64,000 nt of DNA from Muribaculaceae bacterium (GTDB taxonomy: Bacteria; Bacteroidota; Bacteroidia; Bacteroidales; Muribaculaceae): NCBI GenBank assembly GCA_017391675.1, contig JAFOXR010000044.1, positions 1 through 64,000 on the forward strand. The letters run 5' to 3'. The position numbers were made by a program, and so were the translations under genes. Shown here piece after piece: positions 1 to 64,000 of this stretch; position 1 is the stretch's first letter, and each line of letters opens with the position of its first letter. The notes below the pieces were generated by a model. It made no database searches, had not been told where the DNA came from, and saw nothing but the letters and a program-made list of their open reading frames with translations.

Positions 1-73
1 ATGACATATGTGTATTAATGAATTTGTGAAATTCATTATTGTTTGCTGTTTCTTTCAATTCTTCTAATGTCAT
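1..73 (-). CDS. 5' end of an unidentified gene, cut by the window edge
   Basis: Reading the minus strand from the ATG at 73 gives an open frame of 24 codons that runs off the window, beginning MTLEELKETANNNEFHKF. The composition is polar and has no signal peptide. About 28 bases upstream lies a TATCTTTG box (complement of 101-108), a typical Bacteroidetes -7 element, which supports a real start here. No family can be named from so short a piece. It lies next to prophage debris but need not belong to it. Confidence 0.45.
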   Translation of the reverse strand, partial: MTLEELKETANNNEFHKFINTHMS

Positions 74-164
74 GTTGGTAGTGTTTAATTGATTTCTTTG
101 CAAAGATACGAATAATATAAGAAGTGTACTTATTATAAATAAACAATAATAAATGTATTATATT

Positions 165-668
165 TGAGCTATGTACATGCTGCGTGGCTAGCGCATGTAA
201 TGCCAATAGCGTGCCGTTCTCCTTGAGTGTAGATGACTTTGCCGATTGTATTGAGCCGAGCGAAATGGGTGCTTTTACCGAAGCTTTGACGACTAATGCT
301 GAAATAAAACGGCGAAGACTGTGACAATGTAGAATCTGACATAGATGAACTGCTTGGACTGGCTGTGGGGTGTATAGGAATGAGTATAAAAGACTTTGAC
401 GCTTGCACCCCCAGCGAGTTTAAGGCGATAGCTGATAGCTGGAAACAATGCTATGAATCGCAAGAAAGAGTTATGTGGGAACGAATGCGCTATCAATGCC
501 TATGCATACTCCAGCCACATTCTAAAAAATCATCTCCGTCTTATCGATATATTGCAGTTCCCATGGGAAGAAACTCATAACACCACATCACACAAAACTC
601 ATGAGATAAGCAATGAGGAAATAAAAAAGCGCAATGCCGAAGCAAAGCGCCGTTATGGGTTAAAATAA
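165..668 (+). pseudogene. Broken phage tail-assembly-chaperone-like gene
   Basis: Three short plus-strand frames read in sequence as one protein with frame breaks. The first ends at the stop at 322-324 and contains VPFSLSVDDFADCIEPSEM. The second runs from about 326 to 580 and contains GMSIKDFDACTPSEF, WERMRYQ and LQPHSKK. The third carries LRLIDILQFPWEE and ends RRYGLK at 668. The pattern of a TPSEF-like motif, then WERxR, then a 'PHSKK ... DIL.FPWE' ending resembles the small tail chaperone encoded before the tape measure in Bacteroides prophages; this match is from memory. The second break falls in an A6 run at 524-529. Decay is the simplest reading, since a second break exists and no tail genes survive nearby. 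Confidence 0.5.
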
Positions 669-672
669 TATT

Positions 673-777
673 TTACCAATATTTCCACTTTCCAGTACCT
701 TCAATATTCCCAAGGATCCATCCTAGGGCTATTACAATAATGCCGAGGATAATTAATATTATAAGATCCATTGTCAT
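673..777 (-). CDS. Small single-pass membrane protein, 34 aa
   Basis: The frame starts at ATG 777-775 and stops at 675-673. An alternative ATG lies two codons later. The first 24 residues are almost entirely hydrophobic (MDLIILIILGIIVIALGW and on), followed by a short polar tail ending GTGKWKYW. This is the shape of a single-span membrane miniprotein with a basic, aromatic tail. A near-consensus promoter sits directly upstream (796-825, minus), leaving a leader of only about 10-12 bases. That makes an independently expressed gene more likely than chance. It lies antisense between two phage tail remnants. The family is not recognised; small one-span membrane proteins of this kind are common in Bacteroidetes and no function can be given. 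Confidence 0.6.
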   Translation of the reverse strand: MTMDLIILIILGIIVIALGWILGNIEGTGKWKYW

Positions 778-795
778 AATAATTATTATTTAGTA

Positions 796-825
796 CAAAT
801 ATAAAAACTTTTTCTGAAAAAACAA
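796..825 (-). promoter_or_regulatory. Promoter of the 34-aa membrane protein
   Basis: On the minus strand, TATATTTG (complement of 796-803) matches the Bacteroidetes -7 consensus TAnnTTTG. A TTG (complement of 823-825) lies 19 bases upstream as the -33 element. The expected transcription start is about 10 bases before the ATG at 777. Confidence 0.6.
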
Positions 826-1067
826 TAGCTGATACGGTAAAATTTAAGATTGAGATAGACTCAAAAGGTGAAAAAATAATTCACAATATCGGTATTGATA
901 TTAAAGAGTTGCAAGGTGTAATAAAAGCAACTACTAATGATATTAATAAAATGTCTTCAACTTTTGAAAAATTCACACAATCTGTGATAATGCTGAGTTC
1001 GTTAAATGATGTTATCTTACCAAGAGTAACAGGTAGTGTGCACTATAATCCATATTATGTGAAATAG
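807..1067 (+). pseudogene. Fragment resembling the N-terminus of a phage tape-measure protein
   Basis: An open plus-strand frame without a convincing start codon encodes ADTVKFKIEIDSKGEKII followed by IDIKELQGVIKATTNDINK and a stretch like STFEKFTQSVIMLSSLNDV, ending at TAG 1065-1067. The order 'KFKIEIDSKGEK ... L..VIKAT ... F.KF..' is typical of the start of tape-measure proteins in Bacteroides phages (from memory). Those proteins run for many hundreds of residues, so this is a stump of roughly 85. It follows the tail-chaperone-like remnant in the order expected for a tail module. Confidence 0.45.
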
Positions 1068-1136
1068 GCGTAAGGTGAATAAATAAGCGTCGAGAAATGT
1101 TATCATACAGAATAATATATATTATATAAAATTATA

Positions 1137-1724
1137 CTATCCTACTGAGAAGATAGTTTTAAAAATGAGTTTTATGTCAAGAAATAAACTGTGATTCTTA
1201 ATGTAATAAAGATTGAGTGCAAGTTTATCTTGCATAATAACATTCTTATAGTATTCCGCAGGGTTTTCTACCGAGTTTAATATTTTGTATTCATTGCGGT
1301 ACTTAATAGATGCAATATCTGTAATGCCCGGTCTCACGGTCAAAACCTGCATTTGCTCCGCGGTATATTCGTCAACAAATTTCCTTAAAACTGGACGGGG
1401 TCCAACAAAACTCATCTCTCCTAATAGAACATTGATTAGTTGAGGCAGTTCGTCGAATTTATATTTTCTGAGGTATTTGCCAGCTCTAGTTATTTGATTG
1501 TGGTACTGTTTTTTAGGTAATGGAAAGTTTTCTTCTGCCCCAGTTTTCATAGAGCGGAATTTAATGATTTGGAAATCTTTATTATCTTTCCCTACTCTAG
1601 TTTGTTTATAGAAAATACTGCCTCTAGAGTCAATTTTTATTATAACGGAGATTATAATAAAAACAGGGAATAACAATATTAATCCAATTATACTGAAAGT
1701 TATGTCAAATAATCGCTTTGCCAT
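1137..1724 (-). CDS. Bacterial sugar transferase (monotopic phosphoglycosyl transferase)
   Basis: This 195-residue protein should transfer a sugar-1-phosphate from a UDP-sugar to undecaprenyl phosphate, the first membrane step of polysaccharide or glycan assembly. One hydrophobic helix spans residues 9-30 and would form the re-entrant anchor. Family motifs follow in order: RVG at 43-45, KFRSM at 55-59, the catalytic DE pair in DELPQ at 91-95, and SFVGPRP at 105-111. The length fits the minimal catalytic class (PglC-like); WbaP-type enzymes carry extra N-terminal spans that are absent here. No glycosyltransferases or flippase genes flank it, so it appears as an orphan next to phage debris. The sugar specificity cannot be read from sequence. 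Confidence 0.88.
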   Translation of the reverse strand: MAKRLFDITFSIIGLILLFPVFIIISVIIKIDSRGSIFYKQTRVGKDNKDFQIIKFRSMKTGAEENFPLPKKQYHNQITRAGKYLRKYKFDELPQLINVLLGEMSFVGPRPVLRKFVDEYTAEQMQVLTVRPGITDIASIKYRNEYKILNSVENPAEYYKNVIMQDKLALNLYYIKNHSLFLDIKLIFKTIFSVG

Positions 1725-1740
1725 TAATAACTTAAATTAA

Positions 1741-1778
1741 AAAGCCAAATATCTAAAAATGTATTGACATTTGGCTTT
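1741..1778 (-). terminator. Intrinsic terminator after tRNA-Glu
   Basis: A perfect 10-bp inverted repeat (1741-1750 with 1769-1778) reads on the minus strand as a hairpin followed by a short T-rich run. It lies between the tRNA and the sugar transferase, so it should end the tRNA transcript. Confidence 0.7.
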
Positions 1779-1788
1779 AAATTTATTG

Positions 1789-1861
1789 TAGTGAAACCGG
1801 GAATCGAACCCGGGTCTCCACCGTGAGAGGGTGGCGTGCTAGGCCACTACACTATATCACC
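1789..1861 (-). tRNA. tRNA-Glu (anticodon CTC)
   Basis: On the minus strand the 73-base segment folds as a cloverleaf. The D stem is GTGT/GCAC, the anticodon stem CCACC/GGTGG encloses loop CTCTCAC (anticodon CTC, reading GAG), and the T arm is CCGGG-TTCGATT-CCCGG. The acceptor stem has a G-T pair at the end and one apparent T-T mismatch at position 6. No 3' CCA is encoded, as is usual in Bacteroidetes. Confidence 0.85.
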
Positions 1862-1949
1862 ATATTTCACGGCAAAATTATGTATTTTTTTTGAATTCAC
1901 AAAATGATTCTATTATATTTGCACTGGAACTAATGATTGAAAATATACA

Positions 1950-2330
1950 ATGGCAAATCATAATATTTTAGGGAAATTAGGAGAACAGGCTGCTGCAGAG
2001 TATCTTATAAAAAACGGGTATATTATTAGAGAATCCAATTGGCGATTAGATGGTTTTGAAGTGGATATTGTTGCAGAATATAACAATAGAATAATTATTG
2101 TTGAAGTCAAAACGAGAGCACTAAATTTACAATCTGCGTTAGATGCAATTGATTTAAAGAAATGCCAAAAGCTTTTAAAAGCAGCTAATGCATACATAAA
2201 ATATTATAGTCTGCCACATGAGTTGCAAATAGATGTAATATGTGTTGTTGGTGATAGACCGGAAAATTTTAGGATTGAACACATAAAAGATGCTGTTCGC
2301 CCTAGGCTCAGGTCTTATAGAAAAAGATAA
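1950..2330 (+). CDS. YraN/UPF0102 family protein
   Basis: The 126-residue product matches the small UPF0102 family, which has a restriction-endonuclease-like fold. Visible landmarks are GKLGEQAAAEYL at residues 8-19, the E37-x-D39 pair in FEVDIVAE, and IIIVEVKTR around 48-56, which supplies the E-x-K of a PD-(D/E)XK-type site. The biochemical role is not settled; a nuclease-like DNA-processing role is inferred from the fold. The start ATG follows an AT-rich leader with no competing upstream in-frame start. The gene is single and converges on DUF1015 across a shared terminator. Confidence 0.9.
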   Translation: MANHNILGKLGEQAAAEYLIKNGYIIRESNWRLDGFEVDIVAEYNNRIIIVEVKTRALNLQSALDAIDLKKCQKLLKAANAYIKYYSLPHELQIDVICVVGDRPENFRIEHIKDAVRPRLRSYRKR

Positions 2331-2356
2331 GAGGAGAATTGTTCCCCTCTTATCTT
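2324..2356. terminator. Bidirectional terminator between yraN and DUF1015
   Basis: An 11-bp perfect inverted repeat (2324-2334 with 2346-2356) lies between two convergent genes, with A residues on its left and T-rich sequence on its right. It can act in both directions. Confidence 0.75.
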
Positions 2357-2363
2357 ATTGTTA

Positions 2364-3611
2364 TTAGTCATTTAATTTGTGAATGATCAATCCGGAGCGT
2401 AGTTTCGGTTCGAACCATGTAGTTTTAGGTGGCATAATGTTTCCAGTATCAGCAATATCAATCAACTGTTTCATGCTTACTGGATATAAAGCTAAAGCCA
2501 TAGCCATCTCCCCGCTGTCAACGCGTTTTTTAAGCTCCCCTAGCCCTCTGATACCTCCAACAAAATCAATGCGTTTATCGCTTCTAAGGTCTTGTATATT
2601 CAAAATGTCTCTAAGAATTAGATTAGAAGAGATAGTAACATCAAGTACGCCAATAGGATCATTATCGTCGTAAGTTCCTTCTTTAGCAGTTAGCGAATAC
2701 CATTTGCCTCCCAAATACAAAGAGAAATTATGCAGCTTGTTTGGAGTATATATTTCTTCTCCAATTTCAGTGACTATGAAATTGTCATTCAGCTTTGTCA
2801 AGAACTCATCTGCGGATAGTCCATTAAGATCTTTAACAACTCTGTTGTAATCAATTATATTGAGATGAGATGCTGGGAAAGCAACCGCAAGGAAATAATT
2901 ATATTCTTCATTTCCTGTGTGATTAGGGTTTGCAAGCGCCTTTTCATGTCCTACAAGTGCAGCAGCAGCACTGCGATGATGACCGTCTGCAATATAAAGA
3001 GATGGTATTTCAGCAAATAATTCTGTTATCTTTGCAATTGTACAATCATCATTAATTACCCAAAAATGATGTCCGAATCCATCTTCAGAAATGAAATCGT
3101 ATTCTGGAGTCTGGCTTGTAACATCTTTTATAATCTTTTCAAGCTCAGGATTGTCTGGGAATGCAAAGAAAACAGGTTCAACATTAGCATTGTTGATGCG
3201 AACATGCTTCATTCTGTCCTCTTCTTTATCGCGTCTTGTCAATTCATGCTTCTTGATTCGCCCTTCCATGTAATCGTCAACATTGGCTGCGATTACAAAG
3301 CCATATTGTGTACGGCCGTTCATCGTCTGAGCATATATGTAATAATGCTCTTTTTCGTCTTGTACTAGCCAACCCTTATCCTGAAACATGTTGAAGTTCT
3401 CAACAGCCTTGTCGTATACTCGTTCATCGTGTTCGTCAGTTCCAGGCTCAAAATCAATTTCAGGTTTGATAATGTGGTACAGTGACTTTTCGTTACCTTC
3501 AGCTTCTTTTCGCGCTTCTTCAGAATTTAATACATCATAAGGTCTTGAAGCGACTTCAGAAACAAGCTCTTTGGGAGGACGAACGCCTTTAAATGGTTTA
3601 ATCTTAGCCAT
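2364..3611 (-). CDS. DUF1015 family protein
   Basis: This is a 415-residue cytoplasmic protein of the DUF1015 family. The N-terminus carries the usual FKGVRPPKE and SRPYDVLNSEEAR segments, and the family signature IADGHHRSAAA lies at residues 207-217, a conserved acidic-histidine cluster that looks catalytic or metal-binding. In many bacteria the family sits beside serine metabolism genes; here it is the last gene of a fur-purA-DUF1015 operon, 3 bases after purA. The function is unknown. The repeated pairing with purA in Bacteroidales (from memory) suggests a link to nucleotide or amino-acid metabolism, which is inference only. Confidence 0.9.
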   Translation of the reverse strand: MAKIKPFKGVRPPKELVSEVASRPYDVLNSEEARKEAEGNEKSLYHIIKPEIDFEPGTDEHDERVYDKAVENFNMFQDKGWLVQDEKEHYYIYAQTMNGRTQYGFVIAANVDDYMEGRIKKHELTRRDKEEDRMKHVRINNANVEPVFFAFPDNPELEKIIKDVTSQTPEYDFISEDGFGHHFWVINDDCTIAKITELFAEIPSLYIADGHHRSAAAALVGHEKALANPNHTGNEEYNYFLAVAFPASHLNIIDYNRVVKDLNGLSADEFLTKLNDNFIVTEIGEEIYTPNKLHNFSLYLGGKWYSLTAKEGTYDDNDPIGVLDVTISSNLILRDILNIQDLRSDKRIDFVGGIRGLGELKKRVDSGEMAMALALYPVSMKQLIDIADTGNIMPPKTTWFEPKLRSGLIIHKLND

Positions 3612-3614
3612 AGC

Positions 3615-4886
3615 TTATTTTTTTCTTATAATAGTTTGTTCTCTATCTGGACCTACAGATACAATGCAAATAGGCACATTAAGAGCAGTTTCGATGTATT
3701 TAATATAGTCCTTGAATGCTTGTGGGAATTCATTTTCTGACTTAATCTTTGTCATGTCAGTTTTCCAGCCAGGAAGTGCAGTGTAAACTGGTTCGATGTT
3801 TTCTTCAATTGAATATGGGAAATCGCTTGTTTCAACGCCATTTACCTTGTAGGAATTACATACGCATATTTCGTCGAAATCATCAAGAACATCGCTTTTC
3901 ATCATAATAAGCTGTGTTACACCATTCAGCATTATTGTATATCGTAAAGCAACTAGGTCAATCCAGCCGCAGCGTCGCTCACGACCAGTGACAGCACCAT
4001 ATTCATGGCCGATATCACGGATTTTGGAACCTGTTTCATCAAATAGTTCTGTTGGGAATGGACCACTACCTACTCTTGTACAATAAGCCTTGAATATACC
4101 ATATACTTCTCCTATTTTATTAGGAGCTACACCTAGGCCAGCGCAGGCTCCAGCACATACAGTGTTTGACGAAGTCACAAATGGGTAAGATCCGAAATCA
4201 ACATCTAGCAAACTGCCTTGCGCACCTTCACAAAGGACAGTTTTTCCTTCGTTCAAGCATTTGTTTATAACAAATTCGCTGTCAATTAAATCAAAGCTCT
4301 TGATATATTCAATTGCATCTAGCCATTCTTTTTCAAGCTCATCAACATTTGCGTTGTTGCCTGTTATTGCCATTAGCAGTTTCAAGTGGCGGTTCTTAGC
4401 TGCAGTGTATTTTTCTATAAAAGAATCGCTCAAGCATTCCCCTATTCTTAGTCCGTCACGACTCACTTTATCAGTGTAAGTCGGTCCAATACCTTTACCT
4501 GTTGTGCCAATCTTGGCTGCACCTTTTAGCGCTTCATATGCAGCATCAAGTAATCGGTGTGTAGGTAAAATCAAATGAGCTTTTTTGGAAATCTTTAGTA
4601 TTTTCTTGATATCAATACCGCTTTTTTCCAATTCTTGAGCTTCACCTTTAAAAAGGATAGGGTCTAAGACTACCCCATTGCCGATAATGTTGAGTTGTCC
4701 ATGTTGGAATATACCAGATGGTATAGAGCGTAATACATATTTTTTACCATCAAATTCCAATGTGTGTCCTGCATTTGGTCCCCCTTGGAAACGAGCAACG
4801 ATATCATATTGTGGAGTCAATACATCCACAACTTTGCCTTTACCTTCGTCACCCCATTGTAGTCCTAATAGAACATCGACTTTCAT
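3615..4886 (-). CDS. purA: Adenylosuccinate synthetase
   Basis: PurA joins IMP and aspartate with GTP to make adenylosuccinate, the first committed step to AMP. The 423-residue length is normal. Key residues are present: the P-loop-like WGDEGKGK with catalytic Asp13, GGPNAGHTL with His41, TGKGIGPTYTDK, EGAQGSLLDVDFGSYPFVTSS and TRVGSGPFPTE. It lies 15 bases downstream of fur and 3 bases upstream of DUF1015 and should be transcribed from the fur promoter. It is one of four purine nucleotide genes in the window (with gmk, purL and purH), though not clustered with the others. Confidence 0.98.
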   Translation of the reverse strand: MKVDVLLGLQWGDEGKGKVVDVLTPQYDIVARFQGGPNAGHTLEFDGKKYVLRSIPSGIFQHGQLNIIGNGVVLDPILFKGEAQELEKSGIDIKKILKISKKAHLILPTHRLLDAAYEALKGAAKIGTTGKGIGPTYTDKVSRDGLRIGECLSDSFIEKYTAAKNRHLKLLMAITGNNANVDELEKEWLDAIEYIKSFDLIDSEFVINKCLNEGKTVLCEGAQGSLLDVDFGSYPFVTSSNTVCAGACAGLGVAPNKIGEVYGIFKAYCTRVGSGPFPTELFDETGSKIRDIGHEYGAVTGRERRCGWIDLVALRYTIMLNGVTQLIMMKSDVLDDFDEICVCNSYKVNGVETSDFPYSIEENIEPVYTALPGWKTDMTKIKSENEFPQAFKDYIKYIETALNVPICIVSVGPDREQTIIRKK

Positions 4887-4901
4887 AATAAAATAGTTGT
4901 T

Positions 4902-5393
4902 TTATTTTGATATTTTAATTGATTTTTCTTTTGTCACTCTTTTCTTTTTTCTTAAGCAGTTGTTGCAGATTCCGTATATATACAATTGAAAGTAGCTTGT
5001 GGTGAATGCCGTAAATTTTCTTGCATTCATGTAGGCTGAAAATTCATTGTCTTTTACTTCCTTTATTTTGCCACACTCAGTACATATTAGATGTTGGTGA
5101 TTAGGAGAATTGCTGATTATTTTTTCATACTTTGTCTGTTTGTTATCAAGACTATGCCTTCTCACTAAACCGCATTCAATAAGTAAACCGATTGTGTTAT
5201 AAACGGTAGCTTTGCTTACATGATAAGAATCGGATTCTAGCATATCATGTAATGATTCAATATCAAAATGACCATTGATGGAGAAGATTTTATCCAAGAT
5301 GGCATAACGCTCTGGCGTTTTACGAAGCTGCTTACTCCCTAAAAAGAGTGTAAACTTATTCTTTGCCATTATTTTTGTTTTTTCTTCTACCAT
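4902..5393 (-). CDS. Fur family transcriptional regulator
   Basis: The 163-residue protein has the Fur layout. A winged-helix DNA-binding half contains RKTPERYAILDKIF (residues 24-37) and SKATVYNTIGLL (60-71). The dimerisation and metal-binding half contains HQHLICTECGK with Cys104 and Cys107, and a second pair Cys143 and Cys146 (CNNC), the usual structural zinc site. Whether it senses iron, zinc or peroxide is not decided by these residues. The start at 5393 is 16 bases after the predicted transcription start; a second Met at codon 9 is possible. It leads the purA operon, a gene order I recall as common in Bacteroidales. The C-terminus is a lysine-rich tail. Confidence 0.92.
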   Translation of the reverse strand: MVEEKTKIMAKNKFTLFLGSKQLRKTPERYAILDKIFSINGHFDIESLHDMLESDSYHVSKATVYNTIGLLIECGLVRRHSLDNKQTKYEKIISNSPNHQHLICTECGKIKEVKDNEFSAYMNARKFTAFTTSYFQLYIYGICNNCLRKKKRVTKEKSIKISK

Positions 5394-5415
5394 ATAGTCA
5401 TAATATTGGATTATA

Positions 5416-5446
5416 CAAAGATAGTTTATTTGAATTGATTCCTCAA
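5416..5446 (-). promoter_or_regulatory. Promoter of the fur-purA-DUF1015 operon
   Basis: On the minus strand, TATCTTTG (complement of 5416-5423) is a perfect -7 element. TTG (complement of 5444-5446) lies 20 bases upstream. The Fur start codon is 22 bases downstream of the -7 box. Confidence 0.7.
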
Positions 5447-5496
5447 ATTTTGTGGAAATAATTTTAATAAAGAATCCATGTAAAATAGCTGCAGGA

Positions 5497-5963
5497 TTAT
5501 TCTAGCATCTTAAACATTTTATTAATGCATTTCTTTTTCTGATTTAGATTGGGATGTACATAAAGATTCAGTGTTGTGTTAATCTTGGAGTGCCCAAGTA
5601 ATACACTTACAGTCTTATAGTCACAATTGCTTTCAATACATCTTGTGGCAAAACTGTGTCTTAGCCCGTGAAATTTTATGTTTGGGACATTAAGTGTTTT
5701 CATTAGCTTCTTGTAATAATTGCGATATGTTCTAGGCTCTAAAGGTGTCGGACTATTTGTTACTTTCTACTTAGCCCACTATTGAATTTCTCAAAAGCAT
5801 AGTTTTGAACCATCTGTTCGCTTATGCTTGTTTTGTTGCCAAAAAAAGGAACTAAATGATTCTCGATTATGAGACTATATGCCGAATAAGTTGATTTTTT
5901 GACATAAGGCTTTATCATTTTTTTCCACTCGGTTGCGACTTCATTAAATGTTTTATTTACCAT
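5497..5963 (-). pseudogene. Tyrosine recombinase/integrase, internally deleted
   Basis: Two fragments on the same strand belong to one phage or transposon integrase. The first (5963-5760) is the N-terminal core-binding region, with VKKSTYSAYSLIIENHLVPF, stopping after GLSRK. The second (about 5758-5497) is the C-terminal half, with RTYRNYYKKLMK, then HGLRHSFATR, LGHSKI and the YVHP tyrosine. The segment between them, including the first catalytic arginine and lysine, is missing, and the two parts are out of frame at the joint. Intact relatives are about 380-400 residues; here about 150 remain. The enzyme cannot be active. No flanking repeats or partner genes were found. Confidence 0.85.
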
Positions 5964-6020
5964 GACTAAAATTATTTTAAGTTAATAAATGTCATGGATA
6001 ATTTATCAAATATAAGAAAT

Positions 6021-6052
6021 AAAAAAACAGAGATAAAAATCTCTGTTTTTTT
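6021..6052. terminator. Strong bidirectional terminator
   Basis: A 14-bp perfect stem (6021-6034 with 6039-6052) with an AAAA loop ends in seven T on the plus strand and seven T on the minus strand. It lies just after the sugar nucleotidyltransferase and should end the galM transcript. Confidence 0.85.
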
Positions 6053-6070
6053 AAACGAACAATTATTAAA

Positions 6071-6979
6071 TTAGAATAATTTATGTGGATATACACCTTT
6101 CGCTATTAAATCTTGAATCTTTGCCACGACGCTTTCTCTGTCTTCTGCATATGTAACACCAAACCATTTTGCATCTGTGCTTATAACTTTTACTCTAGCT
6201 TTGTTGGATTGAATAAGATAGTCAACCATTGAAGGAATATAGAATTCTTTAGTCAATTTATCTTCTTCATTTAGATTGTCGAGGAACTCTCGAAATCTAG
6301 ATTCGCTATAGTCGAAGTAATCGGGTGAAAATCCCCACATATTCATTGATACAGGACAAGTATCTTCCAGATAATTCCATTGGTCATTTTCGTAGTAGCA
6401 TACTTTGCCGTCTATGCGTTTGATTTTTGTTCTCTCTACAATGCTTATAAGTTTATCGTCAGAATCTTTTTCGCAAACACCTCGCGATACTGTACCATTC
6501 TCTGAAAGCGTATTTGCTACACTGAATCCAACCATTGCATAGTTGTCTTTAGTATTTTCTTCAAGTGCAGAAAGGAATTTCCCGATGACCATAAACGAAT
6601 CCTTGTTATAAAAATCGTCGCAATTTATAACACAGAATGGTTCTTTCACCGCATTTTTGCTGACTAGTATTGCGTGATTTGTACCCCAAGGTTTAATTCT
6701 TCCTTCGGGACAAACATATCCTTCTGGAAGTGAATTTACATCTTGAAATACTATTTCTGTTTCAATAAGGTTCTCGTATTTTGACAAAACTTTGTTGCGG
6801 AACTCTTCTTCAAAATCTTTTCTAATAACAAATACAGCTTTTCCAAAACCTGCTCGGATAGCATCATATATAGAGTAATCCATAATGGTTTCCCCGTTAG
6901 GTCCCACTCCATCAAGCTGTTTAAGGCCACCATATCGTGTCCCCATGCCGGCTGCTAAAAGTAGTAATGTTGGCTTCAT
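6071..6979 (-). CDS. Sugar nucleotidyltransferase, GalU/RmlA-like fold
   Basis: The 302-residue product has the nucleotidyltransferase signature LAAGMGTRYGGLKQ at residues 8-21, with the conserved Arg and Lys that bind the NTP phosphates. It also has GTNHAILV and CVINCDDFY, the latter holding the metal-binding aspartate pair. It should join a sugar-1-phosphate to a nucleotide and release pyrophosphate. The nucleotide and sugar are not evident. It starts 2 bases after galM ends, so the two are co-transcribed, which suggests hexose (possibly galactose) salvage into a UDP- or GDP-sugar. No galactokinase, transporter or epimerase of nucleotide sugars is next to them. Confidence 0.82.
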   Translation of the reverse strand: MKPTLLLLAAGMGTRYGGLKQLDGVGPNGETIMDYSIYDAIRAGFGKAVFVIRKDFEEEFRNKVLSKYENLIETEIVFQDVNSLPEGYVCPEGRIKPWGTNHAILVSKNAVKEPFCVINCDDFYNKDSFMVIGKFLSALEENTKDNYAMVGFSVANTLSENGTVSRGVCEKDSDDKLISIVERTKIKRIDGKVCYYENDQWNYLEDTCPVSMNMWGFSPDYFDYSESRFREFLDNLNEEDKLTKEFYIPSMVDYLIQSNKARVKVISTDAKWFGVTYAEDRESVVAKIQDLIAKGVYPHKLF

Positions 6980-6980
6980 G

Positions 6981-8030
6981 TTATTTATCTGTTACTTTAA
7001 ATGAATATACAATTGTTTGTTTATATGCCTCTCCCTTTTTGAGAGATTGAGACGGGAACTGAGGCTTGTTAGGTGCATCAGGTAGTCCTTGGCATTCAAT
7101 GGCTACAGCACAATAATCAAAATGCTTTATGCCATTTTTACCAAGAGGGCTATCATTTAGCCAATTGCCTGTATATACTTGCACTCCAACTTGCGAACTG
7201 CTAATAAGTAGTTCACGATTTGTGCTCTTTTCTTTAAGTACACATATTTCTTTTATCTCGTTATTTTCATAATTGTCCACTAACCAGCAATGGTCATATC
7301 CTTTTCCGTACCTAATTGCATCAAAATCGGAATTTATGTCAGTTCCCAATGCTTTAGGAGTCGTGAAATCCATAGGTGTGCCTTTTACCGAAGCATATTC
7401 TCCTGTAGGCACTAAAGTCTCGTCGGTTGGCAGATAAAATGAACTGTTTATCTTTAGCGTATGTTCAAGAATGTCATTATTGCCAACGCCATTTAAATTA
7501 AAATAGGTATGATTAGTCAGGTTGATAACAGTATCTTCATCGCTAGTAGCATAGTAATCTATTGTTAATGTGTTGTTTTCAGTCCATTCGTATGTGACTT
7601 TAACATCAACATTTCCAGGGAAAAATTCTTCACCATCTTTACTCTTATATGTGAAAACAATTTTGTTATCCTGTATTTCTGATTCCCAATTCTGATTTTG
7701 GAATCCTTCTGGACCTCCATGCAATGAATTTGGACCGCAGTTAGTGTTTAGCTTGTATATCTTACCATTAACCTCCAGATGCCCTTTTGCAATGCGATTT
7801 GCATATCTTCCAGCAGTTTTTCCAGCACAAGGTCCATCATATATGTAATCCCTATAATTAGAATATCCAAGTACGACATCAGTCAATACTCCATCCTTAT
7901 CTGGTACATATATTGACAATATGCCAGCTCCTAAACTAGATAGTTCTACGCTAGCTCCAGAACTATTAGTTAATTTATATATTGAGATATTACCCTTCTG
8001 AGATTCAAACTCAGATAACTCTATTTTCAT
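6981..8030 (-). CDS. galM: Aldose 1-epimerase (mutarotase)
   Basis: GalM interconverts the alpha and beta anomers of galactose and glucose, feeding the Leloir pathway. The 349 residues include KTAGRYANRIAKG, NSLHGGPEGFQ, LTNHTYFNLNG with a conserved histidine, and AIECQGLPDAPNKPQFPS with the catalytic glutamate. There is no signal peptide, so it acts in the cytoplasm. It is the first gene of a two-gene unit with the nucleotidyltransferase. A TAATTTTG box (complement of 8102-8109) lies about 70 bases upstream and could be its promoter, although I see no clear -33 element. Confidence 0.93.
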   Translation of the reverse strand: MKIELSEFESQKGNISIYKLTNSSGASVELSSLGAGILSIYVPDKDGVLTDVVLGYSNYRDYIYDGPCAGKTAGRYANRIAKGHLEVNGKIYKLNTNCGPNSLHGGPEGFQNQNWESEIQDNKIVFTYKSKDGEEFFPGNVDVKVTYEWTENNTLTIDYYATSDEDTVINLTNHTYFNLNGVGNNDILEHTLKINSSFYLPTDETLVPTGEYASVKGTPMDFTTPKALGTDINSDFDAIRYGKGYDHCWLVDNYENNEIKEICVLKEKSTNRELLISSSQVGVQVYTGNWLNDSPLGKNGIKHFDYCAVAIECQGLPDAPNKPQFPSQSLKKGEAYKQTIVYSFKVTDK

Positions 8031-8132
8031 GCAGGTGTTTTAATCATATATTATAGCACAGTATACTATGTTCATGTATTATGTGCTTTTCTATTCATTT
8101 TCAAAATTAGTTCTTTTTGATGATATAAAAAA

Positions 8133-8169
8133 ATAAAAGCAGATGAATTTATGATTCATCTGCTTTTAT
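8133..8169 (-). terminator. Terminator after trxA
   Basis: A 16-bp perfect inverted repeat (8133-8148 with 8154-8169) with a 5-base loop gives a strong hairpin. On the minus strand it is followed by a T-rich run. It separates the dnaE-trxA unit from galM. Confidence 0.85.
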
Positions 8170-8189
8170 ATGATTGTAAGTGGCTAAAA

Positions 8190-8504
8190 TTATAGCAGTG
8201 CTTTTATTTTAGCATCAAGTTCTTCACGCTTGATAGATCCTACGCTACGCTCTTTTAATTCGCCATCTTTGAAAAAAAGAATTGTAGGAATGTTGCGAAT
8301 ACTATAGTCTGTACTCAAGTCGGAATAGTCATCAACATTGTATTTTCCTATTAGTACTTGACCTTCATACTCAGCTGCCAATTCATCAATAATTGGTGCA
8401 ATTCTTTTGCAAGGTCCACACCATTCAGCCCAGAAATCAATTACAACAGCTTTGCCTGATTCAATCTCAACTTTTGCGTTTTCGTCATTAAAAGTATAAG
8501 CCAT
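8190..8504 (-). CDS. trxA: Thioredoxin
   Basis: A 104-residue cytoplasmic thioredoxin that reduces protein disulfides. The active site WCGPCK has Cys29 and Cys32, and the family's IPT turn (NIPTILFFKDG) supplies the cis-proline. Length and composition are standard and there is no signal peptide. It lies 29 bases downstream of dnaE on the same strand and is closed by a strong terminator, so it is probably read through from dnaE. Confidence 0.96.
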   Translation of the reverse strand: MAYTFNDENAKVEIESGKAVVIDFWAEWCGPCKRIAPIIDELAAEYEGQVLIGKYNVDDYSDLSTDYSIRNIPTILFFKDGELKERSVGSIKREELDAKIKALL

Positions 8505-8533
8505 AATAAGTATTGTTTAATTGTTATTATTAT

Positions 8534-11500
8534 TTAGTTTTTATTAATCTCAAATTCAATGTTTTTATCATTCAAGTAATCAATTAGATCCTTTGTGATA
8601 GGAATCTTATATCTTGAATGAAGCAATACATATTTTTTTATGTCGGAATCTAATATGTTAAAGAACAAGTCGCCACGGTTCTGTGTAGAGCTTGTCAGCA
8701 TGTTTTTTAGCGGTGTCATAAATGATTCCTTTAAGTCTCGGTCTTTAAGGTTAATTGTTATACTATGTACCATAGTTCCTTTTACCTGTTCAAGCAGTTC
8801 CATGCTTGTTAGGTTGAAGTCTACAGTGTCATTATATTGTCTTTTTTGGTACATTCCGTGTGCGATAATAGGAGTTCCCACTACGCCATAATTTCTAAAT
8901 GCAACTAGCTTGTCCTTAAATAACCTGAATTCATGACTTCCAGTTTTGTCTTCTATCTTCATTATACCGAACTGACCTCCAGTTTTAGTAGGCTTTACTT
9001 CAAATCCAACAACTAATCCACCGAAAACCATGTCTTTGTCAAGTGTTGTATTAAGATCTCTAAGATCTTTTAACTTTGTATTACAGCCATATTCCAGTTC
9101 CATAAAGTACGGGTCTAAAGGATGGGCAGAAAGGTACATTCCTACATATTCCCGTTCTTTGTCTAACTTTATAATATTTGCCCATTTTTCTGCATGGGGT
9201 ATTTGTGGCTTTGTCGTAAAAACAACATTTTCCTCAAGGCAGCCAAATAATGAGGTCGCTTGATTGTTTTTATCGCTTTGAAAGCGGTTGCCGTATTTTA
9301 GCAATTGTTCTATGAAAGATTCATCTTTTGTATTGACTTCAAAGAAGTCTTCTCTAGAAATCTCTTTGAAACAGTCAAAACATCCTGCAAGCACAAGTGC
9401 TTCGATAGTTCTTCTGTTGCATGTAGATAAATCAACTCGTTCAAAAAAATCATAAACTGACTTGAAAGGACCATTGGCGTTACGCTCTTCAATAATTGCT
9501 TCTACAGCATTCATTCCAACAGTCTTAATGCCTCCAAGACCAAAACGGATTTCACCTGCTTTATTAGCACTGAAATTCTTGAAACTTTCGTTAATGTCAG
9601 GGCCCTTTACCGATATTTTCATAGACTTGCATTCATCCATGAATTTTGTAAGCTTGTCAATATCATTTAAGTTGCGACTAAGTACGGCAGCCATATATTC
9701 AGGCGGGTAATTAGCTTTAAGATATGCAGTTTGGTATGCAACCCAAGAATAGCATGTGGCATGTGATTTGTTGAATGCGTACGAAGCAAATTTCTCCCAG
9801 TCTTGCCATATCTTTTCTAGCACAACTGGGTCGTGACCATTGCTTTTGCCGCCATCAATGAATTTAGGTTTCATTTGATCCAGCTTGTCACGAAGTTTCT
9901 TACCCATTGCTTTACGAAGGGCATCACTCTCTCCTCTGGTGAAATTGCCTAGAAGTCTGGACAGGAGCATGACTTGCTCTTGATATACTGTAATGCCATA
10001 AGTGTCCTTAAGGTATTTTTCCATAACGGGTATATCGTACTCAATAGGCTTACGGCCATGCTTACGGTCAATGAAATCAGGAATATAGTCCATTGGTCCT
10101 GGACGGTACAAAGCATTCATTGCAATCAAATCCTCAAATGTAGATGGCTGAAGCTCTATCAAGTACTTTTGCATGCCTGGGGATTCGAATTGGAATGTGC
10201 CTACAGTTTTCCCTTCGCAGTATAATTTGTATGTGTTCTTATCATCAATAGGTATACTCTCAATATCAATGTCAATATTATGGGTATTCTTGATATTGGC
10301 AAGAGCTTCTTTTATGATAGAAAGTGTTTTAAGACCGAGAAAGTCCATTTTAATCAATCCTGTAGATTCAATCACACTTCCTTCATATTGTGTAACAAGC
10401 ATTTTTGTGCCGTCCTTATCGGGAGCAGTACTAACTGGAACCCAATCTGTAATATCATCACGCCCAATTATGACACCACAAGCATGTACGCCTGTACTTC
10501 TAACATTGCCTTCCAATGCTTCTGCATATTGTATTGTAGTAGCAATATTAGGGTCGCTACTATTCTTCTCTGCTGCAAATTCAGGAAAACATTTAACACA
10601 GTTAGAAATAGTGATAGCATATTTTTTACCGTTATCTTGAGAAGGCATGTCGTTAGGCTTGCTAGGTATCATTTTAGCAAGACGATCACTTTCTGGTAAT
10701 GGTAATTGCTGAACGCGTGCAATGTCCTTTATGGCCATTTTTGCAGCCATTGTTCCATATGTAATGATATGTGCGACCTTTTCTTCACCGTATTTTTGTG
10801 TGACATATTTTAGGACGCTTGCTCTTCCGTCGTCATCAAAGTCGATATCGATATCAGGCAATGAAATACGATCGGGATTAAGGAAACGCTCAAATAGCAA
10901 ATCGTATTTAATCGGGTCTATTTGTGTAATTCCCAAGCAATATGCTACCGCAGAACCCGCTGCAGAACCACGACCAGGACCTACCGAGACTCCTAATTCT
11001 CGTGCAGCCTGAATAAAGTCCTGAACAATCAAGAAGTATCCAGGGAATCCCATGTTCTTGATTGTGTTAAGCTCAAAATCAATACGCTCAATATGTTCTT
11101 CATCAAGCTCACCCCAACGCTTTTTTGCACCTTCATAAACTAGGTGCCTCAAATAGTCGTCATTGTCATTAAATCCTTCTGGTAATGGGAAATTAGGCAA
11201 AATAGGATCATGATCAATTGAGTAGAATTCTACTTTATCAAGAATTTCATGGGTGTTAGAAAGTGATTCAGAAACATCGGCAAACAGTTCATTCATTTCT
11301 TCCTGAGTCTTGAGCCATTCTTGCTTACTGTAAAGCATGCGTTTCTCATCGCTTAGGAATTTTCCTGTAGATAAGCATATGAGCCGGTCATGTGCATCTG
11401 CATCACTTTCATTAACAAAATGTACATCGTTTGAGCAAATCAGTTTTATGCCCAATTCTTTAGAAAATGAGATTAATGTATTATTTACCTTTTCTTGCAA

Positions 11501-12193
11501 AGGAAATGTTTCATGATTAGCAACAGGAACAGTGGCTTTATGGCGTTGAAGCTCAAGATAGAAATCCTCACCAAAAACGCTTTTGAACCATTTTGCACAT
11601 TCTTTAGCTTCATCTACCCTATCCTTGAGAATCAATCTGGGTATCTCTCCACCAAGACAAGCAGAGCATACAATTAGTCCCTCACTCATCTTCTTTAGGC
11701 TTTCTTTATCTGTTCTAGGATGAGAATAGAAACCGTCGGTCCATGCTTTTGAAACAAGTTTAATCAAATTATGATATCCTGTCTCATTCTTGGCAAGTAC
11801 AACTAAGTGGCGACCTGTATCACTCTTTGAAGTGTGTTCATATAAACTTTTCTCCGCAACATACATTTCGCAACCGAAAATAGGCTTAAACCGTTTTGCC
11901 TTTATTTCCTCTATTTCAGCTTTGATGCTATCAATTTTTGCTATATCGGATTTGTTATTGCTCTCAAGTTCTTTTAGTTGTTTTGATAGCTGTTTAATTG
12001 ATGAGTTCAAGTCTCCATTCACTTTATTGCAATAGTCATGGAATTCCTTAATACCGAACATGTTACCATGATCGGTGATAGCAATTCCTCTCATTCCATT
12101 TTCTTTAGCCTTGTTCACCAATGCTTTAATTGATGCTTGGCCGTCAAGAATTGAGAATTGTGAGTGAACATGTAGATGTACAAATGGCTGCAT
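8534..12193 (-). CDS. dnaE: DNA polymerase III alpha subunit
   Basis: This is the replicative polymerase, 1,219 residues. The N-terminal PHP domain begins HLHVHSQFSILDG (residues 6-18). GPGRGSAAGS is at 406-415 and the catalytic aspartates are in PDIDIDFDDDGR around 446-457. YRPGPMDYIPDF and an NKSHATCYSWVAYQTAYLK stretch mark the palm and fingers, and the C-terminus carries the OB-fold. An Lys/Glu-rich, probably coiled-coil insertion interrupts the PHP domain at about residues 60-105. It follows the CBM9-like gene by 43 bases and precedes trxA by 29 bases. Confidence 0.98.
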   Translation of the reverse strand: MQPFVHLHVHSQFSILDGQASIKALVNKAKENGMRGIAITDHGNMFGIKEFHDYCNKVNGDLNSSIKQLSKQLKELESNNKSDIAKIDSIKAEIEEIKAKRFKPIFGCEMYVAEKSLYEHTSKSDTGRHLVVLAKNETGYHNLIKLVSKAWTDGFYSHPRTDKESLKKMSEGLIVCSACLGGEIPRLILKDRVDEAKECAKWFKSVFGEDFYLELQRHKATVPVANHETFPLQEKVNNTLISFSKELGIKLICSNDVHFVNESDADAHDRLICLSTGKFLSDEKRMLYSKQEWLKTQEEMNELFADVSESLSNTHEILDKVEFYSIDHDPILPNFPLPEGFNDNDDYLRHLVYEGAKKRWGELDEEHIERIDFELNTIKNMGFPGYFLIVQDFIQAARELGVSVGPGRGSAAGSAVAYCLGITQIDPIKYDLLFERFLNPDRISLPDIDIDFDDDGRASVLKYVTQKYGEEKVAHIITYGTMAAKMAIKDIARVQQLPLPESDRLAKMIPSKPNDMPSQDNGKKYAITISNCVKCFPEFAAEKNSSDPNIATTIQYAEALEGNVRSTGVHACGVIIGRDDITDWVPVSTAPDKDGTKMLVTQYEGSVIESTGLIKMDFLGLKTLSIIKEALANIKNTHNIDIDIESIPIDDKNTYKLYCEGKTVGTFQFESPGMQKYLIELQPSTFEDLIAMNALYRPGPMDYIPDFIDRKHGRKPIEYDIPVMEKYLKDTYGITVYQEQVMLLSRLLGNFTRGESDALRKAMGKKLRDKLDQMKPKFIDGGKSNGHDPVVLEKIWQDWEKFASYAFNKSHATCYSWVAYQTAYLKANYPPEYMAAVLSRNLNDIDKLTKFMDECKSMKISVKGPDINESFKNFSANKAGEIRFGLGGIKTVGMNAVEAIIEERNANGPFKSVYDFFERVDLSTCNRRTIEALVLAGCFDCFKEISREDFFEVNTKDESFIEQLLKYGNRFQSDKNNQATSLFGCLEENVVFTTKPQIPHAEKWANIIKLDKEREYVGMYLSAHPLDPYFMELEYGCNTKLKDLRDLNTTLDKDMVFGGLVVGFEVKPTKTGGQFGIMKIEDKTGSHEFRLFKDKLVAFRNYGVVGTPIIAHGMYQKRQYNDTVDFNLTSMELLEQVKGTMVHSITINLKDRDLKESFMTPLKNMLTSSTQNRGDLFFNILDSDIKKYVLLHSRYKIPITKDLIDYLNDKNIEFEINKN

Positions 12194-12236
12194 ATATAGT
12201 AAATTTAGGCTTGTTTATAGTAAATTAGCAATAGTC

Positions 12237-12911
12237 TTATTCTTTGTTCTGAAAAAACAAATCACCAAAGAACTCTGGACGGTGGAAGTCTGGTTTGGGA
12301 TAGTCAATTGGAGACCAACTTAATAAATGCGGATTGCTAGTTTTTGAGCCACACTTATAGAAGTTTCCGGTGATTTTTTCAGGCATATCATTTATATCTA
12401 TACCGATAAGTGAAAAAGGTATAGCAATCAATAGATTCCACGAGAAAAGTCCTTCCATCTCTTTGAATGGTCTTGTCCCGCATGAGGCATACCGCTTGAT
12501 TTGGTCAATTTCAGCATCTGTAAGTCTTGACGGATTCTCGCGGGTTTCTCTATGGGAAGAATTGACAGTTCCGATGCAATTGAATTCAAAGTTCCAGTAC
12601 TCTTTACTTCCTGGTACATTTAAGAAGAATTCTACACAACTGTCTTCAGCAACTGGTGAGTTGTTGGTATAATTGACAGCTCTCAAATAATTGCCTCTTA
12701 CATAGAAATCAACATAAATATACTTTGTTGAATATGCTATAGTAAAAGCCGTAAGTGGATGATAATGGAATTTCTCCACCCAATTGCGACATTTTATATG
12801 GTGTTTGACTTCTTCTCTTTCTAAAAAAGAACTCGCTTCTTCCATTCCCATTTCATCTAACTGAGGAATGAAAGGAATTGTCAGACTTTTCTTTGTAATG
12901 TTGCTGCTCAT
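12237..12911 (-). CDS. CBM9-like domain protein, cytoplasmic
   Basis: The 224 residues look like the carbohydrate-binding family 9-like fold used by many Bacteroidetes proteins. SPVAEDSCVEFFLN, a YWNFEFNCIG strand and a closing LLSWSPIDYPKPDFHRPEFFG are the features I recognise. Family members in enzymes bind sugars, but this protein stands alone, lacks a catalytic domain and has no signal peptide, so its ligand and role are unknown. The start codon overlaps the end of the LysE-type transporter gene by 4 bases, which implies translational coupling. dnaE follows after 43 bases. Confidence 0.7.
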   Translation of the reverse strand: MSSNITKKSLTIPFIPQLDEMGMEEASSFLEREEVKHHIKCRNWVEKFHYHPLTAFTIAYSTKYIYVDFYVRGNYLRAVNYTNNSPVAEDSCVEFFLNVPGSKEYWNFEFNCIGTVNSSHRETRENPSRLTDAEIDQIKRYASCGTRPFKEMEGLFSWNLLIAIPFSLIGIDINDMPEKITGNFYKCGSKTSNPHLLSWSPIDYPKPDFHRPEFFGDLFFQNKE

Positions 12912-13555
12912 AAAATGCTAATATAATCTTTAATTCCCATAATAAATCCAAAAGCAGACATTAATACGATGATAATGCCTATAATCCTGTTAACTAGCCA
13001 CATGCTTCTTACATTGAAATGAGAGCGGACTTTATTAACAAAATATGTAATTACAAACCACCATAATAATGCGCCGACAAAGATAAACAAGAACCCTATA
13101 ATGTAGTGATAGAAGTGATAATCAGGTGACAAGAAACTAAATCTTGCAAAGAAACTGATTATTAGGAATAGTATTAAAGGGTTTGAAAAAGTCAATAAAA
13201 AACCAGTTAAAAAGTCTTTAGGATATGATGCTTTTTGTGGCTGTGGCGCTTTCAAGCTGCCTGCAGGATTCTTTCGTAGCAAATATATACCGTAAATTAA
13301 CAGTACAACGCTGCCAATTATTTGAAGAAGATATTGGTTACTTTCTATGAACTCAATCACAAATGACATTCCTACACCAGTCAATATGCAGTATATCATA
13401 TCCGATAAAGCTGCACCTAATCCAGTGAAGAAACCTGACCATCTTCCTTTGTTAAGAGTGCGTTGTATACAGAGTACACCAATCGGCCCCATTGGCGCAG
13501 AAACCAATATGCCAATTGCTAAACCTCTAAATATTATATATAGGATTAACTCCAT
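12908..13555 (-). CDS. LysE family transporter
   Basis: A membrane protein of 215 residues from the preferred start, with about six hydrophobic segments. It carries the LysE/RhtB signature SAPMGPIGVLCIQRTLNKGRW near the N-terminus (residues 15-35) and a central LTFSNPLILFLIISFF. The family exports amino acids and related small molecules in exchange for protons; the substrate here is unknown. An in-frame ATG 15 bases upstream (13570) is possible. I prefer 13555 because homologues begin near this point and a TACCTTTG box (complement of 13582-13589) would put the first ATG almost on the transcription start. It overlaps the CBM9-like gene by 4 bases. Confidence 0.88.
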   Translation of the reverse strand: MELILYIIFRGLAIGILVSAPMGPIGVLCIQRTLNKGRWSGFFTGLGAALSDMIYCILTGVGMSFVIEFIESNQYLLQIIGSVVLLIYGIYLLRKNPAGSLKAPQPQKASYPKDFLTGFLLTFSNPLILFLIISFFARFSFLSPDYHFYHYIIGFLFIFVGALLWWFVITYFVNKVRSHFNVRSMWLVNRIIGIIIVLMSAFGFIMGIKDYISIL

Positions 13556-13677
13556 TTTAACCAAAATCATTTATCAACTAACAAAGGTAATAAAAATATT
13601 GTAATATCTTTGCGTTATGAATCCATTTACATTTATTGGTTCATATAATTAACAATTAATTTAACATCTGTATTTAT

Positions 13678-14772
13678 ATGTTACTTAATAAACGGCTATT
13701 ACTGATTGTTCTTTTGTATATTGAATGCACTGTTTCTTATAGTGCAGATACTAAATATTTTACCTGTTTGAATGAGTTTGAAGGATTCAAAAAAGAATAT
13801 TGTGCGTTAGATGGCAAGTGCTTGAGGTTGAGTAATAAAGCGAATGACAAGGTCTTTAATGTTGAAGCTTATGACATTAATGATAATACTAATATATATA
13901 TTCGTTTTCGCAATTTAAATAACAAAGAAGATAAACAGACAAAAGTTCAGGATAAGAATGGTAGTATAGTAAAGATCAAAAATCCTGAATGGGGCTTGGT
14001 TTGGAATTATGTAGATGAACTGAATTACTGTGCGGTAAAGCTAAGAGGATATAAATCAATTCAATATGATGATATATTGAATGACAGATGTTTAATTGTT
14101 GAATTGATTAAAGTAACGAATGGTTTTGAGCAGATGCTTTATGAAAATAAAGTTAGAGAAAATGTAAATTTGAATGATGGCTTTAATGTGTTGATGATTG
14201 AATCTAAAGGACCATCTCTTAATGTCTACATAGGTAATCATGAATTGTCGTTGGTATGTTCATCTTCAAATGTGATAGTTGAACCAAACTCTAAGTTTGG
14301 TTATTATTCTGGACCGGGTTCAGATGTGTGTGTAGAAAGAATTGTTATTAGTTCGGCGATAGACTATAAGAACAAATTAGTTACGAAGTGGACTAAGAGA
14401 GAAATCAACTCTTATATTCAATCTATTGAAGGTAATTCTATCGAAGGATTTTGGGAGTATCTTGATCGTGATTTAGATGACAAGAGATTAAAATTGGGTG
14501 GGAAGTATACTATTGCCATTTTGAAGAATGAGAAAATGGGATATGATGTATTATATTATGAAGGAGCTATGGTTAATAGTTCTAATTGGAGATGTGGAAT
14601 GCTAAAAGCACGATTGGTACCCACCATATTTGAAGGGAATTACAATCTCGTATGGTACGACTCTATGATGAATGAGCTAAAAGATGACACTTATGTGCAA
14701 TATGACGGCGTCAATATTATCACATTCTATTTTCCAACAGATAAAAGTCAAATTCGCTTTGTCAAGCATTAA
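13678..14772 (+). CDS. Secreted protein of unknown function, 364 aa
   Basis: A classical signal peptide is visible: KR near the start, a hydrophobic core LLLIVLLYIE, and a likely cleavage after SYS or A near residue 23. After this, residues about 25-225 are rich in beta-strand patterns, with NVYIGNHEL and FGYYSGPGSDVCVERIVI, which resemble the concanavalin-like sandwich of laminin-G or DUF1080 proteins. The C-terminal third (EGFWEYLDRDL, then IFEGNYNLVWYDS) has the layout of a small barrel or lipocalin-like domain. These resemblances are by eye and weak. It is monocistronic, has a TATCTTTG box at 13605-13612, and ends at a terminator shared with proS. A role in the periplasm or at the surface is inferred. 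Confidence 0.7.
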   Translation: MLLNKRLLLIVLLYIECTVSYSADTKYFTCLNEFEGFKKEYCALDGKCLRLSNKANDKVFNVEAYDINDNTNIYIRFRNLNNKEDKQTKVQDKNGSIVKIKNPEWGLVWNYVDELNYCAVKLRGYKSIQYDDILNDRCLIVELIKVTNGFEQMLYENKVRENVNLNDGFNVLMIESKGPSLNVYIGNHELSLVCSSSNVIVEPNSKFGYYSGPGSDVCVERIVISSAIDYKNKLVTKWTKREINSYIQSIEGNSIEGFWEYLDRDLDDKRLKLGGKYTIAILKNEKMGYDVLYYEGAMVNSSNWRCGMLKARLVPTIFEGNYNLVWYDSMMNELKDDTYVQYDGVNIITFYFPTDKSQIRFVKH

Positions 14773-14774
14773 AA

Positions 14775-14808
14775 AGGACTGAGAACACAATAATGTGTAA
14801 TCAGTCCT
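14775..14808. terminator. Bidirectional terminator between the secreted protein and proS
   Basis: An 8-bp stem (14775-14782 with 14801-14808) encloses a second stem ACAC/GTGT, giving one long hairpin between two convergent genes. Confidence 0.65.
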
Positions 14809-14833
14809 CTTGTTGCAAGTGAAAATCTATGAT

Positions 14834-16315
14834 TTAGTAGTTCTTAGCGAAAATTACTCTTTGCGCAGATGGCTTGCCTGTGTAAACACATTTTCCAGGT
14901 GTCTTGTCTCCTTCTAGAGGAATACAGCGTATCGTAGCTTTAGTCTCTTCCTTAATTTTTAGTTCGGTTTCGGTAGTGCCGTCCCAGTGAGCTAATATGA
15001 AACCACCCTCTTCCAATTTTTCTTTGAAGTCTTCCCAAGTGTCAACCACATAAGTCTTATCTTCGCGATGCTTCAAGGCCTTGTCATAGATGTTTTGCTG
15101 TATTTCGTTCAAAAGGTCAGCAACATAGTTTTCGATATTGTCAAGAGAAGCAGAATGCTTTTCAAGAGTGTCGCGACGCATTACTTCAATGGTGTTGTTT
15201 TCAATGTCTCTAGCACCAAGAACTAGACGCACAGGTACCCCCTTCAATTCATAGTCTGCAAACTTGAATCCTGGTCGCTTATTGTCAGCATTGTCGTATT
15301 TGACACTAATGCCCATAGCTTTTAGCTTGTTTACTATTGGGTCAACTTTTTCATTAATGGCATTTAACTGCTCTTCGCTCTTGTAAATTGGAATTATAAC
15401 AACCTGTATTGGAGCTAGTTTTGGAGGTAATACAAGACCGTTATCATCGGAATGTGTCATAATTAAAGCTCCCATTAGGCGAGTCGATACTCCCCATGAA
15501 GTTGCCCATACATATTCTAATTCATTATTCTTGTTTATAAACTTAACATCAAAAGCTTTTGCGAAGTTTTGTCCCAAGAAGTGTGATGTTCCAGATTGAA
15601 GTGCTTTGCCGTCTTGCATCATTGCTTCAATAGTATAAGTATCCAATGCACCTGCAAAACGCTCGTTTGCAGTCTTTACACCTTTAACAACAGGTACTGC
15701 CATGCAGCTTTCGGCAAAGTCAGCGTATACATTCAGCATTTTTTCTGCTTCTTCAATGGCTTCTTCTTTAGTGGCATGCGCTGTGTGGCCTTCTTGCCAC
15801 AAGAATTCAGCAGTTCTTAAGAACATACGAGTACGCATTTCCCATCGCATTACATTTGCCCATTGATTGCATAGAATAGGAAGATCTCGATAAGAGTTAA
15901 TCCAATTCTTATATGTATTCCATATAATTGTTTCTGAAGTAGGTCGAATGATTAGTTCTTCTTCTAGTCTTGCTTCAGGATCAACTATTACTCCCTTTCC
16001 GTCGGGTGAGTTTTTAAGTCTGTGATGTGTTACAACTGCACATTCTTTCGCGAAACCTTCCACATGGTCAGCTTCACGGCTTAAGAATGATTTAGGTATT
16101 AATAGCGGGAAATATGCGTTTACATGTCCAGTCGCTTTGAAACGGTCGTCTAGTTCGCGTTGCATTTTTTCCCAGATTGCATAACCGTAAGGCTTTATTA
16201 CCATACAGCCTCTTACAGCCGATTGCTCAGCTAAGTCAGCTTTAACTACTAGGTCATTATACCATTGAGAGTAGTTATCAGCTCTTTTTGTCAAGTCTTT
16301 AAGCTCTTTTGCCAT
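14834..16315 (-). CDS. proS: Prolyl-tRNA synthetase, archaeal/eukaryotic type
   Basis: ProS charges tRNA-Pro with proline. The 493-residue length and architecture are of the short ProS class, which lacks the bacterial editing insertion. The class II core includes [34 protein letters not shown] (motif 2 region), [24 protein letters not shown] and [19 protein letters not shown] (motif 3 region). It is followed by an anticodon-binding domain and a C-terminal domain ending in Tyr, as is typical for this class. A TAACTTTG box (complement of 16338-16345) lies 23 bases before the start codon. Absence of the editing domain is a property of the class. Confidence 0.97.
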
Positions 16316-16374
16316 TATCTAATTGTGATTTATATTGCAAAGTTAAGTTATTTGTTTTAAATTCTTATTATATG

Positions 16375-17028
16375 CTATAGTTTTATATAGCCTTTCTTGG
16401 CTTGACTTATCATACCCTTCTCTGGTATAAGATAAATCACTAATCGACGATTCTTGTCTCTATTAACAATTGAATTATTGTCAACTATCGGATCGCTATT
16501 GCCTAATGCATAAGGAACTACTAGCTCGGTGTGTATACCCTTATTATTGGCAATCCAATCAAAAACGGAATTAACTCTCTTGGTGGTGATGTCCATGCTG
16601 TAAGCGTTATTTCCAGTATTGTCGGAATGCATCGCAATAACCATTTTGTAAAGATTCTCGCTTTTAAGATATTTAAGTAGTGGTTTCAGCCGTTCCATTC
16701 CGTTATCTGACAGTGTATATTCGTTTGGCTTGAACAAATGTCTAGCTTGAATTGTGACTGCAATAACTTCACCATTCCGTTGTGTCTCAACAGTGTATGG
16801 GTATCCCTTTGAAATTAGAGATTTAATGGATTTTATTTGTTCAGACTGGAATAATACTATGTTTTTAGACTGCTTGCCCAATTGGGGAGAGGATATATTT
16901 TCGTCTATCGATAACTCATAGATATCAATATCCGATTTCTTTTGCTTTTTTGCATCAATGCTACATGGCAGTATATTGCATATTGCCAGAAGTATACAAA
17001 TAGATGTAATAATGCGTTTTGCTCTCAT
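16375..17028 (-). CDS. OmpA-like domain protein with signal peptide
   Basis: The 217-residue protein begins with a signal peptide (basic RAKR, hydrophobic core SICILLAICNILP, cleavage near residue 26). The C-terminal half is an OmpA-like peptidoglycan-binding domain, with FKPNEYTLSDNGMERLKPLL, then AMHSDNTGN at the family's TD..G position, and NRDKNRRLVIYL matching the closing helix and strand. There is no N-terminal barrel, so it would sit in the periplasm and contact the cell wall. It is the last gene of the DUF4290-rimM operon, 4 bases after the acidic protein. Confidence 0.85.
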   Translation of the reverse strand: MRAKRIITSICILLAICNILPCSIDAKKQKKSDIDIYELSIDENISSPQLGKQSKNIVLFQSEQIKSIKSLISKGYPYTVETQRNGEVIAVTIQARHLFKPNEYTLSDNGMERLKPLLKYLKSENLYKMVIAMHSDNTGNNAYSMDITTKRVNSVFDWIANNKGIHTELVVPYALGNSDPIVDNNSIVNRDKNRRLVIYLIPEKGMISQAKKGYIKL

Positions 17029-17032
17029 CTTG

Positions 17033-17332
17033 TTAAATTATGTCTAAAGTATTTTCATATTCAATTTCACCCATAACAAGATGTTTCACATCGTCCATCT
17101 CAATATTGTTATCGGGGTCTTTTCGTAGATTTTTCTTTACATAATTCACAATCCGATTAATGTATGCTTCACTATCGGAAGGTTCCTCTTCGTCGTCATC
17201 TTCGTCATCGTAGAAATCATACATTGTATCCATTAATAACAAAATGTCATTATCGCTATATTTATCTTTCATAGCAACTGGAACATAATTGCGGATAAAA
17301 TCTATCGCATCATTTTCGTCAAATGTACTCAT
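17033..17332 (-). CDS. Acidic hypothetical protein, 99 aa
   Basis: A small cytoplasmic protein with a strongly acidic centre (DFYDDEDDDEEEPSDSE, about residues 51-67) between helical segments IDFIRNYVPVAMKDKYSD and INRIVNYVKKNLR. It has no membrane segment or signal peptide and no recognisable catalytic motif. Spacing of 3-4 bases to rimM and to the OmpA-like gene shows it is a real operon member. The clustered acidity may mean metal or protein binding. No function can be assigned. Confidence 0.75.
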   Translation of the reverse strand: MSTFDENDAIDFIRNYVPVAMKDKYSDNDILLLMDTMYDFYDDEDDDEEEPSDSEAYINRIVNYVKKNLRKDPDNNIEMDDVKHLVMGEIEYENTLDII

Positions 17333-17335
17333 AAT

Positions 17336-17872
17336 TCAAATGTCTAGTAATCCCTCTGGCAGGGACATTGTTAATGTTTTACTGTTAATGTCAATATCTA
17401 TAATGAAATCATCGGTTGCAGGTATGAATATATCTTTATCGTTCTGGGTTATAATGAACAAGAAATTTTCGGTGCTGCAATCAACATTTGTAATAGTTCC
17501 TAATATTTCGTTTTCTTCATTTAAAAGGCTAAATCCAATAAAATAATCAAGAGGAAGTTCATCTTCACTTGACATTACCTCTTCCTGAATACTCTTGAAC
17601 TCATTCTTGTGGGCATAGATTTTATGATTTACTAAAGTCTTTGCACTAGTATCATTATCTATTCCTTCAATTTTAATTAGTAGAGTAGAATCTGTTTTAG
17701 TACGCCTGCTTTCAGGAAAAAAAGGAACATAAATTCCGTTAATTTCAGATATAAGGCATTCCAAAGGGATTATTGTATCAATATCATAGTCAAATGAAGC
17801 AGAAATCTCTCCATTTATCCCATGAGGCTTATTGTATACCCCTATCTCGATGAGCTCTTCACGCCTAATCAT
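17336..17872 (-). CDS. rimM: Ribosome maturation factor RimM
   Basis: RimM helps assemble the 3' domain of 16S rRNA in the 30S subunit, working with S19. The 178 residues show an N-terminal barrel starting EELIEIGVYNKPHGINGEISA and a C-terminal PRC-barrel with LPLDYFIGFSLLNEENEILG and a DIFIPATDDFIIDIDINSKT stretch. The IPA..DFI pattern is the usual RimM ending. It overlaps the end of DUF4290 by 4 bases and is followed after 3 bases by the acidic protein. Confidence 0.92.
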   Translation of the reverse strand: MIRREELIEIGVYNKPHGINGEISASFDYDIDTIIPLECLISEINGIYVPFFPESRRTKTDSTLLIKIEGIDNDTSAKTLVNHKIYAHKNEFKSIQEEVMSSEDELPLDYFIGFSLLNEENEILGTITNVDCSTENFLFIITQNDKDIFIPATDDFIIDIDINSKTLTMSLPEGLLDI

Positions 17873-18486
17873 TTTTTCTTTTTTGAATTCTTCTTTGAGT
17901 TGTTAGTTGCAGTTGTAGCTTCTTTAAAGACATGGAGCTTGTGCGTCGAGGGATCAAGTTTGATTCGTCCTCTTGAATAACAATATAAATCATTAAAAAT
18001 TTTCTCATCTTCAACATCTTCTTTGTTAATGCCGTATATGAGTTTTTTCATATGATTTGCGATAAGTAGTATCAAACTGTCACGCTCCTCCCCTTCTGGA
18101 TACTCGCAAGCCCTATAAATCATTTGTTCAATGATTTTTCCGTAGTGTCTGAACTTAATTGGCTCCAGATGATATGACACTGGGTCGGGAGATGTATGCA
18201 AATTTTCTTTTTGGATTACTTCATAAGGATAATCTATGTCTAATGAAAAATTTGACATGATTGCAAGATGGTCCCATAACTTGTGTTTGAATTCGGGAGC
18301 ATCTCTTAGCTGAGGGAACAAATTCCCCATACTCTGTATTATCGTATTTGCACAACGATTCCTTTCTTGTCTATCTTGAAGAGCTGTACAATATTCAACC
18401 ATTTGTTGAATGTTCCTTCCGTATTCCGGCAGTATTAATTGTCCTTTCTGGTTGTTGTATTCTAGCATAATATTGAATGATTTCAA
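17869..18486 (-). CDS. DUF4290 domain protein
   Basis: A 205-residue cytoplasmic protein of the Bacteroidetes-specific DUF4290 family. Recognisable parts are LPEYGRNIQQMVEYC near the N-terminus, DRQERNRCANTIIQSMGNLFP, KLWDHLAIMSNFSLDIDYPY and IANHMKKLIYGINKEDV. The C-terminus is a lysine tail. In other Bacteroidales, as I recall, DUF4290 is followed by murA and then rimM; here rimM follows directly with a 4-base overlap. Its function is unknown, but constant company with cell-wall and ribosome-assembly genes suggests a housekeeping role. Confidence 0.88.
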   Translation of the reverse strand: MKSFNIMLEYNNQKGQLILPEYGRNIQQMVEYCTALQDRQERNRCANTIIQSMGNLFPQLRDAPEFKHKLWDHLAIMSNFSLDIDYPYEVIQKENLHTSPDPVSYHLEPIKFRHYGKIIEQMIYRACEYPEGEERDSLILLIANHMKKLIYGINKEDVEDEKIFNDLYCYSRGRIKLDPSTHKLHVFKEATTATNNSKKNSKKKK

Positions 18487-18488
18487 TA

Positions 18489-18518
18489 CAAAGTTAAATT
18501 ATTAACTTAAAATGACAA
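18489..18518 (-). promoter_or_regulatory. Promoter of the DUF4290-rimM operon
   Basis: On the minus strand, TAACTTTG (complement of 18489-18496) and TTG (complement of 18516-18518), 19 bases apart, match the Bacteroidetes consensus just upstream of the DUF4290 start. Confidence 0.65.
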
Positions 18519-18575
18519 ATTGTGGATATAAATTATCCAACAAAATTTTCATCTTTTTGTTTTAAATGTTATTTG

Positions 18576-19262
18576 CTAAACTTTGTTTTTTGGTGTTGTA
18601 CTTTGAAATTCTTTCAGATATTCCGGAGTTGAATATGCAATGTCAATAAAATCATTGTTTCGGAAAGCTCTTTCGGATAAAGCCATCATATTCACTGCTT
18701 CAGGTTTAATGCCATGTATGAATTTCGCATCAGGGATGTTAAGCAAACCTTTGGCTTTATCGGAGCCGTTACCAAAAACAACCAGCTTCTTGTCTTTGAA
18801 TTCACTAAATGAATTTTCGTCAAGTATAAGAGGCTGCGGTGACATGACTTTATTCAGTGCAAGATCATATACACCGGTAAATACTTCATTTCTTCTAGCG
18901 TCAATCATTGGAATGAATAAAACATCTTCATCCCAAAACTCACGAAACATAACAGTTACAGTCAATAGTTCTAATGTACTTAGCCCTATTAACGGAATGT
19001 CGAGACCAAAACATAATCCTTTAGCTTCGGAAAGTCCTATGCGTAACCCAGTATAAGAGCCGGGACCAGTACACACCGATACTGCATCAAGTTTAATCCC
19101 GCGTGGTGTCGCATATGTAAGCATATCATTAATAAATGAGCTTAGAACCTTAGCATGATTCTGCCCTTCATAGTCCTCACGATGCTCTAATACCTCTCCT
19201 TCACTAGTGAGTGCAATAGAGCAAACATCGGTAGATGTATCAATATTTAATATGTTAGCCAT
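18576..19262 (-). CDS. tsaB: TsaB, tRNA threonylcarbamoyladenosine synthesis partner
   Basis: TsaB pairs with TsaD and TsaE to put the t6A modification on ANN-decoding tRNAs. The 228-residue protein has the ASKHA-type start ILNIDTSTDVCSIALTSEG, the conserved HAKVLSSFINDML helix and CTGPGSYTGLRIGLSEAKGL, the family's most conserved segment. It is single and divergent from yicC. A TAATTTTG box (complement of 19284-19291) lies about 21 bases before the start. Confidence 0.93.
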   Translation of the reverse strand: MANILNIDTSTDVCSIALTSEGEVLEHREDYEGQNHAKVLSSFINDMLTYATPRGIKLDAVSVCTGPGSYTGLRIGLSEAKGLCFGLDIPLIGLSTLELLTVTVMFREFWDEDVLFIPMIDARRNEVFTGVYDLALNKVMSPQPLILDENSFSEFKDKKLVVFGNGSDKAKGLLNIPDAKFIHGIKPEAVNMMALSERAFRNNDFIDIAYSTPEYLKEFQSTTPKNKV

Positions 19263-19361
19263 ATATTAATTCAAAAGTTAATGCAAAATTACAGTTTTTT
19301 CTGTTTTTATTGCTATTTCTTGGAAATAAGACACTATTTTTGCAAAAAAATATATATAGCA

Positions 19362-20237
19362 ATGATATTATCAATGACCGGATTTGGTAAATCGGTAGTT
19401 TCACTCGCAGGTAAAAAGATAACTGCCGAAATCAAATCATTAAATAGTAAACAATTGGATTTGCTGGTAAAACTGCCTCAATCCTATAGAGAAAAAGAAT
19501 TGGAACTGAGGAACGAGGTGTCTCGTTCTTTAGAGCGCGGTAAAGTTGAACTGTTTGTTACCACCGAACTCTCTGAAGAGACTTCGGCGGTAAATATTAA
19601 TATACCAATAGTTTCTTCATATAAATCTCAAATAGAGAAACTATCGGAAGAATTGTCAATACCTCTTCCCAATGATTGGTATGCTACATTGCTTAGATTA
19701 CCTGATGTGATGAAATCAGATAGTTCTGATGTTGTAGCTGATGAAGAATATGATGCATTGTTTAAAACAGTAAATCAAGCTATTAATGCGTTGATGGATT
19801 TTAGAAAACAAGAAGGAGATCGCTTGTATCACTTTTTTGCCGAGAAGATAAGCAATATACGCAAGCTGCTATCAGAAGTCGAACCATATGAAAAGGAACG
19901 GGTAGAAAAAATAAAAGCTAGAATACAGGATTCTTTGTCAAAGCTCGATGCCGTAGATTATGACAGAAATAGATTGGAACAAGAGTTGATATATTATATT
20001 GAGAAACTTGATATCAATGAAGAGAAACTCAGGTTAACGAACCATTTGGACTACTTCATGGAAACACTGGATAATGGTCATGGACAAGGTAAGAAATTAG
20101 GGTTTATTTCACAAGAAATGGGCCGTGAAATAAATACTTTAGGTTCTAAATCCAATCATGCTGAAATGCAGCGTATTGTAGTGAAGATGAAAGACGAACT
20201 TGAACAAATAAAAGAACAGGTTCTTAATGTAATGTAA
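19362..20237 (+). CDS. YicC/YloC family endoribonuclease
   Basis: From the ATG at 19362 the product is 291 residues, starting MILSMTGFGKSVV, which is the conserved start of the family. An upstream in-frame ATG at 19281 is rejected because it precedes the likely promoter box TATTTTTG at 19335-19342. The C-terminal domain has NRLEQELIYYIEKLDINEE and a GKKLGFISQEMGREINTLGSKS stretch, typical of YicC, which cleaves and promotes turnover of some RNAs. It begins a compact plus-strand run: 6 bases to gmk, which overlaps nadD. Confidence 0.93.
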   Translation: MILSMTGFGKSVVSLAGKKITAEIKSLNSKQLDLLVKLPQSYREKELELRNEVSRSLERGKVELFVTTELSEETSAVNINIPIVSSYKSQIEKLSEELSIPLPNDWYATLLRLPDVMKSDSSDVVADEEYDALFKTVNQAINALMDFRKQEGDRLYHFFAEKISNIRKLLSEVEPYEKERVEKIKARIQDSLSKLDAVDYDRNRLEQELIYYIEKLDINEEKLRLTNHLDYFMETLDNGHGQGKKLGFISQEMGREINTLGSKSNHAEMQRIVVKMKDELEQIKEQVLNVM

Positions 20238-20243
20238 TAAGCT

Positions 20244-20816
20244 ATGTCAAAGGGAAAATTGATTATATTATCAGCTCCGTCAGGTTGTGGTAAATCAACT
20301 ATTATTGGAGAAATCATTAAGAATCCTAGCTTGAATTTGGCTTTCTCAATTTCTGCTACAACGAGATTGCCCCGTGAAGGAGAAAAGCACGGTGTAAATT
20401 ATTATTTCTTGAGTGTAGATGAGTTTCAAGAAGCTATAAATAATAATGAATTGGTTGAATATGAGGAAGTTTATCCAGGCCGATATTATGGAACGCTTAA
20501 AAAAGAAATCGAGAGAATTTGCGACTCAGGTAAGAATGTGATTCTCGACATCGATGTTAAAGGCGGAATAAATGTTAAGTCACAATACGGTGATAAAGCA
20601 TTGTCGATATTTATAAAGCCTCCATGTGTTGAAGTGTTAAGAGAAAGGCTTTTAAATCGTGGTACTGAAACAGCCGAGTCTTTGGCTGAACGCGTGGGTA
20701 AAGCTGAATATGAAATTTCATTCTCTAAGGAATTTGATTGCATTGTTATTAATGATAAATTGAGTGAGGCTATAGCTGAAACAGAAACGATAATTAGTGA
20801 ATTTGTGAATAAGTAA
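20244..20816 (+). CDS. gmk: Guanylate kinase
   Basis: Gmk phosphorylates GMP to GDP. The 190-residue protein has the P-loop SAPSGCGKST (residues 9-18), the GMP-binding TTRLPREGEKHGVNYYF stretch and ILDIDVKGG with the Walker B aspartate. Size and motifs are standard. Its stop codon overlaps the nadD start by one base (TAATG), so the two are translationally coupled. Confidence 0.97.
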   Translation: MSKGKLIILSAPSGCGKSTIIGEIIKNPSLNLAFSISATTRLPREGEKHGVNYYFLSVDEFQEAINNNELVEYEEVYPGRYYGTLKKEIERICDSGKNVILDIDVKGGINVKSQYGDKALSIFIKPPCVEVLRERLLNRGTETAESLAERVGKAEYEISFSKEFDCIVINDKLSEAIAETETIISEFVNK

Positions 20817-21391
20817 TGAAAATAGGAATTCTAGGAGGTTCATTTAATCCTATTCATACTGGACATGCTATTTTAGCAAACTATATTACTCAACATACTG
20901 ATATTGAGCAATTATGGCTTATGGTGTCTCCGCAGAATCCCTTGAAAGATAATTTGGCGCAGTCTTATGATGTTCATCGATTGGCTATGGCTGAACTAGT
21001 TGCGCGTAAGTGTGATAATGTAATTACTTCAGGTTTTGAGTTTACATTGCCACGCCCCTCTTATACAATTGATACCTTACGGGCATTAAAAGAGAAATTT
21101 CCTCAGCATGAGTTTGTGCTGATAATAGGTGCCGATAACTGGAATGTTTTCAATCGGTGGAAAAATCATGATGAAATTCTTAAGAGTCATAAGATTATGA
21201 TTTATCCTAGGCAAGGATTTGATATTGATATACCTGTTGAGTTAGCTGGTTCTGTAACCAAACTCTCCTCTCCTATTATTGAGTTGTCATCAACTTATAT
21301 AAGGGAGCAGCTAAAGAATAGCATGAATATGAATTTTTATTTGCCTCAAGATGTATACAAGTACATTCTTGAACATAAATTATATAGGTAG
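20816..21391 (+). CDS. nadD: Nicotinate-nucleotide adenylyltransferase
   Basis: NadD makes deamido-NAD from nicotinate mononucleotide and ATP. The 191 residues contain the nucleotidyltransferase GGSFNPIHTGHAIL (residues 7-20), the family's GADNWNVFNRWKNHDEIL and the closing SSTYIRE. The start codon overlaps the gmk stop. DUF5063 follows after 5 bases. Confidence 0.97.
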   Translation: MKIGILGGSFNPIHTGHAILANYITQHTDIEQLWLMVSPQNPLKDNLAQSYDVHRLAMAELVARKCDNVITSGFEFTLPRPSYTIDTLRALKEKFPQHEFVLIIGADNWNVFNRWKNHDEILKSHKIMIYPRQGFDIDIPVELAGSVTKLSSPIIELSSTYIREQLKNSMNMNFYLPQDVYKYILEHKLYR

Positions 21392-21396
21392 ATTTT

Positions 21397-21918
21397 ATGG
21401 AAGAAACTTCTTTATCTCGAAATAGCTTAATGCTTATAGCAATGGCAAATGAATATTGTCATGTGCTTGAGAATGCTCAAGAAAATGAGTACATTGAATT
21501 TGTTGACAAAATGTTGAAATTGTTGCCTCGCATATATATGTCAGTAACTGATGTGGAAGAAAAAGAAGACGAAGAATCTATGGTTTATATTGAATCCTAT
21601 CTGCAAGAAACTGAATATAACTCGGTGAGAGAAGCTTTATATCAAGTGCTTGGAGATAAAGATGACTATTTGGAAGTCTTTGAGGAAGATATGAAATATT
21701 CTGATGCTCCTATATTGACTACTATATCAGAGAATTTGTCAGATTTATATCAAGAAATGTACAATTTAGTTATGTCAGTGAAAAATTCTCCTGCAGAGGT
21801 GGCGAATGATATTATCCTGTCATTTAAGACCAATTTTAGTGAGTATTGGGGCCAAACATTAGTTAATGTATTAAGAGCGTTGCATAATGTGAAATATAAT
21901 AATGAAATAATTGACTAA
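21397..21918 (+). CDS. DUF5063 domain protein
   Basis: A 173-residue, acidic, all-helical cytoplasmic protein. It fits the DUF5063 family common after nadD or near it in Bacteroidetes (family recalled from memory): NSLMLIAMANEYCHVLENA at the start, LKLLPRIYMSV in the middle and FKTNFSEYWGQTLVNVLRALH at the end. It has no signal peptide and no catalytic motif. Tight spacing (5 bases from nadD, 13 bases to the next start) places it in the gmk operon. Its function is unknown. Confidence 0.8.
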   Translation: MEETSLSRNSLMLIAMANEYCHVLENAQENEYIEFVDKMLKLLPRIYMSVTDVEEKEDEESMVYIESYLQETEYNSVREALYQVLGDKDDYLEVFEEDMKYSDAPILTTISENLSDLYQEMYNLVMSVKNSPAEVANDIILSFKTNFSEYWGQTLVNVLRALHNVKYNNEIID

Positions 21919-21931
21919 TAATACCATAAAT

Positions 21932-23224
21932 ATGAATACATACATTAAATCGCTAATCGAATTCCTGGATAGTAGTGTTTGTAATTTTTGTGCAGTTGAG
22001 ACTGTCAAGAATCAGTTGAATGCTAATGGTTACAAAGAACTGAAATTTTCTGACTCATGGACTTTGGAGAAGAATGGTAAGTACTATGTAACAAAGAATG
22101 ATTCAGCTATATTTGCTTTTGTTCTAGGAGATAAGTCTCCTGCTGAAACTGGATTTAAGATTATTGCTGCTCATAGCGATTCCCCTTGTTTCAGAGTCAA
22201 GCCTAATGCTGAAATTAAAAGCGAGAAAGGTGTTGTCAAATTAAATACTGAAGTATATGGGGGGCCAATACTTTATACTTGGTTTGACCGTCCCCTATCG
22301 GTAGCTGGACGCGTAATACTAAAAGGGAAAGATGTCCTTAACCCGATTACAAGGATAATTAAAGTTGATCGTCCTATACTTTTAATACCTCATTTAGCTA
22401 TTCATTTTAATCGTTCGGTTAATGATGGTAATCATCTTTCAAAACAGAAAGACATGTTGCCAGTAATCGGTATTTTTAATGAAATAGCCGAAAAGGATAA
22501 TATTCTGTTGAATACTATTGCAAATGAATTATCAGTATCTATTGATGATATTCTTGATTTTGATTTGCTTGTGTACGATACTCAGAAGGCGGGTTTAGTA
22601 GGTCTGCATGAAGAGTTCATATCTTCGGGAAGATTAGATGATTTAAGTATGGTGCATGCATCGTTAATGGCATTGCTAGAGGGAACCGATACAAATTCAA
22701 CTCGCATTATTGCAATTTTTGATAATGAAGAAACCGGCAGCGGTACAAAGCAAGGTGCTGCATCACCAGTTCTAAAGAATATAATGAAGAGAATTTGCCG
22801 TAACTATAATGATAATTCTGAGGAATTCATGAGAGCATTATCAAAGTCTTTTATGATTTCTGCTGATAATGCTCACGCATTTCACCCGAATTATGCTGAA
22901 AAGTACGATCCAACTAATCACCCTTCAATTGGAGGAGGACCAGTTATCAAGATTAATGCAAATTGCAAATATATGACCGATGCCCATTCTGCAGCTATTT
23001 TCCGCAGTTTATGTGAAGCATCAGGCTCTCCGTATCAGTATTTTGTTAATCATTCTGATGTAGCTGGAGGCTCTACACTTGGAAATATCTTGACATCACA
23101 GATTGATATTGAAGGAGTAGATGTAGGTAACGCATTGTGGGCAATGCATTCAGTGAGAGAAACTGGATCGGTTGAAGATCATTGCAATATGATAAAGGTA
23201 ATGAAATATTTTTTCAGTTGTTAA
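21932..23224 (+). CDS. M18 family aminopeptidase
   Basis: A 430-residue metallopeptidase that removes N-terminal (often acidic) residues from peptides in the cytoplasm. Metal ligands and catalytic residues are visible: AAHSDSPCFRVKP (His and downstream Asp region), GRLDDLSMVHA, IFDNEETGSGTKQGA with the catalytic Glu pair, and HSDVAGGSTLGNI near the C-terminus with the last His. I chose the ATG at 21932 over a TTG at 21911 because homologues start near MNTYIKSLIEFL and the TTG lies inside the preceding gene. Confidence 0.93.
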   Translation: MNTYIKSLIEFLDSSVCNFCAVETVKNQLNANGYKELKFSDSWTLEKNGKYYVTKNDSAIFAFVLGDKSPAETGFKIIAAHSDSPCFRVKPNAEIKSEKGVVKLNTEVYGGPILYTWFDRPLSVAGRVILKGKDVLNPITRIIKVDRPILLIPHLAIHFNRSVNDGNHLSKQKDMLPVIGIFNEIAEKDNILLNTIANELSVSIDDILDFDLLVYDTQKAGLVGLHEEFISSGRLDDLSMVHASLMALLEGTDTNSTRIIAIFDNEETGSGTKQGAASPVLKNIMKRICRNYNDNSEEFMRALSKSFMISADNAHAFHPNYAEKYDPTNHPSIGGGPVIKINANCKYMTDAHSAAIFRSLCEASGSPYQYFVNHSDVAGGSTLGNILTSQIDIEGVDVGNALWAMHSVRETGSVEDHCNMIKVMKYFFSC

Positions 23225-23235
23225 ATCTCCAAAAT

Positions 23236-23266
23236 TTGTACATAAAGGGAAAATAGACTAAATTTG
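23236..23266 (+). promoter_or_regulatory. Promoter of the phosphohexomutase gene
   Basis: TTG at 23236-23238 and TAAATTTG at 23259-23266 are separated by 20 bases. The ATG at 23312 is about 40 bases downstream. This placement argues against the GTG at 23264 as a start. Confidence 0.7.
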
Positions 23267-23311
23267 TGTACTTTCTTGAAAAATAAATTATTAATAAAAA
23301 TATACATTATT

Positions 23312-25060
23312 ATGAAAGACGAAGAATTGATTAAATCTGTTACTGCCAAAGCTACAACATGGCTTGGTGCAGATTACGATGAAGAAACACGCAATGAAGT
23401 GAAGAAGATGCTTGACAACGATGACAAAACTGAACTAATTGAGTGCTTCTACAAGGATTTGGAATTCGGAACAGGAGGTTTGCGTGGTATTATGGGTGTT
23501 GGTTCAAATAGAATGAACATATACACAGTTGGTGCAGCTACTCAAGGTTTGGCTAATTACTTGAAAGACGCTTTCAAGGATAAATCAGAAATCAAAGTTG
23601 TAGTTGGACACGATGTGCGTAATAATAGCCGTAAGTTTGCTGAAATTACTGCTAATATATTCTCTGCTAATGGCATTAAAGTATATTTGTTTGATGATTG
23701 CCGTCCTACTCCAGAAATTTCATTTGCAATTCGCGAGTTAGGTTGTCAGAGCGGTGTAGTTATTACAGCATCGCACAACCCTAAAGAATATAACGGATAT
23801 AAGGCATATTGGGAAGACGGAGCGCAAATGGTTGCTCCACATGATACCAATACTATTGATTATGTAAATAAGATACAGGGTGTACAAGAAATCAAATTCA
23901 ATGGAAATCCTGAACTTATTACAATTATTGGTGAAGATATTGATAAAATATATATCGACAGAATTAAGACTTTGTCTTTGAGTCCCGATGTAATTGCTAG
24001 ACAAAAGGATTTGAAGATTGTATATACTCCTATTCATGGTACTGGTAAGAATTTGATTCCTCGTTCATTGGCTGCATGGGGATTTGAGAATGTTATACAT
24101 GTTCCTGAACAGGATATTCAAAGCGGAGACTTCCCAACAGTAGAATCGCCTAATCCTGAAGTTCCTTCGGCAATGGCTATGGCAATAGCAAAAGCAAAGG
24201 AAGTAGATGCTGATATTATTATGGCTTCTGACCCTGATGCTGACCGTGTTGGTGTTGTGGTTAAGAATCTTAAGGGTGAATATGAACTGCTTAATGGTAA
24301 TCAAATCGTTATGATTTTCTTGTATTACCTGATGCAAAGAAATAAAGAACTAGGCACATTGACAGGAAAAGAGTACATTGTTAAAACGATTGTTACAACC
24401 GATACTGTTAAGAGTATTGCAGAAAAGCAGAACATTAAGCTATATGACTGTTTCACTGGTTTCAAGTGGATTGCAACAGTGATGAGAGAAAACGAAGGCA
24501 AAGCTCGCTATCTAGGTGGCGGTGAAGAAAGCTATGGTTTCTTGGCAGAGGACTTTGTTAGAGATAAGGATGCAGTTTCTGCAGTTTCATTAATGGCTGA
24601 AATCGCTGCTTGGGGCAAGGAAAAAGGCTTGGATATGAACGCTATCTTGATTGATATCTATAAGACATATGGATATTCTAAAGAAAAGGGCGTGTCGTTG
24701 GTAAGGCAAGGCAAGTCTGGTGCAGAAGAAATTGCTGCAATCATGAAGCAATTCCGTGAAAATCCGATTAAATCGCTTGCAGGTTCACCAGTTGTAATGG
24801 TCAAGGATTTTGCTACTCTTGAAGCAAAAGATATGACAAATGGTAATGTGGAAAAGCTTGATATGCCAGTTACATCTAATGTATTGCAGTACTTTACTGC
24901 TGACGGAACCAAGATTTCAATTCGTCCATCAGGAACTGAACCAAAGATTAAGTTCTATATGGAAGTGCATGATACATTGGCATCAGCTGAAGAGTATGAA
25001 GCTACTAATGTTAAAGCTGAAGAGAAATTGGCTGTAATTGCAAAAGAATTAGGTATTTAA
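23312..25060 (+). CDS. Phosphoglucomutase/phosphomannomutase
   Basis: A 582-residue alpha-D-phosphohexomutase that moves phosphate between C1 and C6 of glucose or mannose. Catalytic and binding loops are in order: the phosphoserine loop TASHNPKEYNGYK, the magnesium loop DPDADRVGV, the sugar loop GGEESYGF and the phosphate-binding RPSGTEPKIKFY. Length and loops match the long bacterial PGM class (PgcA-like), so glucose phosphate is the likelier substrate. It is monocistronic, with its own promoter and a strong terminator. Its product, glucose-1-phosphate, could feed the nucleotidyltransferase at 6 kb, which is inference. Confidence 0.95.
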   Translation: MKDEELIKSVTAKATTWLGADYDEETRNEVKKMLDNDDKTELIECFYKDLEFGTGGLRGIMGVGSNRMNIYTVGAATQGLANYLKDAFKDKSEIKVVVGHDVRNNSRKFAEITANIFSANGIKVYLFDDCRPTPEISFAIRELGCQSGVVITASHNPKEYNGYKAYWEDGAQMVAPHDTNTIDYVNKIQGVQEIKFNGNPELITIIGEDIDKIYIDRIKTLSLSPDVIARQKDLKIVYTPIHGTGKNLIPRSLAAWGFENVIHVPEQDIQSGDFPTVESPNPEVPSAMAMAIAKAKEVDADIIMASDPDADRVGVVVKNLKGEYELLNGNQIVMIFLYYLMQRNKELGTLTGKEYIVKTIVTTDTVKSIAEKQNIKLYDCFTGFKWIATVMRENEGKARYLGGGEESYGFLAEDFVRDKDAVSAVSLMAEIAAWGKEKGLDMNAILIDIYKTYGYSKEKGVSLVRQGKSGAEEIAAIMKQFRENPIKSLAGSPVVMVKDFATLEAKDMTNGNVEKLDMPVTSNVLQYFTADGTKISIRPSGTEPKIKFYMEVHDTLASAEEYEATNVKAEEKLAVIAKELGI

Positions 25061-25082
25061 CATTAAATAAGTTACAAATTGT

Positions 25083-25111
25083 AATGGCAACATAATGTTT
25101 ATGTTGCCATT
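25083..25111 (+). terminator. Terminator of the phosphohexomutase gene
   Basis: A 13-bp perfect stem (25083-25095 with 25099-25111) with a 3-base loop is followed by a run of T. It lies 22 bases after the stop codon. Confidence 0.9.
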
Positions 25112-25177
25112 TTTTATACTTTCATTTTTTTGATGTAACTTTGTTGCTATATTGGTTAATAACAAATTTATAAATAT

Positions 25178-27172
25178 ATGCAGAAATTTATTGGTAAGAT
25201 TCTTTGTGCAATTCTTATACTGTTTGCCTTTAGTGCGTATTCTATAAACTTGCCTAAACGAACTATTGGTAATACAGAATTCTATTGTTATAAAGTTGCT
25301 GCTAAAGAAACTATATACGGTATATCGAGAAAGCTCAATGTCTCCAAAGATGATTTGATGAAGTATAATCCTGCCTTAGTTGATGGACTAAAGAAAGATT
25401 ATGTTCTGCTTATTCCTGTAAATTTGTTGGATTCCGATAATAATGTCAATAGCAATATCAAGGCGGATATTGATGTTGATAGTAATGTAACGCATATAGT
25501 AGATAAGGGTGAAACATTATATGGATTATCTAAAATGTATAATGTTACGCAAGATGAAATAATATCTCTGAATCCATCGGTGAAAGCTGGCTTGAAATCT
25601 GGACAAAGAATAGTGATTCCACAACCTAAACAAGAAGAAAGTAGCGCTTCAGATGCCAGTTCTATCGTATTCCATACAATAAAAAAAGGCGAGACTTTAT
25701 ATAGCTTATCAAAGCAGTATAACACGAGCATTGAAGGAATTCTTGCCTTAAATCCTGGTGTCTCCCCTACTAATTTTAAGGTTGATGAGATAATAAAAAT
25801 TCAGCCTAATTCGGTAAAATCGGAATTAAAGGAAACTTCTGTTACAACAATGGTTCCTTATGTTGCTAAAAAAGGAGACAACTACAAAAAAATTGCTAAA
25901 GATAACGATATTGATATCGACGACCTTAAAGCTGCGAACCCAAATACAAATAAGGTGAAGGCAGGAAAAACCATACAGATTCCAGTTACTACTAAAGATT
26001 CTGTGTTGATGGTTGTTAATGAAGGAACAGAAAACGAACTCAGATATAACAGCTCTGCTAGAATTAAGGAAATATATGATTCCATTCATGACATTAAATC
26101 AGGTAACGGCATAAAGATTGCAATGCTATTGCCATATATGCTTGATGAACAATCGCCATCTAAACAAGCACGATTATATACAGAATTCTATAAAGGGTTC
26201 TTAATAGCTCTTGATAAGGCGAGAAAGCAATGCGAGGAAAATATTGAAGTCTTTGCTTATGATACTAAGTCTAGTTCTGCACAATTGGACTCATTACTGT
26301 CTCTTCCAGAACTTAAAGAGATGGATTTGATTTTTGCTACAGATGATTCAGAACAATTAAAAACAATTTCGGCTTATTGTAATGAAAATAAGATATATAT
26401 GGTAAATGCCTTCTCTCTAAAAACAGAAGACTATAATACTAATCCATATATGTTTCAGATAAATACACCACAAACATTTATGTATGCTGATGTATATGAT
26501 TGGTTCGATAATGAATTCAAAGACCATGAAATCGTTTTTGTACATAAAAAAGGTAGTACAAAGAAAGATTTTGCAAATGATTTGAAATCACATATTGAAT
26601 CGTCAGGTAAGAGTGTAGCTCAAATGGAATATGTTACATCTTTAATGGCTGAAAAATTAAGTGAACATACCGATTCTTTAAAGAAGTACTTGTTTATTCC
26701 TACTTCAGGAACTAAAAATGTAATGTCTAAATTGGTTTCTGCGGTTAAAGCGCTTAAGGCTGACAGGTCGGATATACAGGTATCAGTGCTTGGTTATCCT
26801 GAATGGGTAACATATACTGATGAATGGCAAAAAACATTCCATGCTGTTGATACATATTTCTACTCAAGATTCTTCACAAATCCAGACAATCCAAAATTGG
26901 AAGAATTCAATTCTTTATATAAAAAATGGTATGGAGAAAAAACATTGAATGCCGCTCCTGTGTTTGGTTTGCTTGGTTATGATACAGGTATGTATTTTAT
27001 CGATGCTATGTGTGATGCTAAGAATGATATATCCAAAATAGACAATAATTATGATGGTATTCAAAGCCATTTTAATTTTGAGCGTACTAGTAATTGGAGT
27101 GGTTATATAAATAAATCGGTGTATATAATACATTATACCCCATCAAATGACATTGAAATAGAAGTAAAATGA
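25178..27172 (+). CDS. LysM repeat protein with a PBP1-like ligand domain
   Basis: This 664-residue envelope protein has a signal peptide (core ILCAILILFAFSAYS). Four LysM peptidoglycan-binding repeats follow at about residues 36-82, 105-149, 165-209 and 227-271, each with a GETLYGLSK-like helix and an N-P turn. From about residue 310 to the end it resembles a type 1 periplasmic-binding fold (KIAMLLPYM, then YTEFYKGFLIALDKAR). The design suggests cell-wall anchoring plus binding of a small ligand or fragment. The family is common in Bacteroidetes but uncharacterised to my knowledge. Its stop overlaps the start of the PorT-like gene by 4 bases. A TAACTTTG box is at 25136-25143. Confidence 0.85.
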   Translation: MQKFIGKILCAILILFAFSAYSINLPKRTIGNTEFYCYKVAAKETIYGISRKLNVSKDDLMKYNPALVDGLKKDYVLLIPVNLLDSDNNVNSNIKADIDVDSNVTHIVDKGETLYGLSKMYNVTQDEIISLNPSVKAGLKSGQRIVIPQPKQEESSASDASSIVFHTIKKGETLYSLSKQYNTSIEGILALNPGVSPTNFKVDEIIKIQPNSVKSELKETSVTTMVPYVAKKGDNYKKIAKDNDIDIDDLKAANPNTNKVKAGKTIQIPVTTKDSVLMVVNEGTENELRYNSSARIKEIYDSIHDIKSGNGIKIAMLLPYMLDEQSPSKQARLYTEFYKGFLIALDKARKQCEENIEVFAYDTKSSSAQLDSLLSLPELKEMDLIFATDDSEQLKTISAYCNENKIYMVNAFSLKTEDYNTNPYMFQINTPQTFMYADVYDWFDNEFKDHEIVFVHKKGSTKKDFANDLKSHIESSGKSVAQMEYVTSLMAEKLSEHTDSLKKYLFIPTSGTKNVMSKLVSAVKALKADRSDIQVSVLGYPEWVTYTDEWQKTFHAVDTYFYSRFFTNPDNPKLEEFNSLYKKWYGEKTLNAAPVFGLLGYDTGMYFIDAMCDAKNDISKIDNNYDGIQSHFNFERTSNWSGYINKSVYIIHYTPSNDIEIEVK

Positions 27173-27858
27173 AAGCATTAAAGATATTGCTTGTTGCTGC
27201 GTGTATGGTTTTCATTCAGCATACTGTTTCAGCGCAGGCGCATTACGATTCTCGTATTGGAATTGGAGCAAAAGCCGGAATGACATTGTCAAGAACTGCT
27301 TTTACACCATCTGTTCCACAATCATTCTTGCCTGGGTATATGGCTGGAGTTTCATTTCGTTATTCTGAAGAAAAGAATTTCGGTTTATTGATAGAAGTAA
27401 ATATGGAACAACGAGGCTGGAAAGAAAACTTTGAGGAAGCTCCATTCCAATATGAACGCAAATTCACTTATATACAAGTGCCTATTTTGACTCATATATT
27501 CTTCGGAAGCACAAAGGTGCGTGGTTTCTTCAATGCTGGTCCTGAAATTGGTTACATGATTGGTGAATCATTATCGTCAAATTTTGATGTTAATAATATA
27601 AAGAATATCGAAGGCTTTCCTATTTATAATAGAAATACCGAGCAGTTGGCCCTGCCTGTAAAGAATAAAATAGATTATGGTATAAGTGCCGGTGCCGGTA
27701 TTGAGTTAATTGCAAAACGCAAAAACTCTTTTATGCTTGAAGGACGATTCTATTATGGGCTAGGTAATGCATTCGGCAGCCGAAAGAAAGACCCGTTCTC
27801 TGCATCTACAGGCATGTCTATTATGATTTCACTCGGCTACATGTATCGGTTGAAATAG
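27169..27858 (+). CDS. PorT-like outer-membrane beta-barrel protein
   Basis: A 229-residue protein with a signal peptide ending near SAQA (residue 24). The mature part is an eight-strand barrel pattern: alternating aromatic strands, GIGAKAGMTLSRTAF at the start, YIQVPILTHIFF in the middle and SMIISLGYMYRLK-like closing strands. PorT-family proteins include a T9SS component, but many small barrels share the fold, so I assign the fold only. It overlaps the LysM gene by 4 bases, so the two are coupled and may work together across wall and outer membrane. Confidence 0.8.
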   Translation: MKALKILLVAACMVFIQHTVSAQAHYDSRIGIGAKAGMTLSRTAFTPSVPQSFLPGYMAGVSFRYSEEKNFGLLIEVNMEQRGWKENFEEAPFQYERKFTYIQVPILTHIFFGSTKVRGFFNAGPEIGYMIGESLSSNFDVNNIKNIEGFPIYNRNTEQLALPVKNKIDYGISAGAGIELIAKRKNSFMLEGRFYYGLGNAFGSRKKDPFSASTGMSIMISLGYMYRLK

Positions 27859-27886
27859 TAACTCACTTAAAATCAACGATAAAACT

Positions 27887-27913
27887 AAAGAGCTCTTGAG
27901 AGCTCTTTTTTTT
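27887..27913 (+). terminator. Terminator of the LysM-PorT-like operon
   Basis: A 9-bp perfect stem (27887-27895 with 27900-27908) with a TTGA loop is followed by eight T. It isolates the next transcription unit from read-through. Confidence 0.9.
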
Positions 27914-27942
27914 GCTCATTAAATTTAAAAATGTTATTTTTG
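27912..27942 (+). promoter_or_regulatory. Promoter of the structured RNA / surface-protein leader
   Basis: TTG at 27912-27914 and TATTTTTG at 27935-27942 are 20 bases apart, a good match to the Bacteroidetes consensus. Transcription should begin near 27949. No equally good promoter is visible between 28206 and the protein start at 28268. Confidence 0.7.
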
Positions 27943-27948
27943 CAGTAA

Positions 27949-28206
27949 ACATTGGTAGACAAAGAGTTGTCGCCAAGGAGGACATATTTTTTAGAAAGCG
28001 TTTTTATGCTTTATCCTTGTTTAGAAATTCGCCAAAATTATAATTCTGAAGGATAATGCAGTCACAAGACGCTCATGTTTGTTGTATATCCACTCCCAAC
28101 GACGAGGAGATATTCGATAAGGCGTGGGATTGGGCTGTTTATTTCAGAATTGGGCGTTTGGCGATGCCTCTAAACAAATAAACATGAACAATGTCCTGCG
28201 CTTTCT
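27949..28206 (+). ncRNA. Highly structured RNA: long leader or independent noncoding RNA
   Basis: Downstream of a good promoter, the sequence contains nested perfect complementary segments: 27993-28000 with 28199-28206 (8 bp), 28017-28025 with 28169-28177 (9 bp), 28029-28036 with 28157-28164 (8 bp) and 28042-28050 with 28143-28151 (9 bp). Inside them are 28058-28063 with 28133-28138 (6 bp with G-T pairs) and a small hairpin 28093-28096 with 28106-28109. A 5-bp hairpin at 27958-27971 starts the element, and 27979-27985 can also pair with 28191-28197, crossing the outer stem. The result is a long rod with internal loops, architecturally like 6S RNA or a large riboswitch, but I recognise no family. 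No T-run follows, so it may be the 5' leader of the downstream surface-protein gene. Confidence 0.6.
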
Positions 28207-28267
28207 GCATTTTAATAGCATAATTGCCAAATTCGGGGACACAAGCGGCACTTACTTTTATAAAAAC

Positions 28268-31200
28268 ATGAAGAAAAAATTATTAAAGTCCCTGTTGCTG
28301 GTAACAGCAATGCTATTGGGACTAAGTGTAAACGCTCAACAAATACGAGCAAAATGGACAGAACCTGCCGATGCTGAAACAGGATTATGTTCAATTAAAA
28401 CTGCTACCGGGTTTGGAGAAAAATTATTTGGAGTTAATTGTGATGCGGGTACTGTAGAAGAATGGGAAGATGGAAAGTTAATAGCTAGTTATGATGTAAA
28501 TGGATTTTGTTATGCTAATCATATAGGTGAAAGTGTAAGAATACAAATTACTGAAAATATTTCAACATCGGAATTTTTTCCATATAAATTATTTAATGCT
28601 ATTATGATTGATGATGCTGGTAATATATTGGTAAATGTAGCACTTGATGATAATAATAAAATTTCTTGTCAGAATTGGGTGTTATTACCTGCTTCTAATC
28701 GAAATGCAATGCAATATCTACATATAGGAGAATTCCCATCAGCAGATATAGTTCAAGGTAGAGTTGATGTTCCATCTCGAATTATTGGTGATATCTCTGA
28801 TGGAGCATTTATGTATATACCTGTAGCTGGTTCTACTATATTACAGGTTATGTACATCGGTCTTGACGATAATGGTAAGATTTTTTACGACAATGAATGG
28901 TCTTGGCATCTAATGTCTGAATCTACATTTGACTCTTCTACCAATGTTGCTACTTTCCAAACTGTAGATGACATTCTTAATGCTCAAGAAGATAGTCATG
29001 TTGCAGCTAAGACATACATTCGTTGTAGCGGACAAGACTCTCCTTTCACTTGGAACACAGGAACTATACAATTTGAAATGAATACGGCTCTTAATGCTGG
29101 TGCTAATACTCCAGGTATGGATGTTTTTAAGATAGGTGAAGTAGAATATATGGTTCTACCTGTTAAGAGTGCAACTACCGGTTCTCGTGGCTCTTCAGTT
29201 GCTGTTTACAACCTAGCTGATGGAACTGAAGTTGCTTATTGGGACGCAGAAACTAAAACCGATTATTATGTTGGTTCTGTGCAAGCCCAAGTGTGTGCAA
29301 ATGGTAAATCTGCAAACATTTATGTAGCTGGTCAAAAAGATTGCTTCGGGATATTATCTTTTTGCCCATATGATTATATTTCATCAATTAAGTTTGAATC
29401 TTCAGAGCTCACTTTGGAAAAATATCAAACAACAGTGTTAACACCAATAGTAGTAAAAAATGATGAAAGTTTTACATCTGAATATATTTGGTCTTCAAGT
29501 AACTCATCTATAGCAACTGTTGATAATAATGGAAAAATTAGAGGAATATCAGCTGGCATTGCAACAATTACTGTGGGGATTAAAGACTCTGATGTTACCG
29601 CTACATGTAATGTAACGGTAACAAACTCTGAATATGCAACAGAAAATCTATTATATAAAATTATATCATCTGTTGAACCATATACAGTAGGAGTCATCTC
29701 AGGAAACTATACTGGAGAAGTTGTAATACCAAAAGAAGTAGAGATCGACGGAATAACTTATATTGTAACATCAATTGAAGATTATGCATTTAGTAATAGC
29801 CAAATTACTTCAGTTTTTATACCTAATTCAGTTAAAAGTATTGGTGAACGCGCCTTTTATGGATGTTATTTTTTGACTTCAGTATCACTTCCCAATTCTA
29901 TTACTAATATAAGTAATTCCACTTTTGCGTATTGTGACCGATTGTCTGAAATAGAAATACCTAATTCAGTTAAAAGTATTGGTGAATATGCCTTTGACGG
30001 ATGTTCGCGTTTAGCAAGCATCTCAATACCAGAAGGAGTTACAAAAATTGAAAATTATACATTTTTGGATTGCAGTGGTTTAAAAACTATAACATTACCA
30101 AGCACTATAACTAGTATTGGAAATAGTGCATTTGCTATGGGGGCAAGTTGGGAAACCACTGACGAAGGTGGTATGCAATTAATATATTATAAAAGGTCTA
30201 TTAAGTGCGATGCTGTTATTCCTCCTACATTAGGAAATTCTTTGTTTGATTACAACATCATAACTATGGAAGTTCCGTTTGCATCAATGATGGCATATAA
30301 AGAAGATGAAAGTTGGGCAAAATATGATATTACATATTTATCTAAAGAAGTCGAGGGACAAAATTTTGTGCCTACAAGTGATACAGAGATTGAGCTATCT
30401 AGCAAAAATAATGTAGAAGATGGCTATAATGGTGATGTAGTAATACCAGGAGAAGTGACCATAGAGGATCAAACATATACGGTTTCTTCTATAGGAGAGT
30501 CTGCATTTGCCGAATGCACTGAAATGACTAGCGTATCTGTTCCTGCAAGCATCACAACTATAGCAAGTACGGCATTCAATGGTTGTACAGGTCTTGAACT
30601 TCTTGATATGTCGGAAAGCACAGCTTTAACATCAATCAGCAGTAATACATTCAGCACATGTACTGCACTTGAAACAGTAAACTTTCCAACTTCTCTTGAA
30701 TCAATAGGTGCTAGTGCATTTGCTAATTGTGCGAACTTGTTAAACATGAGTTTACCTTGTACAACACCTCCGGCACTCGACAATGAAAATAATCCGTTTG
30801 AAGGCGTTGATGCTACGGCATGCATCATCTCTATTCCAACAGAAAGTGTAAGTGCATATACACAGTCTGATTTATGGAGTAAGTTTGTTGCCCCTTCAGC
30901 AAAGAGCGATATTCAAATTTCAGTAGTTAACAACGAATCTGAAAACGAAAACAATTGCACAATAAGATTCAAAAAATTCATTGAAAACACTATTGAACCT
31001 GCTGAATTGATGTCTAATAACATTAAGGCTACATTAGCTGAAGAAGAGGTTGTTTCAGAAGAAACACCAGATGCTGTGACAGCAAGCGGACAAAGTCTAT
31101 TTGTCGCAAATGGTGATGCTGTTACTTTCTACATTATCCCCGATGAAGCAACAGAAATAGATAAGGTAATATACAATGAAACTGATGTTACACAACAAGT

Positions 31201-31426
31201 AGTAGAAAATACATTTACAACACCCGAAGTTAATTCAAAATCATCATTGCAGGTTATCTTAAAGAATGGAACTCCAACCAGCGTTGAAGATTCTTTCATG
31301 GAAGATGTTGATGTTATTGAAACAGCTCGCTATGATATTAGCGGACGATTGATTTCGGCACCGATTAAGGGTATAAACTTTGTGAAGATGAGTGACGGTA
31401 CAGTTAAAAAAGAAGTAGTGAAGTAA
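28268..31426 (+). CDS. Secreted leucine-rich-repeat (BspA-like) surface protein
   Basis: A 1,052-residue protein starting at ATG 28268, where a clear signal peptide begins (MKKKLLKSLLLVTAMLLGLS, cleavage near NAQ). An earlier in-frame TTG is rejected. Domains by eye: an N-terminal beta-rich region to about residue 365 (possibly propeller-like, DUF4623-type), a bacterial Ig-like (Big_2) domain at about 370-455 (TVDNNGKIRGISAGIATITV), and BspA-type LRR_5 repeats of 23 residues in two blocks at about 480-640 and 720-870 (SIGEYAFDGC, IPNSVKSIGE). The end has VEDSFMEDVDVIETARYDI and ISGRLI...GINFVKMSDGTVKK, a type IX-secretion-like C-terminal segment. Such proteins bind host or microbial surfaces in relatives; the target here is unknown. 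It is monocistronic. Confidence 0.85.
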   Translation: MKKKLLKSLLLVTAMLLGLSVNAQQIRAKWTEPADAETGLCSIKTATGFGEKLFGVNCDAGTVEEWEDGKLIASYDVNGFCYANHIGESVRIQITENISTSEFFPYKLFNAIMIDDAGNILVNVALDDNNKISCQNWVLLPASNRNAMQYLHIGEFPSADIVQGRVDVPSRIIGDISDGAFMYIPVAGSTILQVMYIGLDDNGKIFYDNEWSWHLMSESTFDSSTNVATFQTVDDILNAQEDSHVAAKTYIRCSGQDSPFTWNTGTIQFEMNTALNAGANTPGMDVFKIGEVEYMVLPVKSATTGSRGSSVAVYNLADGTEVAYWDAETKTDYYVGSVQAQVCANGKSANIYVAGQKDCFGILSFCPYDYISSIKFESSELTLEKYQTTVLTPIVVKNDESFTSEYIWSSSNSSIATVDNNGKIRGISAGIATITVGIKDSDVTATCNVTVTNSEYATENLLYKIISSVEPYTVGVISGNYTGEVVIPKEVEIDGITYIVTSIEDYAFSNSQITSVFIPNSVKSIGERAFYGCYFLTSVSLPNSITNISNSTFAYCDRLSEIEIPNSVKSIGEYAFDGCSRLASISIPEGVTKIENYTFLDCSGLKTITLPSTITSIGNSAFAMGASWETTDEGGMQLIYYKRSIKCDAVIPPTLGNSLFDYNIITMEVPFASMMAYKEDESWAKYDITYLSKEVEGQNFVPTSDTEIELSSKNNVEDGYNGDVVIPGEVTIEDQTYTVSSIGESAFAECTEMTSVSVPASITTIASTAFNGCTGLELLDMSESTALTSISSNTFSTCTALETVNFPTSLESIGASAFANCANLLNMSLPCTTPPALDNENNPFEGVDATACIISIPTESVSAYTQSDLWSKFVAPSAKSDIQISVVNNESENENNCTIRFKKFIENTIEPAELMSNNIKATLAEEEVVSEETPDAVTASGQSLFVANGDAVTFYIIPDEATEIDKVIYNETDVTQQVVENTFTTPEVNSKSSLQVILKNGTPTSVEDSFMEDVDVIETARYDISGRLISAPIKGINFVKMSDGTVKKEVVK
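29819..29848 (+). repeat. 30-bp direct repeat, copy 1, in the LRR region
   Basis: Identical to 29957-29986. Both encode the start of an LRR_5 unit (IPNSVKSIGE). The copies are exactly 138 bases (46 codons, two repeat units) apart, so unequal exchange would keep the frame. Confidence 0.85.
29957..29986 (+). repeat. 30-bp direct repeat, copy 2, in the LRR region
   Basis: Second perfect copy of the 30-base segment at 29819-29848. Identity at the DNA level, against the divergence of other repeat units, points to recent duplication or gene conversion. Confidence 0.85.
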
Positions 31427-31446
31427 TTCCCTCAATATAAATATTA

Positions 31447-31482
31447 TAGAGGCAAATCGCGGTTTAAAGAGATTTGCCTCTA
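31447..31482. terminator. Bidirectional terminator between the surface protein and holA
   Basis: A 12-bp perfect inverted repeat (31447-31458 with 31471-31482) lies between convergent genes and is followed by T-rich sequence on the plus strand. Confidence 0.85.
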
Positions 31483-31504
31483 TTGTTTTATACTAATCTA
31501 AATT

Positions 31505-32530
31505 TTATGAGTGAAGAATTTTGTAGATTAGTTCGCGCAGGAGCTGATATTCATTCTGACGAGAATTAATGCCTTTTGACTTAGTGTCAAACTCTCTCAA
31601 ATATCCTATTATATTTACACAGCCTGCTGTAGAATAATATTTCATTGCTTCAATGAAAATTTTTGCTCTATATGGCGATTTTGTGCCAATGGCGTCCATT
31701 ATACCCTGCTCGGTTTTAACTTTAGCTGTACGCGCAAGCAATAAGTTAGAAAAGAATGAGAAAAGCAGACCTATAGTGAGAACTGTTGGATTATTCTTAG
31801 GATTTTTCTCAAAATAATTAATAATCTGGTTGGCTTTTAATGCATTCTTGATGCGTATTGCATTCTCTAGCTCGAAGTTGTTGAAATCCTTGCTTATGCC
31901 GATATTTCGCTCTATTATTTCGGGTGTAATATTAGGGTTGTCGCCAAGAAGAGTGCACAACTTATTAACTTCACCAAAAATACGGGCAAGGTCAGTACCA
32001 ACAAAATCTTTCAGCATAGATGTTGCCTTAGGATCTATTTTGCCGTTTTTTGATGATACATATTCTGTGATGATTGGTCCTACATTGTTCTCACTAATCT
32101 TCTTTGACTCAAATACAATGCCTGTAGACTTAGCCTTAAGCTCCTTGATAAATTCCGGGGCTTTAATATTTGAATGCTTATGGCAGATAATAAGTATCGT
32201 TGATTCAAGTGGTTTTTCAGCATAATGACGAAGCAGTTCAAGTTCCTTGTTATTCTGAGCTTCACGCAAAATAACAACCTGATATTGTGACATTACAGGG
32301 TATCGCTTACATTCGTTTATGACTGTGCGAATGTCAGTGTCAAGTCCATAAGCAATAGTGAGGTTGAATTCCTTTTCGTCATTAGTGAGCGCCTTAGAGA
32401 CTATTAACGATTCTAGCTGATCAATGTAATAAGATTCTTCCCCCATAAGTACATATATGGGTGAAAATATGCCCTTAGAAACATTGTTCTGAATCTCGAT
32501 ATATGATAAAGTCTCTTTTTTTACTGCCAT
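31505..32530 (-). CDS. holA: DNA polymerase III delta subunit
   Basis: HolA is the clamp-loader wrench that opens the sliding clamp. The 341-residue length fits. Visible family landmarks are the start YIEIQNNVSKGIFSPIYVLMGEESYYID, followed by RYPVMSQYQVVILREAQ, and the C-terminal collar domain with a region like TVLTIGLLFSFFSNLLLAR and NEYQLLRELIYKIL. The protein is divergent in sequence, as HolA usually is. It is divergently arranged with the HsdR-N-like gene over a 58-base spacer that holds a palindromic promoter-like box. Confidence 0.92.
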   Translation of the reverse strand: MAVKKETLSYIEIQNNVSKGIFSPIYVLMGEESYYIDQLESLIVSKALTNDEKEFNLTIAYGLDTDIRTVINECKRYPVMSQYQVVILREAQNNKELELLRHYAEKPLESTILIICHKHSNIKAPEFIKELKAKSTGIVFESKKISENNVGPIITEYVSSKNGKIDPKATSMLKDFVGTDLARIFGEVNKLCTLLGDNPNITPEIIERNIGISKDFNNFELENAIRIKNALKANQIINYFEKNPKNNPTVLTIGLLFSFFSNLLLARTAKVKTEQGIMDAIGTKSPYRAKIFIEAMKYYSTAGCVNIIGYLREFDTKSKGINSRQNEYQLLRELIYKILHS

Positions 32531-32556
32531 AATAACTTCAGTGTTCGATATTTTCA

Positions 32557-32566
32557 GTAAATTTAC
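32557..32566. promoter_or_regulatory. Palindromic -7-like box shared by holA and the HsdR-N gene
   Basis: GTAAATTTAC reads TAAATTTA on both strands, close to the TAnnTTTG consensus. For the minus strand a TTG (complement of 32585-32587) lies 19 bases upstream. For the plus strand no clear -33 element is seen. Each start codon is 23-28 bases away. Confidence 0.4.
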
Positions 32567-32588
32567 ACAATTCTTTTAAATTGACAAA

Positions 32589-33044
32589 ATGATAGAAAAG
32601 GAACTGAATTTGCCCCAATACGATTATAAGCTTAAATGTGAAAATGATAGAAAATTGATTTTTGACAATTTAAGACACAAATATGTTGCTCTCACCCCTG
32701 AAGAACTGGTGAGACAGACATTCGTTCATTTTCTCATTGAATATAAAAGTTTTCCATCGGGATTAATGGGGAATGAAGTTTCTTTGACTCAAAATGGTAT
32801 AAAAAGACGATGTGACACGCTTGTGAGTGATAAGTGCGGAAATCCGTTAGTTATTATTGAATATAAAGCTCCAAATGTAGAAATAACACAAAAGGTATTT
32901 GACCAGATCGTGAGATACAATTATGTACTCAAGGCCAAATACCTGATTGTTACTAATGGATTATGCCATTATTGCTGTTATATCAACTATGATTCGGAGA
33001 ATTATTCTTTTCTGAAGGAGATTCCGAATTATTGCGACCTGTGA
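32589..33044 (+). CDS. Type I restriction HsdR-N-like nuclease-domain protein
   Basis: A 151-residue protein that is only the HsdR N-terminal (HSDR_N_2) domain, a PD-(D/E)XK nuclease fold. Landmarks are [40 protein letters not shown] with the D...E-Y-K catalytic pattern, and [22 protein letters not shown]. No HsdM, HsdS or helicase part is nearby, so it is not a restriction system. Its pairing with holA is one I recall in other Bacteroidales, which hints at a DNA-maintenance role. Its last 62 bases overlap the 3' end of the convergent RND permease gene. Confidence 0.88.
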
Positions 33045-36000
33045 ATCTCTCTTGCAGTCGTTGCATTACATCCCAGAAGTTTGGAACAAACAGTGTTCCT
33101 ATAAATGCATTCAGTGCCATGCCGAAAACGACAGCGGTTCCAAGACTTATTCGGCTTTCAGCTCCAGCACCAGTAGCAAACAGCAATGGCAATATACCCA
33201 CAACAAAAGCAAGTGAAGTCATTATGATAGGACGGAATCTCACATATCCAGCATCAAGAGCTGAGTTATAAATAGATTCCCCTTCACTACGATAATCTGT
33301 GGCATATTCTACGATAAGAATGGCATTCTTTGCTGATAAGCCAAGAAGCAGTATTATACCTATCTGCGTGTAGATACTTACACTCTCACCCATTATCATG
33401 CAACCTAGAATTGTACCTAGTATTGCAATCGGCATGCTTAGAACTACTGCAATAGGATCGGTCCAGCTTTCATATTGTGCTGCCAGAACTAGAATAGTCA
33501 CAATGATTGAAAATATCAGTACTAATGAAATCGTAGCTCCTGCTTGCGTTTCTTGATATGCTTGACCTGTCCATGAGAACGCATAAGTATTCCCCAATGT
33601 GGACTTAATAATTTCCTCGGCTGCTTTAATGCCGTCATTAGAACTCACACCTTCAGCAGGATTGAATGTAATTGAAGCTGACGGATACATGTTGTATCTT
33701 GTAACACTAGCTTGGCCTAGAGTTGGTTCAATAGTAGTGAACGATGAGAATGGTACCATTTCTCCGTCGTTATTCTTTACGCTCAGCTTCATGATATCAT
33801 TAATGTTGCCTCTGTATTTTGATTCAGCTCCTATCTTTACTTGATATATACGGCCGAAATCAACAAAATCATTAACATAAGCCTGTCCCAAGTAATAATT
33901 CAAGGTGTTATATACTGATGCAATATTTATGCCTTGCATTTCAAGTTTATTCCTATCAATGTTTAGCTGATATTGTGGGATATTTCCTTGATATAGTGAT
34001 GTTACAGATGCAATATTTTTATTAAGTGCAGCTTGCGCCTGAATATCAAGAATTGCCTTTTGTATTTCGCTAGCACCTTCATTGTTTATGTCTAGCAGTT
34101 CCATTTCTAGTCCATTAGAGTTTCCTAGACCTGGAATTGCCGGAGGATTAATGGAGAATACGATTCCTGATTGAATCTGTGAAGTTATTTCGTTCACTTT
34201 ATCTACTACGGCAAACACACTTTCATTCTTACCTTTTCGTTCATTCCATGGCTTAAGAATAACGAATAGAGAGCCACCATTAGATGCTGAACCACCACCC
34301 ATGAATGAATACCCTGAAATAGCGATAACTTCATTAACTTCAGGCAGCTTTAGAAGCTCATTTTCCACCTCTTTAACGACTTTCTCTGTACGCTCAACAG
34401 ATGCGCCACTTGGCAATTGTACTGAGGTCATGAAATATCCCATATCTTCACTAGGAATATATGATGACGGCCAGCGATAGAGTCCCCAGAATCCAAGAGC
34501 GGCTATTACAGCAAATGTGCATAGTGCGGCTACAGGACGCTTAAGCATCTTCCCTACATAGTGTTTGTACTTGTCGCGGAATTTATCGAAGAATTTATTG
34601 AACCATGTATATATAAAGAATTTAGATTCTCTTCGTTTAAGAATTAATGCACATAGAGCTGGTGTAAGTGTCAGTGCATTAATTCCGCTGAATGCCGTAG
34701 AAATAGCAATTGTAAGCGCGAATTGCTTGTATAACTGACCTGTTATCCCCCCAATAAAAGCAGTTGGTATAAATACTGCAAGCAAAACTAATACTTCACC
34801 GATTACAGGACCTTGTAATTCTGTCATTGCTTTAATTGTTGCTTCACGGCGATTATATTGACCCGAATCCAGATGCCGCATACAGTCTTCCACTACCACT
34901 ATGGCATCATCAACAACAATTGCTATTGCCAAAACTAAGCCGAAAAGTGTTAATGTGTTTATCGTGAATCCGAGCAGTTGCATTACTGCAAATGTAGCAA
35001 TAAGTGACACTGGAATCGTTATCATTGGTATAAGAACAGCTCTCCAGCTCTGCAAGAACAATAGCATTACAAGCATGACTATGAGTGAAGTCTCAATAAG
35101 TGTCTTAACGACTTCGTCAATAGATGCAGTTACAAACTTAGTTGTATCAAGAATCACTTTATAATTTACACCTTTAGGAAAATACTGCTGCAAGTTATCC
35201 AGTTCCTTCTTGACATTCTTAGCAACATTCAATGCATTTGCTCCAGGCAACTGATATATTGCTATTAATGCAGTCTCCCTACCCGATACATTTGATATAG
35301 TATTATAATCAACACTACCAAGGTCAATTGTTGCAATATCTTTTAATCTTAGATAGCTACCATCACTATTGGCTTTAATGATGATGTCACCAAATTGTGA
35401 TACAGAAGCAAGTCGGCCTTTAGATGTAACAGTAAACTGAAATGCTCCATTCGTGTTTGTTGGAGGAGCGCCAACACTACCTGCCGATACTTCCATGTTT
35501 TGAGCTTGAATGGCTTCATATACATCAGATGGCGTAATACCGCGTATTCTCATTGTCTCGGGATTAAGCCATATTCTCATACTATAATTGCCTGCACCAA
35601 AAACATTGACTCCTCCCACTCCTTCTATTCTTGAAAGAGCATCTACTATATTCAAGTTGGCATAATTACTTAAATATAGAGAATTATATCTGTTTGTGCT
35701 ATCTCCTTCAAGAGACAAGAACAATACGATGTTGGTTGACTGTTTCTGAGTCGTTACTCCTTGTTGAATTACGGCTTCAGGAAGACTGCCTTGAGCAATT
35801 GCGACTCGATTCTGTACCATGACAGTTGCCATATCAATATCAGTACCAACTTCAAATGTTATGGTAAGATTATAAGAACCGTCAGAAGATGAAGTTGAAC
35901 TCATATACATCATGCCTTCTACACCATTTACCTGTGCTTCAATAGGCACTCCCACTGTTTCTGCTACCGTTTCTGCACTTGCGCCAGGATATACGGCAGA

Positions 36001-36138
36001 AACCTGTACCGTTGGAGGTGTAATATCGGGATACTGTGCTACTGGCAGAGTGAATAATGTCAAACCACCGATTATAATCATCAATATGGCAATTACGGTA
36101 GCAAATATCGGTCTGTCTATGAAAAATTTGGATATCAT
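32983..36138 (-). CDS. RND multidrug efflux permease, HAE1/AcrB type
   Basis: The 1,051-residue inner-membrane proton-drug antiporter has the AcrB layout: [18 protein letters not shown] for the first span, two large periplasmic loops and about twelve spans. The proton-relay aspartate pair is in [17 protein letters not shown], and the second half has [14 protein letters not shown]. It is the third gene of adaptor-permease-outer-membrane set order on the minus strand (TolC-type, adaptor, permease), 10 bases after the adaptor gene. Substrates are not evident. The C-terminal tail is Ser/Asn-rich and overlaps the HsdR-N gene on the other strand. Confidence 0.96.
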
Positions 36139-36148
36139 GGCTATAATA

Positions 36149-37270
36149 TCATTTAGTGGTTAATTTTGGATTTACACTCATGCCATCTCGAACTTTCTGT
36201 ATCGCTTGTGTAACATATTTCTGGGTTGGTTTAAGACCAGCAGTGACAATTCGCAATGAATCATCTATGAGATCCCCTATCTCAATTGGTGTGTATACTA
36301 CCCTATTTGAGTCATTCACTATGTAGATGAACTTGCCCAATTGGTCGGTACTAATTGCAGAGTCTTTTATTAATAAAGCATTATTCAGCTTTTCATATGG
36401 AACATCAACAACGCAATACATACCGCTTTTGAGCTCACCATACGGATTATCAATCTTTGCTTGTAGTGTAATTGTGCCTGTTGATAAATCAACCATAGGA
36501 GACAGATAGCTCAATTCACCAGAATATTTATGCGGTAGCGATTCATTGAATGAAATATCTACAATGTTGTAATTATTGTTTGCTTTGCTATTTTGCTGTG
36601 CAGTTACCATTCGCATATATTGGCGGTCTTCAATTGTAAAGGTAACAGTCATAGCCTGGTCGTCATAAATAGTAGCCAATATTTGCGGACTGGCACTACC
36701 GTTTAAAAAATTGCCAATGTCCACAGACTTACTTGTGATATGTCCGTTGAAAGGAGCTCGTATATAGCAATAGCTAAGGTTAGTCTTTGCATTTTCAAGA
36801 GAAGCCTCGGCTGAATTAACCGCTGCAATTGACTTCTTCAAATTCGCTTCTGCTTGCGCCAAATCAATTTGAGATACAGCATTTGTTTTAGCCGCTTCCT
36901 TAGTACTTTCATAATTTGTTAATGCATATTCATTCTGACTTTTAGCGCTCACCAGTTCGGCTTCGGCTTGTCGTACAGCATCTTGATATGGCTTTGGTTC
37001 AATCACAAACAGCAGTTGCCCCTTTTTCACATAATCACCAGCCTTGTAGTCAGCCTTTTGCAAGAATCCGTTAACTCTAGCAACTAGATTCACTTCGGTT
37101 CTTGCGGTAAGGAAACCTGGATAACTTTTATGTAATAATACAGTGTCCACTTTAGGAAGTGCGACATTTACGCTCATTCTGTAATCGTTGTTACTTGCAT
37201 CTTTGGATTTATTGCAAGATATCATGAATAATGCACATATTAGCATTAAACAGTAGAATTTATTTTTCAT
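36149..37270 (-). CDS. RND efflux periplasmic adaptor, lipoprotein
   Basis: A 373-residue membrane-fusion protein linking the permease to the outer-membrane channel. The N-terminus is a lipoprotein signal with lipobox MISC (Cys19). Next come the paired lipoyl halves ([21 protein letters not shown] and [20 protein letters not shown]) around a helical hairpin rich in [11 protein letters not shown] barrel and membrane-proximal region follow ([22 protein letters not shown]). It lies 10 bases upstream of the permease gene and 19 bases after the TolC-type gene. Confidence 0.94.
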
Positions 37271-37289
37271 AGTCTGATATTATTTTGAA

Positions 37290-38681
37290 TTAATAATCTA
37301 GATTTGTATTCCATCCGCCCCCTAGAGCTTGATATATTGATATCAAAGCAAGTATTGTTTTTCCTTTTGAAGCTACTAAAGAATTGTTGTATTCAAGATA
37401 AGATTGTTCTGAAGTTAATACATTTGTAAAATCGGTTAATCCGCGTTTGTATAAATCAACTGATAATTTTAGTGTGTTTAGTGCCTCATTGGTTACTTTT
37501 TCAAGTTCTTGGGACTCCATGAGCATATATTTGTAGGAAATCATTGAGTTCTCAACCTCTTTGATTGCAGTTTTAACAGTATAGTTATAGTTATCAATTC
37601 CTATCATATATTGTTCTTTGGCTTCAATAAGCTCATATTTACGGCTTAAACCGGCGAATATAGTCCATGAGAGAGTAGGTTCTATTGAGTATATAAAAGA
37701 GCCTTTCTTAAATAAATCATCAATACTGCTTGACTTAAAACCAATATTTCCTGACAGTGATAGTGTTGGCAGAAAATCCTTTTTTGCTATACCGATTGAC
37801 GCAGCGTATGATGCAAGAGTATATTCAGCCTCTTTAATGTCGGGCCTTCTACGCAATAGATCACTGGGCACGCCCACAGGTATCAGATACTGAAGTTTCG
37901 GTAATTCATTCGCATTCATAATACCTAATGGCATTTTATTAACATCTATACCTAGTAACAAAGCAATGCTGTTAATCTGTGATTCAATATTTGCTTTAAG
38001 AGGAGATATAGTTGACATTGTGCTCATGTATACTGTCTTTGCCTGAGACACATCAAGCATAGATGCTAGACCGCTTTTATATCTTGCTTCAGTCATGTCC
38101 AGAATCCTTTTTTGTGCATCAAGATGGGTTTGAGCTACAAGAAATTGAGTTTGCCATGTACGCAAGTTTATGTATGCCGTTGCAATATTTGCACATAATG
38201 ACACCATAGTGCCGTCATACTGACTTTTACTTGCTTTCCACATTGCTTTTTTTGCATTAGCTTGAGATGTTATTTTCCCAAATAAATCTATTTCCCAGTT
38301 GTAGTTGACACCCATATTGAAAGCATTTTCAGTTTTGCTTGATATACGCTCTTTTGTCCACCCGGCGTCAAACGATATTGCTGGATAATAGCCGCTTTGC
38401 ACAATTTTAATGCTGCTTTTTGCTAGAGCAATGCGTTTTAGAGCAATTTGTAAATCATAATTGTTCTCAATAGCAATACTCATCAAAGTATCCAGTGTTT
38501 TGTCATTAAAATTCTGCCACCACTTATCCTCAGTTGGGAGTGTTTGTGCAAATTCAGATGCATATGTCCATTGCTGTGGCATTGGATCATGTAGAATTGT
38601 GTTATTTTCTTGAGAATTTACATATACACATGAATATGCCAATAAGATTATTGATAAAAGTGCTCGTGCTTGTGTAACCAT
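37290..38681 (-). CDS. Outer-membrane efflux channel, TolC/NodT family
   Basis: A 463-residue outer-membrane factor with a signal peptide (ALLSIILLAYSC...NSQ). The two repeated coiled-coil halves are visible: WKASKSQYDGTMVSLCANIATAYINL and the mirrored PSDLLRRRPDIKEAEYTLASYAASIGIAKKDF region, where LRRRPDI is the NodT signature. It is the first gene of the efflux operon and divergent from uvrD. No TetR or AraC regulator is adjacent, so control may come from elsewhere. The cysteine near residue 18 has only a weak lipobox. Confidence 0.93.
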   Translation of the reverse strand: MVTQARALLSIILLAYSCVYVNSQENNTILHDPMPQQWTYASEFAQTLPTEDKWWQNFNDKTLDTLMSIAIENNYDLQIALKRIALAKSSIKIVQSGYYPAISFDAGWTKERISSKTENAFNMGVNYNWEIDLFGKITSQANAKKAMWKASKSQYDGTMVSLCANIATAYINLRTWQTQFLVAQTHLDAQKRILDMTEARYKSGLASMLDVSQAKTVYMSTMSTISPLKANIESQINSIALLLGIDVNKMPLGIMNANELPKLQYLIPVGVPSDLLRRRPDIKEAEYTLASYAASIGIAKKDFLPTLSLSGNIGFKSSSIDDLFKKGSFIYSIEPTLSWTIFAGLSRKYELIEAKEQYMIGIDNYNYTVKTAIKEVENSMISYKYMLMESQELEKVTNEALNTLKLSVDLYKRGLTDFTNVLTSEQSYLEYNNSLVASKGKTILALISIYQALGGGWNTNLDY

Positions 38682-38758
38682 AAGAATTATGTATTAAAAT
38701 TTTAATACTATAACTTATATTTTAGTTCTTAGTTCATTTTTTGTATGATTTTTTATAA

Positions 38759-38787
38759 TTGAAATGCATATAAATTTGCTAAATTTG
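38759..38787 (+). promoter_or_regulatory. Promoter of the UvrD/PcrA-type helicase gene
   Basis: TTG at 38759-38761 and TAAATTTG at 38780-38787 are separated by 18 bases. A second TAAATTTG copy lies directly before it at 38771-38778. The coding start is 30-42 bases downstream. Confidence 0.6.
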
Positions 38788-38816
38788 TGGTTCACAAAAA
38801 TGAATAAAGCAAGATT

Positions 38817-41159
38817 TTGGAGGAGTATTTGAATAAACTGAATGATCAACAGCGAGTTGCTGTTGAATATGTGGACGGACCATCTTTAGTTATTGCTGGA
38901 GCGGGTTCAGGTAAGACCCGTGTCCTTACTTATAAGATAGTGTATTTGTTGGAACATGGATATATGCCCTATCGCATATTGGCGCTTACATTTACAAATA
39001 AGGCTGCTCGAGAAATGAAAGAGCGTATCGCATCATTAATAGGTACTGAGAATGCATCACAATTGTGGATGGGCACTTTTCACTCGATTTTTTCTCGAAT
39101 ATTGAGAATTAATGCAGAACGAATTGGTTTCAAGCATGATTTTACAATCTATGATACCAACGATTCTCGTTCTCTTATAAAAACCATTATTAAGGATATG
39201 CAGCTTGATGACAAGACTTATAATCCGTCTCACATCCAAAGCCACATATCTAATATGAAGAATGCGCTTATATCTCCGTCAAATTATGAGAATGATAAGG
39301 AACTAAGGCAAGCAGATGAACGAGCTAAACGGCCGCTCACTTATGCTATCTACAAGTCATACTGGAATCGCTGCTTTGTGGCAGGGGCTATGGATTTTGA
39401 TGATTTATTGTTCTATACTAATATTTTGTTGCGTGACAATCCAGATATACTAGAAAAGTATCAAGAGTTTTTCCAGTATGTTCTGGTAGACGAGTACCAG
39501 GATACCAATTTCTCACAACATCTCATTGTTTCACAATTATGCAAGAAACATAACAAATTGTGTGTAGTAGGTGACGATGCTCAAAGCATATATTCATTTC
39601 GTGGAGCTAATATATCAAATATACTTAACTTGTCTCGTTCATATCCAGGATTAAAAACATTCAAACTAGAACAAAATTATCGTTCTACTCAAACTATAAT
39701 AGGTGCAGCTAATACACTTATTGAGAAGAATAAATATCAGATTCATAAAAATGTTTTTGCCAAAAGTGATATAGGTAGCAAAATCCCAGTAATACAAGCA
39801 TATTCCGATTACGAAGAAGGATATGTTGTTGCTAATCAGATAATAGCTCATAAAGCAGTGCAAGGCTCATCATATGAGGATTTCGCTGTATTATACCGTA
39901 CGAATGCACAATCGCGTGTACTGGAAGAGGCTCTGAGAAAACGAAACATTCCGTATCGTATTTATGGAGGACTGTCTTTTTATCAACGAAAGGAAATTAA
40001 AGATGCAATATCTTATTTCCGATTGACAATAAATCCTAACGATGATGAAGCATTGCGTCGCATTATCAATTATCCTACACGAGGAATTGGTGATACTACG
40101 GTAAATAAACTAGTTCAAGCAGCTATTCAGCATAATGTGAGTATATGGACCATATTACAAAATCCTTTAGAATTTAGCGTACCTATAAATAGCGTAACAT
40201 TAAAGAAACTTCAGAATTTCATATCAATTATACAGTCTTTCATTGACAAGAATAATAATGGCTTGAATGCTTTTGAAATGGCACAAGCTATTTTGAGGGA
40301 TTCAACTATACTTGCAACTGTACACAGCGATAAAACACCTGAAAACATCAGCAAGCAAGAGAACCTTTCAGAATTGCTTAATGGAATTAGCGATTTCATA
40401 AACACTAAGCGTGAAGCAGGTGACGAAGAGAATATACTTCTTAGCGATTTTCTTGCCGAGGTGTCACTCGCTACCGATCAGGATAACAGTAATGAAGAAT
40501 CTAATGGAGAATGTGTTACTCTTATGACTGTTCATGCAGCGAAAGGTCTTGAATTCCGTAATGTCATTATTGTAGGCGTAGAAGAAGAACTGTTCCCGTC
40601 ATCAATGAGTTGCGATACTATAGAAGGAATTGAGGAAGAAAGGAGATTGCTGTATGTGGCAATTACTCGGGCTATGACAAATTGTACATTGACTTTTGCC
40701 ACATCTCGTTATAGGAATGGTCAGTCAAAACAATGTACTATGAGCCGATTCATACGAGATATTGACTCCAGCTATCTTTCTCTCACACAAACATCTGCTA
40801 TGATGGGCAATGCTTACTCTACTCCTAGACGCTCTTCTCTTTGGGAAGATGATGAGTATAGTTCAAAACCTATTTTTGTACAAAATAGGAAACCAGTATC
40901 TACCCCAACAATAGTTTCTTCTGTAAAGAAGAGCGGGCCAACTCAAGTATCCAGAGGAAATTATGAAGGAGAATACACCAGTCATGATTCTTTTGAGCTG
41001 AATGAGGGCATGAAGATTGAACATTCTCGGTTTGGAATTGGTGTAATTGAATCAATTTCAAATACTGGAGCAGATGCTAAAATACGAGTTTCTTTCAGTG
41101 AATTGGGAGAAACAAAACTGCTAATGCTTAAATTTGCTAAATTTAAAATCATTAACTAG
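38817..41159 (+). CDS. UvrD/PcrA family DNA helicase
   Basis: A 780-residue superfamily 1 3'-5' helicase for repair and replication restart. Motifs in order: Walker A AGAGSGKTRVL (residues 27-37), LTFTNKAAREMKER (Ia), VDEYQDTN (II), VVGDDAQSIYSFRGA (III), QNYRST (IV), LMTVHAAKGLEF (V) and RRLLYVAITRA (VI). The PcrA-like C-terminus (MKIEHSRFGIGVI, about residue 730) is a Tudor-like RNA-polymerase contact. No in-frame ATG precedes the homologous region. The start is TTG at 38817 or the TTG at 38829, which has a strong GGAGGAG four bases upstream. SDR follows after 8 bases. Confidence 0.95.
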   Translation: MEEYLNKLNDQQRVAVEYVDGPSLVIAGAGSGKTRVLTYKIVYLLEHGYMPYRILALTFTNKAAREMKERIASLIGTENASQLWMGTFHSIFSRILRINAERIGFKHDFTIYDTNDSRSLIKTIIKDMQLDDKTYNPSHIQSHISNMKNALISPSNYENDKELRQADERAKRPLTYAIYKSYWNRCFVAGAMDFDDLLFYTNILLRDNPDILEKYQEFFQYVLVDEYQDTNFSQHLIVSQLCKKHNKLCVVGDDAQSIYSFRGANISNILNLSRSYPGLKTFKLEQNYRSTQTIIGAANTLIEKNKYQIHKNVFAKSDIGSKIPVIQAYSDYEEGYVVANQIIAHKAVQGSSYEDFAVLYRTNAQSRVLEEALRKRNIPYRIYGGLSFYQRKEIKDAISYFRLTINPNDDEALRRIINYPTRGIGDTTVNKLVQAAIQHNVSIWTILQNPLEFSVPINSVTLKKLQNFISIIQSFIDKNNNGLNAFEMAQAILRDSTILATVHSDKTPENISKQENLSELLNGISDFINTKREAGDEENILLSDFLAEVSLATDQDNSNEESNGECVTLMTVHAAKGLEFRNVIIVGVEEELFPSSMSCDTIEGIEEERRLLYVAITRAMTNCTLTFATSRYRNGQSKQCTMSRFIRDIDSSYLSLTQTSAMMGNAYSTPRRSSLWEDDEYSSKPIFVQNRKPVSTPTIVSSVKKSGPTQVSRGNYEGEYTSHDSFELNEGMKIEHSRFGIGVIESISNTGADAKIRVSFSELGETKLLMLKFAKFKIIN

Positions 41160-41167
41160 TTAGGTAT

Positions 41168-41899
41168 ATGAAACGAATAGTGATAATGGGCGCATCTTCA
41201 GGGATTGGGCTTGAGGTAACAAAATGCTTTATTGCTGATGGGTGGAAAGTTGGTGTAGCTGCTAGACGGGAAACTCCCTTAGTAAAATTACAAAGTGAAT
41301 ATCCTGCTCAAGTAGAATATGAGGTAATAGATGTAATTGATGAGTTGGCACCTTCAAAGTTACATTCATTAATAGAGAAATTAGGTGGAATGGATATCTA
41401 TTTTCACTGCTCAGGAATCGGGCATCAGAATACCGAAATAAACACTAATGTAGAGCTTGAAACTGTGAGAGTCAATGCAATGGGATTCACTCAGATGGTT
41501 GTGACTGCATATAATTATTTCAAGACAGCAGGAAAGTCTGGACAGATTACAGTCGTATCATCAATTGCAGGGACAAAAGGATTGGGCGTGTCTCCATCAT
41601 ATAGTGCGACAAAAAGATATAATAATATCTATATAGATTGTCTTGATCAATTGTCAAGAATGCAAGGACTTGATATCACATTTACTGATATCCGCCCTGG
41701 ATTTGTGACAACTGCATTACTTGATGATGGGCAGAAATACCCTGCACAAATGACTGTTGAATATGCTGCACATAAGATATTTAAGGCTGTTATAAGGAAA
41801 AAACGGGTTGCTGTAATTGACTGGAAATATGCTTTGCTTGTTTTCTTCTGGCAGTTAATACCGCGATGGATATGGGTCCGCCTGCCAGTTCATACTTAA
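41168..41899 (+). CDS. Short-chain dehydrogenase/reductase
   Basis: A 243-residue NAD(P)-dependent SDR. The cofactor loop is MGASSGIGLEV (residues 7-17), followed by the R-R pair in GVAARRETPLV suggesting NADP, the active Ser in VVSSIAGTKG, and the YSATK Tyr-Lys pair. The C-terminus has a hydrophobic stretch (ALLVFFWQLIPRWIW), consistent with membrane association. The substrate is unknown. It follows uvrD by 8 bases and converges on menF. Confidence 0.88.
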   Translation: MKRIVIMGASSGIGLEVTKCFIADGWKVGVAARRETPLVKLQSEYPAQVEYEVIDVIDELAPSKLHSLIEKLGGMDIYFHCSGIGHQNTEINTNVELETVRVNAMGFTQMVVTAYNYFKTAGKSGQITVVSSIAGTKGLGVSPSYSATKRYNNIYIDCLDQLSRMQGLDITFTDIRPGFVTTALLDDGQKYPAQMTVEYAAHKIFKAVIRKKRVAVIDWKYALLVFFWQLIPRWIWVRLPVHT

Positions 41900-41916
41900 T
41901 CAACTACAACTTCAGC

Positions 41917-42960
41917 TTATAGGAAGCGTTGCAGTGTTTTTGCTTTATGAATAGTTTCTTGCCATTCTTTTTCGGGATCGGAATCGGCTGTAATCCCGCC
42001 TCCTACATATATGCAATATCTTTCACTATCAAATTCCATTGATCGCAGATTAACATAGAAGTCAAAATTGCCCCACGCGTCGACAGGACCAATAAATCCT
42101 CCATAATATCTTCTGCTATGTTTTTCTATGTTGCGGATGTATTTAACCGCTTCTTTTGTCGGTACTCCAGCTATAGCAGGTGTGGGATGCAAATAATTCC
42201 GTAACTTATCTACTTGTGATGGAGTATTCACTTTTCCTGTGAAATCGTTGCAGATGTGTTCAACCAAACCAGCATTCTTAGTGTATGTAGGTGACATGAT
42301 ATAATCAATTCCTGCAAGCTTGAATTTCTCAGATATATAATCGGCAACAATTTTTTGCTCATCTATTTCCTTCTCTCCCCACTCTTCATTGCTACCTGAA
42401 ATCCTAGTTCCGGCAAGCGCCATTGTTGAAATATCATCTCTATGGTAACTTAAATACTTTTCAGGAGACGCTCCAATCCAGAATCCAGCTTCTTCAGAAT
42501 GGAATATGAACACAAATGCATCAGGATTTTTATCAAGAAGATTCTTGAATACATTCTTCCATGACATTACAGCATACTCATTACAAATTGTTCTGGAAAG
42601 GACAATCTTTTTGTAATTTCCTGCTGAGATTTCTTTGATACATTGAGTTGCCTGATTTATGTATGTCGCTTTGTCTGTTGTTTCAGCCATAATTAAGCGA
42701 CAATTAGTCCTGGGTAATGAAGACAAAGGTATCTTAAGAAACTTTACTGCATCAAACTGGGCAGAAATATAGCTTGGAGGAGTATTCATTTCCTCGCAGA
42801 AAGGCTGAATGAAAAAGCCTATCGGTGTGTGTTGCTCAATTATTTGAGCACCAAAGTTGAGTTGTTCTTGGCCTGGCAATCTATAGCAGAAGAAGTGTAT
42901 TCTGTGATTAATTGCCTTTTCAACAGCCTGCAAGATTATATCATTTGAGATATTAGCCAT
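41917..42960 (-). CDS. menF: Isochorismate synthase (menaquinone pathway)
   Basis: MenF converts chorismate to isochorismate. The 347 residues include the chorismate-binding landmarks ASPEKYLSY, LAGTRISGSNEEWGEKEIDEQ, VEHICNDFTGKV and a GVPTKEAVKYI segment. The assignment to MenF rather than an anthranilate or salicylate enzyme rests on the men cluster 2.4 kb away (menD to menE). It is unusual only in being separated from menD by rimO and ftsY on the opposite strand. It overlaps the rimO end by 8 bases. Confidence 0.92.
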   Translation of the reverse strand: MANISNDIILQAVEKAINHRIHFFCYRLPGQEQLNFGAQIIEQHTPIGFFIQPFCEEMNTPPSYISAQFDAVKFLKIPLSSLPRTNCRLIMAETTDKATYINQATQCIKEISAGNYKKIVLSRTICNEYAVMSWKNVFKNLLDKNPDAFVFIFHSEEAGFWIGASPEKYLSYHRDDISTMALAGTRISGSNEEWGEKEIDEQKIVADYISEKFKLAGIDYIMSPTYTKNAGLVEHICNDFTGKVNTPSQVDKLRNYLHPTPAIAGVPTKEAVKYIRNIEKHSRRYYGGFIGPVDAWGNFDFYVNLRSMEFDSERYCIYVGGGITADSDPEKEWQETIHKAKTLQRFL

Positions 42961-44254
42961 TGCAAACCTCCCCTATCAATTCAAATGGCAGTGCTTCGTT
43001 GATTTGAACACTGTAAAATTCGCCAATATTTAATGCTGTAGTTTTCTTTACGAGTACCTCTGGGTCAACATCAGGCGAGTCATATTGTGTACGGCCTATA
43101 TAGTAATCTTCTTCTTCTCTATCAATTACGACTTTCTGTATGGTTCCAATTTTATTTTCATTAATTTCCAAAGAAATCGCTTCCTGCAACTCCATAATCT
43201 CAGCTAGTCTCTGTTCCTTAGCTTCTTGTGGTATAGAATCGCTGTAATTCTTGGCAGCATATGTGCCGTCTTCTTCACAGTAGGCAAAAGCTCCCATGCG
43301 TTCAAATCTTGCAGATCTTACAAAATCTTTTAACTCATTAAATTCACTATCACTTTCGCCTGGAAAACCTACCATTAAAGTTGTGCGGATATGAATACCA
43401 GGGACTTCAGTTCTAATGCGTTCAATAAGCGCTAATGTCTCATCTTTAGTAATGTGACGACGCATATTGTCAAGTACATTGTTGCTGATGTGCTGCAACG
43501 CGATGTCAATGTATTTGCACACATTTGAGTAGCGTGCCATAACAGGAAGTATTTCGTACGGGAATTGTGCTGGATATGCGTAATGCAGACGAATCCATTC
43601 AACCCCATTTATTTGTGCAATACGTTCAATCAATTCTGGGAGCATCATCTTTCCGTATAAATCAATTCCGTATGAAGACAAATCTTGAGCAATAACATTA
43701 AATTCTTTTACACCTTTGCTCACCAAGTCCTTAACTTCTTCTACGAGCTGCTCTATAGGTACAGATGTGTGTCGTCCAGTAATCAGTGGTATAGCACAGA
43801 ATGCGCAGAAACGGTTACACCCCTCAGAGATTTTCAGATAAGTATAGTGATTCGGAGTCGTAATCATGCGTTCGTGTGGCTTTGTTGTTGGGATTTTCTC
43901 CTGCAAGTCTGATATGAGATTATCCCAATCAAATTTACCATAATATTTATCAACTTCTGGAATTTCTTCTTCAAGATCGGCTAAATAGCGTTCGGATAAG
44001 CATCCCATTACATACAATCGCTCAATAGTTCCTTCCTTCTTGGCTTCAACATATTCAAGAATTGTGTTTATTGATTCCTCCTTAGCGTCACCAATAAAAC
44101 CGCATGTGTTAATGATAACTACTTCTCCGCACACATTGTCGGAATCGTGTGCGACTTCATAACCTAAATCTTGAAAACGCTTCATAAGCCTCTCGGAATC
44201 TACGAGATTCTTTGAGCAACCCAATGTAATAAAATCTATCCTATTTTTAGTCAT
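42953..44254 (-). CDS. rimO: Ribosomal protein S12 methylthiotransferase RimO
   Basis: A 433-residue radical-SAM enzyme that methylthiolates Asp88 of ribosomal protein S12. It begins MTKNRIDFITLGCSKNLVDS (UPF0004 domain, with a cluster cysteine). The radical SAM triad is SEGCNRFCAFCAIP, and a C-terminal TRAM region follows (VVIDREEEDYYIGRTQYDSPDV). I prefer the start at 44254 because homologues begin at this point; the upstream ATG at 44272 adds six residues. menF follows with an overlap, and ftsY precedes it across a terminator. Confidence 0.95.
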   Translation of the reverse strand: MTKNRIDFITLGCSKNLVDSERLMKRFQDLGYEVAHDSDNVCGEVVIINTCGFIGDAKEESINTILEYVEAKKEGTIERLYVMGCLSERYLADLEEEIPEVDKYYGKFDWDNLISDLQEKIPTTKPHERMITTPNHYTYLKISEGCNRFCAFCAIPLITGRHTSVPIEQLVEEVKDLVSKGVKEFNVIAQDLSSYGIDLYGKMMLPELIERIAQINGVEWIRLHYAYPAQFPYEILPVMARYSNVCKYIDIALQHISNNVLDNMRRHITKDETLALIERIRTEVPGIHIRTTLMVGFPGESDSEFNELKDFVRSARFERMGAFAYCEEDGTYAAKNYSDSIPQEAKEQRLAEIMELQEAISLEINENKIGTIQKVVIDREEEDYYIGRTQYDSPDVDPEVLVKKTTALNIGEFYSVQINEALPFELIGEVCNG

Positions 44255-44272
44255 GACTATACTTAAAAACAA

Positions 44273-44298
44273 AAAGGCAATTTAAAGTGATTGCCTTT
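44273..44298 (-). terminator. Terminator between ftsY and rimO
   Basis: A 9-bp perfect stem (44273-44281 with 44290-44298) ends in a T-rich run on the minus strand. It lies after ftsY and before rimO, so part of the ftsY transcripts should stop there. Confidence 0.8.
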
Positions 44299-44321
44299 CG
44301 TGGTAAATTTTGTGTTAATTC

Positions 44322-45278
44322 TTATTTGCCAAACAATGATTTTACAAATTCTTCCTTGCGGAAAACTTGAAGATCTTCCATTCCTTCACCAAGACCAATG
44401 TACTTAACAGGAATCTTGAACTGGTCGCTTATGCCTATTACAACGCCGCCTTTAGCTGTTCCATCAAGCTTTGTAATAGCTAACTCATTAACTTCGGTTG
44501 CAGCTACAAATTGCTTTGCTTGTTCAAAGGCATTTTGCCCAGTTGACCCGTCAAGAACTAAAAGGACCTCGTTGGGTGCTCCTGGAATAACTTTTTGCAT
44601 TACATTCTTGATTTTAGTTAGCTCGTCCATCAATCCCTTCTTGTTGTGTAAACGACCAGCCGTGTCAATAATTACAACATCTGCATTATTGGCTTTTGCC
44701 GATGAAACTGTATCGTAAGCGACTGAAGCCGGATCGCTACCCATTTTCTGCTTTATGACTGGAACGCCAACTCGTTCTCCCCATATATCGAGTTGCTCAA
44801 CTGCCGCTGCACGGAATGTATCAGCTGCACCTAGTATAACCTTGTTACCTGCTTTCTTAAATTGATATGCAAGTTTACCTATGGTTGTAGTTTTTCCAAC
44901 ACCATTTACGCCCACAACCATTATAACATAAGGACGCTTATCAGCAGGCACAGCAAAATCTTCACCATTTTCAATGTTGTTTTCAGCTAACATTTCGGTG
45001 ATTTCGTCACACAACAAATCATTTAGTTCAGCTGAATCCACATACTTATCTCGAGCAACACGGGCTTGAATGCGGTCAAGGATTCTCAATGTGGTTTCTA
45101 CGCCGATGTCTGATGTGATAAACACTTCTTCAAGATTGTCAAGCACATCGTCATCTATTTTTGACTTACCTGCGACTGCACGCTTGATTTTGTCAAAAAA
45201 ACCTTCTTTTGTTTTTGACAAACCTTTGTCCAATGTCTCTTTTTTCTCTTTGGAGAATAGTTTGCTGAAAAATCCCAT
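44322..45278 (-). CDS. ftsY: Signal recognition particle receptor FtsY
   Basis: The 318-residue GTPase docks the SRP-ribosome complex at the inner membrane. It has the NG domain (GVNGVGKTTTIGKLAYQF P-loop, DTFRAAAVEQL, DTAGRLHNK and KLDGTAKGG) and the short N-terminal basic/amphipathic start MGFFSKLFSKEKKE. The acidic A domain seen in E. coli is missing, as in many bacteria. It has its own promoter (45306-45335, minus) and a terminator before rimO. Confidence 0.97.
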   Translation of the reverse strand: MGFFSKLFSKEKKETLDKGLSKTKEGFFDKIKRAVAGKSKIDDDVLDNLEEVFITSDIGVETTLRILDRIQARVARDKYVDSAELNDLLCDEITEMLAENNIENGEDFAVPADKRPYVIMVVGVNGVGKTTTIGKLAYQFKKAGNKVILGAADTFRAAAVEQLDIWGERVGVPVIKQKMGSDPASVAYDTVSSAKANNADVVIIDTAGRLHNKKGLMDELTKIKNVMQKVIPGAPNEVLLVLDGSTGQNAFEQAKQFVAATEVNELAITKLDGTAKGGVVIGISDQFKIPVKYIGLGEGMEDLQVFRKEEFVKSLFGK

Positions 45279-45305
45279 TATAGTTAGATGTTAATATTTA
45301 GACTA

Positions 45306-45335
45306 CAAAATTAGTAAAAATCTGCCGATATTCAA
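45306..45335 (-). promoter_or_regulatory. Promoter of ftsY
   Basis: On the minus strand, TAATTTTG (complement of 45306-45313) and TTG (complement of 45333-45335), 19 bases apart, fit the consensus. The ftsY start is 27 bases downstream of the -7 box. Confidence 0.6.
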
Positions 45336-45424
45336 TAAAGAAAACTTCGTATGCACTAGATTTCATTGAAATATTATGTATGTCACAGAAAATTGCTAAT
45401 TTTGGGGAAGAATTTATATGCATA

Positions 45425-47134
45425 ATGGAAAGAAGTGACATCAATAATAGAATGACCACGACGCACGATTCATGCAATATTCTTGCAGATTTACTTGTTG
45501 CGTATGGAGTGAAATATGCTATAATATCTCCAGGCTCCCGCAATGCACCTATCACATTTGCGTTAAGCAGTCGTGATGAGATTAAAAAATATGTTATTGT
45601 TGATGAGCGAAGCGCTGCTTTTGCGGCACTTGGCATGGCACAACATTCAAACTTTCCAGTTGCATTGGTATGTACTTCGGGAAGTGCAGTTTTAAATTAT
45701 GCACCTGCTATAGCGGAAGCCTATTATCAACAATTGCCTATAATTATCATTTCCGCAGACAGACCTCATGAATGGATAGACCAGAATGATAGCCAGACAA
45801 TTAGGCAGAGTCATGTGCTGTCTAATATCGTAAAGAACAGTTATAATATTGCGTCAAACAATTATGACGAAAAATCAAGGTGGTATAACAACCGCATTAT
45901 TAATGATGCTTTATATTCTGCAATATCTTTGCCTTATGGTCCAGTTCATTTGAATGTAGAACTCGATGAACCATTATATAACAGGAAGCCTTTTGAATTG
46001 TCATCTGCAAAATTAGTGAAGAGAGTGAAGACTGATATTAATACTGGATTCATTGATGAGATGGCTGATAAGGTAAATTCCTGCAGCAAAGTTCTAGTTT
46101 TTGCATCTATGCATAAAGCATCAAAAGAACTGAGCGATTCGCTAAATGCAATTTCAAATGGAAATATTGTAGTGTTAAGTGAGATTACTTCAAATTGTCA
46201 TGGTAAAAATATCATTTACAACATAGACAGGATTTTCAGTGATATGACCGATGATGATTGGCTTCGTCTTAAACCTGAATTGCTTATCACATTTGGAGGT
46301 GCGCCTGTATCCAGGCTGGCTAAGACTTTCTTGAGAAAGTGTAATGGTATTACTCATTGGAGAATTGGCTCTGAAAAGCATTTGATTGACACATTTAAGA
46401 ATATTACAGAATCGGTTGAAATTACTCCATCTATATTCTTTGAATACATAAAGTTACATTTAAATTGCGCTGGCCAATATAATAATCTATGGCGTGAATT
46501 TATTAATCAAACAAATATATCGCATTCATCTTATGTCAAGAACGCGCCGTGGAGTGACTTGAAAGCAATGGATATTATAATGAATTCCATTCCTTCTAAT
46601 GGAGTAAACCTCCAACTTTCTAACGGAAGTTCAATAAGGTACGCTGATATCACTGCAATGCCAAATGAATTCATTGGAACGATTCATTGCAATCGAGGTG
46701 TTTCCGGAATTGATGGTTCAACATCTACTACATTAGGTGCGTCTCTTGTTTGTGAAGATGCAACTACACTTCTAATAACAGGTGACATGAGTTTTGGTTA
46801 TGATTTAAGTGGGTTAGCATCACAATATAACAGCAGCAAATTAAAGATAATTGTGCTGCGTAATGGCGGTGGCAGTATTTTCCGGTTCATAAACGGTCCA
46901 ACTGAACTGCCTGAATTTGAGAAATATTTTGAAGTAAAACATGATATTCCAGTAAATAAATATGCAGCGGCTTTTGGATTTGATTATTTTGAAGCCAATA
47001 ATGAAATAATGCTGAAAGAGCAGTTGGTATTGCTCTTTGATAATCAAGCCCCTTCAATATTAGCGGTAAATACCGACAACATTGTCAGTGCATCAGTCTT
47101 AAAAGGATATTATAACAAAAACAACAATAAATAA
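45425..47134 (+). CDS. menD: SEPHCHC synthase (menaquinone pathway)
   Basis: MenD is a thiamine-diphosphate enzyme joining isochorismate and 2-oxoglutarate. About 569 residues remain from this start. Landmarks are [19 protein letters not shown], the catalytic-Glu region [17 protein letters not shown], and the cofactor-binding [20 protein letters not shown] and [12 protein letters not shown]. The ATG at 45380 is unlikely because a TAATTTTG promoter-like box (45397-45404) lies inside that extension. ATG 45425 and ATG 45452 both fit. It leads menD-menB-menC-menE. Confidence 0.93.
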
Positions 47135-47145
47135 AACTGAACATT

Positions 47146-47970
47146 ATGAGTACAAGAGTTTGGACTACGATAAAGAAATATGAGGATATTCTTTTCGAAC
47201 AATACAAGAGTATAGCAAAAATAACAATAAATCGTCCTGAGGTGTATAATGCATTTCGACCAACAACTAACTTTGAAATGCTAGATGCAATGGATTATTG
47301 CCGTGATCATGCCGACATACGCACAATTGTTCTTACTGGCGCCGGCGATAAAGCATTTTGTTCTGGTGGCGACCAGAATTATAAAACGCGTGGTGGATAT
47401 AATGACAAAGAAGGCGTACCTAGATTGAATGTTCTTGATTTACATAAAGCAATTCGTTCAATAGCAAAACCTGTGATTGCTATGGTAAACGGTTATGCAA
47501 TAGGTGGTGGTAATGTTTTGCAGACAGTGTGCGACTTGACTATTGCTTCCGAAAATGCGCGTTTTGGACAAACAGGGCCAAAGGTTGGCAGTTTTGATGG
47601 AGGATTCGGCTCATCATATCTTGCTCGATGTGTAGGTCAAAAAAAGGTGCGAGAAATATGGTATCTGTGTCGTCAATATACTGCAGCCGAGGCCGAGGCT
47701 ATGGGTATGGTCAATAAGGTAGTGCCTTTGGACAGACTTGAAGACGAGGTGGTTGAATGGTGTGAAACGATTGCATTGCGTAGCCCTTTAGCTATCAGAA
47801 TGGTAAAGCGTTGCTTGAATGCGGAACTTGATGGACAACGCGGTCTTATGGAACTTGCTGGCGATGCGACGATGATGTATTACACTATGGATGAAGCGCA
47901 AGAAGGTAAAAACGCGTTCCTTGAAAAAAGAGATCCCGATTTTGACCAATTCCCTAATTTCCCAGGTTAA
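47146..47970 (+). CDS. menB: 1,4-dihydroxy-2-naphthoyl-CoA synthase
   Basis: MenB closes the naphthoquinone ring of o-succinylbenzoyl-CoA. The 274 residues have the crotonase fold with the oxyanion-hole segment [17 protein letters not shown] and [43 protein letters not shown] and the closing [17 protein letters not shown] are typical of MenB. It follows menD by 11 bases and shares one base with menC. Confidence 0.97.
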
Positions 47971-49022
47971 TGAAAGCAGCTTACACACCATACACATTGA
48001 ATTTCATCACACCTGGTGGGACTTCACGCGGTGTGATGAGAACAAAGGATACCTATTTCATAAAGCTGTGGGATGAGAATAACCCTGAGATTTATGGTAT
48101 AGGCGAATGTGCTCTTTTTAAAGGACTTTCCGCTGAAGACGATGACAGCTATGAAGCGAAATTAAAAGAACTGTGCCATAATGTAAATATTGGAGAGGCT
48201 ACAGATCTTTCCGGCTACTCGTCTATCCTATTTGGCTTTGAAACCGCTATACAAGATTATTCTAATGGAGGTAAGCGCATTTGTTATCCGTCAAAGTTCA
48301 CCGAAGGCAAATACCGTATTCCAATCAATGGACTTGTATGGATGGGGAAAAAAGACGAAATGATTGCTCGTATTGACGAGAAAGTTGCTGCTGGTTTCGG
48401 TACTATTAAGCTGAAAGTAGGTGCGATTGATTTTGCTCAAGAACTGGAAATGATTGAGTATGTTCGCAAACGCTATAGCGAGCATGAACTTGTAATTCGG
48501 CTTGATGCTAACGGAGGCTTTACTCCAGATAATGCTTTGAGTCGCCTTGATTCATTATCTAAATACGGAATTCATTCTATTGAGCAACCTATTAAGGCGG
48601 GGCAATGGGAAGAAAGTGCCATGGTTTGTTCAAAGTCCCCTATTCCGATTGCTCTTGACGAAGAATTAATAGGAATAACTAATCCAATGATGATGATGGA
48701 ACTGCTTAAATGCATAAAGCCTCATTACATAATATTAAAACCGTCTCTAATGGGCGGATTTTCAGGGTCTCTAGAATGGCTTCAAATGGCTGCTCAATTT
48801 CAAATTGGAGGTTGGATAACTTCTGCACTTGAATCTAATATTGGTTTGAATGCACTAGCACAATGGGTTACTACTCTTGAACCGAGAATGCCACAAGGAC
48901 TAGGTACTGGTACGGTCTTTTCTAATAATATCATTTCGCCATTGACACAGGTTGATGATTATCTAGCATACGACTGTGATGCAAAGTGGCAAATACCAGA
49001 TTTTAAATGGATTAATGTATAA
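47970..49022 (+). CDS. menC: o-Succinylbenzoate synthase
   Basis: MenC dehydrates the MenH product to o-succinylbenzoate. The 350-residue enolase-superfamily enzyme carries the lysine pair in TIKLKVGAI, the metal ligand LDANGGFTPDNAL, the second ligand IEQPIK and the third IALDEELIG, then a lysine in YIILKPSLMGGF. Its ATG overlaps the menB stop by one base. No menH gene is seen in the window. Confidence 0.95.
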   Translation: MKAAYTPYTLNFITPGGTSRGVMRTKDTYFIKLWDENNPEIYGIGECALFKGLSAEDDDSYEAKLKELCHNVNIGEATDLSGYSSILFGFETAIQDYSNGGKRICYPSKFTEGKYRIPINGLVWMGKKDEMIARIDEKVAAGFGTIKLKVGAIDFAQELEMIEYVRKRYSEHELVIRLDANGGFTPDNALSRLDSLSKYGIHSIEQPIKAGQWEESAMVCSKSPIPIALDEELIGITNPMMMMELLKCIKPHYIILKPSLMGGFSGSLEWLQMAAQFQIGGWITSALESNIGLNALAQWVTTLEPRMPQGLGTGTVFSNNIISPLTQVDDYLAYDCDAKWQIPDFKWINV

Positions 49023-49036
49023 ATCATAAAGAATTG

Positions 49037-50077
49037 ATGGAATTGACTATTAATGGCTCTAAATGCAACTCAATTGATGATGTTTTCAAGGTTGCTTCAG
49101 TAAAAGTAGCAGAGTTTATTGCCGAATATATTAATGATAAACCTTATGTAATAGCACATACTTCAGGTTCTACAGGAAAGCCCAAAGACATCAATCTTTT
49201 AAAAAGAGACATGAAGGCTTCGGCTCAATTGACGAATGATTATTTTGGTCTTACTAATGAGTCCGTTTTCTATTTGAATCTATCCCCAGACTATATCGCG
49301 GGAAAGATGATGATTGTGAGAGCATTTGAACTAGGTGCAAAAATCATTGAAGAGTCCCCATCAAATCAGCCACTTGCCAACTACAACAGCAATGAGCGTA
49401 TCGGTTTAGGTGCTTTTGTTCCATCGCAGATAAAATACCTAATTAACAATCCTGAAAAGCTGTTATTGTTTGACAATATCATTATCGGTGGCGGCGTTCT
49501 GCCATCTCGCTTAGAGAGATGGCTTGCAGAACAAGGAATCAAGGCATATCGCACTTACGGTATGACGGAAACCTGCAGTCATGTCGCATTGGCACCAGTA
49601 GGTTCTGTTCAACAACCATTCTCAGCACTTGGCGATATCTCATTTTCGTTAGATGAAAGAGGATGCCTTATTGTAAATGCGCCGCATTTCTCTACTGCAA
49701 AGATTATTACAAACGATGTAGTTGAATTATTGTCATCTACTCAGTTCAAGTGGTGCGGAAGAATTGACAATGTGATTAACACTGGTGGAATAAAAGTATT
49801 TCCAGAAGATATAGAACCTCAAATCGCAGAATTATTGCCAAATTGCAGATTCTTTATAACATCACAGCCTTCCGATAAATGGGGAGAAGAATTGATACTT
49901 GCAATAGAATATTCTGGTCTATCGCAAAATGAAGTAAAAAAAGGTGACATTAATCCAGCTTTGCTAGATAAATTAAAGATTAAATTGCCATCCTATGCAG
50001 TTCCTCGCAAATATATTGCTGTGAAGCAGTTCAAGGAGACATATAATGGTAAGATAGTCCGCGAACTACCTATATGA
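49037..50077 (+). CDS. menE: o-Succinylbenzoate-CoA ligase
   Basis: MenE adenylates o-succinylbenzoate and forms its CoA ester. The 346 residues are shorter than the usual 450-490, as is common for Bacteroidetes MenE. The AMP-binding motif AHTSGSTGKPKDI is present near residue 45, and YRTYGMTETCSHVALAP and WCGRIDNVINTGGIKVFPED mark the core; the final KIVRELP lysine loop is at the end. The ATG at 49037 is preferred to the adjoining TTG. The acyltransferase overlaps its end by 4 bases. Confidence 0.9.
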   Translation: MELTINGSKCNSIDDVFKVASVKVAEFIAEYINDKPYVIAHTSGSTGKPKDINLLKRDMKASAQLTNDYFGLTNESVFYLNLSPDYIAGKMMIVRAFELGAKIIEESPSNQPLANYNSNERIGLGAFVPSQIKYLINNPEKLLLFDNIIIGGGVLPSRLERWLAEQGIKAYRTYGMTETCSHVALAPVGSVQQPFSALGDISFSLDERGCLIVNAPHFSTAKIITNDVVELLSSTQFKWCGRIDNVINTGGIKVFPEDIEPQIAELLPNCRFFITSQPSDKWGEELILAIEYSGLSQNEVKKGDINPALLDKLKIKLPSYAVPRKYIAVKQFKETYNGKIVRELPI

Positions 50078-51099
50078 AAAGCGATACAGGAATACGACAA
50101 ACCAACATAGAATTGCTAAGAATAATTAGCATGCTTATGGTACTGTGTGTACATTTTACAGGTGCCACATTTGGACTGCCTAGTAAAGTAGCACTAGAGG
50201 ATTTAAAGGACCTTAATATGATATCCAAAACTCTGATGGAATGCTTTTCAATCATAGGTGTCAATTGTTTTGTCTTAATTTCAGGTTATTTCGGCATTAG
50301 ACCAACAGTAAAAGGCATTGTAAATTTCATTATATGTTGTGTATTCTATTCCTTAGCAATCTATTCGTTATTTATATTTATAGAGCCTAAGAACTATGAT
50401 TATAATGATTTGTTGGAATCAGTATTAATATTTTCTAATACTGATTTATGGTTTGTTCCTGCATATTTTTCATTGTACATCATCTCTCCATTGATTAACA
50501 GAGGTATACAGAAGTTGGACTCTAGAAGTTATATTTGGCTACTAGTTTCACTCTCCTTTATAAATATTTATCTTGGCTGGTTCTGGCATGGTAAGGTTAA
50601 TCCTAACGGGTATACTGTGATGCAAATGATATATGTCTATTTGATTGGAGCTTTTTTAAGAAGAAAAAACAGTATCATATTTGGCAAAACTAATAAACTC
50701 ATTGTTTGCTATATTCTTTCATTTTCATTACTCTTTATTAGCACATTTATATGTCCTAGCAGCATGGCGTATGCTTATAATTCACCATTTGTACTTCTTT
50801 CTTCAATATGCTTCTTCTGTATATTTGCGTCATTCAGGTATACTAATAGACAAGTGAACTATATAAGTGCAAGTGCATTTTCAGTATACCTGATTCATAA
50901 GATGCCACCAATTTGGTTGAATTTGAAAGAATTTATGATAACAAACACAAAGAACCTTGATGATTCTCTATTTGTTTTGTTCTGGATTTCTTTTGTGCTC
51001 ATGATATTTGCAACATGTATCTCCATTGATAAAATCCGTATTGCTCTATTAATGCCAATTAGCAAATGGATTATTGCTAGAATTAGTCGTTTTGTTTAG
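50074..51099 (+). CDS. Acyltransferase family 3 membrane protein
   Basis: A 341-residue integral membrane acyltransferase (OatA/NodX-like) with about ten hydrophobic spans. It begins IRQTNIELLRIISMLMVLCVHFTG, the usual start with the active-site His in CVHF. Later segments are WFVPAYFSLYIISPLI and ISASAFSVYLIHKMPPIWLN. Such proteins acetylate exported polysaccharide or wall components. It overlaps menE by 4 bases but has no logical link to menaquinone, so it is probably a hitch-hiker on the operon. Confidence 0.88.
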   Translation: MKSDTGIRQTNIELLRIISMLMVLCVHFTGATFGLPSKVALEDLKDLNMISKTLMECFSIIGVNCFVLISGYFGIRPTVKGIVNFIICCVFYSLAIYSLFIFIEPKNYDYNDLLESVLIFSNTDLWFVPAYFSLYIISPLINRGIQKLDSRSYIWLLVSLSFINIYLGWFWHGKVNPNGYTVMQMIYVYLIGAFLRRKNSIIFGKTNKLIVCYILSFSLLFISTFICPSSMAYAYNSPFVLLSSICFFCIFASFRYTNRQVNYISASAFSVYLIHKMPPIWLNLKEFMITNTKNLDDSLFVLFWISFVLMIFATCISIDKIRIALLMPISKWIIARISRFV

Positions 51100-51152
51100 A
51101 TTAATTATAAATTAAATACATTCTACCACTATATTTATCGCAATTTAAGTGT

Positions 51153-51160
51153 TATCTTTG
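51153..51160 (+). promoter_or_regulatory. -7 box ahead of feoAB
   Basis: TATCTTTG at 51153-51160 lies 23 bases before the GTG start. No clear -33 element and no recognisable Fur box are visible. Confidence 0.5.
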
Positions 51161-51183
51161 TAACTTAATTAGTTGGAAGTATC

Positions 51184-53571
51184 GTGGTAAAGTTATCTGA
51201 CATAAAATCGGGCGAATCGGCAACAATTGTAAAGATTCAAGGTCATGGCGCATTTCGTAAACGCGTGATGGAAATAGGATTTGTTAGAGGAAAGAGAGTT
51301 AATGTTATACTCAATGCTCCTCTTCAGGACCCTATTAAATATAGTATCATGGGCTATGAAGTGTCATTACGCCGCAATGAAGCCAATTTGATAGAAGTGA
51401 TTCCATGTAAGGATGATACCGCCACTGAAGTTGCTGACACAAATCATTTGAGAACAATTAATGATTCTGACCCAGTAACACAAGCTCAGCATGAAAGCAA
51501 CAAAATTAATGTAGCACTGATTGGGAATCCTAATTGTGGTAAAACTTCCCTATTTAATTTCGTAAGTGGAGCTCATGAGCGTGTTGGCAATTACAATGGT
51601 GTCACTGTCGATGCAAGAGAAGAGTGTTTTAATTATAAGGGATACCAAATTTCAATAGTTGATTTACCTGGCACTTACTCCTTATCTGCCTACTCTCCAG
51701 AGGAATTATATGTGAGACGGTATTTAAAAGATGAAATTCCTGATGTGATACTAAACATGGTTGTCGCATCAAACCTAGAAAGGAACCTTTATTTAACTAC
51801 CGAGCTCATTGATATGGACCGAAGTATGGTTGTAGGTCTGAATATGTATGATGAATTGCTGAAGAGTGGAGCTAAATTAGATTATGATGCTCTTGGAAAA
51901 ATGATCGGTGTTCCAATTGTTCCTACAATTACTAAGTCTGGCGAAGGAATACCTGAATTACTTGACACTATCATACAGGTATATGAAGGTAAGCATGATA
52001 CTGTACGCCATGTACACGTGAAACTTGGTTCAGAAATAGAATCTGCAATAAAAGAGATAAAAGATAGCATAAAGGCAAGCAGTCTGCCAGTCTTACAATT
52101 TTCACCTAGATATCTTGCAATCAAGCTTCTTGAAGGAGATAGAGAAGTTGAAAGAATGCTTTGCAACCAGCCAGAACACAAGGAATGGAAATCAATTAGG
52201 GACCGTTGGGTGAAGCATATTGAGGAAGTTTGTCAAGAAGATATATCCTCTATTATTGCAAGTGAGAAATATGGGTTCATTTCAGGAGCTCTCAGAGAAA
52301 CTTATGAACAAGGCGAAGAACCTCGCAATGTGAAAGGAACCGAAATAATTGACACTATTGTAACTCATAAATTATTTGGATATCCCATATTCTTGATGAT
52401 AATGTGGCTGATGTTTTGGACAACATTTGAGCTGGGTAATTATCCCAAAGAATGGATTGAAAGCTTAATTAGTTGGTTATCCGGAATAATATCATCTTAT
52501 ATGCCTGCGGGACCATTGAAAGATATGGTTGTAGACGGTATTATTGGAGGTGTTGGAGGCGTTATAGTATTTTTGCCCAATATACTAATTATGTTCATGT
52601 TCATTTCATTTATGGAGGATTCTGGCTATATGTCAAGAGCTGCCTTCATTATGGATAAAATCATGCACAAATTAGGATTACATGGAAAATCATTTATACC
52701 TTTAGTAATGGGATTCGGTTGTAATGTTCCAGCGATAATGTCAACGCGCATAATTGAGAGCAAAAGCAGTCGTCTTATCACTATGCTGATAAATCCATTC
52801 ATGTCATGCAGTGCCAGATTGCCTATATATATACTTTTAATTGGGACATTTTTTCCGAATCACGCATCTCTAGTATTGATGTCACTTTATGTGCTAGGGA
52901 TAGTTGTTGCAATATTAACAGCACGTTTATTGCGAAAATTTTATTTGAAGAAAGATGAAACACCTTTCGTTATGGAATTACCCCCCTATCGTGTACCTAC
53001 ATTAAAAGCGACTCTGCACCATATGTGGGAAAAAGGCGAACAGTATTTGCGAAAAATGGGCGGTGTAATTCTCATGGCAAGTATTGTGATATGGATTTTA
53101 GGCTATTTCCCTCGTAACCTTGAAAAAAGCAATGAGGAAATGACTCATCAAGAATTAATTGAACAGCAGCAAAATTCTTATCTAGCAAAAATCGGTCATT
53201 TTGTTGAACCAGTTGTTGAACCTCTGGGGTTCAATTGGAAAGTATCAATAGCAATCTTATCGGGTACTAGTGCTAAAGAGATAGTCGTATCAACACTTGG
53301 AGTATTATATTCGGCTGATAGCGAAGAAACATCGCTTTCAGATAAGCTTACTGCTGATAATCCACAAACCGGCAAACCGGATTTCAATCCAATAATGGCT
53401 ATTAGTTTCATGGTATTCTCATTACTTTATTTCCCTTGTTTAGCTACGATTACAGCAATAGTGAAAGAATCTGGCAGTTGGAAATATGGTGCGTTTTCAA
53501 TTATATATAATACCGCTGTTGCATGGATTGCTGCATTCATTGTATATCAAGTAGGTATATTTATTTCATAA
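51184..53571 (+). CDS. feoB: Ferrous iron transporter, FeoA-FeoB fusion
   Basis: A 795-residue inner-membrane Fe2+ uptake protein. Residues 1-75 form a FeoA SH3-like domain (GHGAFRKRVMEIGFVRGKRV). The G domain follows: G1 GNPNCGKTSLFN, G2 VTVDA, G3 DLPGTYSLSAYS and G4 NMYDE, in place of the usual NxxD with matching spacing. The membrane part has two Gate repeats (FIPLVMGFGCNVPAIMSTR and SGTSAKEIVVSTLGVL). The start codon is GTG at 51184, with no better ATG. FeoA-FeoB fusions are normal in Bacteroidetes. The Fur protein at 5 kb could regulate it, which is inference. Confidence 0.96.
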   Translation: MVKLSDIKSGESATIVKIQGHGAFRKRVMEIGFVRGKRVNVILNAPLQDPIKYSIMGYEVSLRRNEANLIEVIPCKDDTATEVADTNHLRTINDSDPVTQAQHESNKINVALIGNPNCGKTSLFNFVSGAHERVGNYNGVTVDAREECFNYKGYQISIVDLPGTYSLSAYSPEELYVRRYLKDEIPDVILNMVVASNLERNLYLTTELIDMDRSMVVGLNMYDELLKSGAKLDYDALGKMIGVPIVPTITKSGEGIPELLDTIIQVYEGKHDTVRHVHVKLGSEIESAIKEIKDSIKASSLPVLQFSPRYLAIKLLEGDREVERMLCNQPEHKEWKSIRDRWVKHIEEVCQEDISSIIASEKYGFISGALRETYEQGEEPRNVKGTEIIDTIVTHKLFGYPIFLMIMWLMFWTTFELGNYPKEWIESLISWLSGIISSYMPAGPLKDMVVDGIIGGVGGVIVFLPNILIMFMFISFMEDSGYMSRAAFIMDKIMHKLGLHGKSFIPLVMGFGCNVPAIMSTRIIESKSSRLITMLINPFMSCSARLPIYILLIGTFFPNHASLVLMSLYVLGIVVAILTARLLRKFYLKKDETPFVMELPPYRVPTLKATLHHMWEKGEQYLRKMGGVILMASIVIWILGYFPRNLEKSNEEMTHQELIEQQQNSYLAKIGHFVEPVVEPLGFNWKVSIAILSGTSAKEIVVSTLGVLYSADSEETSLSDKLTADNPQTGKPDFNPIMAISFMVFSLLYFPCLATITAIVKESGSWKYGAFSIIYNTAVAWIAAFIVYQVGIFIS

Positions 53572-53605
53572 TAAACAAGAATAATAATCTAATCCAATTT
53601 TAAAA

Positions 53606-54958
53606 ATGGCAAAATATACTAAAGCCTTCTGGACTGCTAATACAGCTGAGTTGCTTGAACGCATGGCATATTATGCAGTGTTTATTGTAATCACTTTATA
53701 TTTATCAAACACATTAGGTTTTTCTGACATAGAAGCGAGTCTTATTTCAGGATTATTCTCTGGTGGATTATATTTGTTGCCAATGTTCACAGGCGCTTTT
53801 GCTGATAAAATTGGTTATCGCAAATCAATAATTATAGCATTCTCATTATTATCGGCTGGATATTTGTTGCAAGGATTACTGCCTATAGTGCTTGAGAGTT
53901 CTGGACTTGTAGAATATGGTGAGAAAACAGTATTTACAGGACTAGTTAGTAGTTGGGAACGGTATTTGATAATCCCGGTGCTGTTGATTCTAATGATTGG
54001 CGGTTCTTTTATAAAATCTATCATATCAGCATCAGTAGCGCGAGAAACAACATCAGAGACCCGTGCTAAAGGTTATTCTATTTTCTATATGATGGTTAAT
54101 ATCGGTTCATTTACTGGGAAAAGTGTTATTGACCCACTAAGAACATTAGTTGGTGAATGTGCCTATATTTACATTAATTTCTTCTCGGCAATACTATGTG
54201 CCATTGCGTTCTTGGCTGTTATTTTGTTTTACCACTCAGCTCATCATAGCGGTGAGGGGAAAAGCGTTAAGGAAGTTTTTCAAGGATTGCTAAAGGTATT
54301 TTCTAATGGAAAGTTGTTAGTGCTGATAATGATTGTTACTGGATTCTGGATAGTACAGCAACAACTATATGCTACAATGCCTAAATATGTAATACGCCTT
54401 GCCGGTGAAACAGCTCGCCCTGGTTGGATAGCAAATGTAAATCCATTTGTTGTGGTTGTTTGTGTTAATTTTGTTACACAACTTATGGCAAAGCGCAAGG
54501 CTTTATCATCAATAATTGTTGGTATGTTTCTTATTCCACTATCAGCATTAATCATGGCAATGGGAAATGTTTTTGAAGGCGAAATAATGGGACTCCACCC
54601 TATTACATTCATGATGATTGTAGGTATCGCATTCCAAGCTCTTGCTGAGTGTTTCATCTCTCCACGATATTTGGAGTATTTTTCTTTGCAGGCACCTAAA
54701 GGAGAAGAGGGATTGTATTTAGGATTTAGTCACCTGCATTCATTTTTATCATCTATACTAGGGTTCGGATTATCTGGTATATTATTGACAAAATATTGCC
54801 CAGATCCGAACTTGTTCCCAACTATTGAAGCCTGGCAAGAAGCAACCGTTAATGCACATTATATATGGTATTGGTTTGCTGCAATTGGTCTAATTTCTGC
54901 TTTTGCACTGATTGTTTATGCTAAAATTTACAGATCAAAAGAAAAGAAAGAAATATAA
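53606..54958 (+). CDS. MFS transporter
   Basis: A 450-residue membrane transporter with about twelve spans. The first reads FWTANTAELLERMAYYAVFIVITLYL, reminiscent of the proton-coupled peptide transporter branch of the major facilitator superfamily. The MFS loop is GAFADKIGYRKSI between spans 2 and 3. The substrate is unknown; peptides are possible on the basis of the ERMAYY-like start. It lies 34 bases after feoAB and 22 bases before the antiporter gene, so co-transcription is possible. Confidence 0.85.
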   Translation: MAKYTKAFWTANTAELLERMAYYAVFIVITLYLSNTLGFSDIEASLISGLFSGGLYLLPMFTGAFADKIGYRKSIIIAFSLLSAGYLLQGLLPIVLESSGLVEYGEKTVFTGLVSSWERYLIIPVLLILMIGGSFIKSIISASVARETTSETRAKGYSIFYMMVNIGSFTGKSVIDPLRTLVGECAYIYINFFSAILCAIAFLAVILFYHSAHHSGEGKSVKEVFQGLLKVFSNGKLLVLIMIVTGFWIVQQQLYATMPKYVIRLAGETARPGWIANVNPFVVVVCVNFVTQLMAKRKALSSIIVGMFLIPLSALIMAMGNVFEGEIMGLHPITFMMIVGIAFQALAECFISPRYLEYFSLQAPKGEEGLYLGFSHLHSFLSSILGFGLSGILLTKYCPDPNLFPTIEAWQEATVNAHYIWYWFAAIGLISAFALIVYAKIYRSKEKKEI

Positions 54959-54980
54959 TCATTCTACAAAATAATAGGAT

Positions 54981-56420
54981 ATGGAATTTAATGCAGAAAA
55001 CATTCTATTGCTTGGTGCTATTTTAATCTTTTGCAGCATACTAATAAGTAAGACAGGATATCGTTTTGGGATACCATCTTTGCTATTATTCCTTATTGTA
55101 GGAATGCTATTTGGAAGCGATGGACTAGGATTGCAATTTGGTAATGCTGGTCAGGCTCAGTTTATTGGTATGATGGCGTTAAGCATCATATTGTTTTCCG
55201 GTGGTGTAGATACTAAAATATCTGAAATAAAACCCGTGTTTTCTCCTGGTGTCTTATTATCAACCGCAGGTGTATTGCTCACAACTGTACTTACAGGACT
55301 ATTTATATTTTTCATATCACATTGGACTGGTTTAGACATACATATGTCTCTTGTCGTGTCTATGCTTCTTGCTGCAACAATGTCTTCTACTGATTCTGCA
55401 TCTGTATTCAACATATTGAGGACACAAAATATGAACCTGAAGTACAATTTGAGACCAATGCTTGAACTTGAAAGTGGTAGTAATGACCCAATGGCATACA
55501 TGCTTACTATTGTTCTAATACAATTAGTCGGAACTAGTGATGCTAGCGGTATCAAGATATTGGTTGATTTTGCATTTCAATTTATATTTGGTGGACTAGC
55601 AGGATATGGTATTGGTAAATTCATGGTATGGATTAATAATAAAATTAGTCTATCAAACACTTCTTTGTACCCTATCCTCATATTAAGCCTAGTTTTTTTC
55701 ACTTTTACTGTAACCGATTTATTAAAGGGTAACGGTTACTTAGCTGTATATTTAGCTGGTATTGTTGTTGGAAATTCGAAAATTGTTAACCGGAAAGAAA
55801 CCCAAACATTCTTTAATGGATTGACTTGGCTTGTACAAATAGTAATGTTCCTTACACTAGGACTATTAGTTAATCCTCACGAGCTGATCTCGGTAGCACC
55901 AACGGCCTTGCTTATAGGATTATTTATGATGATTGTAGCTCGTCCACTTAGTGTTGTTCTGTGTCTATTGCCATTTAGAGGTTTTACAAGAAGAACAAAA
56001 CTATTTGTCTCATGGGTGGGCTTGCGCGGTGCGGTGCCAATAATATTTGCAACATATCCTGTTGTTGCAAAAATTGATGGAGCTGACCAAATTTTCAATA
56101 TTGTATTTTTCATTACATTACTCTCGTTAATTCTGCAAGGAGGAACTATATCTGCTTTTGCCCGCAAGCTTGACTTGGCTTTGCCTATTGAGAAGACTGG
56201 TAATGAGTTCGGCGTAGAATTGCCCGAAGAAATAAATTCTTCTTTAAAAGATATGACAGTAACAGAAGATATGCTGGCTAATGGAGATAAACTCGTTGAT
56301 ATGAGATTACCTAAGGGAACGCTCGTAATGATTATTAAAAGAGGTCAGGAATACATTGTTCCAAATGGAACTGTAAATCTGCATGTAGGTGACAAGCTAC
56401 TACTTATATCAGAAAATTAA
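54981..56420 (+). CDS. Potassium/proton-type CPA1 antiporter
   Basis: A 479-residue membrane antiporter with about twelve spans. Typical segments are FGIPSLLLFLIVGMLFGSDGLG, AATMSSTDSASVFNILR with the conserved Asp, and a NLRPMLELESGSNDPMAYML stretch with the NDP site. A cytoplasmic TrkA-C-like domain ends the protein (DMRLPKGTLVMIIKRGQ, VGDKLLLIS), as in NhaP2/CvrA-type antiporters. It probably exchanges K+ or Na+ for H+. Confidence 0.92.
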   Translation: MEFNAENILLLGAILIFCSILISKTGYRFGIPSLLLFLIVGMLFGSDGLGLQFGNAGQAQFIGMMALSIILFSGGVDTKISEIKPVFSPGVLLSTAGVLLTTVLTGLFIFFISHWTGLDIHMSLVVSMLLAATMSSTDSASVFNILRTQNMNLKYNLRPMLELESGSNDPMAYMLTIVLIQLVGTSDASGIKILVDFAFQFIFGGLAGYGIGKFMVWINNKISLSNTSLYPILILSLVFFTFTVTDLLKGNGYLAVYLAGIVVGNSKIVNRKETQTFFNGLTWLVQIVMFLTLGLLVNPHELISVAPTALLIGLFMMIVARPLSVVLCLLPFRGFTRRTKLFVSWVGLRGAVPIIFATYPVVAKIDGADQIFNIVFFITLLSLILQGGTISAFARKLDLALPIEKTGNEFGVELPEEINSSLKDMTVTEDMLANGDKLVDMRLPKGTLVMIIKRGQEYIVPNGTVNLHVGDKLLLISEN

Positions 56421-56444
56421 CTAAGAAAATTAATGCTATATATA

Positions 56445-57596
56445 ATGGAAATAAATAACTATCCTACACCCTATTATATTGTTTATGAAGATCGTTTAAG
56501 AAGAAATCTTGAATTGATACAATATGTTAAACAGTCAGCTGGAGTTGAAATCATTATGGCATTTAAAGCAAATGCTTTGTGGAAAACATTTTCCGTTTTT
56601 AGAGAATATGGAGTGAAATCTACAGCTAGCTCGTTAAATGAGATGCAACTAGCAAATGATGAATTGCATACTAAAGCGCATACATACTGTCCTGTGTATA
56701 CCGACGCTACAATTGATAAATTCATTGCAGGCAGTTCACATATTACATTTAACTCAATAAAGCAATTCGACAGATTCAAAAGTAAAATAGCAGAGTATAA
56801 TCAACTGAACCCTAAGGGATCCGTTAGCTGTGGTCTACGCATCAATCCGATGTGTTCGGTTGTTGATACTGACATTTATAATCCATGCAGTCCCGGTTCA
56901 AGATTTGGAGTGCTGGCTGATGATTTAGGAGAGCTACCAGAAGGTCTTGATGGATTCCATTTTCATGCTTTATGTGAATCATCTTCATATGATCTCGAAA
57001 AAGTGTTGATTGCACTTGAGGAACAATTCGGAAAGTATTTGCCTAATCTGAAATGGCTAAATATGGGTGGCGGGCATTTGATGACTCGTGAAGGATATGA
57101 TGTTGAACACCTTATAAAATTACTTCAGAACTTCAAAAACAAATATCCAAACTTGAACATTATTCTAGAGCCTGGAAGTGCATTCACCTGGAGGACTGGA
57201 GATTTGAAATCTAAAGTTGTTGATATAGTGAGCAATAATGGTATTCATACTGCAATTATTGATGCATCTTTTGCATGTCATATGCCAGATTGTCTAGAAA
57301 TGCCATATAAACCCATTGTTTCAGAAGCGATGAATGAGGTTGATTGTGCAAAACCCACTTACCGCATGGGCGGGAACTCTTGCTTGAGCGGTGATTTTGT
57401 TGGAGACTGGAGTTTTGAGCATGAGCTTAAGGAAGGTGATGTTATTACATTTGAAGACATGAATCATTACACAACTGTTAAGACACACATGTTTAATGGT
57501 ATACAGCATCCAGCACTATTATATCAGCATAAAAATGGTGAGGTGGAAATTCTTAGAGAATTTACATATGAAGACTATAAAAATCGTATGGATTAA
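56445..57596 (+). CDS. nspC: Carboxynorspermidine decarboxylase
   Basis: NspC decarboxylates carboxynorspermidine or carboxyspermidine in the alternative spermidine pathway. The 383-residue PLP fold-III enzyme has the PLP lysine in IIMAFKANALWKTF, GLRINPMCS and LKWLNMGGGHLMTREGYD, and the dimer-contributed cysteine in GGNSCLSGDFVGDW. The second ATG (56445) is preferred to 56433 because homologues start near it. The partner dehydrogenase (CASDH) is not in the window. Its stop codon lies inside the terminator stem. Confidence 0.93.
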   Translation: MEINNYPTPYYIVYEDRLRRNLELIQYVKQSAGVEIIMAFKANALWKTFSVFREYGVKSTASSLNEMQLANDELHTKAHTYCPVYTDATIDKFIAGSSHITFNSIKQFDRFKSKIAEYNQLNPKGSVSCGLRINPMCSVVDTDIYNPCSPGSRFGVLADDLGELPEGLDGFHFHALCESSSYDLEKVLIALEEQFGKYLPNLKWLNMGGGHLMTREGYDVEHLIKLLQNFKNKYPNLNIILEPGSAFTWRTGDLKSKVVDIVSNNGIHTAIIDASFACHMPDCLEMPYKPIVSEAMNEVDCAKPTYRMGGNSCLSGDFVGDWSFEHELKEGDVITFEDMNHYTTVKTHMFNGIQHPALLYQHKNGEVEILREFTYEDYKNRMD

Positions 57597-57610
57597 TTCC
57601 ATACGATTTT
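57580..57610. terminator. Bidirectional terminator between nspC and the FAD protein
   Basis: A 12-bp perfect stem (57580-57591 with 57599-57610) overlaps the last codons and stop of nspC and precedes T residues. It separates two convergent genes. Confidence 0.9.
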
Positions 57611-57614
57611 TGTT

Positions 57615-59180
57615 TTATGTTATTCCATAATGACTAAAAAGCGCTTCCGCACACCTTTCTCCATCAATTGCAGCAGATACTATACCTCCAGCATATCCAG
57701 CACCTTCTCCACATGGATACAACCCTTTAATGTTAATATGATTCAATTCTGCATTATCTCTTGGAATTCTTACTGGAGCTGAAGTGCGAGTTTCCATGCC
57801 AATCACAATAGCATCATTCGTAAGAAATCCTCTTGCTGACCGTCCAAACACTTTAAAACCTGTACGAAGGCGATTGCTTATATATAAAGGCATCCATTTA
57901 TCAAGCCTTGAGGTCTGTATGCCTGGAGCATAAGATGTATTTGGTAGGTCTTTTGAGCGACGACCTTCAACGAAATCTAACATCCGCTGTGCACCTGCTT
58001 TCTGCGAATTGCCTGCAGCCTCATAGCAAATTCTTTCTACATACTCCTGATATTTCATCATGCATAATTCTTCATGTATTTTGAATTCTTCGGGCAAATC
58101 TTCTGGATTGATTTCTACCACCATACCTGAATTTGCCCACTTAGTGCCACGGTTTGAAGGAGACATGCCATTCACAACTAGTTGGTCCGCATCGCTAGCT
58201 GCAGGTACTATAAATCCGCCAGGACACATACAGAAGGAATACACCCCTCTGCCATCAACTTGAGTGACAAAATTGTATTCAGCTGCAGGTAGATATTTTC
58301 CTCTACCATTCTTATTGTGGTACTGAATGCAGTCAATAAGATGTTGCGGGTGCTCAAGTCTTACTCCAACAGCAATACCTTTTGCTTCAATAGCAACACT
58401 ACGGGATTTCAGCATAGTATATATGTCTCGTGCAGAATGGCCTGTAGCTAGTATTACAGGTCCATAAAATGCATCATCTGAACATTTAACACCAATTACT
58501 TCATTATCCTTAATTAATAAGTCTGTCACTTTTGTAGTAAAATGAACTTCGCCACCGCATGAAATAATGGTTTCACGCATGGCTTTAATTACTTTTGGCA
58601 ATTTGTCAGTACCTATATGCGGATGCGCATCTACTAAAATATCCTCACTTGCACCATGCTGGTGAAATATGCCTAGAATTCGGTCTATTGAGCCTCGCTT
58701 CTTACTTCTTGTATATAGTTTACCATCTGAATATGCGCCAGCACCACCCTCTCCAAAGCAATAATTTGATTCGGGGTCAACGATTCCTTCACGCGATATT
58801 TTTGCAACATCTTTAAGGCGATCGTCGACATTCTTTCCTCGTTCAACCACAATAGGTCTTACACCTAATTCAATTAGTCTCAACGCTGCAAACAAACCAG
58901 CAGGACCAGCCCCTACGACAACGGCTTCTTTACAGTTTGAAATATTATTATATTCAATAGGTGCAACTAGAGGTTTATTAGGAGCCACTTCATTGATAAA
59001 TACTTGAACTTTTAAATTTACCATCACATTGCGCTGTCTTGCATCTATTGACCTTTTAACTATACGAATACTCGTAATACTATTGATATCCAGGTCTTCA
59101 ATAGTTGAAATATAAAGTTTTAGTTCATCATGAACAGCTGCCGTTTTAGGTGTTACTCTTACAGTTAATTCTTTTATCAT
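57615..59180 (-). CDS. FAD-dependent dehydrogenase-like protein (COG2509)
   Basis: A 521-residue flavoprotein of unknown substrate. The N-terminal 90 residues form a small domain, then the Rossmann FAD motif VVGAGPAGLFAALRLIELG is near residue 90, followed by CFGEGGAGAYSDGKL, GHSARDIYTML and the C-terminal GYAGGIVSAAIDGERCAEAL. This arrangement is that of the widespread uncharacterised 'BFD/geranylgeranyl reductase-like' COG2509 group. A TAATTTTG box (complement of 59200-59207) lies 20 bases before the start. It is monocistronic. Confidence 0.87.
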   Translation of the reverse strand: MIKELTVRVTPKTAAVHDELKLYISTIEDLDINSITSIRIVKRSIDARQRNVMVNLKVQVFINEVAPNKPLVAPIEYNNISNCKEAVVVGAGPAGLFAALRLIELGVRPIVVERGKNVDDRLKDVAKISREGIVDPESNYCFGEGGAGAYSDGKLYTRSKKRGSIDRILGIFHQHGASEDILVDAHPHIGTDKLPKVIKAMRETIISCGGEVHFTTKVTDLLIKDNEVIGVKCSDDAFYGPVILATGHSARDIYTMLKSRSVAIEAKGIAVGVRLEHPQHLIDCIQYHNKNGRGKYLPAAEYNFVTQVDGRGVYSFCMCPGGFIVPAASDADQLVVNGMSPSNRGTKWANSGMVVEINPEDLPEEFKIHEELCMMKYQEYVERICYEAAGNSQKAGAQRMLDFVEGRRSKDLPNTSYAPGIQTSRLDKWMPLYISNRLRTGFKVFGRSARGFLTNDAIVIGMETRTSAPVRIPRDNAELNHINIKGLYPCGEGAGYAGGIVSAAIDGERCAEALFSHYGIT

Positions 59181-59267
59181 TTTAATCGATTTAAGTTCCC
59201 AAAATTACATTTTTTTCATGATATTTCAGTATAATGATTAATTGTTTTTGATTGTTTGTAATATTTG

Positions 59268-59299
59268 TTGTACTAATCGGTTATTTTTTGCTATCTTTG
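59268..59299 (+). promoter_or_regulatory. Promoter of purL
   Basis: TTG at 59268-59270 and TATCTTTG at 59292-59299 are 21 bases apart. The start codon is 40 bases downstream. No purine riboswitch-like fold is visible in the short leader. Confidence 0.65.
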
Positions 59300-59339
59300 C
59301 AAGTATATTACGTAATCAAATAAATTATCTAGATAAATT

Positions 59340-62300
59340 ATGATAACTTTTTTCAAAAAAGGATCAAAGACAATTTTTGCAGTTGATTCTGACCATAAGC
59401 TATCTCAAAATGAAATTGAAAAATTCTATTGGCTTTTTGATGGTGCTAAAGTGTTGTCTAGTACATCTGTAAAGGGTGTATATGTTGGTCCACGTCGAGA
59501 GATGATTACTCCATGGAGTACAAATGCTGTTGAAATTGCTCAGAATATGGGTATCAATGGCGTAAGCCGTATTGAAGAGTTCACTTACGCAGGAGGAGAA
59601 AATCCTGAACATGACAAGATGCTTCAACGAGTTTATAATGGATTGAACAAGAATATCTTTACTATCACAAAGACTCCTGACGAAATTGTACATATTGAAA
59701 ATCTTGAGGAATACAATATAAGTGAAGGTCTTGCATTGAGCCCTGAAGAAATAAGCTACCTTAAGGGACTTAGCGAGAAGATAGGCCGTCCTTTAACAGA
59801 CAGTGAAGTGTTTGGTTTCTCACAAGTAAACTCAGAGCATTGCCGCCACAAAATATTTAACGGTACATTCATTATTGACGGTGAAGAACAACCGATGTCA
59901 CTGTTCAAGATGATTAAGAGAACTTCTCAGGAAAACCCTAATGGACTAGTTTCTGCTTATAAAGACAATGTTGCATTTGTCAAGGGACCTAAAATTGAAC
60001 AGTTTGCACCTAAAAGTGGTGACAAACCAGATTTCTTTGAGGTAAAAGCCATCAATTCAGTTATTTCATTAAAAGCTGAAACACATAATTTCCCTACAAC
60101 AGTTGAACCATTTAATGGTGCTGCTACTGGTTCTGGAGGTGAAATCAGAGACCGACTTGGTGGTGGAAAAGCCAGCTTACCTTTAGCAGGTACTGCTGTA
60201 TATATGACATCATATCCACGCACTGAAGCTGAACGAGCTTGGGAAAAATGCACTATGCCTCCTCGCCCATGGCTTTATCAAACTCCTGAAGAAATTTTGA
60301 TTAAAGCATCAAATGGAGCAAGTGACTTCGGTAATAAGTATGGACAACCTCTTATCTGCGGCTCACTATTGACATTTGAGCATGAAGAGAACGGAGAGCA
60401 ATTAGCTTATGATAAGGTAATCATGCTAGCAGGCGGTGTTGGTTTTGCTAATAAGCGTGATGCAATTAAAGGTACTCCAAAACCTGGACAAGATGTTGTG
60501 CTGATGGGTGGTGATAATTACCGTATCGGCATGGGTGGAGGTGCTGTTTCCTCTGTAAATACAGGTCAATATGACAATGCTATTGAGCTGAATGCCGTAC
60601 AGCGTGCTAATCCGGAAATGCAGAAGCGTGTTTCAAATGTAATTCGTACACTTGCCGAATCAGATAACAACCCTATTGTTTCAATTCATGACCATGGCGC
60701 AGGCGGCCACTTGAATGCATTATCAGAATTAGTGGAAGCTACTGGTGGAAAAATTGACATAGACGCATTACCAATTGGCGACCCTACACTTTCTTCTAAG
60801 GAAATCATTGGCAATGAAAGTCAGGAACGCATGGGAATGGTTGTTGAAGATAAAGACATTGAACAGATTCGTAAGATTGCTGAAAGAGAAAGAGCGCCAT
60901 TCTATGTCGTTGGTAAGACTACTGGCGACGACCGCTTTGTTTTTGAACAGAAAGATGGCGTGCGACCAATAGATCTTGGTATGAAAGATATGTTTGGAAG
61001 CTCTCCAAAAACAATAATGCGTGATGTTACCAAAGGACGAACACTTGAAAATCCTACATATGAAAGTTCTAAACTGAATGAATATGTAGAGAATGTCCTT
61101 CAACTAGAAGCAGTAGCATGTAAAGACTGGCTAACCAATAAGGTAGACCGCTCTGTGACTGGTAAGATTGCTCGTCAACAATGTCAAGGTGAAATTCAAC
61201 TGCCTTTAAGTGACTGCGGTGTCGTTGCTCTTGACTTTACAGGTAAATCTGGTATTGCTACATCAATCGGTCATGCTCCTCAAGCAGCATTAGCTGATCC
61301 AAAGGCGGGTTCTGTCCTATCTATTGCTGAAGCTCTAACAAACATTGCAGGAGCTAACTTAAAGAATGGTTTGAAGAGTGTTTCTTTAAGTGCAAACTGG
61401 ATGTGGCCATGTCGTAATGAAGGTGAAGATGCTGCATTATATAGCGCGGTGAAGGCATGTAGCGATTTTGCTTGCGAATTGGGTATTAATATACCAACAG
61501 GTAAAGACAGCTTGTCAATGACTCAAAAGTATGGGGACAAAAAGGTTGTTGCACCAGGAACAGTCATTATTTCTGCTGGTGCAGAAGTGAAGGATATTAG
61601 AAAAACAGTTTCTCCTGTTGTTCAAGCCAAAGACAGCGCAATCTATTATGTTGACTTCTCTGCTGATGAAATGAAACTTGGAGGTTCGGCTCTTGCTCAG
61701 TTATTGAACAAGGTTGGCAATGAAGTTCCTACAGTTAAATCATCAGAATATTTTGCTAAGGCATTTGCCGCAATTCAGAAACTAGTCTCTAAGAAACAAC
61801 TGTTAGCAATGCACGATATTTCCGCAGGTGGTATGATAACCGCATTGCTTGAGATGGTATTTGCTAATGTAAAGGGAGGTCTAGAAGTAAATCTTGATGG
61901 TTTTGAGAACTCTGATATGATTAAAGTGCTTTTTGCTGAAAATCCAGCAGTTCTTATACAGGTTGCGAACAAAAACAGCGAAAGCGTGCTTGCTACTCTT
62001 GCTGAAAGCGGATTAAAAGTTGTGAAAGTTGCACAACCAACAGCAGAACGCAGTGTGGTTATTAATCATAACGGCAATGAATATATGCTATTCGTTGATC
62101 ATTTGCGTGACTTATGGTTTAAGACATCATATTTGCTTGACAGAAAACAAAGTGGTGCAAAATGCGCAGAAATGCGTTTCGAGAACTATAAGAAACAGCC
62201 TATTCGTTATCGTTTCCCAGCTGGTTTCAAAGGAAATGCTGCTCTATATGGAATAGAGGGCTTCAAACATAACCCTTCTGGAATTAAAGCTGCAATTATT

Positions 62301-63035
62301 CGTGAAAAGGGAGTGAATGGTGATCGTGAAATGGCATATTCGCTTTATTATGCTGGTTTTGATGTGAAAGATGTTCACATGACTGACTTAATGAGTGGTC
62401 GTGAAACGCTTGAAGATGTCAATATGATTGTATTCTGCGGCGGTTTCTCAAACTCAGATGTTCTTGGCTCAGCTAAGGGTTGGGCTGGCGGATTCTTATG
62501 GAATGAGACAGCTAAACAGACCTTGAAGAATTTCTATGCAAGAGAAGATACTTTAAGTTTGGGTGTATGTAATGGTTGTCAAGTGATGATTGAACTAAAT
62601 CTTATCAATCCAGAACACACTAAACGAACTAAGATGCTGCATAATGATTCTCATAAATTTGAATCACAATTTGTTGGCGTTACTATTCCTGAAAATAACT
62701 CTGTTATGTTCGGTTCTCTTTCTGGATCAAAATTAGGAATTTGGGTAGCTCATGGTGAAGGAAAGTTCTATTTACCTGAGTCCGCTGACAAGTATAATGT
62801 TGTCCTTCAATATTCTTACAAGTCATATCCTGCTAATCCGAATGGCTCTCCAAGAGCTGTAGCTGGTATTGCATCTGCCGATGGTAGACATTTAGCAATG
62901 ATGCCACATATCGAACGCGCTATTTTCCCTTGGCAATGCGGCTATTATCCTGAAACACGCAAGAATAATGCTGTAACACCTTGGATTGAAGGATTTGTTA
63001 ATGCTCGCAAGTGGATTGAAAAAAATAAAAAATAA
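59340..63035 (+). CDS. purL: Phosphoribosylformylglycinamidine synthase, long form
   Basis: PurL converts FGAR to FGAM with ATP and glutamine, the fourth step of purine synthesis. The 1,231 residues are the fused form with synthetase and glutaminase in one chain. Landmarks: FGFSQVNSEHCRHKIFNG, LKAETHNFPTTVEPFNGAATG, IHDHGAGGHLNALSEL, GKDSLSM and the C-terminal class I amidotransferase with catalytic Cys in GVCNGCQVM and HGEGKFYLPE. purH follows after 17 bases, so the two form an operon. Confidence 0.98.
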   Translation: MITFFKKGSKTIFAVDSDHKLSQNEIEKFYWLFDGAKVLSSTSVKGVYVGPRREMITPWSTNAVEIAQNMGINGVSRIEEFTYAGGENPEHDKMLQRVYNGLNKNIFTITKTPDEIVHIENLEEYNISEGLALSPEEISYLKGLSEKIGRPLTDSEVFGFSQVNSEHCRHKIFNGTFIIDGEEQPMSLFKMIKRTSQENPNGLVSAYKDNVAFVKGPKIEQFAPKSGDKPDFFEVKAINSVISLKAETHNFPTTVEPFNGAATGSGGEIRDRLGGGKASLPLAGTAVYMTSYPRTEAERAWEKCTMPPRPWLYQTPEEILIKASNGASDFGNKYGQPLICGSLLTFEHEENGEQLAYDKVIMLAGGVGFANKRDAIKGTPKPGQDVVLMGGDNYRIGMGGGAVSSVNTGQYDNAIELNAVQRANPEMQKRVSNVIRTLAESDNNPIVSIHDHGAGGHLNALSELVEATGGKIDIDALPIGDPTLSSKEIIGNESQERMGMVVEDKDIEQIRKIAERERAPFYVVGKTTGDDRFVFEQKDGVRPIDLGMKDMFGSSPKTIMRDVTKGRTLENPTYESSKLNEYVENVLQLEAVACKDWLTNKVDRSVTGKIARQQCQGEIQLPLSDCGVVALDFTGKSGIATSIGHAPQAALADPKAGSVLSIAEALTNIAGANLKNGLKSVSLSANWMWPCRNEGEDAALYSAVKACSDFACELGINIPTGKDSLSMTQKYGDKKVVAPGTVIISAGAEVKDIRKTVSPVVQAKDSAIYYVDFSADEMKLGGSALAQLLNKVGNEVPTVKSSEYFAKAFAAIQKLVSKKQLLAMHDISAGGMITALLEMVFANVKGGLEVNLDGFENSDMIKVLFAENPAVLIQVANKNSESVLATLAESGLKVVKVAQPTAERSVVINHNGNEYMLFVDHLRDLWFKTSYLLDRKQSGAKCAEMRFENYKKQPIRYRFPAGFKGNAALYGIEGFKHNPSGIKAAIIREKGVNGDREMAYSLYYAGFDVKDVHMTDLMSGRETLEDVNMIVFCGGFSNSDVLGSAKGWAGGFLWNETAKQTLKNFYAREDTLSLGVCNGCQVMIELNLINPEHTKRTKMLHNDSHKFESQFVGVTIPENNSVMFGSLSGSKLGIWVAHGEGKFYLPESADKYNVVLQYSYKSYPANPNGSPRAVAGIASADGRHLAMMPHIERAIFPWQCGYYPETRKNNAVTPWIEGFVNARKWIEKNKK

Positions 63036-63052
63036 TAATAAAAAGAATTATA

Positions 63053-64000
63053 ATGGCACAAAATAAAAAGATCAAAACCGCTCTTATTTCGGTTTTTTAC
63101 AAAGATGGATTGGATAAAATCCTTGAACTTCTAAACTATAATGGGGTTAAATTCTTATCTACTGGTGGAACTCAATCATTTATCCAAAGTCTAGGATATG
63201 AATGTGAAGCAGTAGAAGATCTAACTGGATATCCATCAATCTTGGGTGGTCGAGTTAAGACATTGCACCCTAAAGTATTTGGCGGTATCCTAAATCGTCG
63301 TGATCATGAAGGTGATAAAAGCCAAATTGCACAATATGAGATACCTGAAATTGATTTGGTTATTGTAGACCTTTACCCATTTGAAGAAACAGTAGCTTCA
63401 GGTGCAGCTGAAGAAGATATCATAGAAAAAATTGATATAGGCGGTATTTCTTTAATTAGAGCTGCTGCCAAGAATTTTAATGATGTTGTCATTGTTGCTT
63501 CTAAAGCACAATACGAACCTCTTTATGAAAGACTTGTTGCTAATGGAGGCGCTGAGACTACACTTGAAGATCGTCGTTGGTTTGCAAAAGAAGCATTTGC
63601 CGTATCAAGTGCATATGACAGTCATATTTTCAATTATTTTGATAAAGATGAGACATCAGCACTTCGTTTGCCAGTGAATGGAGCTAAAGTTATGCGTTAT
63701 GGCGAAAATCCTCACCAAAAAGGTTATTTCTTCGGGAATTTTGAAGAAATGTTCACTCAATTGCATGGCAAGGAAATTTCATACAATAATTTATTGGATA
63801 TAGACGCCGCTGTTAATTTGATTGCTGATTTTGATGAGACTACATTTGCTATCCTAAAGCATAATAATGCATGCGGTTTGGCATCACGCCCATCTGTTCT
63901 AGATGCATGGAAAGATGCACTCGCAGGTGACCCTGTATCTGCTTTTGGAGGTGTACTTATTACAAACGCAGAGGTTGATAAGGATACCGCTGAAGAAATG
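63053..64000 (+). CDS. purH: AICAR transformylase/IMP cyclohydrolase, 5' part
   Basis: The open frame starts at ATG 63053 and runs off the window after 316 codons. PurH carries out the last two steps to IMP. The N-terminal IMP cyclohydrolase (MGS-like) domain is visible: ALISVFYKDGLDKILELL, LSTGGTQSFIQ, GGRVKTLHPKVFGGIL and IDLVIVDLYPF. The start of the AICAR transformylase domain follows (VMRYGENPHQKGYFF, LKHNNACGLA). The full protein is usually about 510 residues. It follows purL by 17 bases. Confidence 0.97.
   Translation, partial: MAQNKKIKTALISVFYKDGLDKILELLNYNGVKFLSTGGTQSFIQSLGYECEAVEDLTGYPSILGGRVKTLHPKVFGGILNRRDHEGDKSQIAQYEIPEIDLVIVDLYPFEETVASGAAEEDIIEKIDIGGISLIRAAAKNFNDVVIVASKAQYEPLYERLVANGGAETTLEDRRWFAKEAFAVSSAYDSHIFNYFDKDETSALRLPVNGAKVMRYGENPHQKGYFFGNFEEMFTQLHGKEISYNNLLDIDAAVNLIADFDETTFAILKHNNACGLASRPSVLDAWKDALAGDPVSAFGGVLITNAEVDKDTAEEM

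Follow-up and report, generated by a model that had tools for sequence, protein, structure and literature searches.

In the window, by which we mean the whole 64,000-nt stretch of Muribaculaceae DNA analysed, about 315 nt of leader separate a Bacteroidota promoter from the start codon of a BspA-like gene, and the question is what this leader carries. The first-pass annotation had proposed a large nested-stem RNA under selection for its structure, either a regulatory leader or a stand-alone transcript. All four helices that it listed were found and are perfect: 9 bp at 28017-28025/28169-28177, 8 bp at 28029-28036/28157-28164, 9 bp at 28042-28050/28143-28151, and an outer 8 bp at 27993-28000/28199-28206. 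The 319-nt segment folds at -93.4 kcal/mol; 100 dinucleotide-shuffled versions averaged -70.2 ± 5.3 and not one folded as well (z -4.4). Its reverse strand gives a weaker fold (z -2.2). The terminator and promoter said to precede it are both present (Table 1); the terminator, strong and bidirectional (27887-27908, AAAGAGCTCTTGAGAGCTCTTT plus a T run), separates the leader promoter from the preceding gene and so isolates the leader as its own transcription unit. A protein-coding remnant was ruled out, as indels in the element core are not multiples of three, and a long GTG-start reading frame at 28124 is a mere upstream extension in the frame of the gene starting at 28268. We regard it as near certain that the window holds a member of a structured RNA class, with its core at 27993-28206.

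Large, highly structured bacterial RNA classes are, to our knowledge, rare, and most of the widespread ones are regarded as already catalogued; the class described here is 160-230 nt in size, has at least two pseudoknots and a kiss, occurs in a phylum dominant in animal guts, and matches no Rfam family. At the gathering scores of Rfam 15 the sole match in the window was a tRNA elsewhere, the segment gave no credible match at E-values up to 10, and relatives at 50 further loci (18, 20 and 12) gave none at the element, in agreement with the earlier impression that no known family could be recognised. We found no description of the class in the main texts of the literature on Bacteroidota structured RNAs, and our claim of novelty is limited to Rfam 15 and these main texts. 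Fragments might figure among the 3161 candidate RNAs from human microbiomes that are listed in the supplements of PMC8040213, and a similar lead for earlier notice is given by the 64 structured 5′ leaders of F. psychrophilum in PMC9723704, some of them conserved and without Rfam matches. Within that scope the class is apparently new to the catalogues; in gut Bacteroidota it stands at the head of messages for numerous surface and accessory genes.

By nucleotide search, another copy was identified on the window's contig (G000:C40:75265-75582, 76% identical), and relatives gave matches in 19 of 54 genera. A pattern built on the best-conserved part matched at least 120 stretches of named GTDB genomes; the matches listed include Muribaculaceae, Prevotella, Cryptobacteroides and others, among them the named isolates Duncaniella muris, Heminiphilus faecis and Xylanibacter rodentium. 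Profile searching confirmed 150 loci. Covariance model R1, used to reach distant members, matched 132 of 393 Bacteroidales genomes (83 of 207 genera) and, in a phylum-wide draw, 24 of 396 genomes, other classes included, with the distant matches retaining a matched kiss; the 372 phylum genomes without a match served as negative control for this model, whose E-values are rough owing to a short calibration. Carrier genomes hold between 1 and 39 copies, the window's own having five, two others 14 and one 39. That last genome (G385, L228-L247) is only 2.6 Mb, and many of its 39 RNA-model matches precede paralogues of one exported family (MKKLIKCAG...GNNIRVDGKTRVV...) for which the one member scanned (L228) had no Pfam match; its true copy number may be higher still because several contigs end at copies. 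Elsewhere, two tandem copies lie on the same strand about 175 nt apart (L217:1501-1694 and 1870-2058), and a Bacteroidales-type copy sits on a 980-kb contig of a record titled Lachnoclostridium sp. (L038), which is probably mislabelled or chimeric.

Such copy numbers, together with contigs that end in copies, a partly palindromic sequence and some weak matches on both strands, would also suit a mobile or repeated DNA element of the MITE or REP-like kind whose inverted repeats only resemble RNA structure. We consider this extremely improbable: copies in one genome differ as much as those from different genera do (76% and 77%), the element keeps a strict orientation to the gene that follows, compensatory changes include full loop swaps, and conservation spans promoter to start codon between unrelated flanks. 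An unsystematic look saw no near-identical copies with target-site duplications, the window genome's own two best copies being 76% identical. An origin as a phage or plasmid element was also rejected, with no match in 50,697 phage and 72,556 plasmid records and a single IMG/VR contig; this 7.3-kb contig (L151), the only one in the viral collection with the element, carries it before an HTH-type gene and may be a prophage or host fragment.

Homologue covariation is decisive for the structure. In a ranking of column pairs by APC-corrected G-test over 136 related elements, with no structure assumed, the top seven pairs all fall within P1 (28017-28025/28169-28177), followed by P3 (28042-28050/28143-28151), a central helix, the hairpin pair 28155/28166 and further crossing helices. 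Counting over an alignment of 55 sequences (A2), the assembled structure has 84.6% paired cells and 384 double-changed cells; shuffles reach 76.2% and 149, and slid controls no more than 50% and 155. Because shuffles ignore relatedness, we also compared the RNA duplex energy of each sequence's own strands with that of strands exchanged between sequences, in a close and a distant set. The resulting z values (close, distant) were -25 and -32 for P1, -23 and -29 for P3, -9.1 and -10.4 for PK, -8 and -17 for the kiss, -3.7 and -12.7 for P4, and -5.2 and -10.3 for T. Sequence comparison thus argues overwhelmingly for a selected RNA structure, as the first-pass annotation had supposed.

The shape of that structure differs from the rod with bubbles originally drawn. 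The middle helix, 28029-28036/28157-28164, is a kiss between two hairpin loops, and further helices cross it, so that the fold shown by comparative analysis is a junction with kissing loops and pseudoknots. H5 and HP are local hairpins whose loops pair, which gives a junction closed by P1 with H5, P3 and HP as its arms and the loops of H5 and HP kissing across P3; PK (28008-28016/28051-28059) and T (28137-28142/28178-28183) link P1 and P3 by their outer ends. Among close relatives the kiss is a nearly invariant UCGCCAA/UUGGCGA. Distant members change both loops jointly, to CUGGUA/UACCAG (L221), CCUCGAAA/UUUCGAGG (L198) or UCAGCAAAA/UUUUGCUGA (L256), and in L259 the pair is even flipped (GUUUGGCG/CGCCAAAC). 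A Watson-Crick loop match of at least 6 occurs in 88% of the 49 members without CGCCA versus 17% (maximum 29%) after swapping, and more than 30 distinct loop pairs were found, almost all of them matched. The pair also varies from copy to copy inside single genomes, both in G114 (L261-L268) and in G388 (L254-L260), as if selected against pairing between leaders, or else drifting freely as matched pairs. Many members are short (156-175 nt), with a plain hairpin, GCUCACG...CGUGGGC, standing in for the central domain; the window element is the long form, with a central extension of P6 and P7. An outer pairing GGACAU/AUGUCC (27979-/28191-) favoured by the energy model was dropped, as homologues do not keep it. 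By inspection, the stem of the last hairpin, F, is kept in homologues as GCC/GGC, CACCUU/AAGGUG or GUCUC/GAGAC.

Table 1. Features of the leader and the gene that follows it, in window positions. Paired z values are for own versus swapped strands in the close and distant sets.
Feature	Position	Strand	Basis
Bacteroidota-type promoter, TTTG 27911-27914 and TATTTTTG 27935-27942	27911-27942	+	Sequence; transcription start expected at ~27948-27952
5′ hairpin right after the expected transcription start	27952-27976	+	Fold; sequence variable, hairpin kept; mean shuffle z -2.7 in 45 homologues, 89% below -1
Strand a, 5′ side of P0, partner 28199-28206	27993-28000	+	Compensatory changes at 5/8 pairs; own-versus-swapped z -9.4
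PK 5′ strand GCUUUAUCC, partner 28051-28059	28008-28016	+	Covariation ranking, 55-sequence counts, own versus swapped
P1 5′ strand, partner 28169-28177, closes junction	28017-28025	+	Top seven covarying pairs; z -25, -32
Hairpin H5 (AAUU-CGCCAA-AAUU), loop kisses 28157-28164	28026-28039	+	Stem z -3.7; loop pairing kept, >30 variants
P3 5′ strand, partner 28143-28151	28042-28050	+	Compensatory changes at 8/9 pairs; z -23, -29
PK 3′ strand	28051-28059	+	Covariation, own versus swapped
P4 5′ strand, partner 28133-28136	28060-28063	+	91.5% paired; z -3.7, -12.7
Strand b and 5′ side of P6a (CUCAUG and UUUGUUG), partner 28115-28128	28072-28084	+	Predicted fold; b-c z -3.9, -7.8
Variable central extension: P6c 28086-28090/28109-28113, P7 28091-28097 with 28126-28132	28086-28113	+	87-93% paired; P7 z -9.4 in long form; missing from ~160-nt members
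Strand c GCGUGGGA, shared: pairs with b, P7 or d (28194-28201)	28122-28129	+	c-d 97% paired; z -6.9, -6.3
Helix T 5′ strand (GUUUAU), partner 28178-28183	28137-28142	+	z -5.2, -10.3
P3 3′ strand	28143-28151	+	Covariation, own versus swapped
Hairpin HP (GGCG...UGCC), kissing loop 28157-28164 UUUGGCGA	28153-28168	+	99.5% paired; C-G to U-A at 28155/28166; loop covariation
P1 3′ strand 28169-28177 and T 3′ strand 28178-28183	28169-28183	+	Covariation, own versus swapped
Helix E 5′ strand (UGUCC), partner ~28237-28241, overlaps strand d	28192-28196	+	z -9.9, -9.7; 0/5000 permutations
Strand d (UCCUGCGC and UUUCU), pairs with c (terminator-like) or a (P0)	28194-28206	+	Pairing counts, own versus swapped
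U-rich tract right behind GC stem	28202-28216	+	T 55-85% at first 10 positions after CGC in 55 homologues, then 20-40%
3′ hairpin F (UGCC 28225-28228/GGCA 28247-28250), just 5′ of gene	28225-28250	+	Loop GGGGACA, partner of 28192-28196
Controlled gene, exported BspA-like leucine-rich-repeat protein	28268-31426	+	Start ATG 28268; signal peptide MKKKLLKSLLLVTAMLLGLSVNA; LRR_5 E 4e-60, Big_2 6e-10

Of the two roles originally considered, the leader stood and the independent RNA did not. The next gene runs in the same direction as the element in 135 of 143 cases, usually at a distance of some 50 nt, which identifies a cis leader and not a 6S-like or other small RNA; for the upstream gene the split was 73 versus 56. 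Of 141 distinct homologues, 119 have TAnnTTTG upstream, the distance from core to ATG clusters at 50-60 nt with very distant members included, and across 20 copies of one genome conservation begins at the promoter and fades inside the gene, the flanks being unrelated. A cis placement is near certain. Its own promoter, a terminator-like 3′ end and very strong structure are what a stand-alone RNA, 6S-like or trans-acting and found before genes by chance, would be expected to have, yet that explanation is largely refuted and now very unlikely, given the orientation and near-constant distance of the next gene, the many different copies per genome, the lack of any 6S match, and conserved helix E, which extends beyond the supposed 3′ end. 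The suggestion that the RNA might stop near 28206 fails on this same helix, which joins 28192-28196 to ~28237-28241, past the U tract and in the loop of the last hairpin before the gene. The Rfam, homologue and covariation checks proposed at the outset all favoured a structured leader.

The genes that follow are diverse. A heuristic found a signal-peptide-like or lipoprotein start in 121 of 181 downstream proteins, and Pfam/NCBIfam assignments for 150 of them comprised LRR_5/BspA (20), PEGA (4), BACON (3) and HTH_3 (3), with GYF, TerB and LytTR also present; since nothing else was common, a simple regulon theme was dropped, and the families point to no particular ligand. A small HTH protein, mostly of 70-110 aa (M[IL]HIGK-IK...WFA-QLNC-R-NVYDIF...IDTELL-RIS), is encoded by the first gene behind about 16 of the 181 copies (L014, L027, L031, L035, L041, L055, L075, L099, L123, L134, L147, others, and L174 and L175 on contigs C49 and C10 of the window's own genome) and may belong to the same regulatory circuit as the RNA. 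At L174 and L175 the ATG of this gene comes directly after the core. Copies from other classes of the phylum (L221, L226, L227) precede a small unnamed protein family of about 70-95 aa, ...FxLxLKNGxIVxFxPxDxxxFxxWLxxxxVxxI..., two members of which (L221, L226) had no Pfam match. The RNA class marks a ready-made set of co-regulated genes that includes BspA-like surface proteins, lipoproteins, small HTH regulators and many unknown proteins.

How such a leader might act is suggested by its alternative helices. Strand c has three possible partners, b (28072-28077), P7 (28091-28097) and d (28194-28201), and strand d has two, c or a (27993-28000); because strands are shared, b-c excludes c-d and c-d excludes a-d, and all three are conserved. 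Helix c-d is 97% paired over 55 sequences with a mean energy of -15.9 kcal/mol, b-c, a-d and c-d were matched by none of the 2000 permutations in either set, and in the divergent L200 both b-c and c-d are re-matched perfectly (GAUCAUGCA/UGCGUGGUC and GCGUGGUCUA/UAGACCACGC). The c-d helix is rich in GC and has about 10 U behind it, and three exclusive helices on one conserved strand, one of this form, suggest a riboswitch-like conditional terminator. We therefore lean towards a cis-acting leader in which a sensor core would govern a conditional intrinsic terminator: a conserved, covarying structure lies in the 5′ UTR of a message, and the mutually exclusive helices form a putative expression platform.

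We infer a switch between two states. With the core acting as sensor, the compact state (P0, PK, P1, kiss, P3, P4 and b-c) would let RNA polymerase read on, after which helix E would take the left part of d and prevent terminator formation. The alternative state would have c and d paired (in the window, GCGUGGGA/UCCUGCGC) in a helix that encloses T and HP, and with the U tract behind it c-d would form an intrinsic terminator about 50 nt 5′ of the start codon. As the downstream genes share an export or accessory character and no common pathway, the signal would be expected to be global, such as a second messenger, an ion or the state of envelope or growth, and not a pathway metabolite. In a nested energy model of the window element, which leaves pseudoknots uncounted, the free fold has -88.0, P0 plus P1 -86.5 and the c-d rod -75.5 kcal/mol, so that the rod, 12.5 kcal/mol less stable than the compact fold, is an alternative and not the ground state; termination would thus need co-transcriptional kinetics, or c-d may form only transiently. 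P0 confounds the U tract, as its 3′ strand needs U too, the apical region of the rod (about 64 nt) is unusual for an intrinsic terminator, and a simple terminator scan confined to loops of 3-8 did not report it. The lack of a single downstream theme, unlike most metabolite riboswitches, also argues against a riboswitch-like reading.

The most serious rival is control of translation or message stability in place of termination, with helix E and hairpin F by the start codon, as a 3′ pseudoknot, and the 5′ hairpin gating ribosome access or RNase attack, and the core as sensor or protein-binding site. E and F are indeed conserved just 5′ of the start codon, a hairpin follows the transcription start, and Bacteroides 5′ UTRs are normally short, with a median of 32 nt (PMC7366714). 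In the two own-genome copies in which the core abuts the start codon (L174, L175), translational control is at least as plausible as termination. For the class as a whole we consider it rather unlikely, since E, F and the 5′ hairpin leave unexplained why c is complementary to both d and b and why a U tract follows d. A self-cleaving ribozyme or RNA-processing site in the leader would fit the compact, multiply pseudoknotted fold with its conserved unpaired stretches, yet no known ribozyme family matches and two exclusive pairing modes suggest switching, which makes this, too, very improbable.

We tentatively offer a wider possibility: across Bacteroidota, one unrecognised sensor class might control exported and accessory proteins as a broad, lineage-specific regulon, reading one global signal with its kissing-loop junction while the loop pair is re-invented in each copy, differing within one genome, so that dozens of leaders could fold independently. 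If true, gut Bacteroidota would possess a major, so far overlooked layer of RNA-based regulation.

Several known RNAs invite comparison. The first-pass annotation had been reminded of 6S RNA or a large riboswitch, and only the second likeness, a riboswitch-like structure in a 5′ UTR, held up. The comparison with 6S (RF00013, RF01685) points to a long paired rod and a size of about 190 nt, but the element is multicopy, lies in 5′ UTRs and has a junction with kissing loops. RF00013 matched neither the window nor its genome, although it did match control genomes, and RF01685 (6S-Flavo) matched neither the genome nor the element, a model that matched no control genome either; a stand-alone 6S gene of one or few copies was rejected given the 5′ UTR position (135/143) and up to 39 copies. 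Bacteroidales-1 RNA (RF01693) is likewise from Bacteroidales, about 180 nt long and of unknown function, and was rejected when the genome's only match proved to be at another locus (G000:C61:5920-6103, 110 bits). EAR and put processive antitermination RNAs are structured leaders that alter RNA polymerase behaviour; the present leader, also structured, has no EAR (RF01735) match, precedes single short transcription units, and has its own terminator-like stem. With c-di-GMP (GEMM) riboswitches, as here, a single RNA class occurs several times in a genome, ahead of varied surface and accessory genes; our class is unrelated to them in sequence and fold and has no Rfam match. In the purine riboswitch aptamer, too, P1 closes a junction in which a loop-loop kiss locks two hairpin arms together; in the leader class, however, a large stem, P3, lies between the two arms, the junction is crossed by PK and T, and the core spans 160-230 nt, again with no Rfam match. 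From transcription-terminating riboswitches the class differs in having no known ligand, heterogeneous targets and no Rfam riboswitch match, while sharing with them a 5′ leader position and a compact, pseudoknotted core followed by exclusive helices, one of which is a GC stem with a U tract near the gene.
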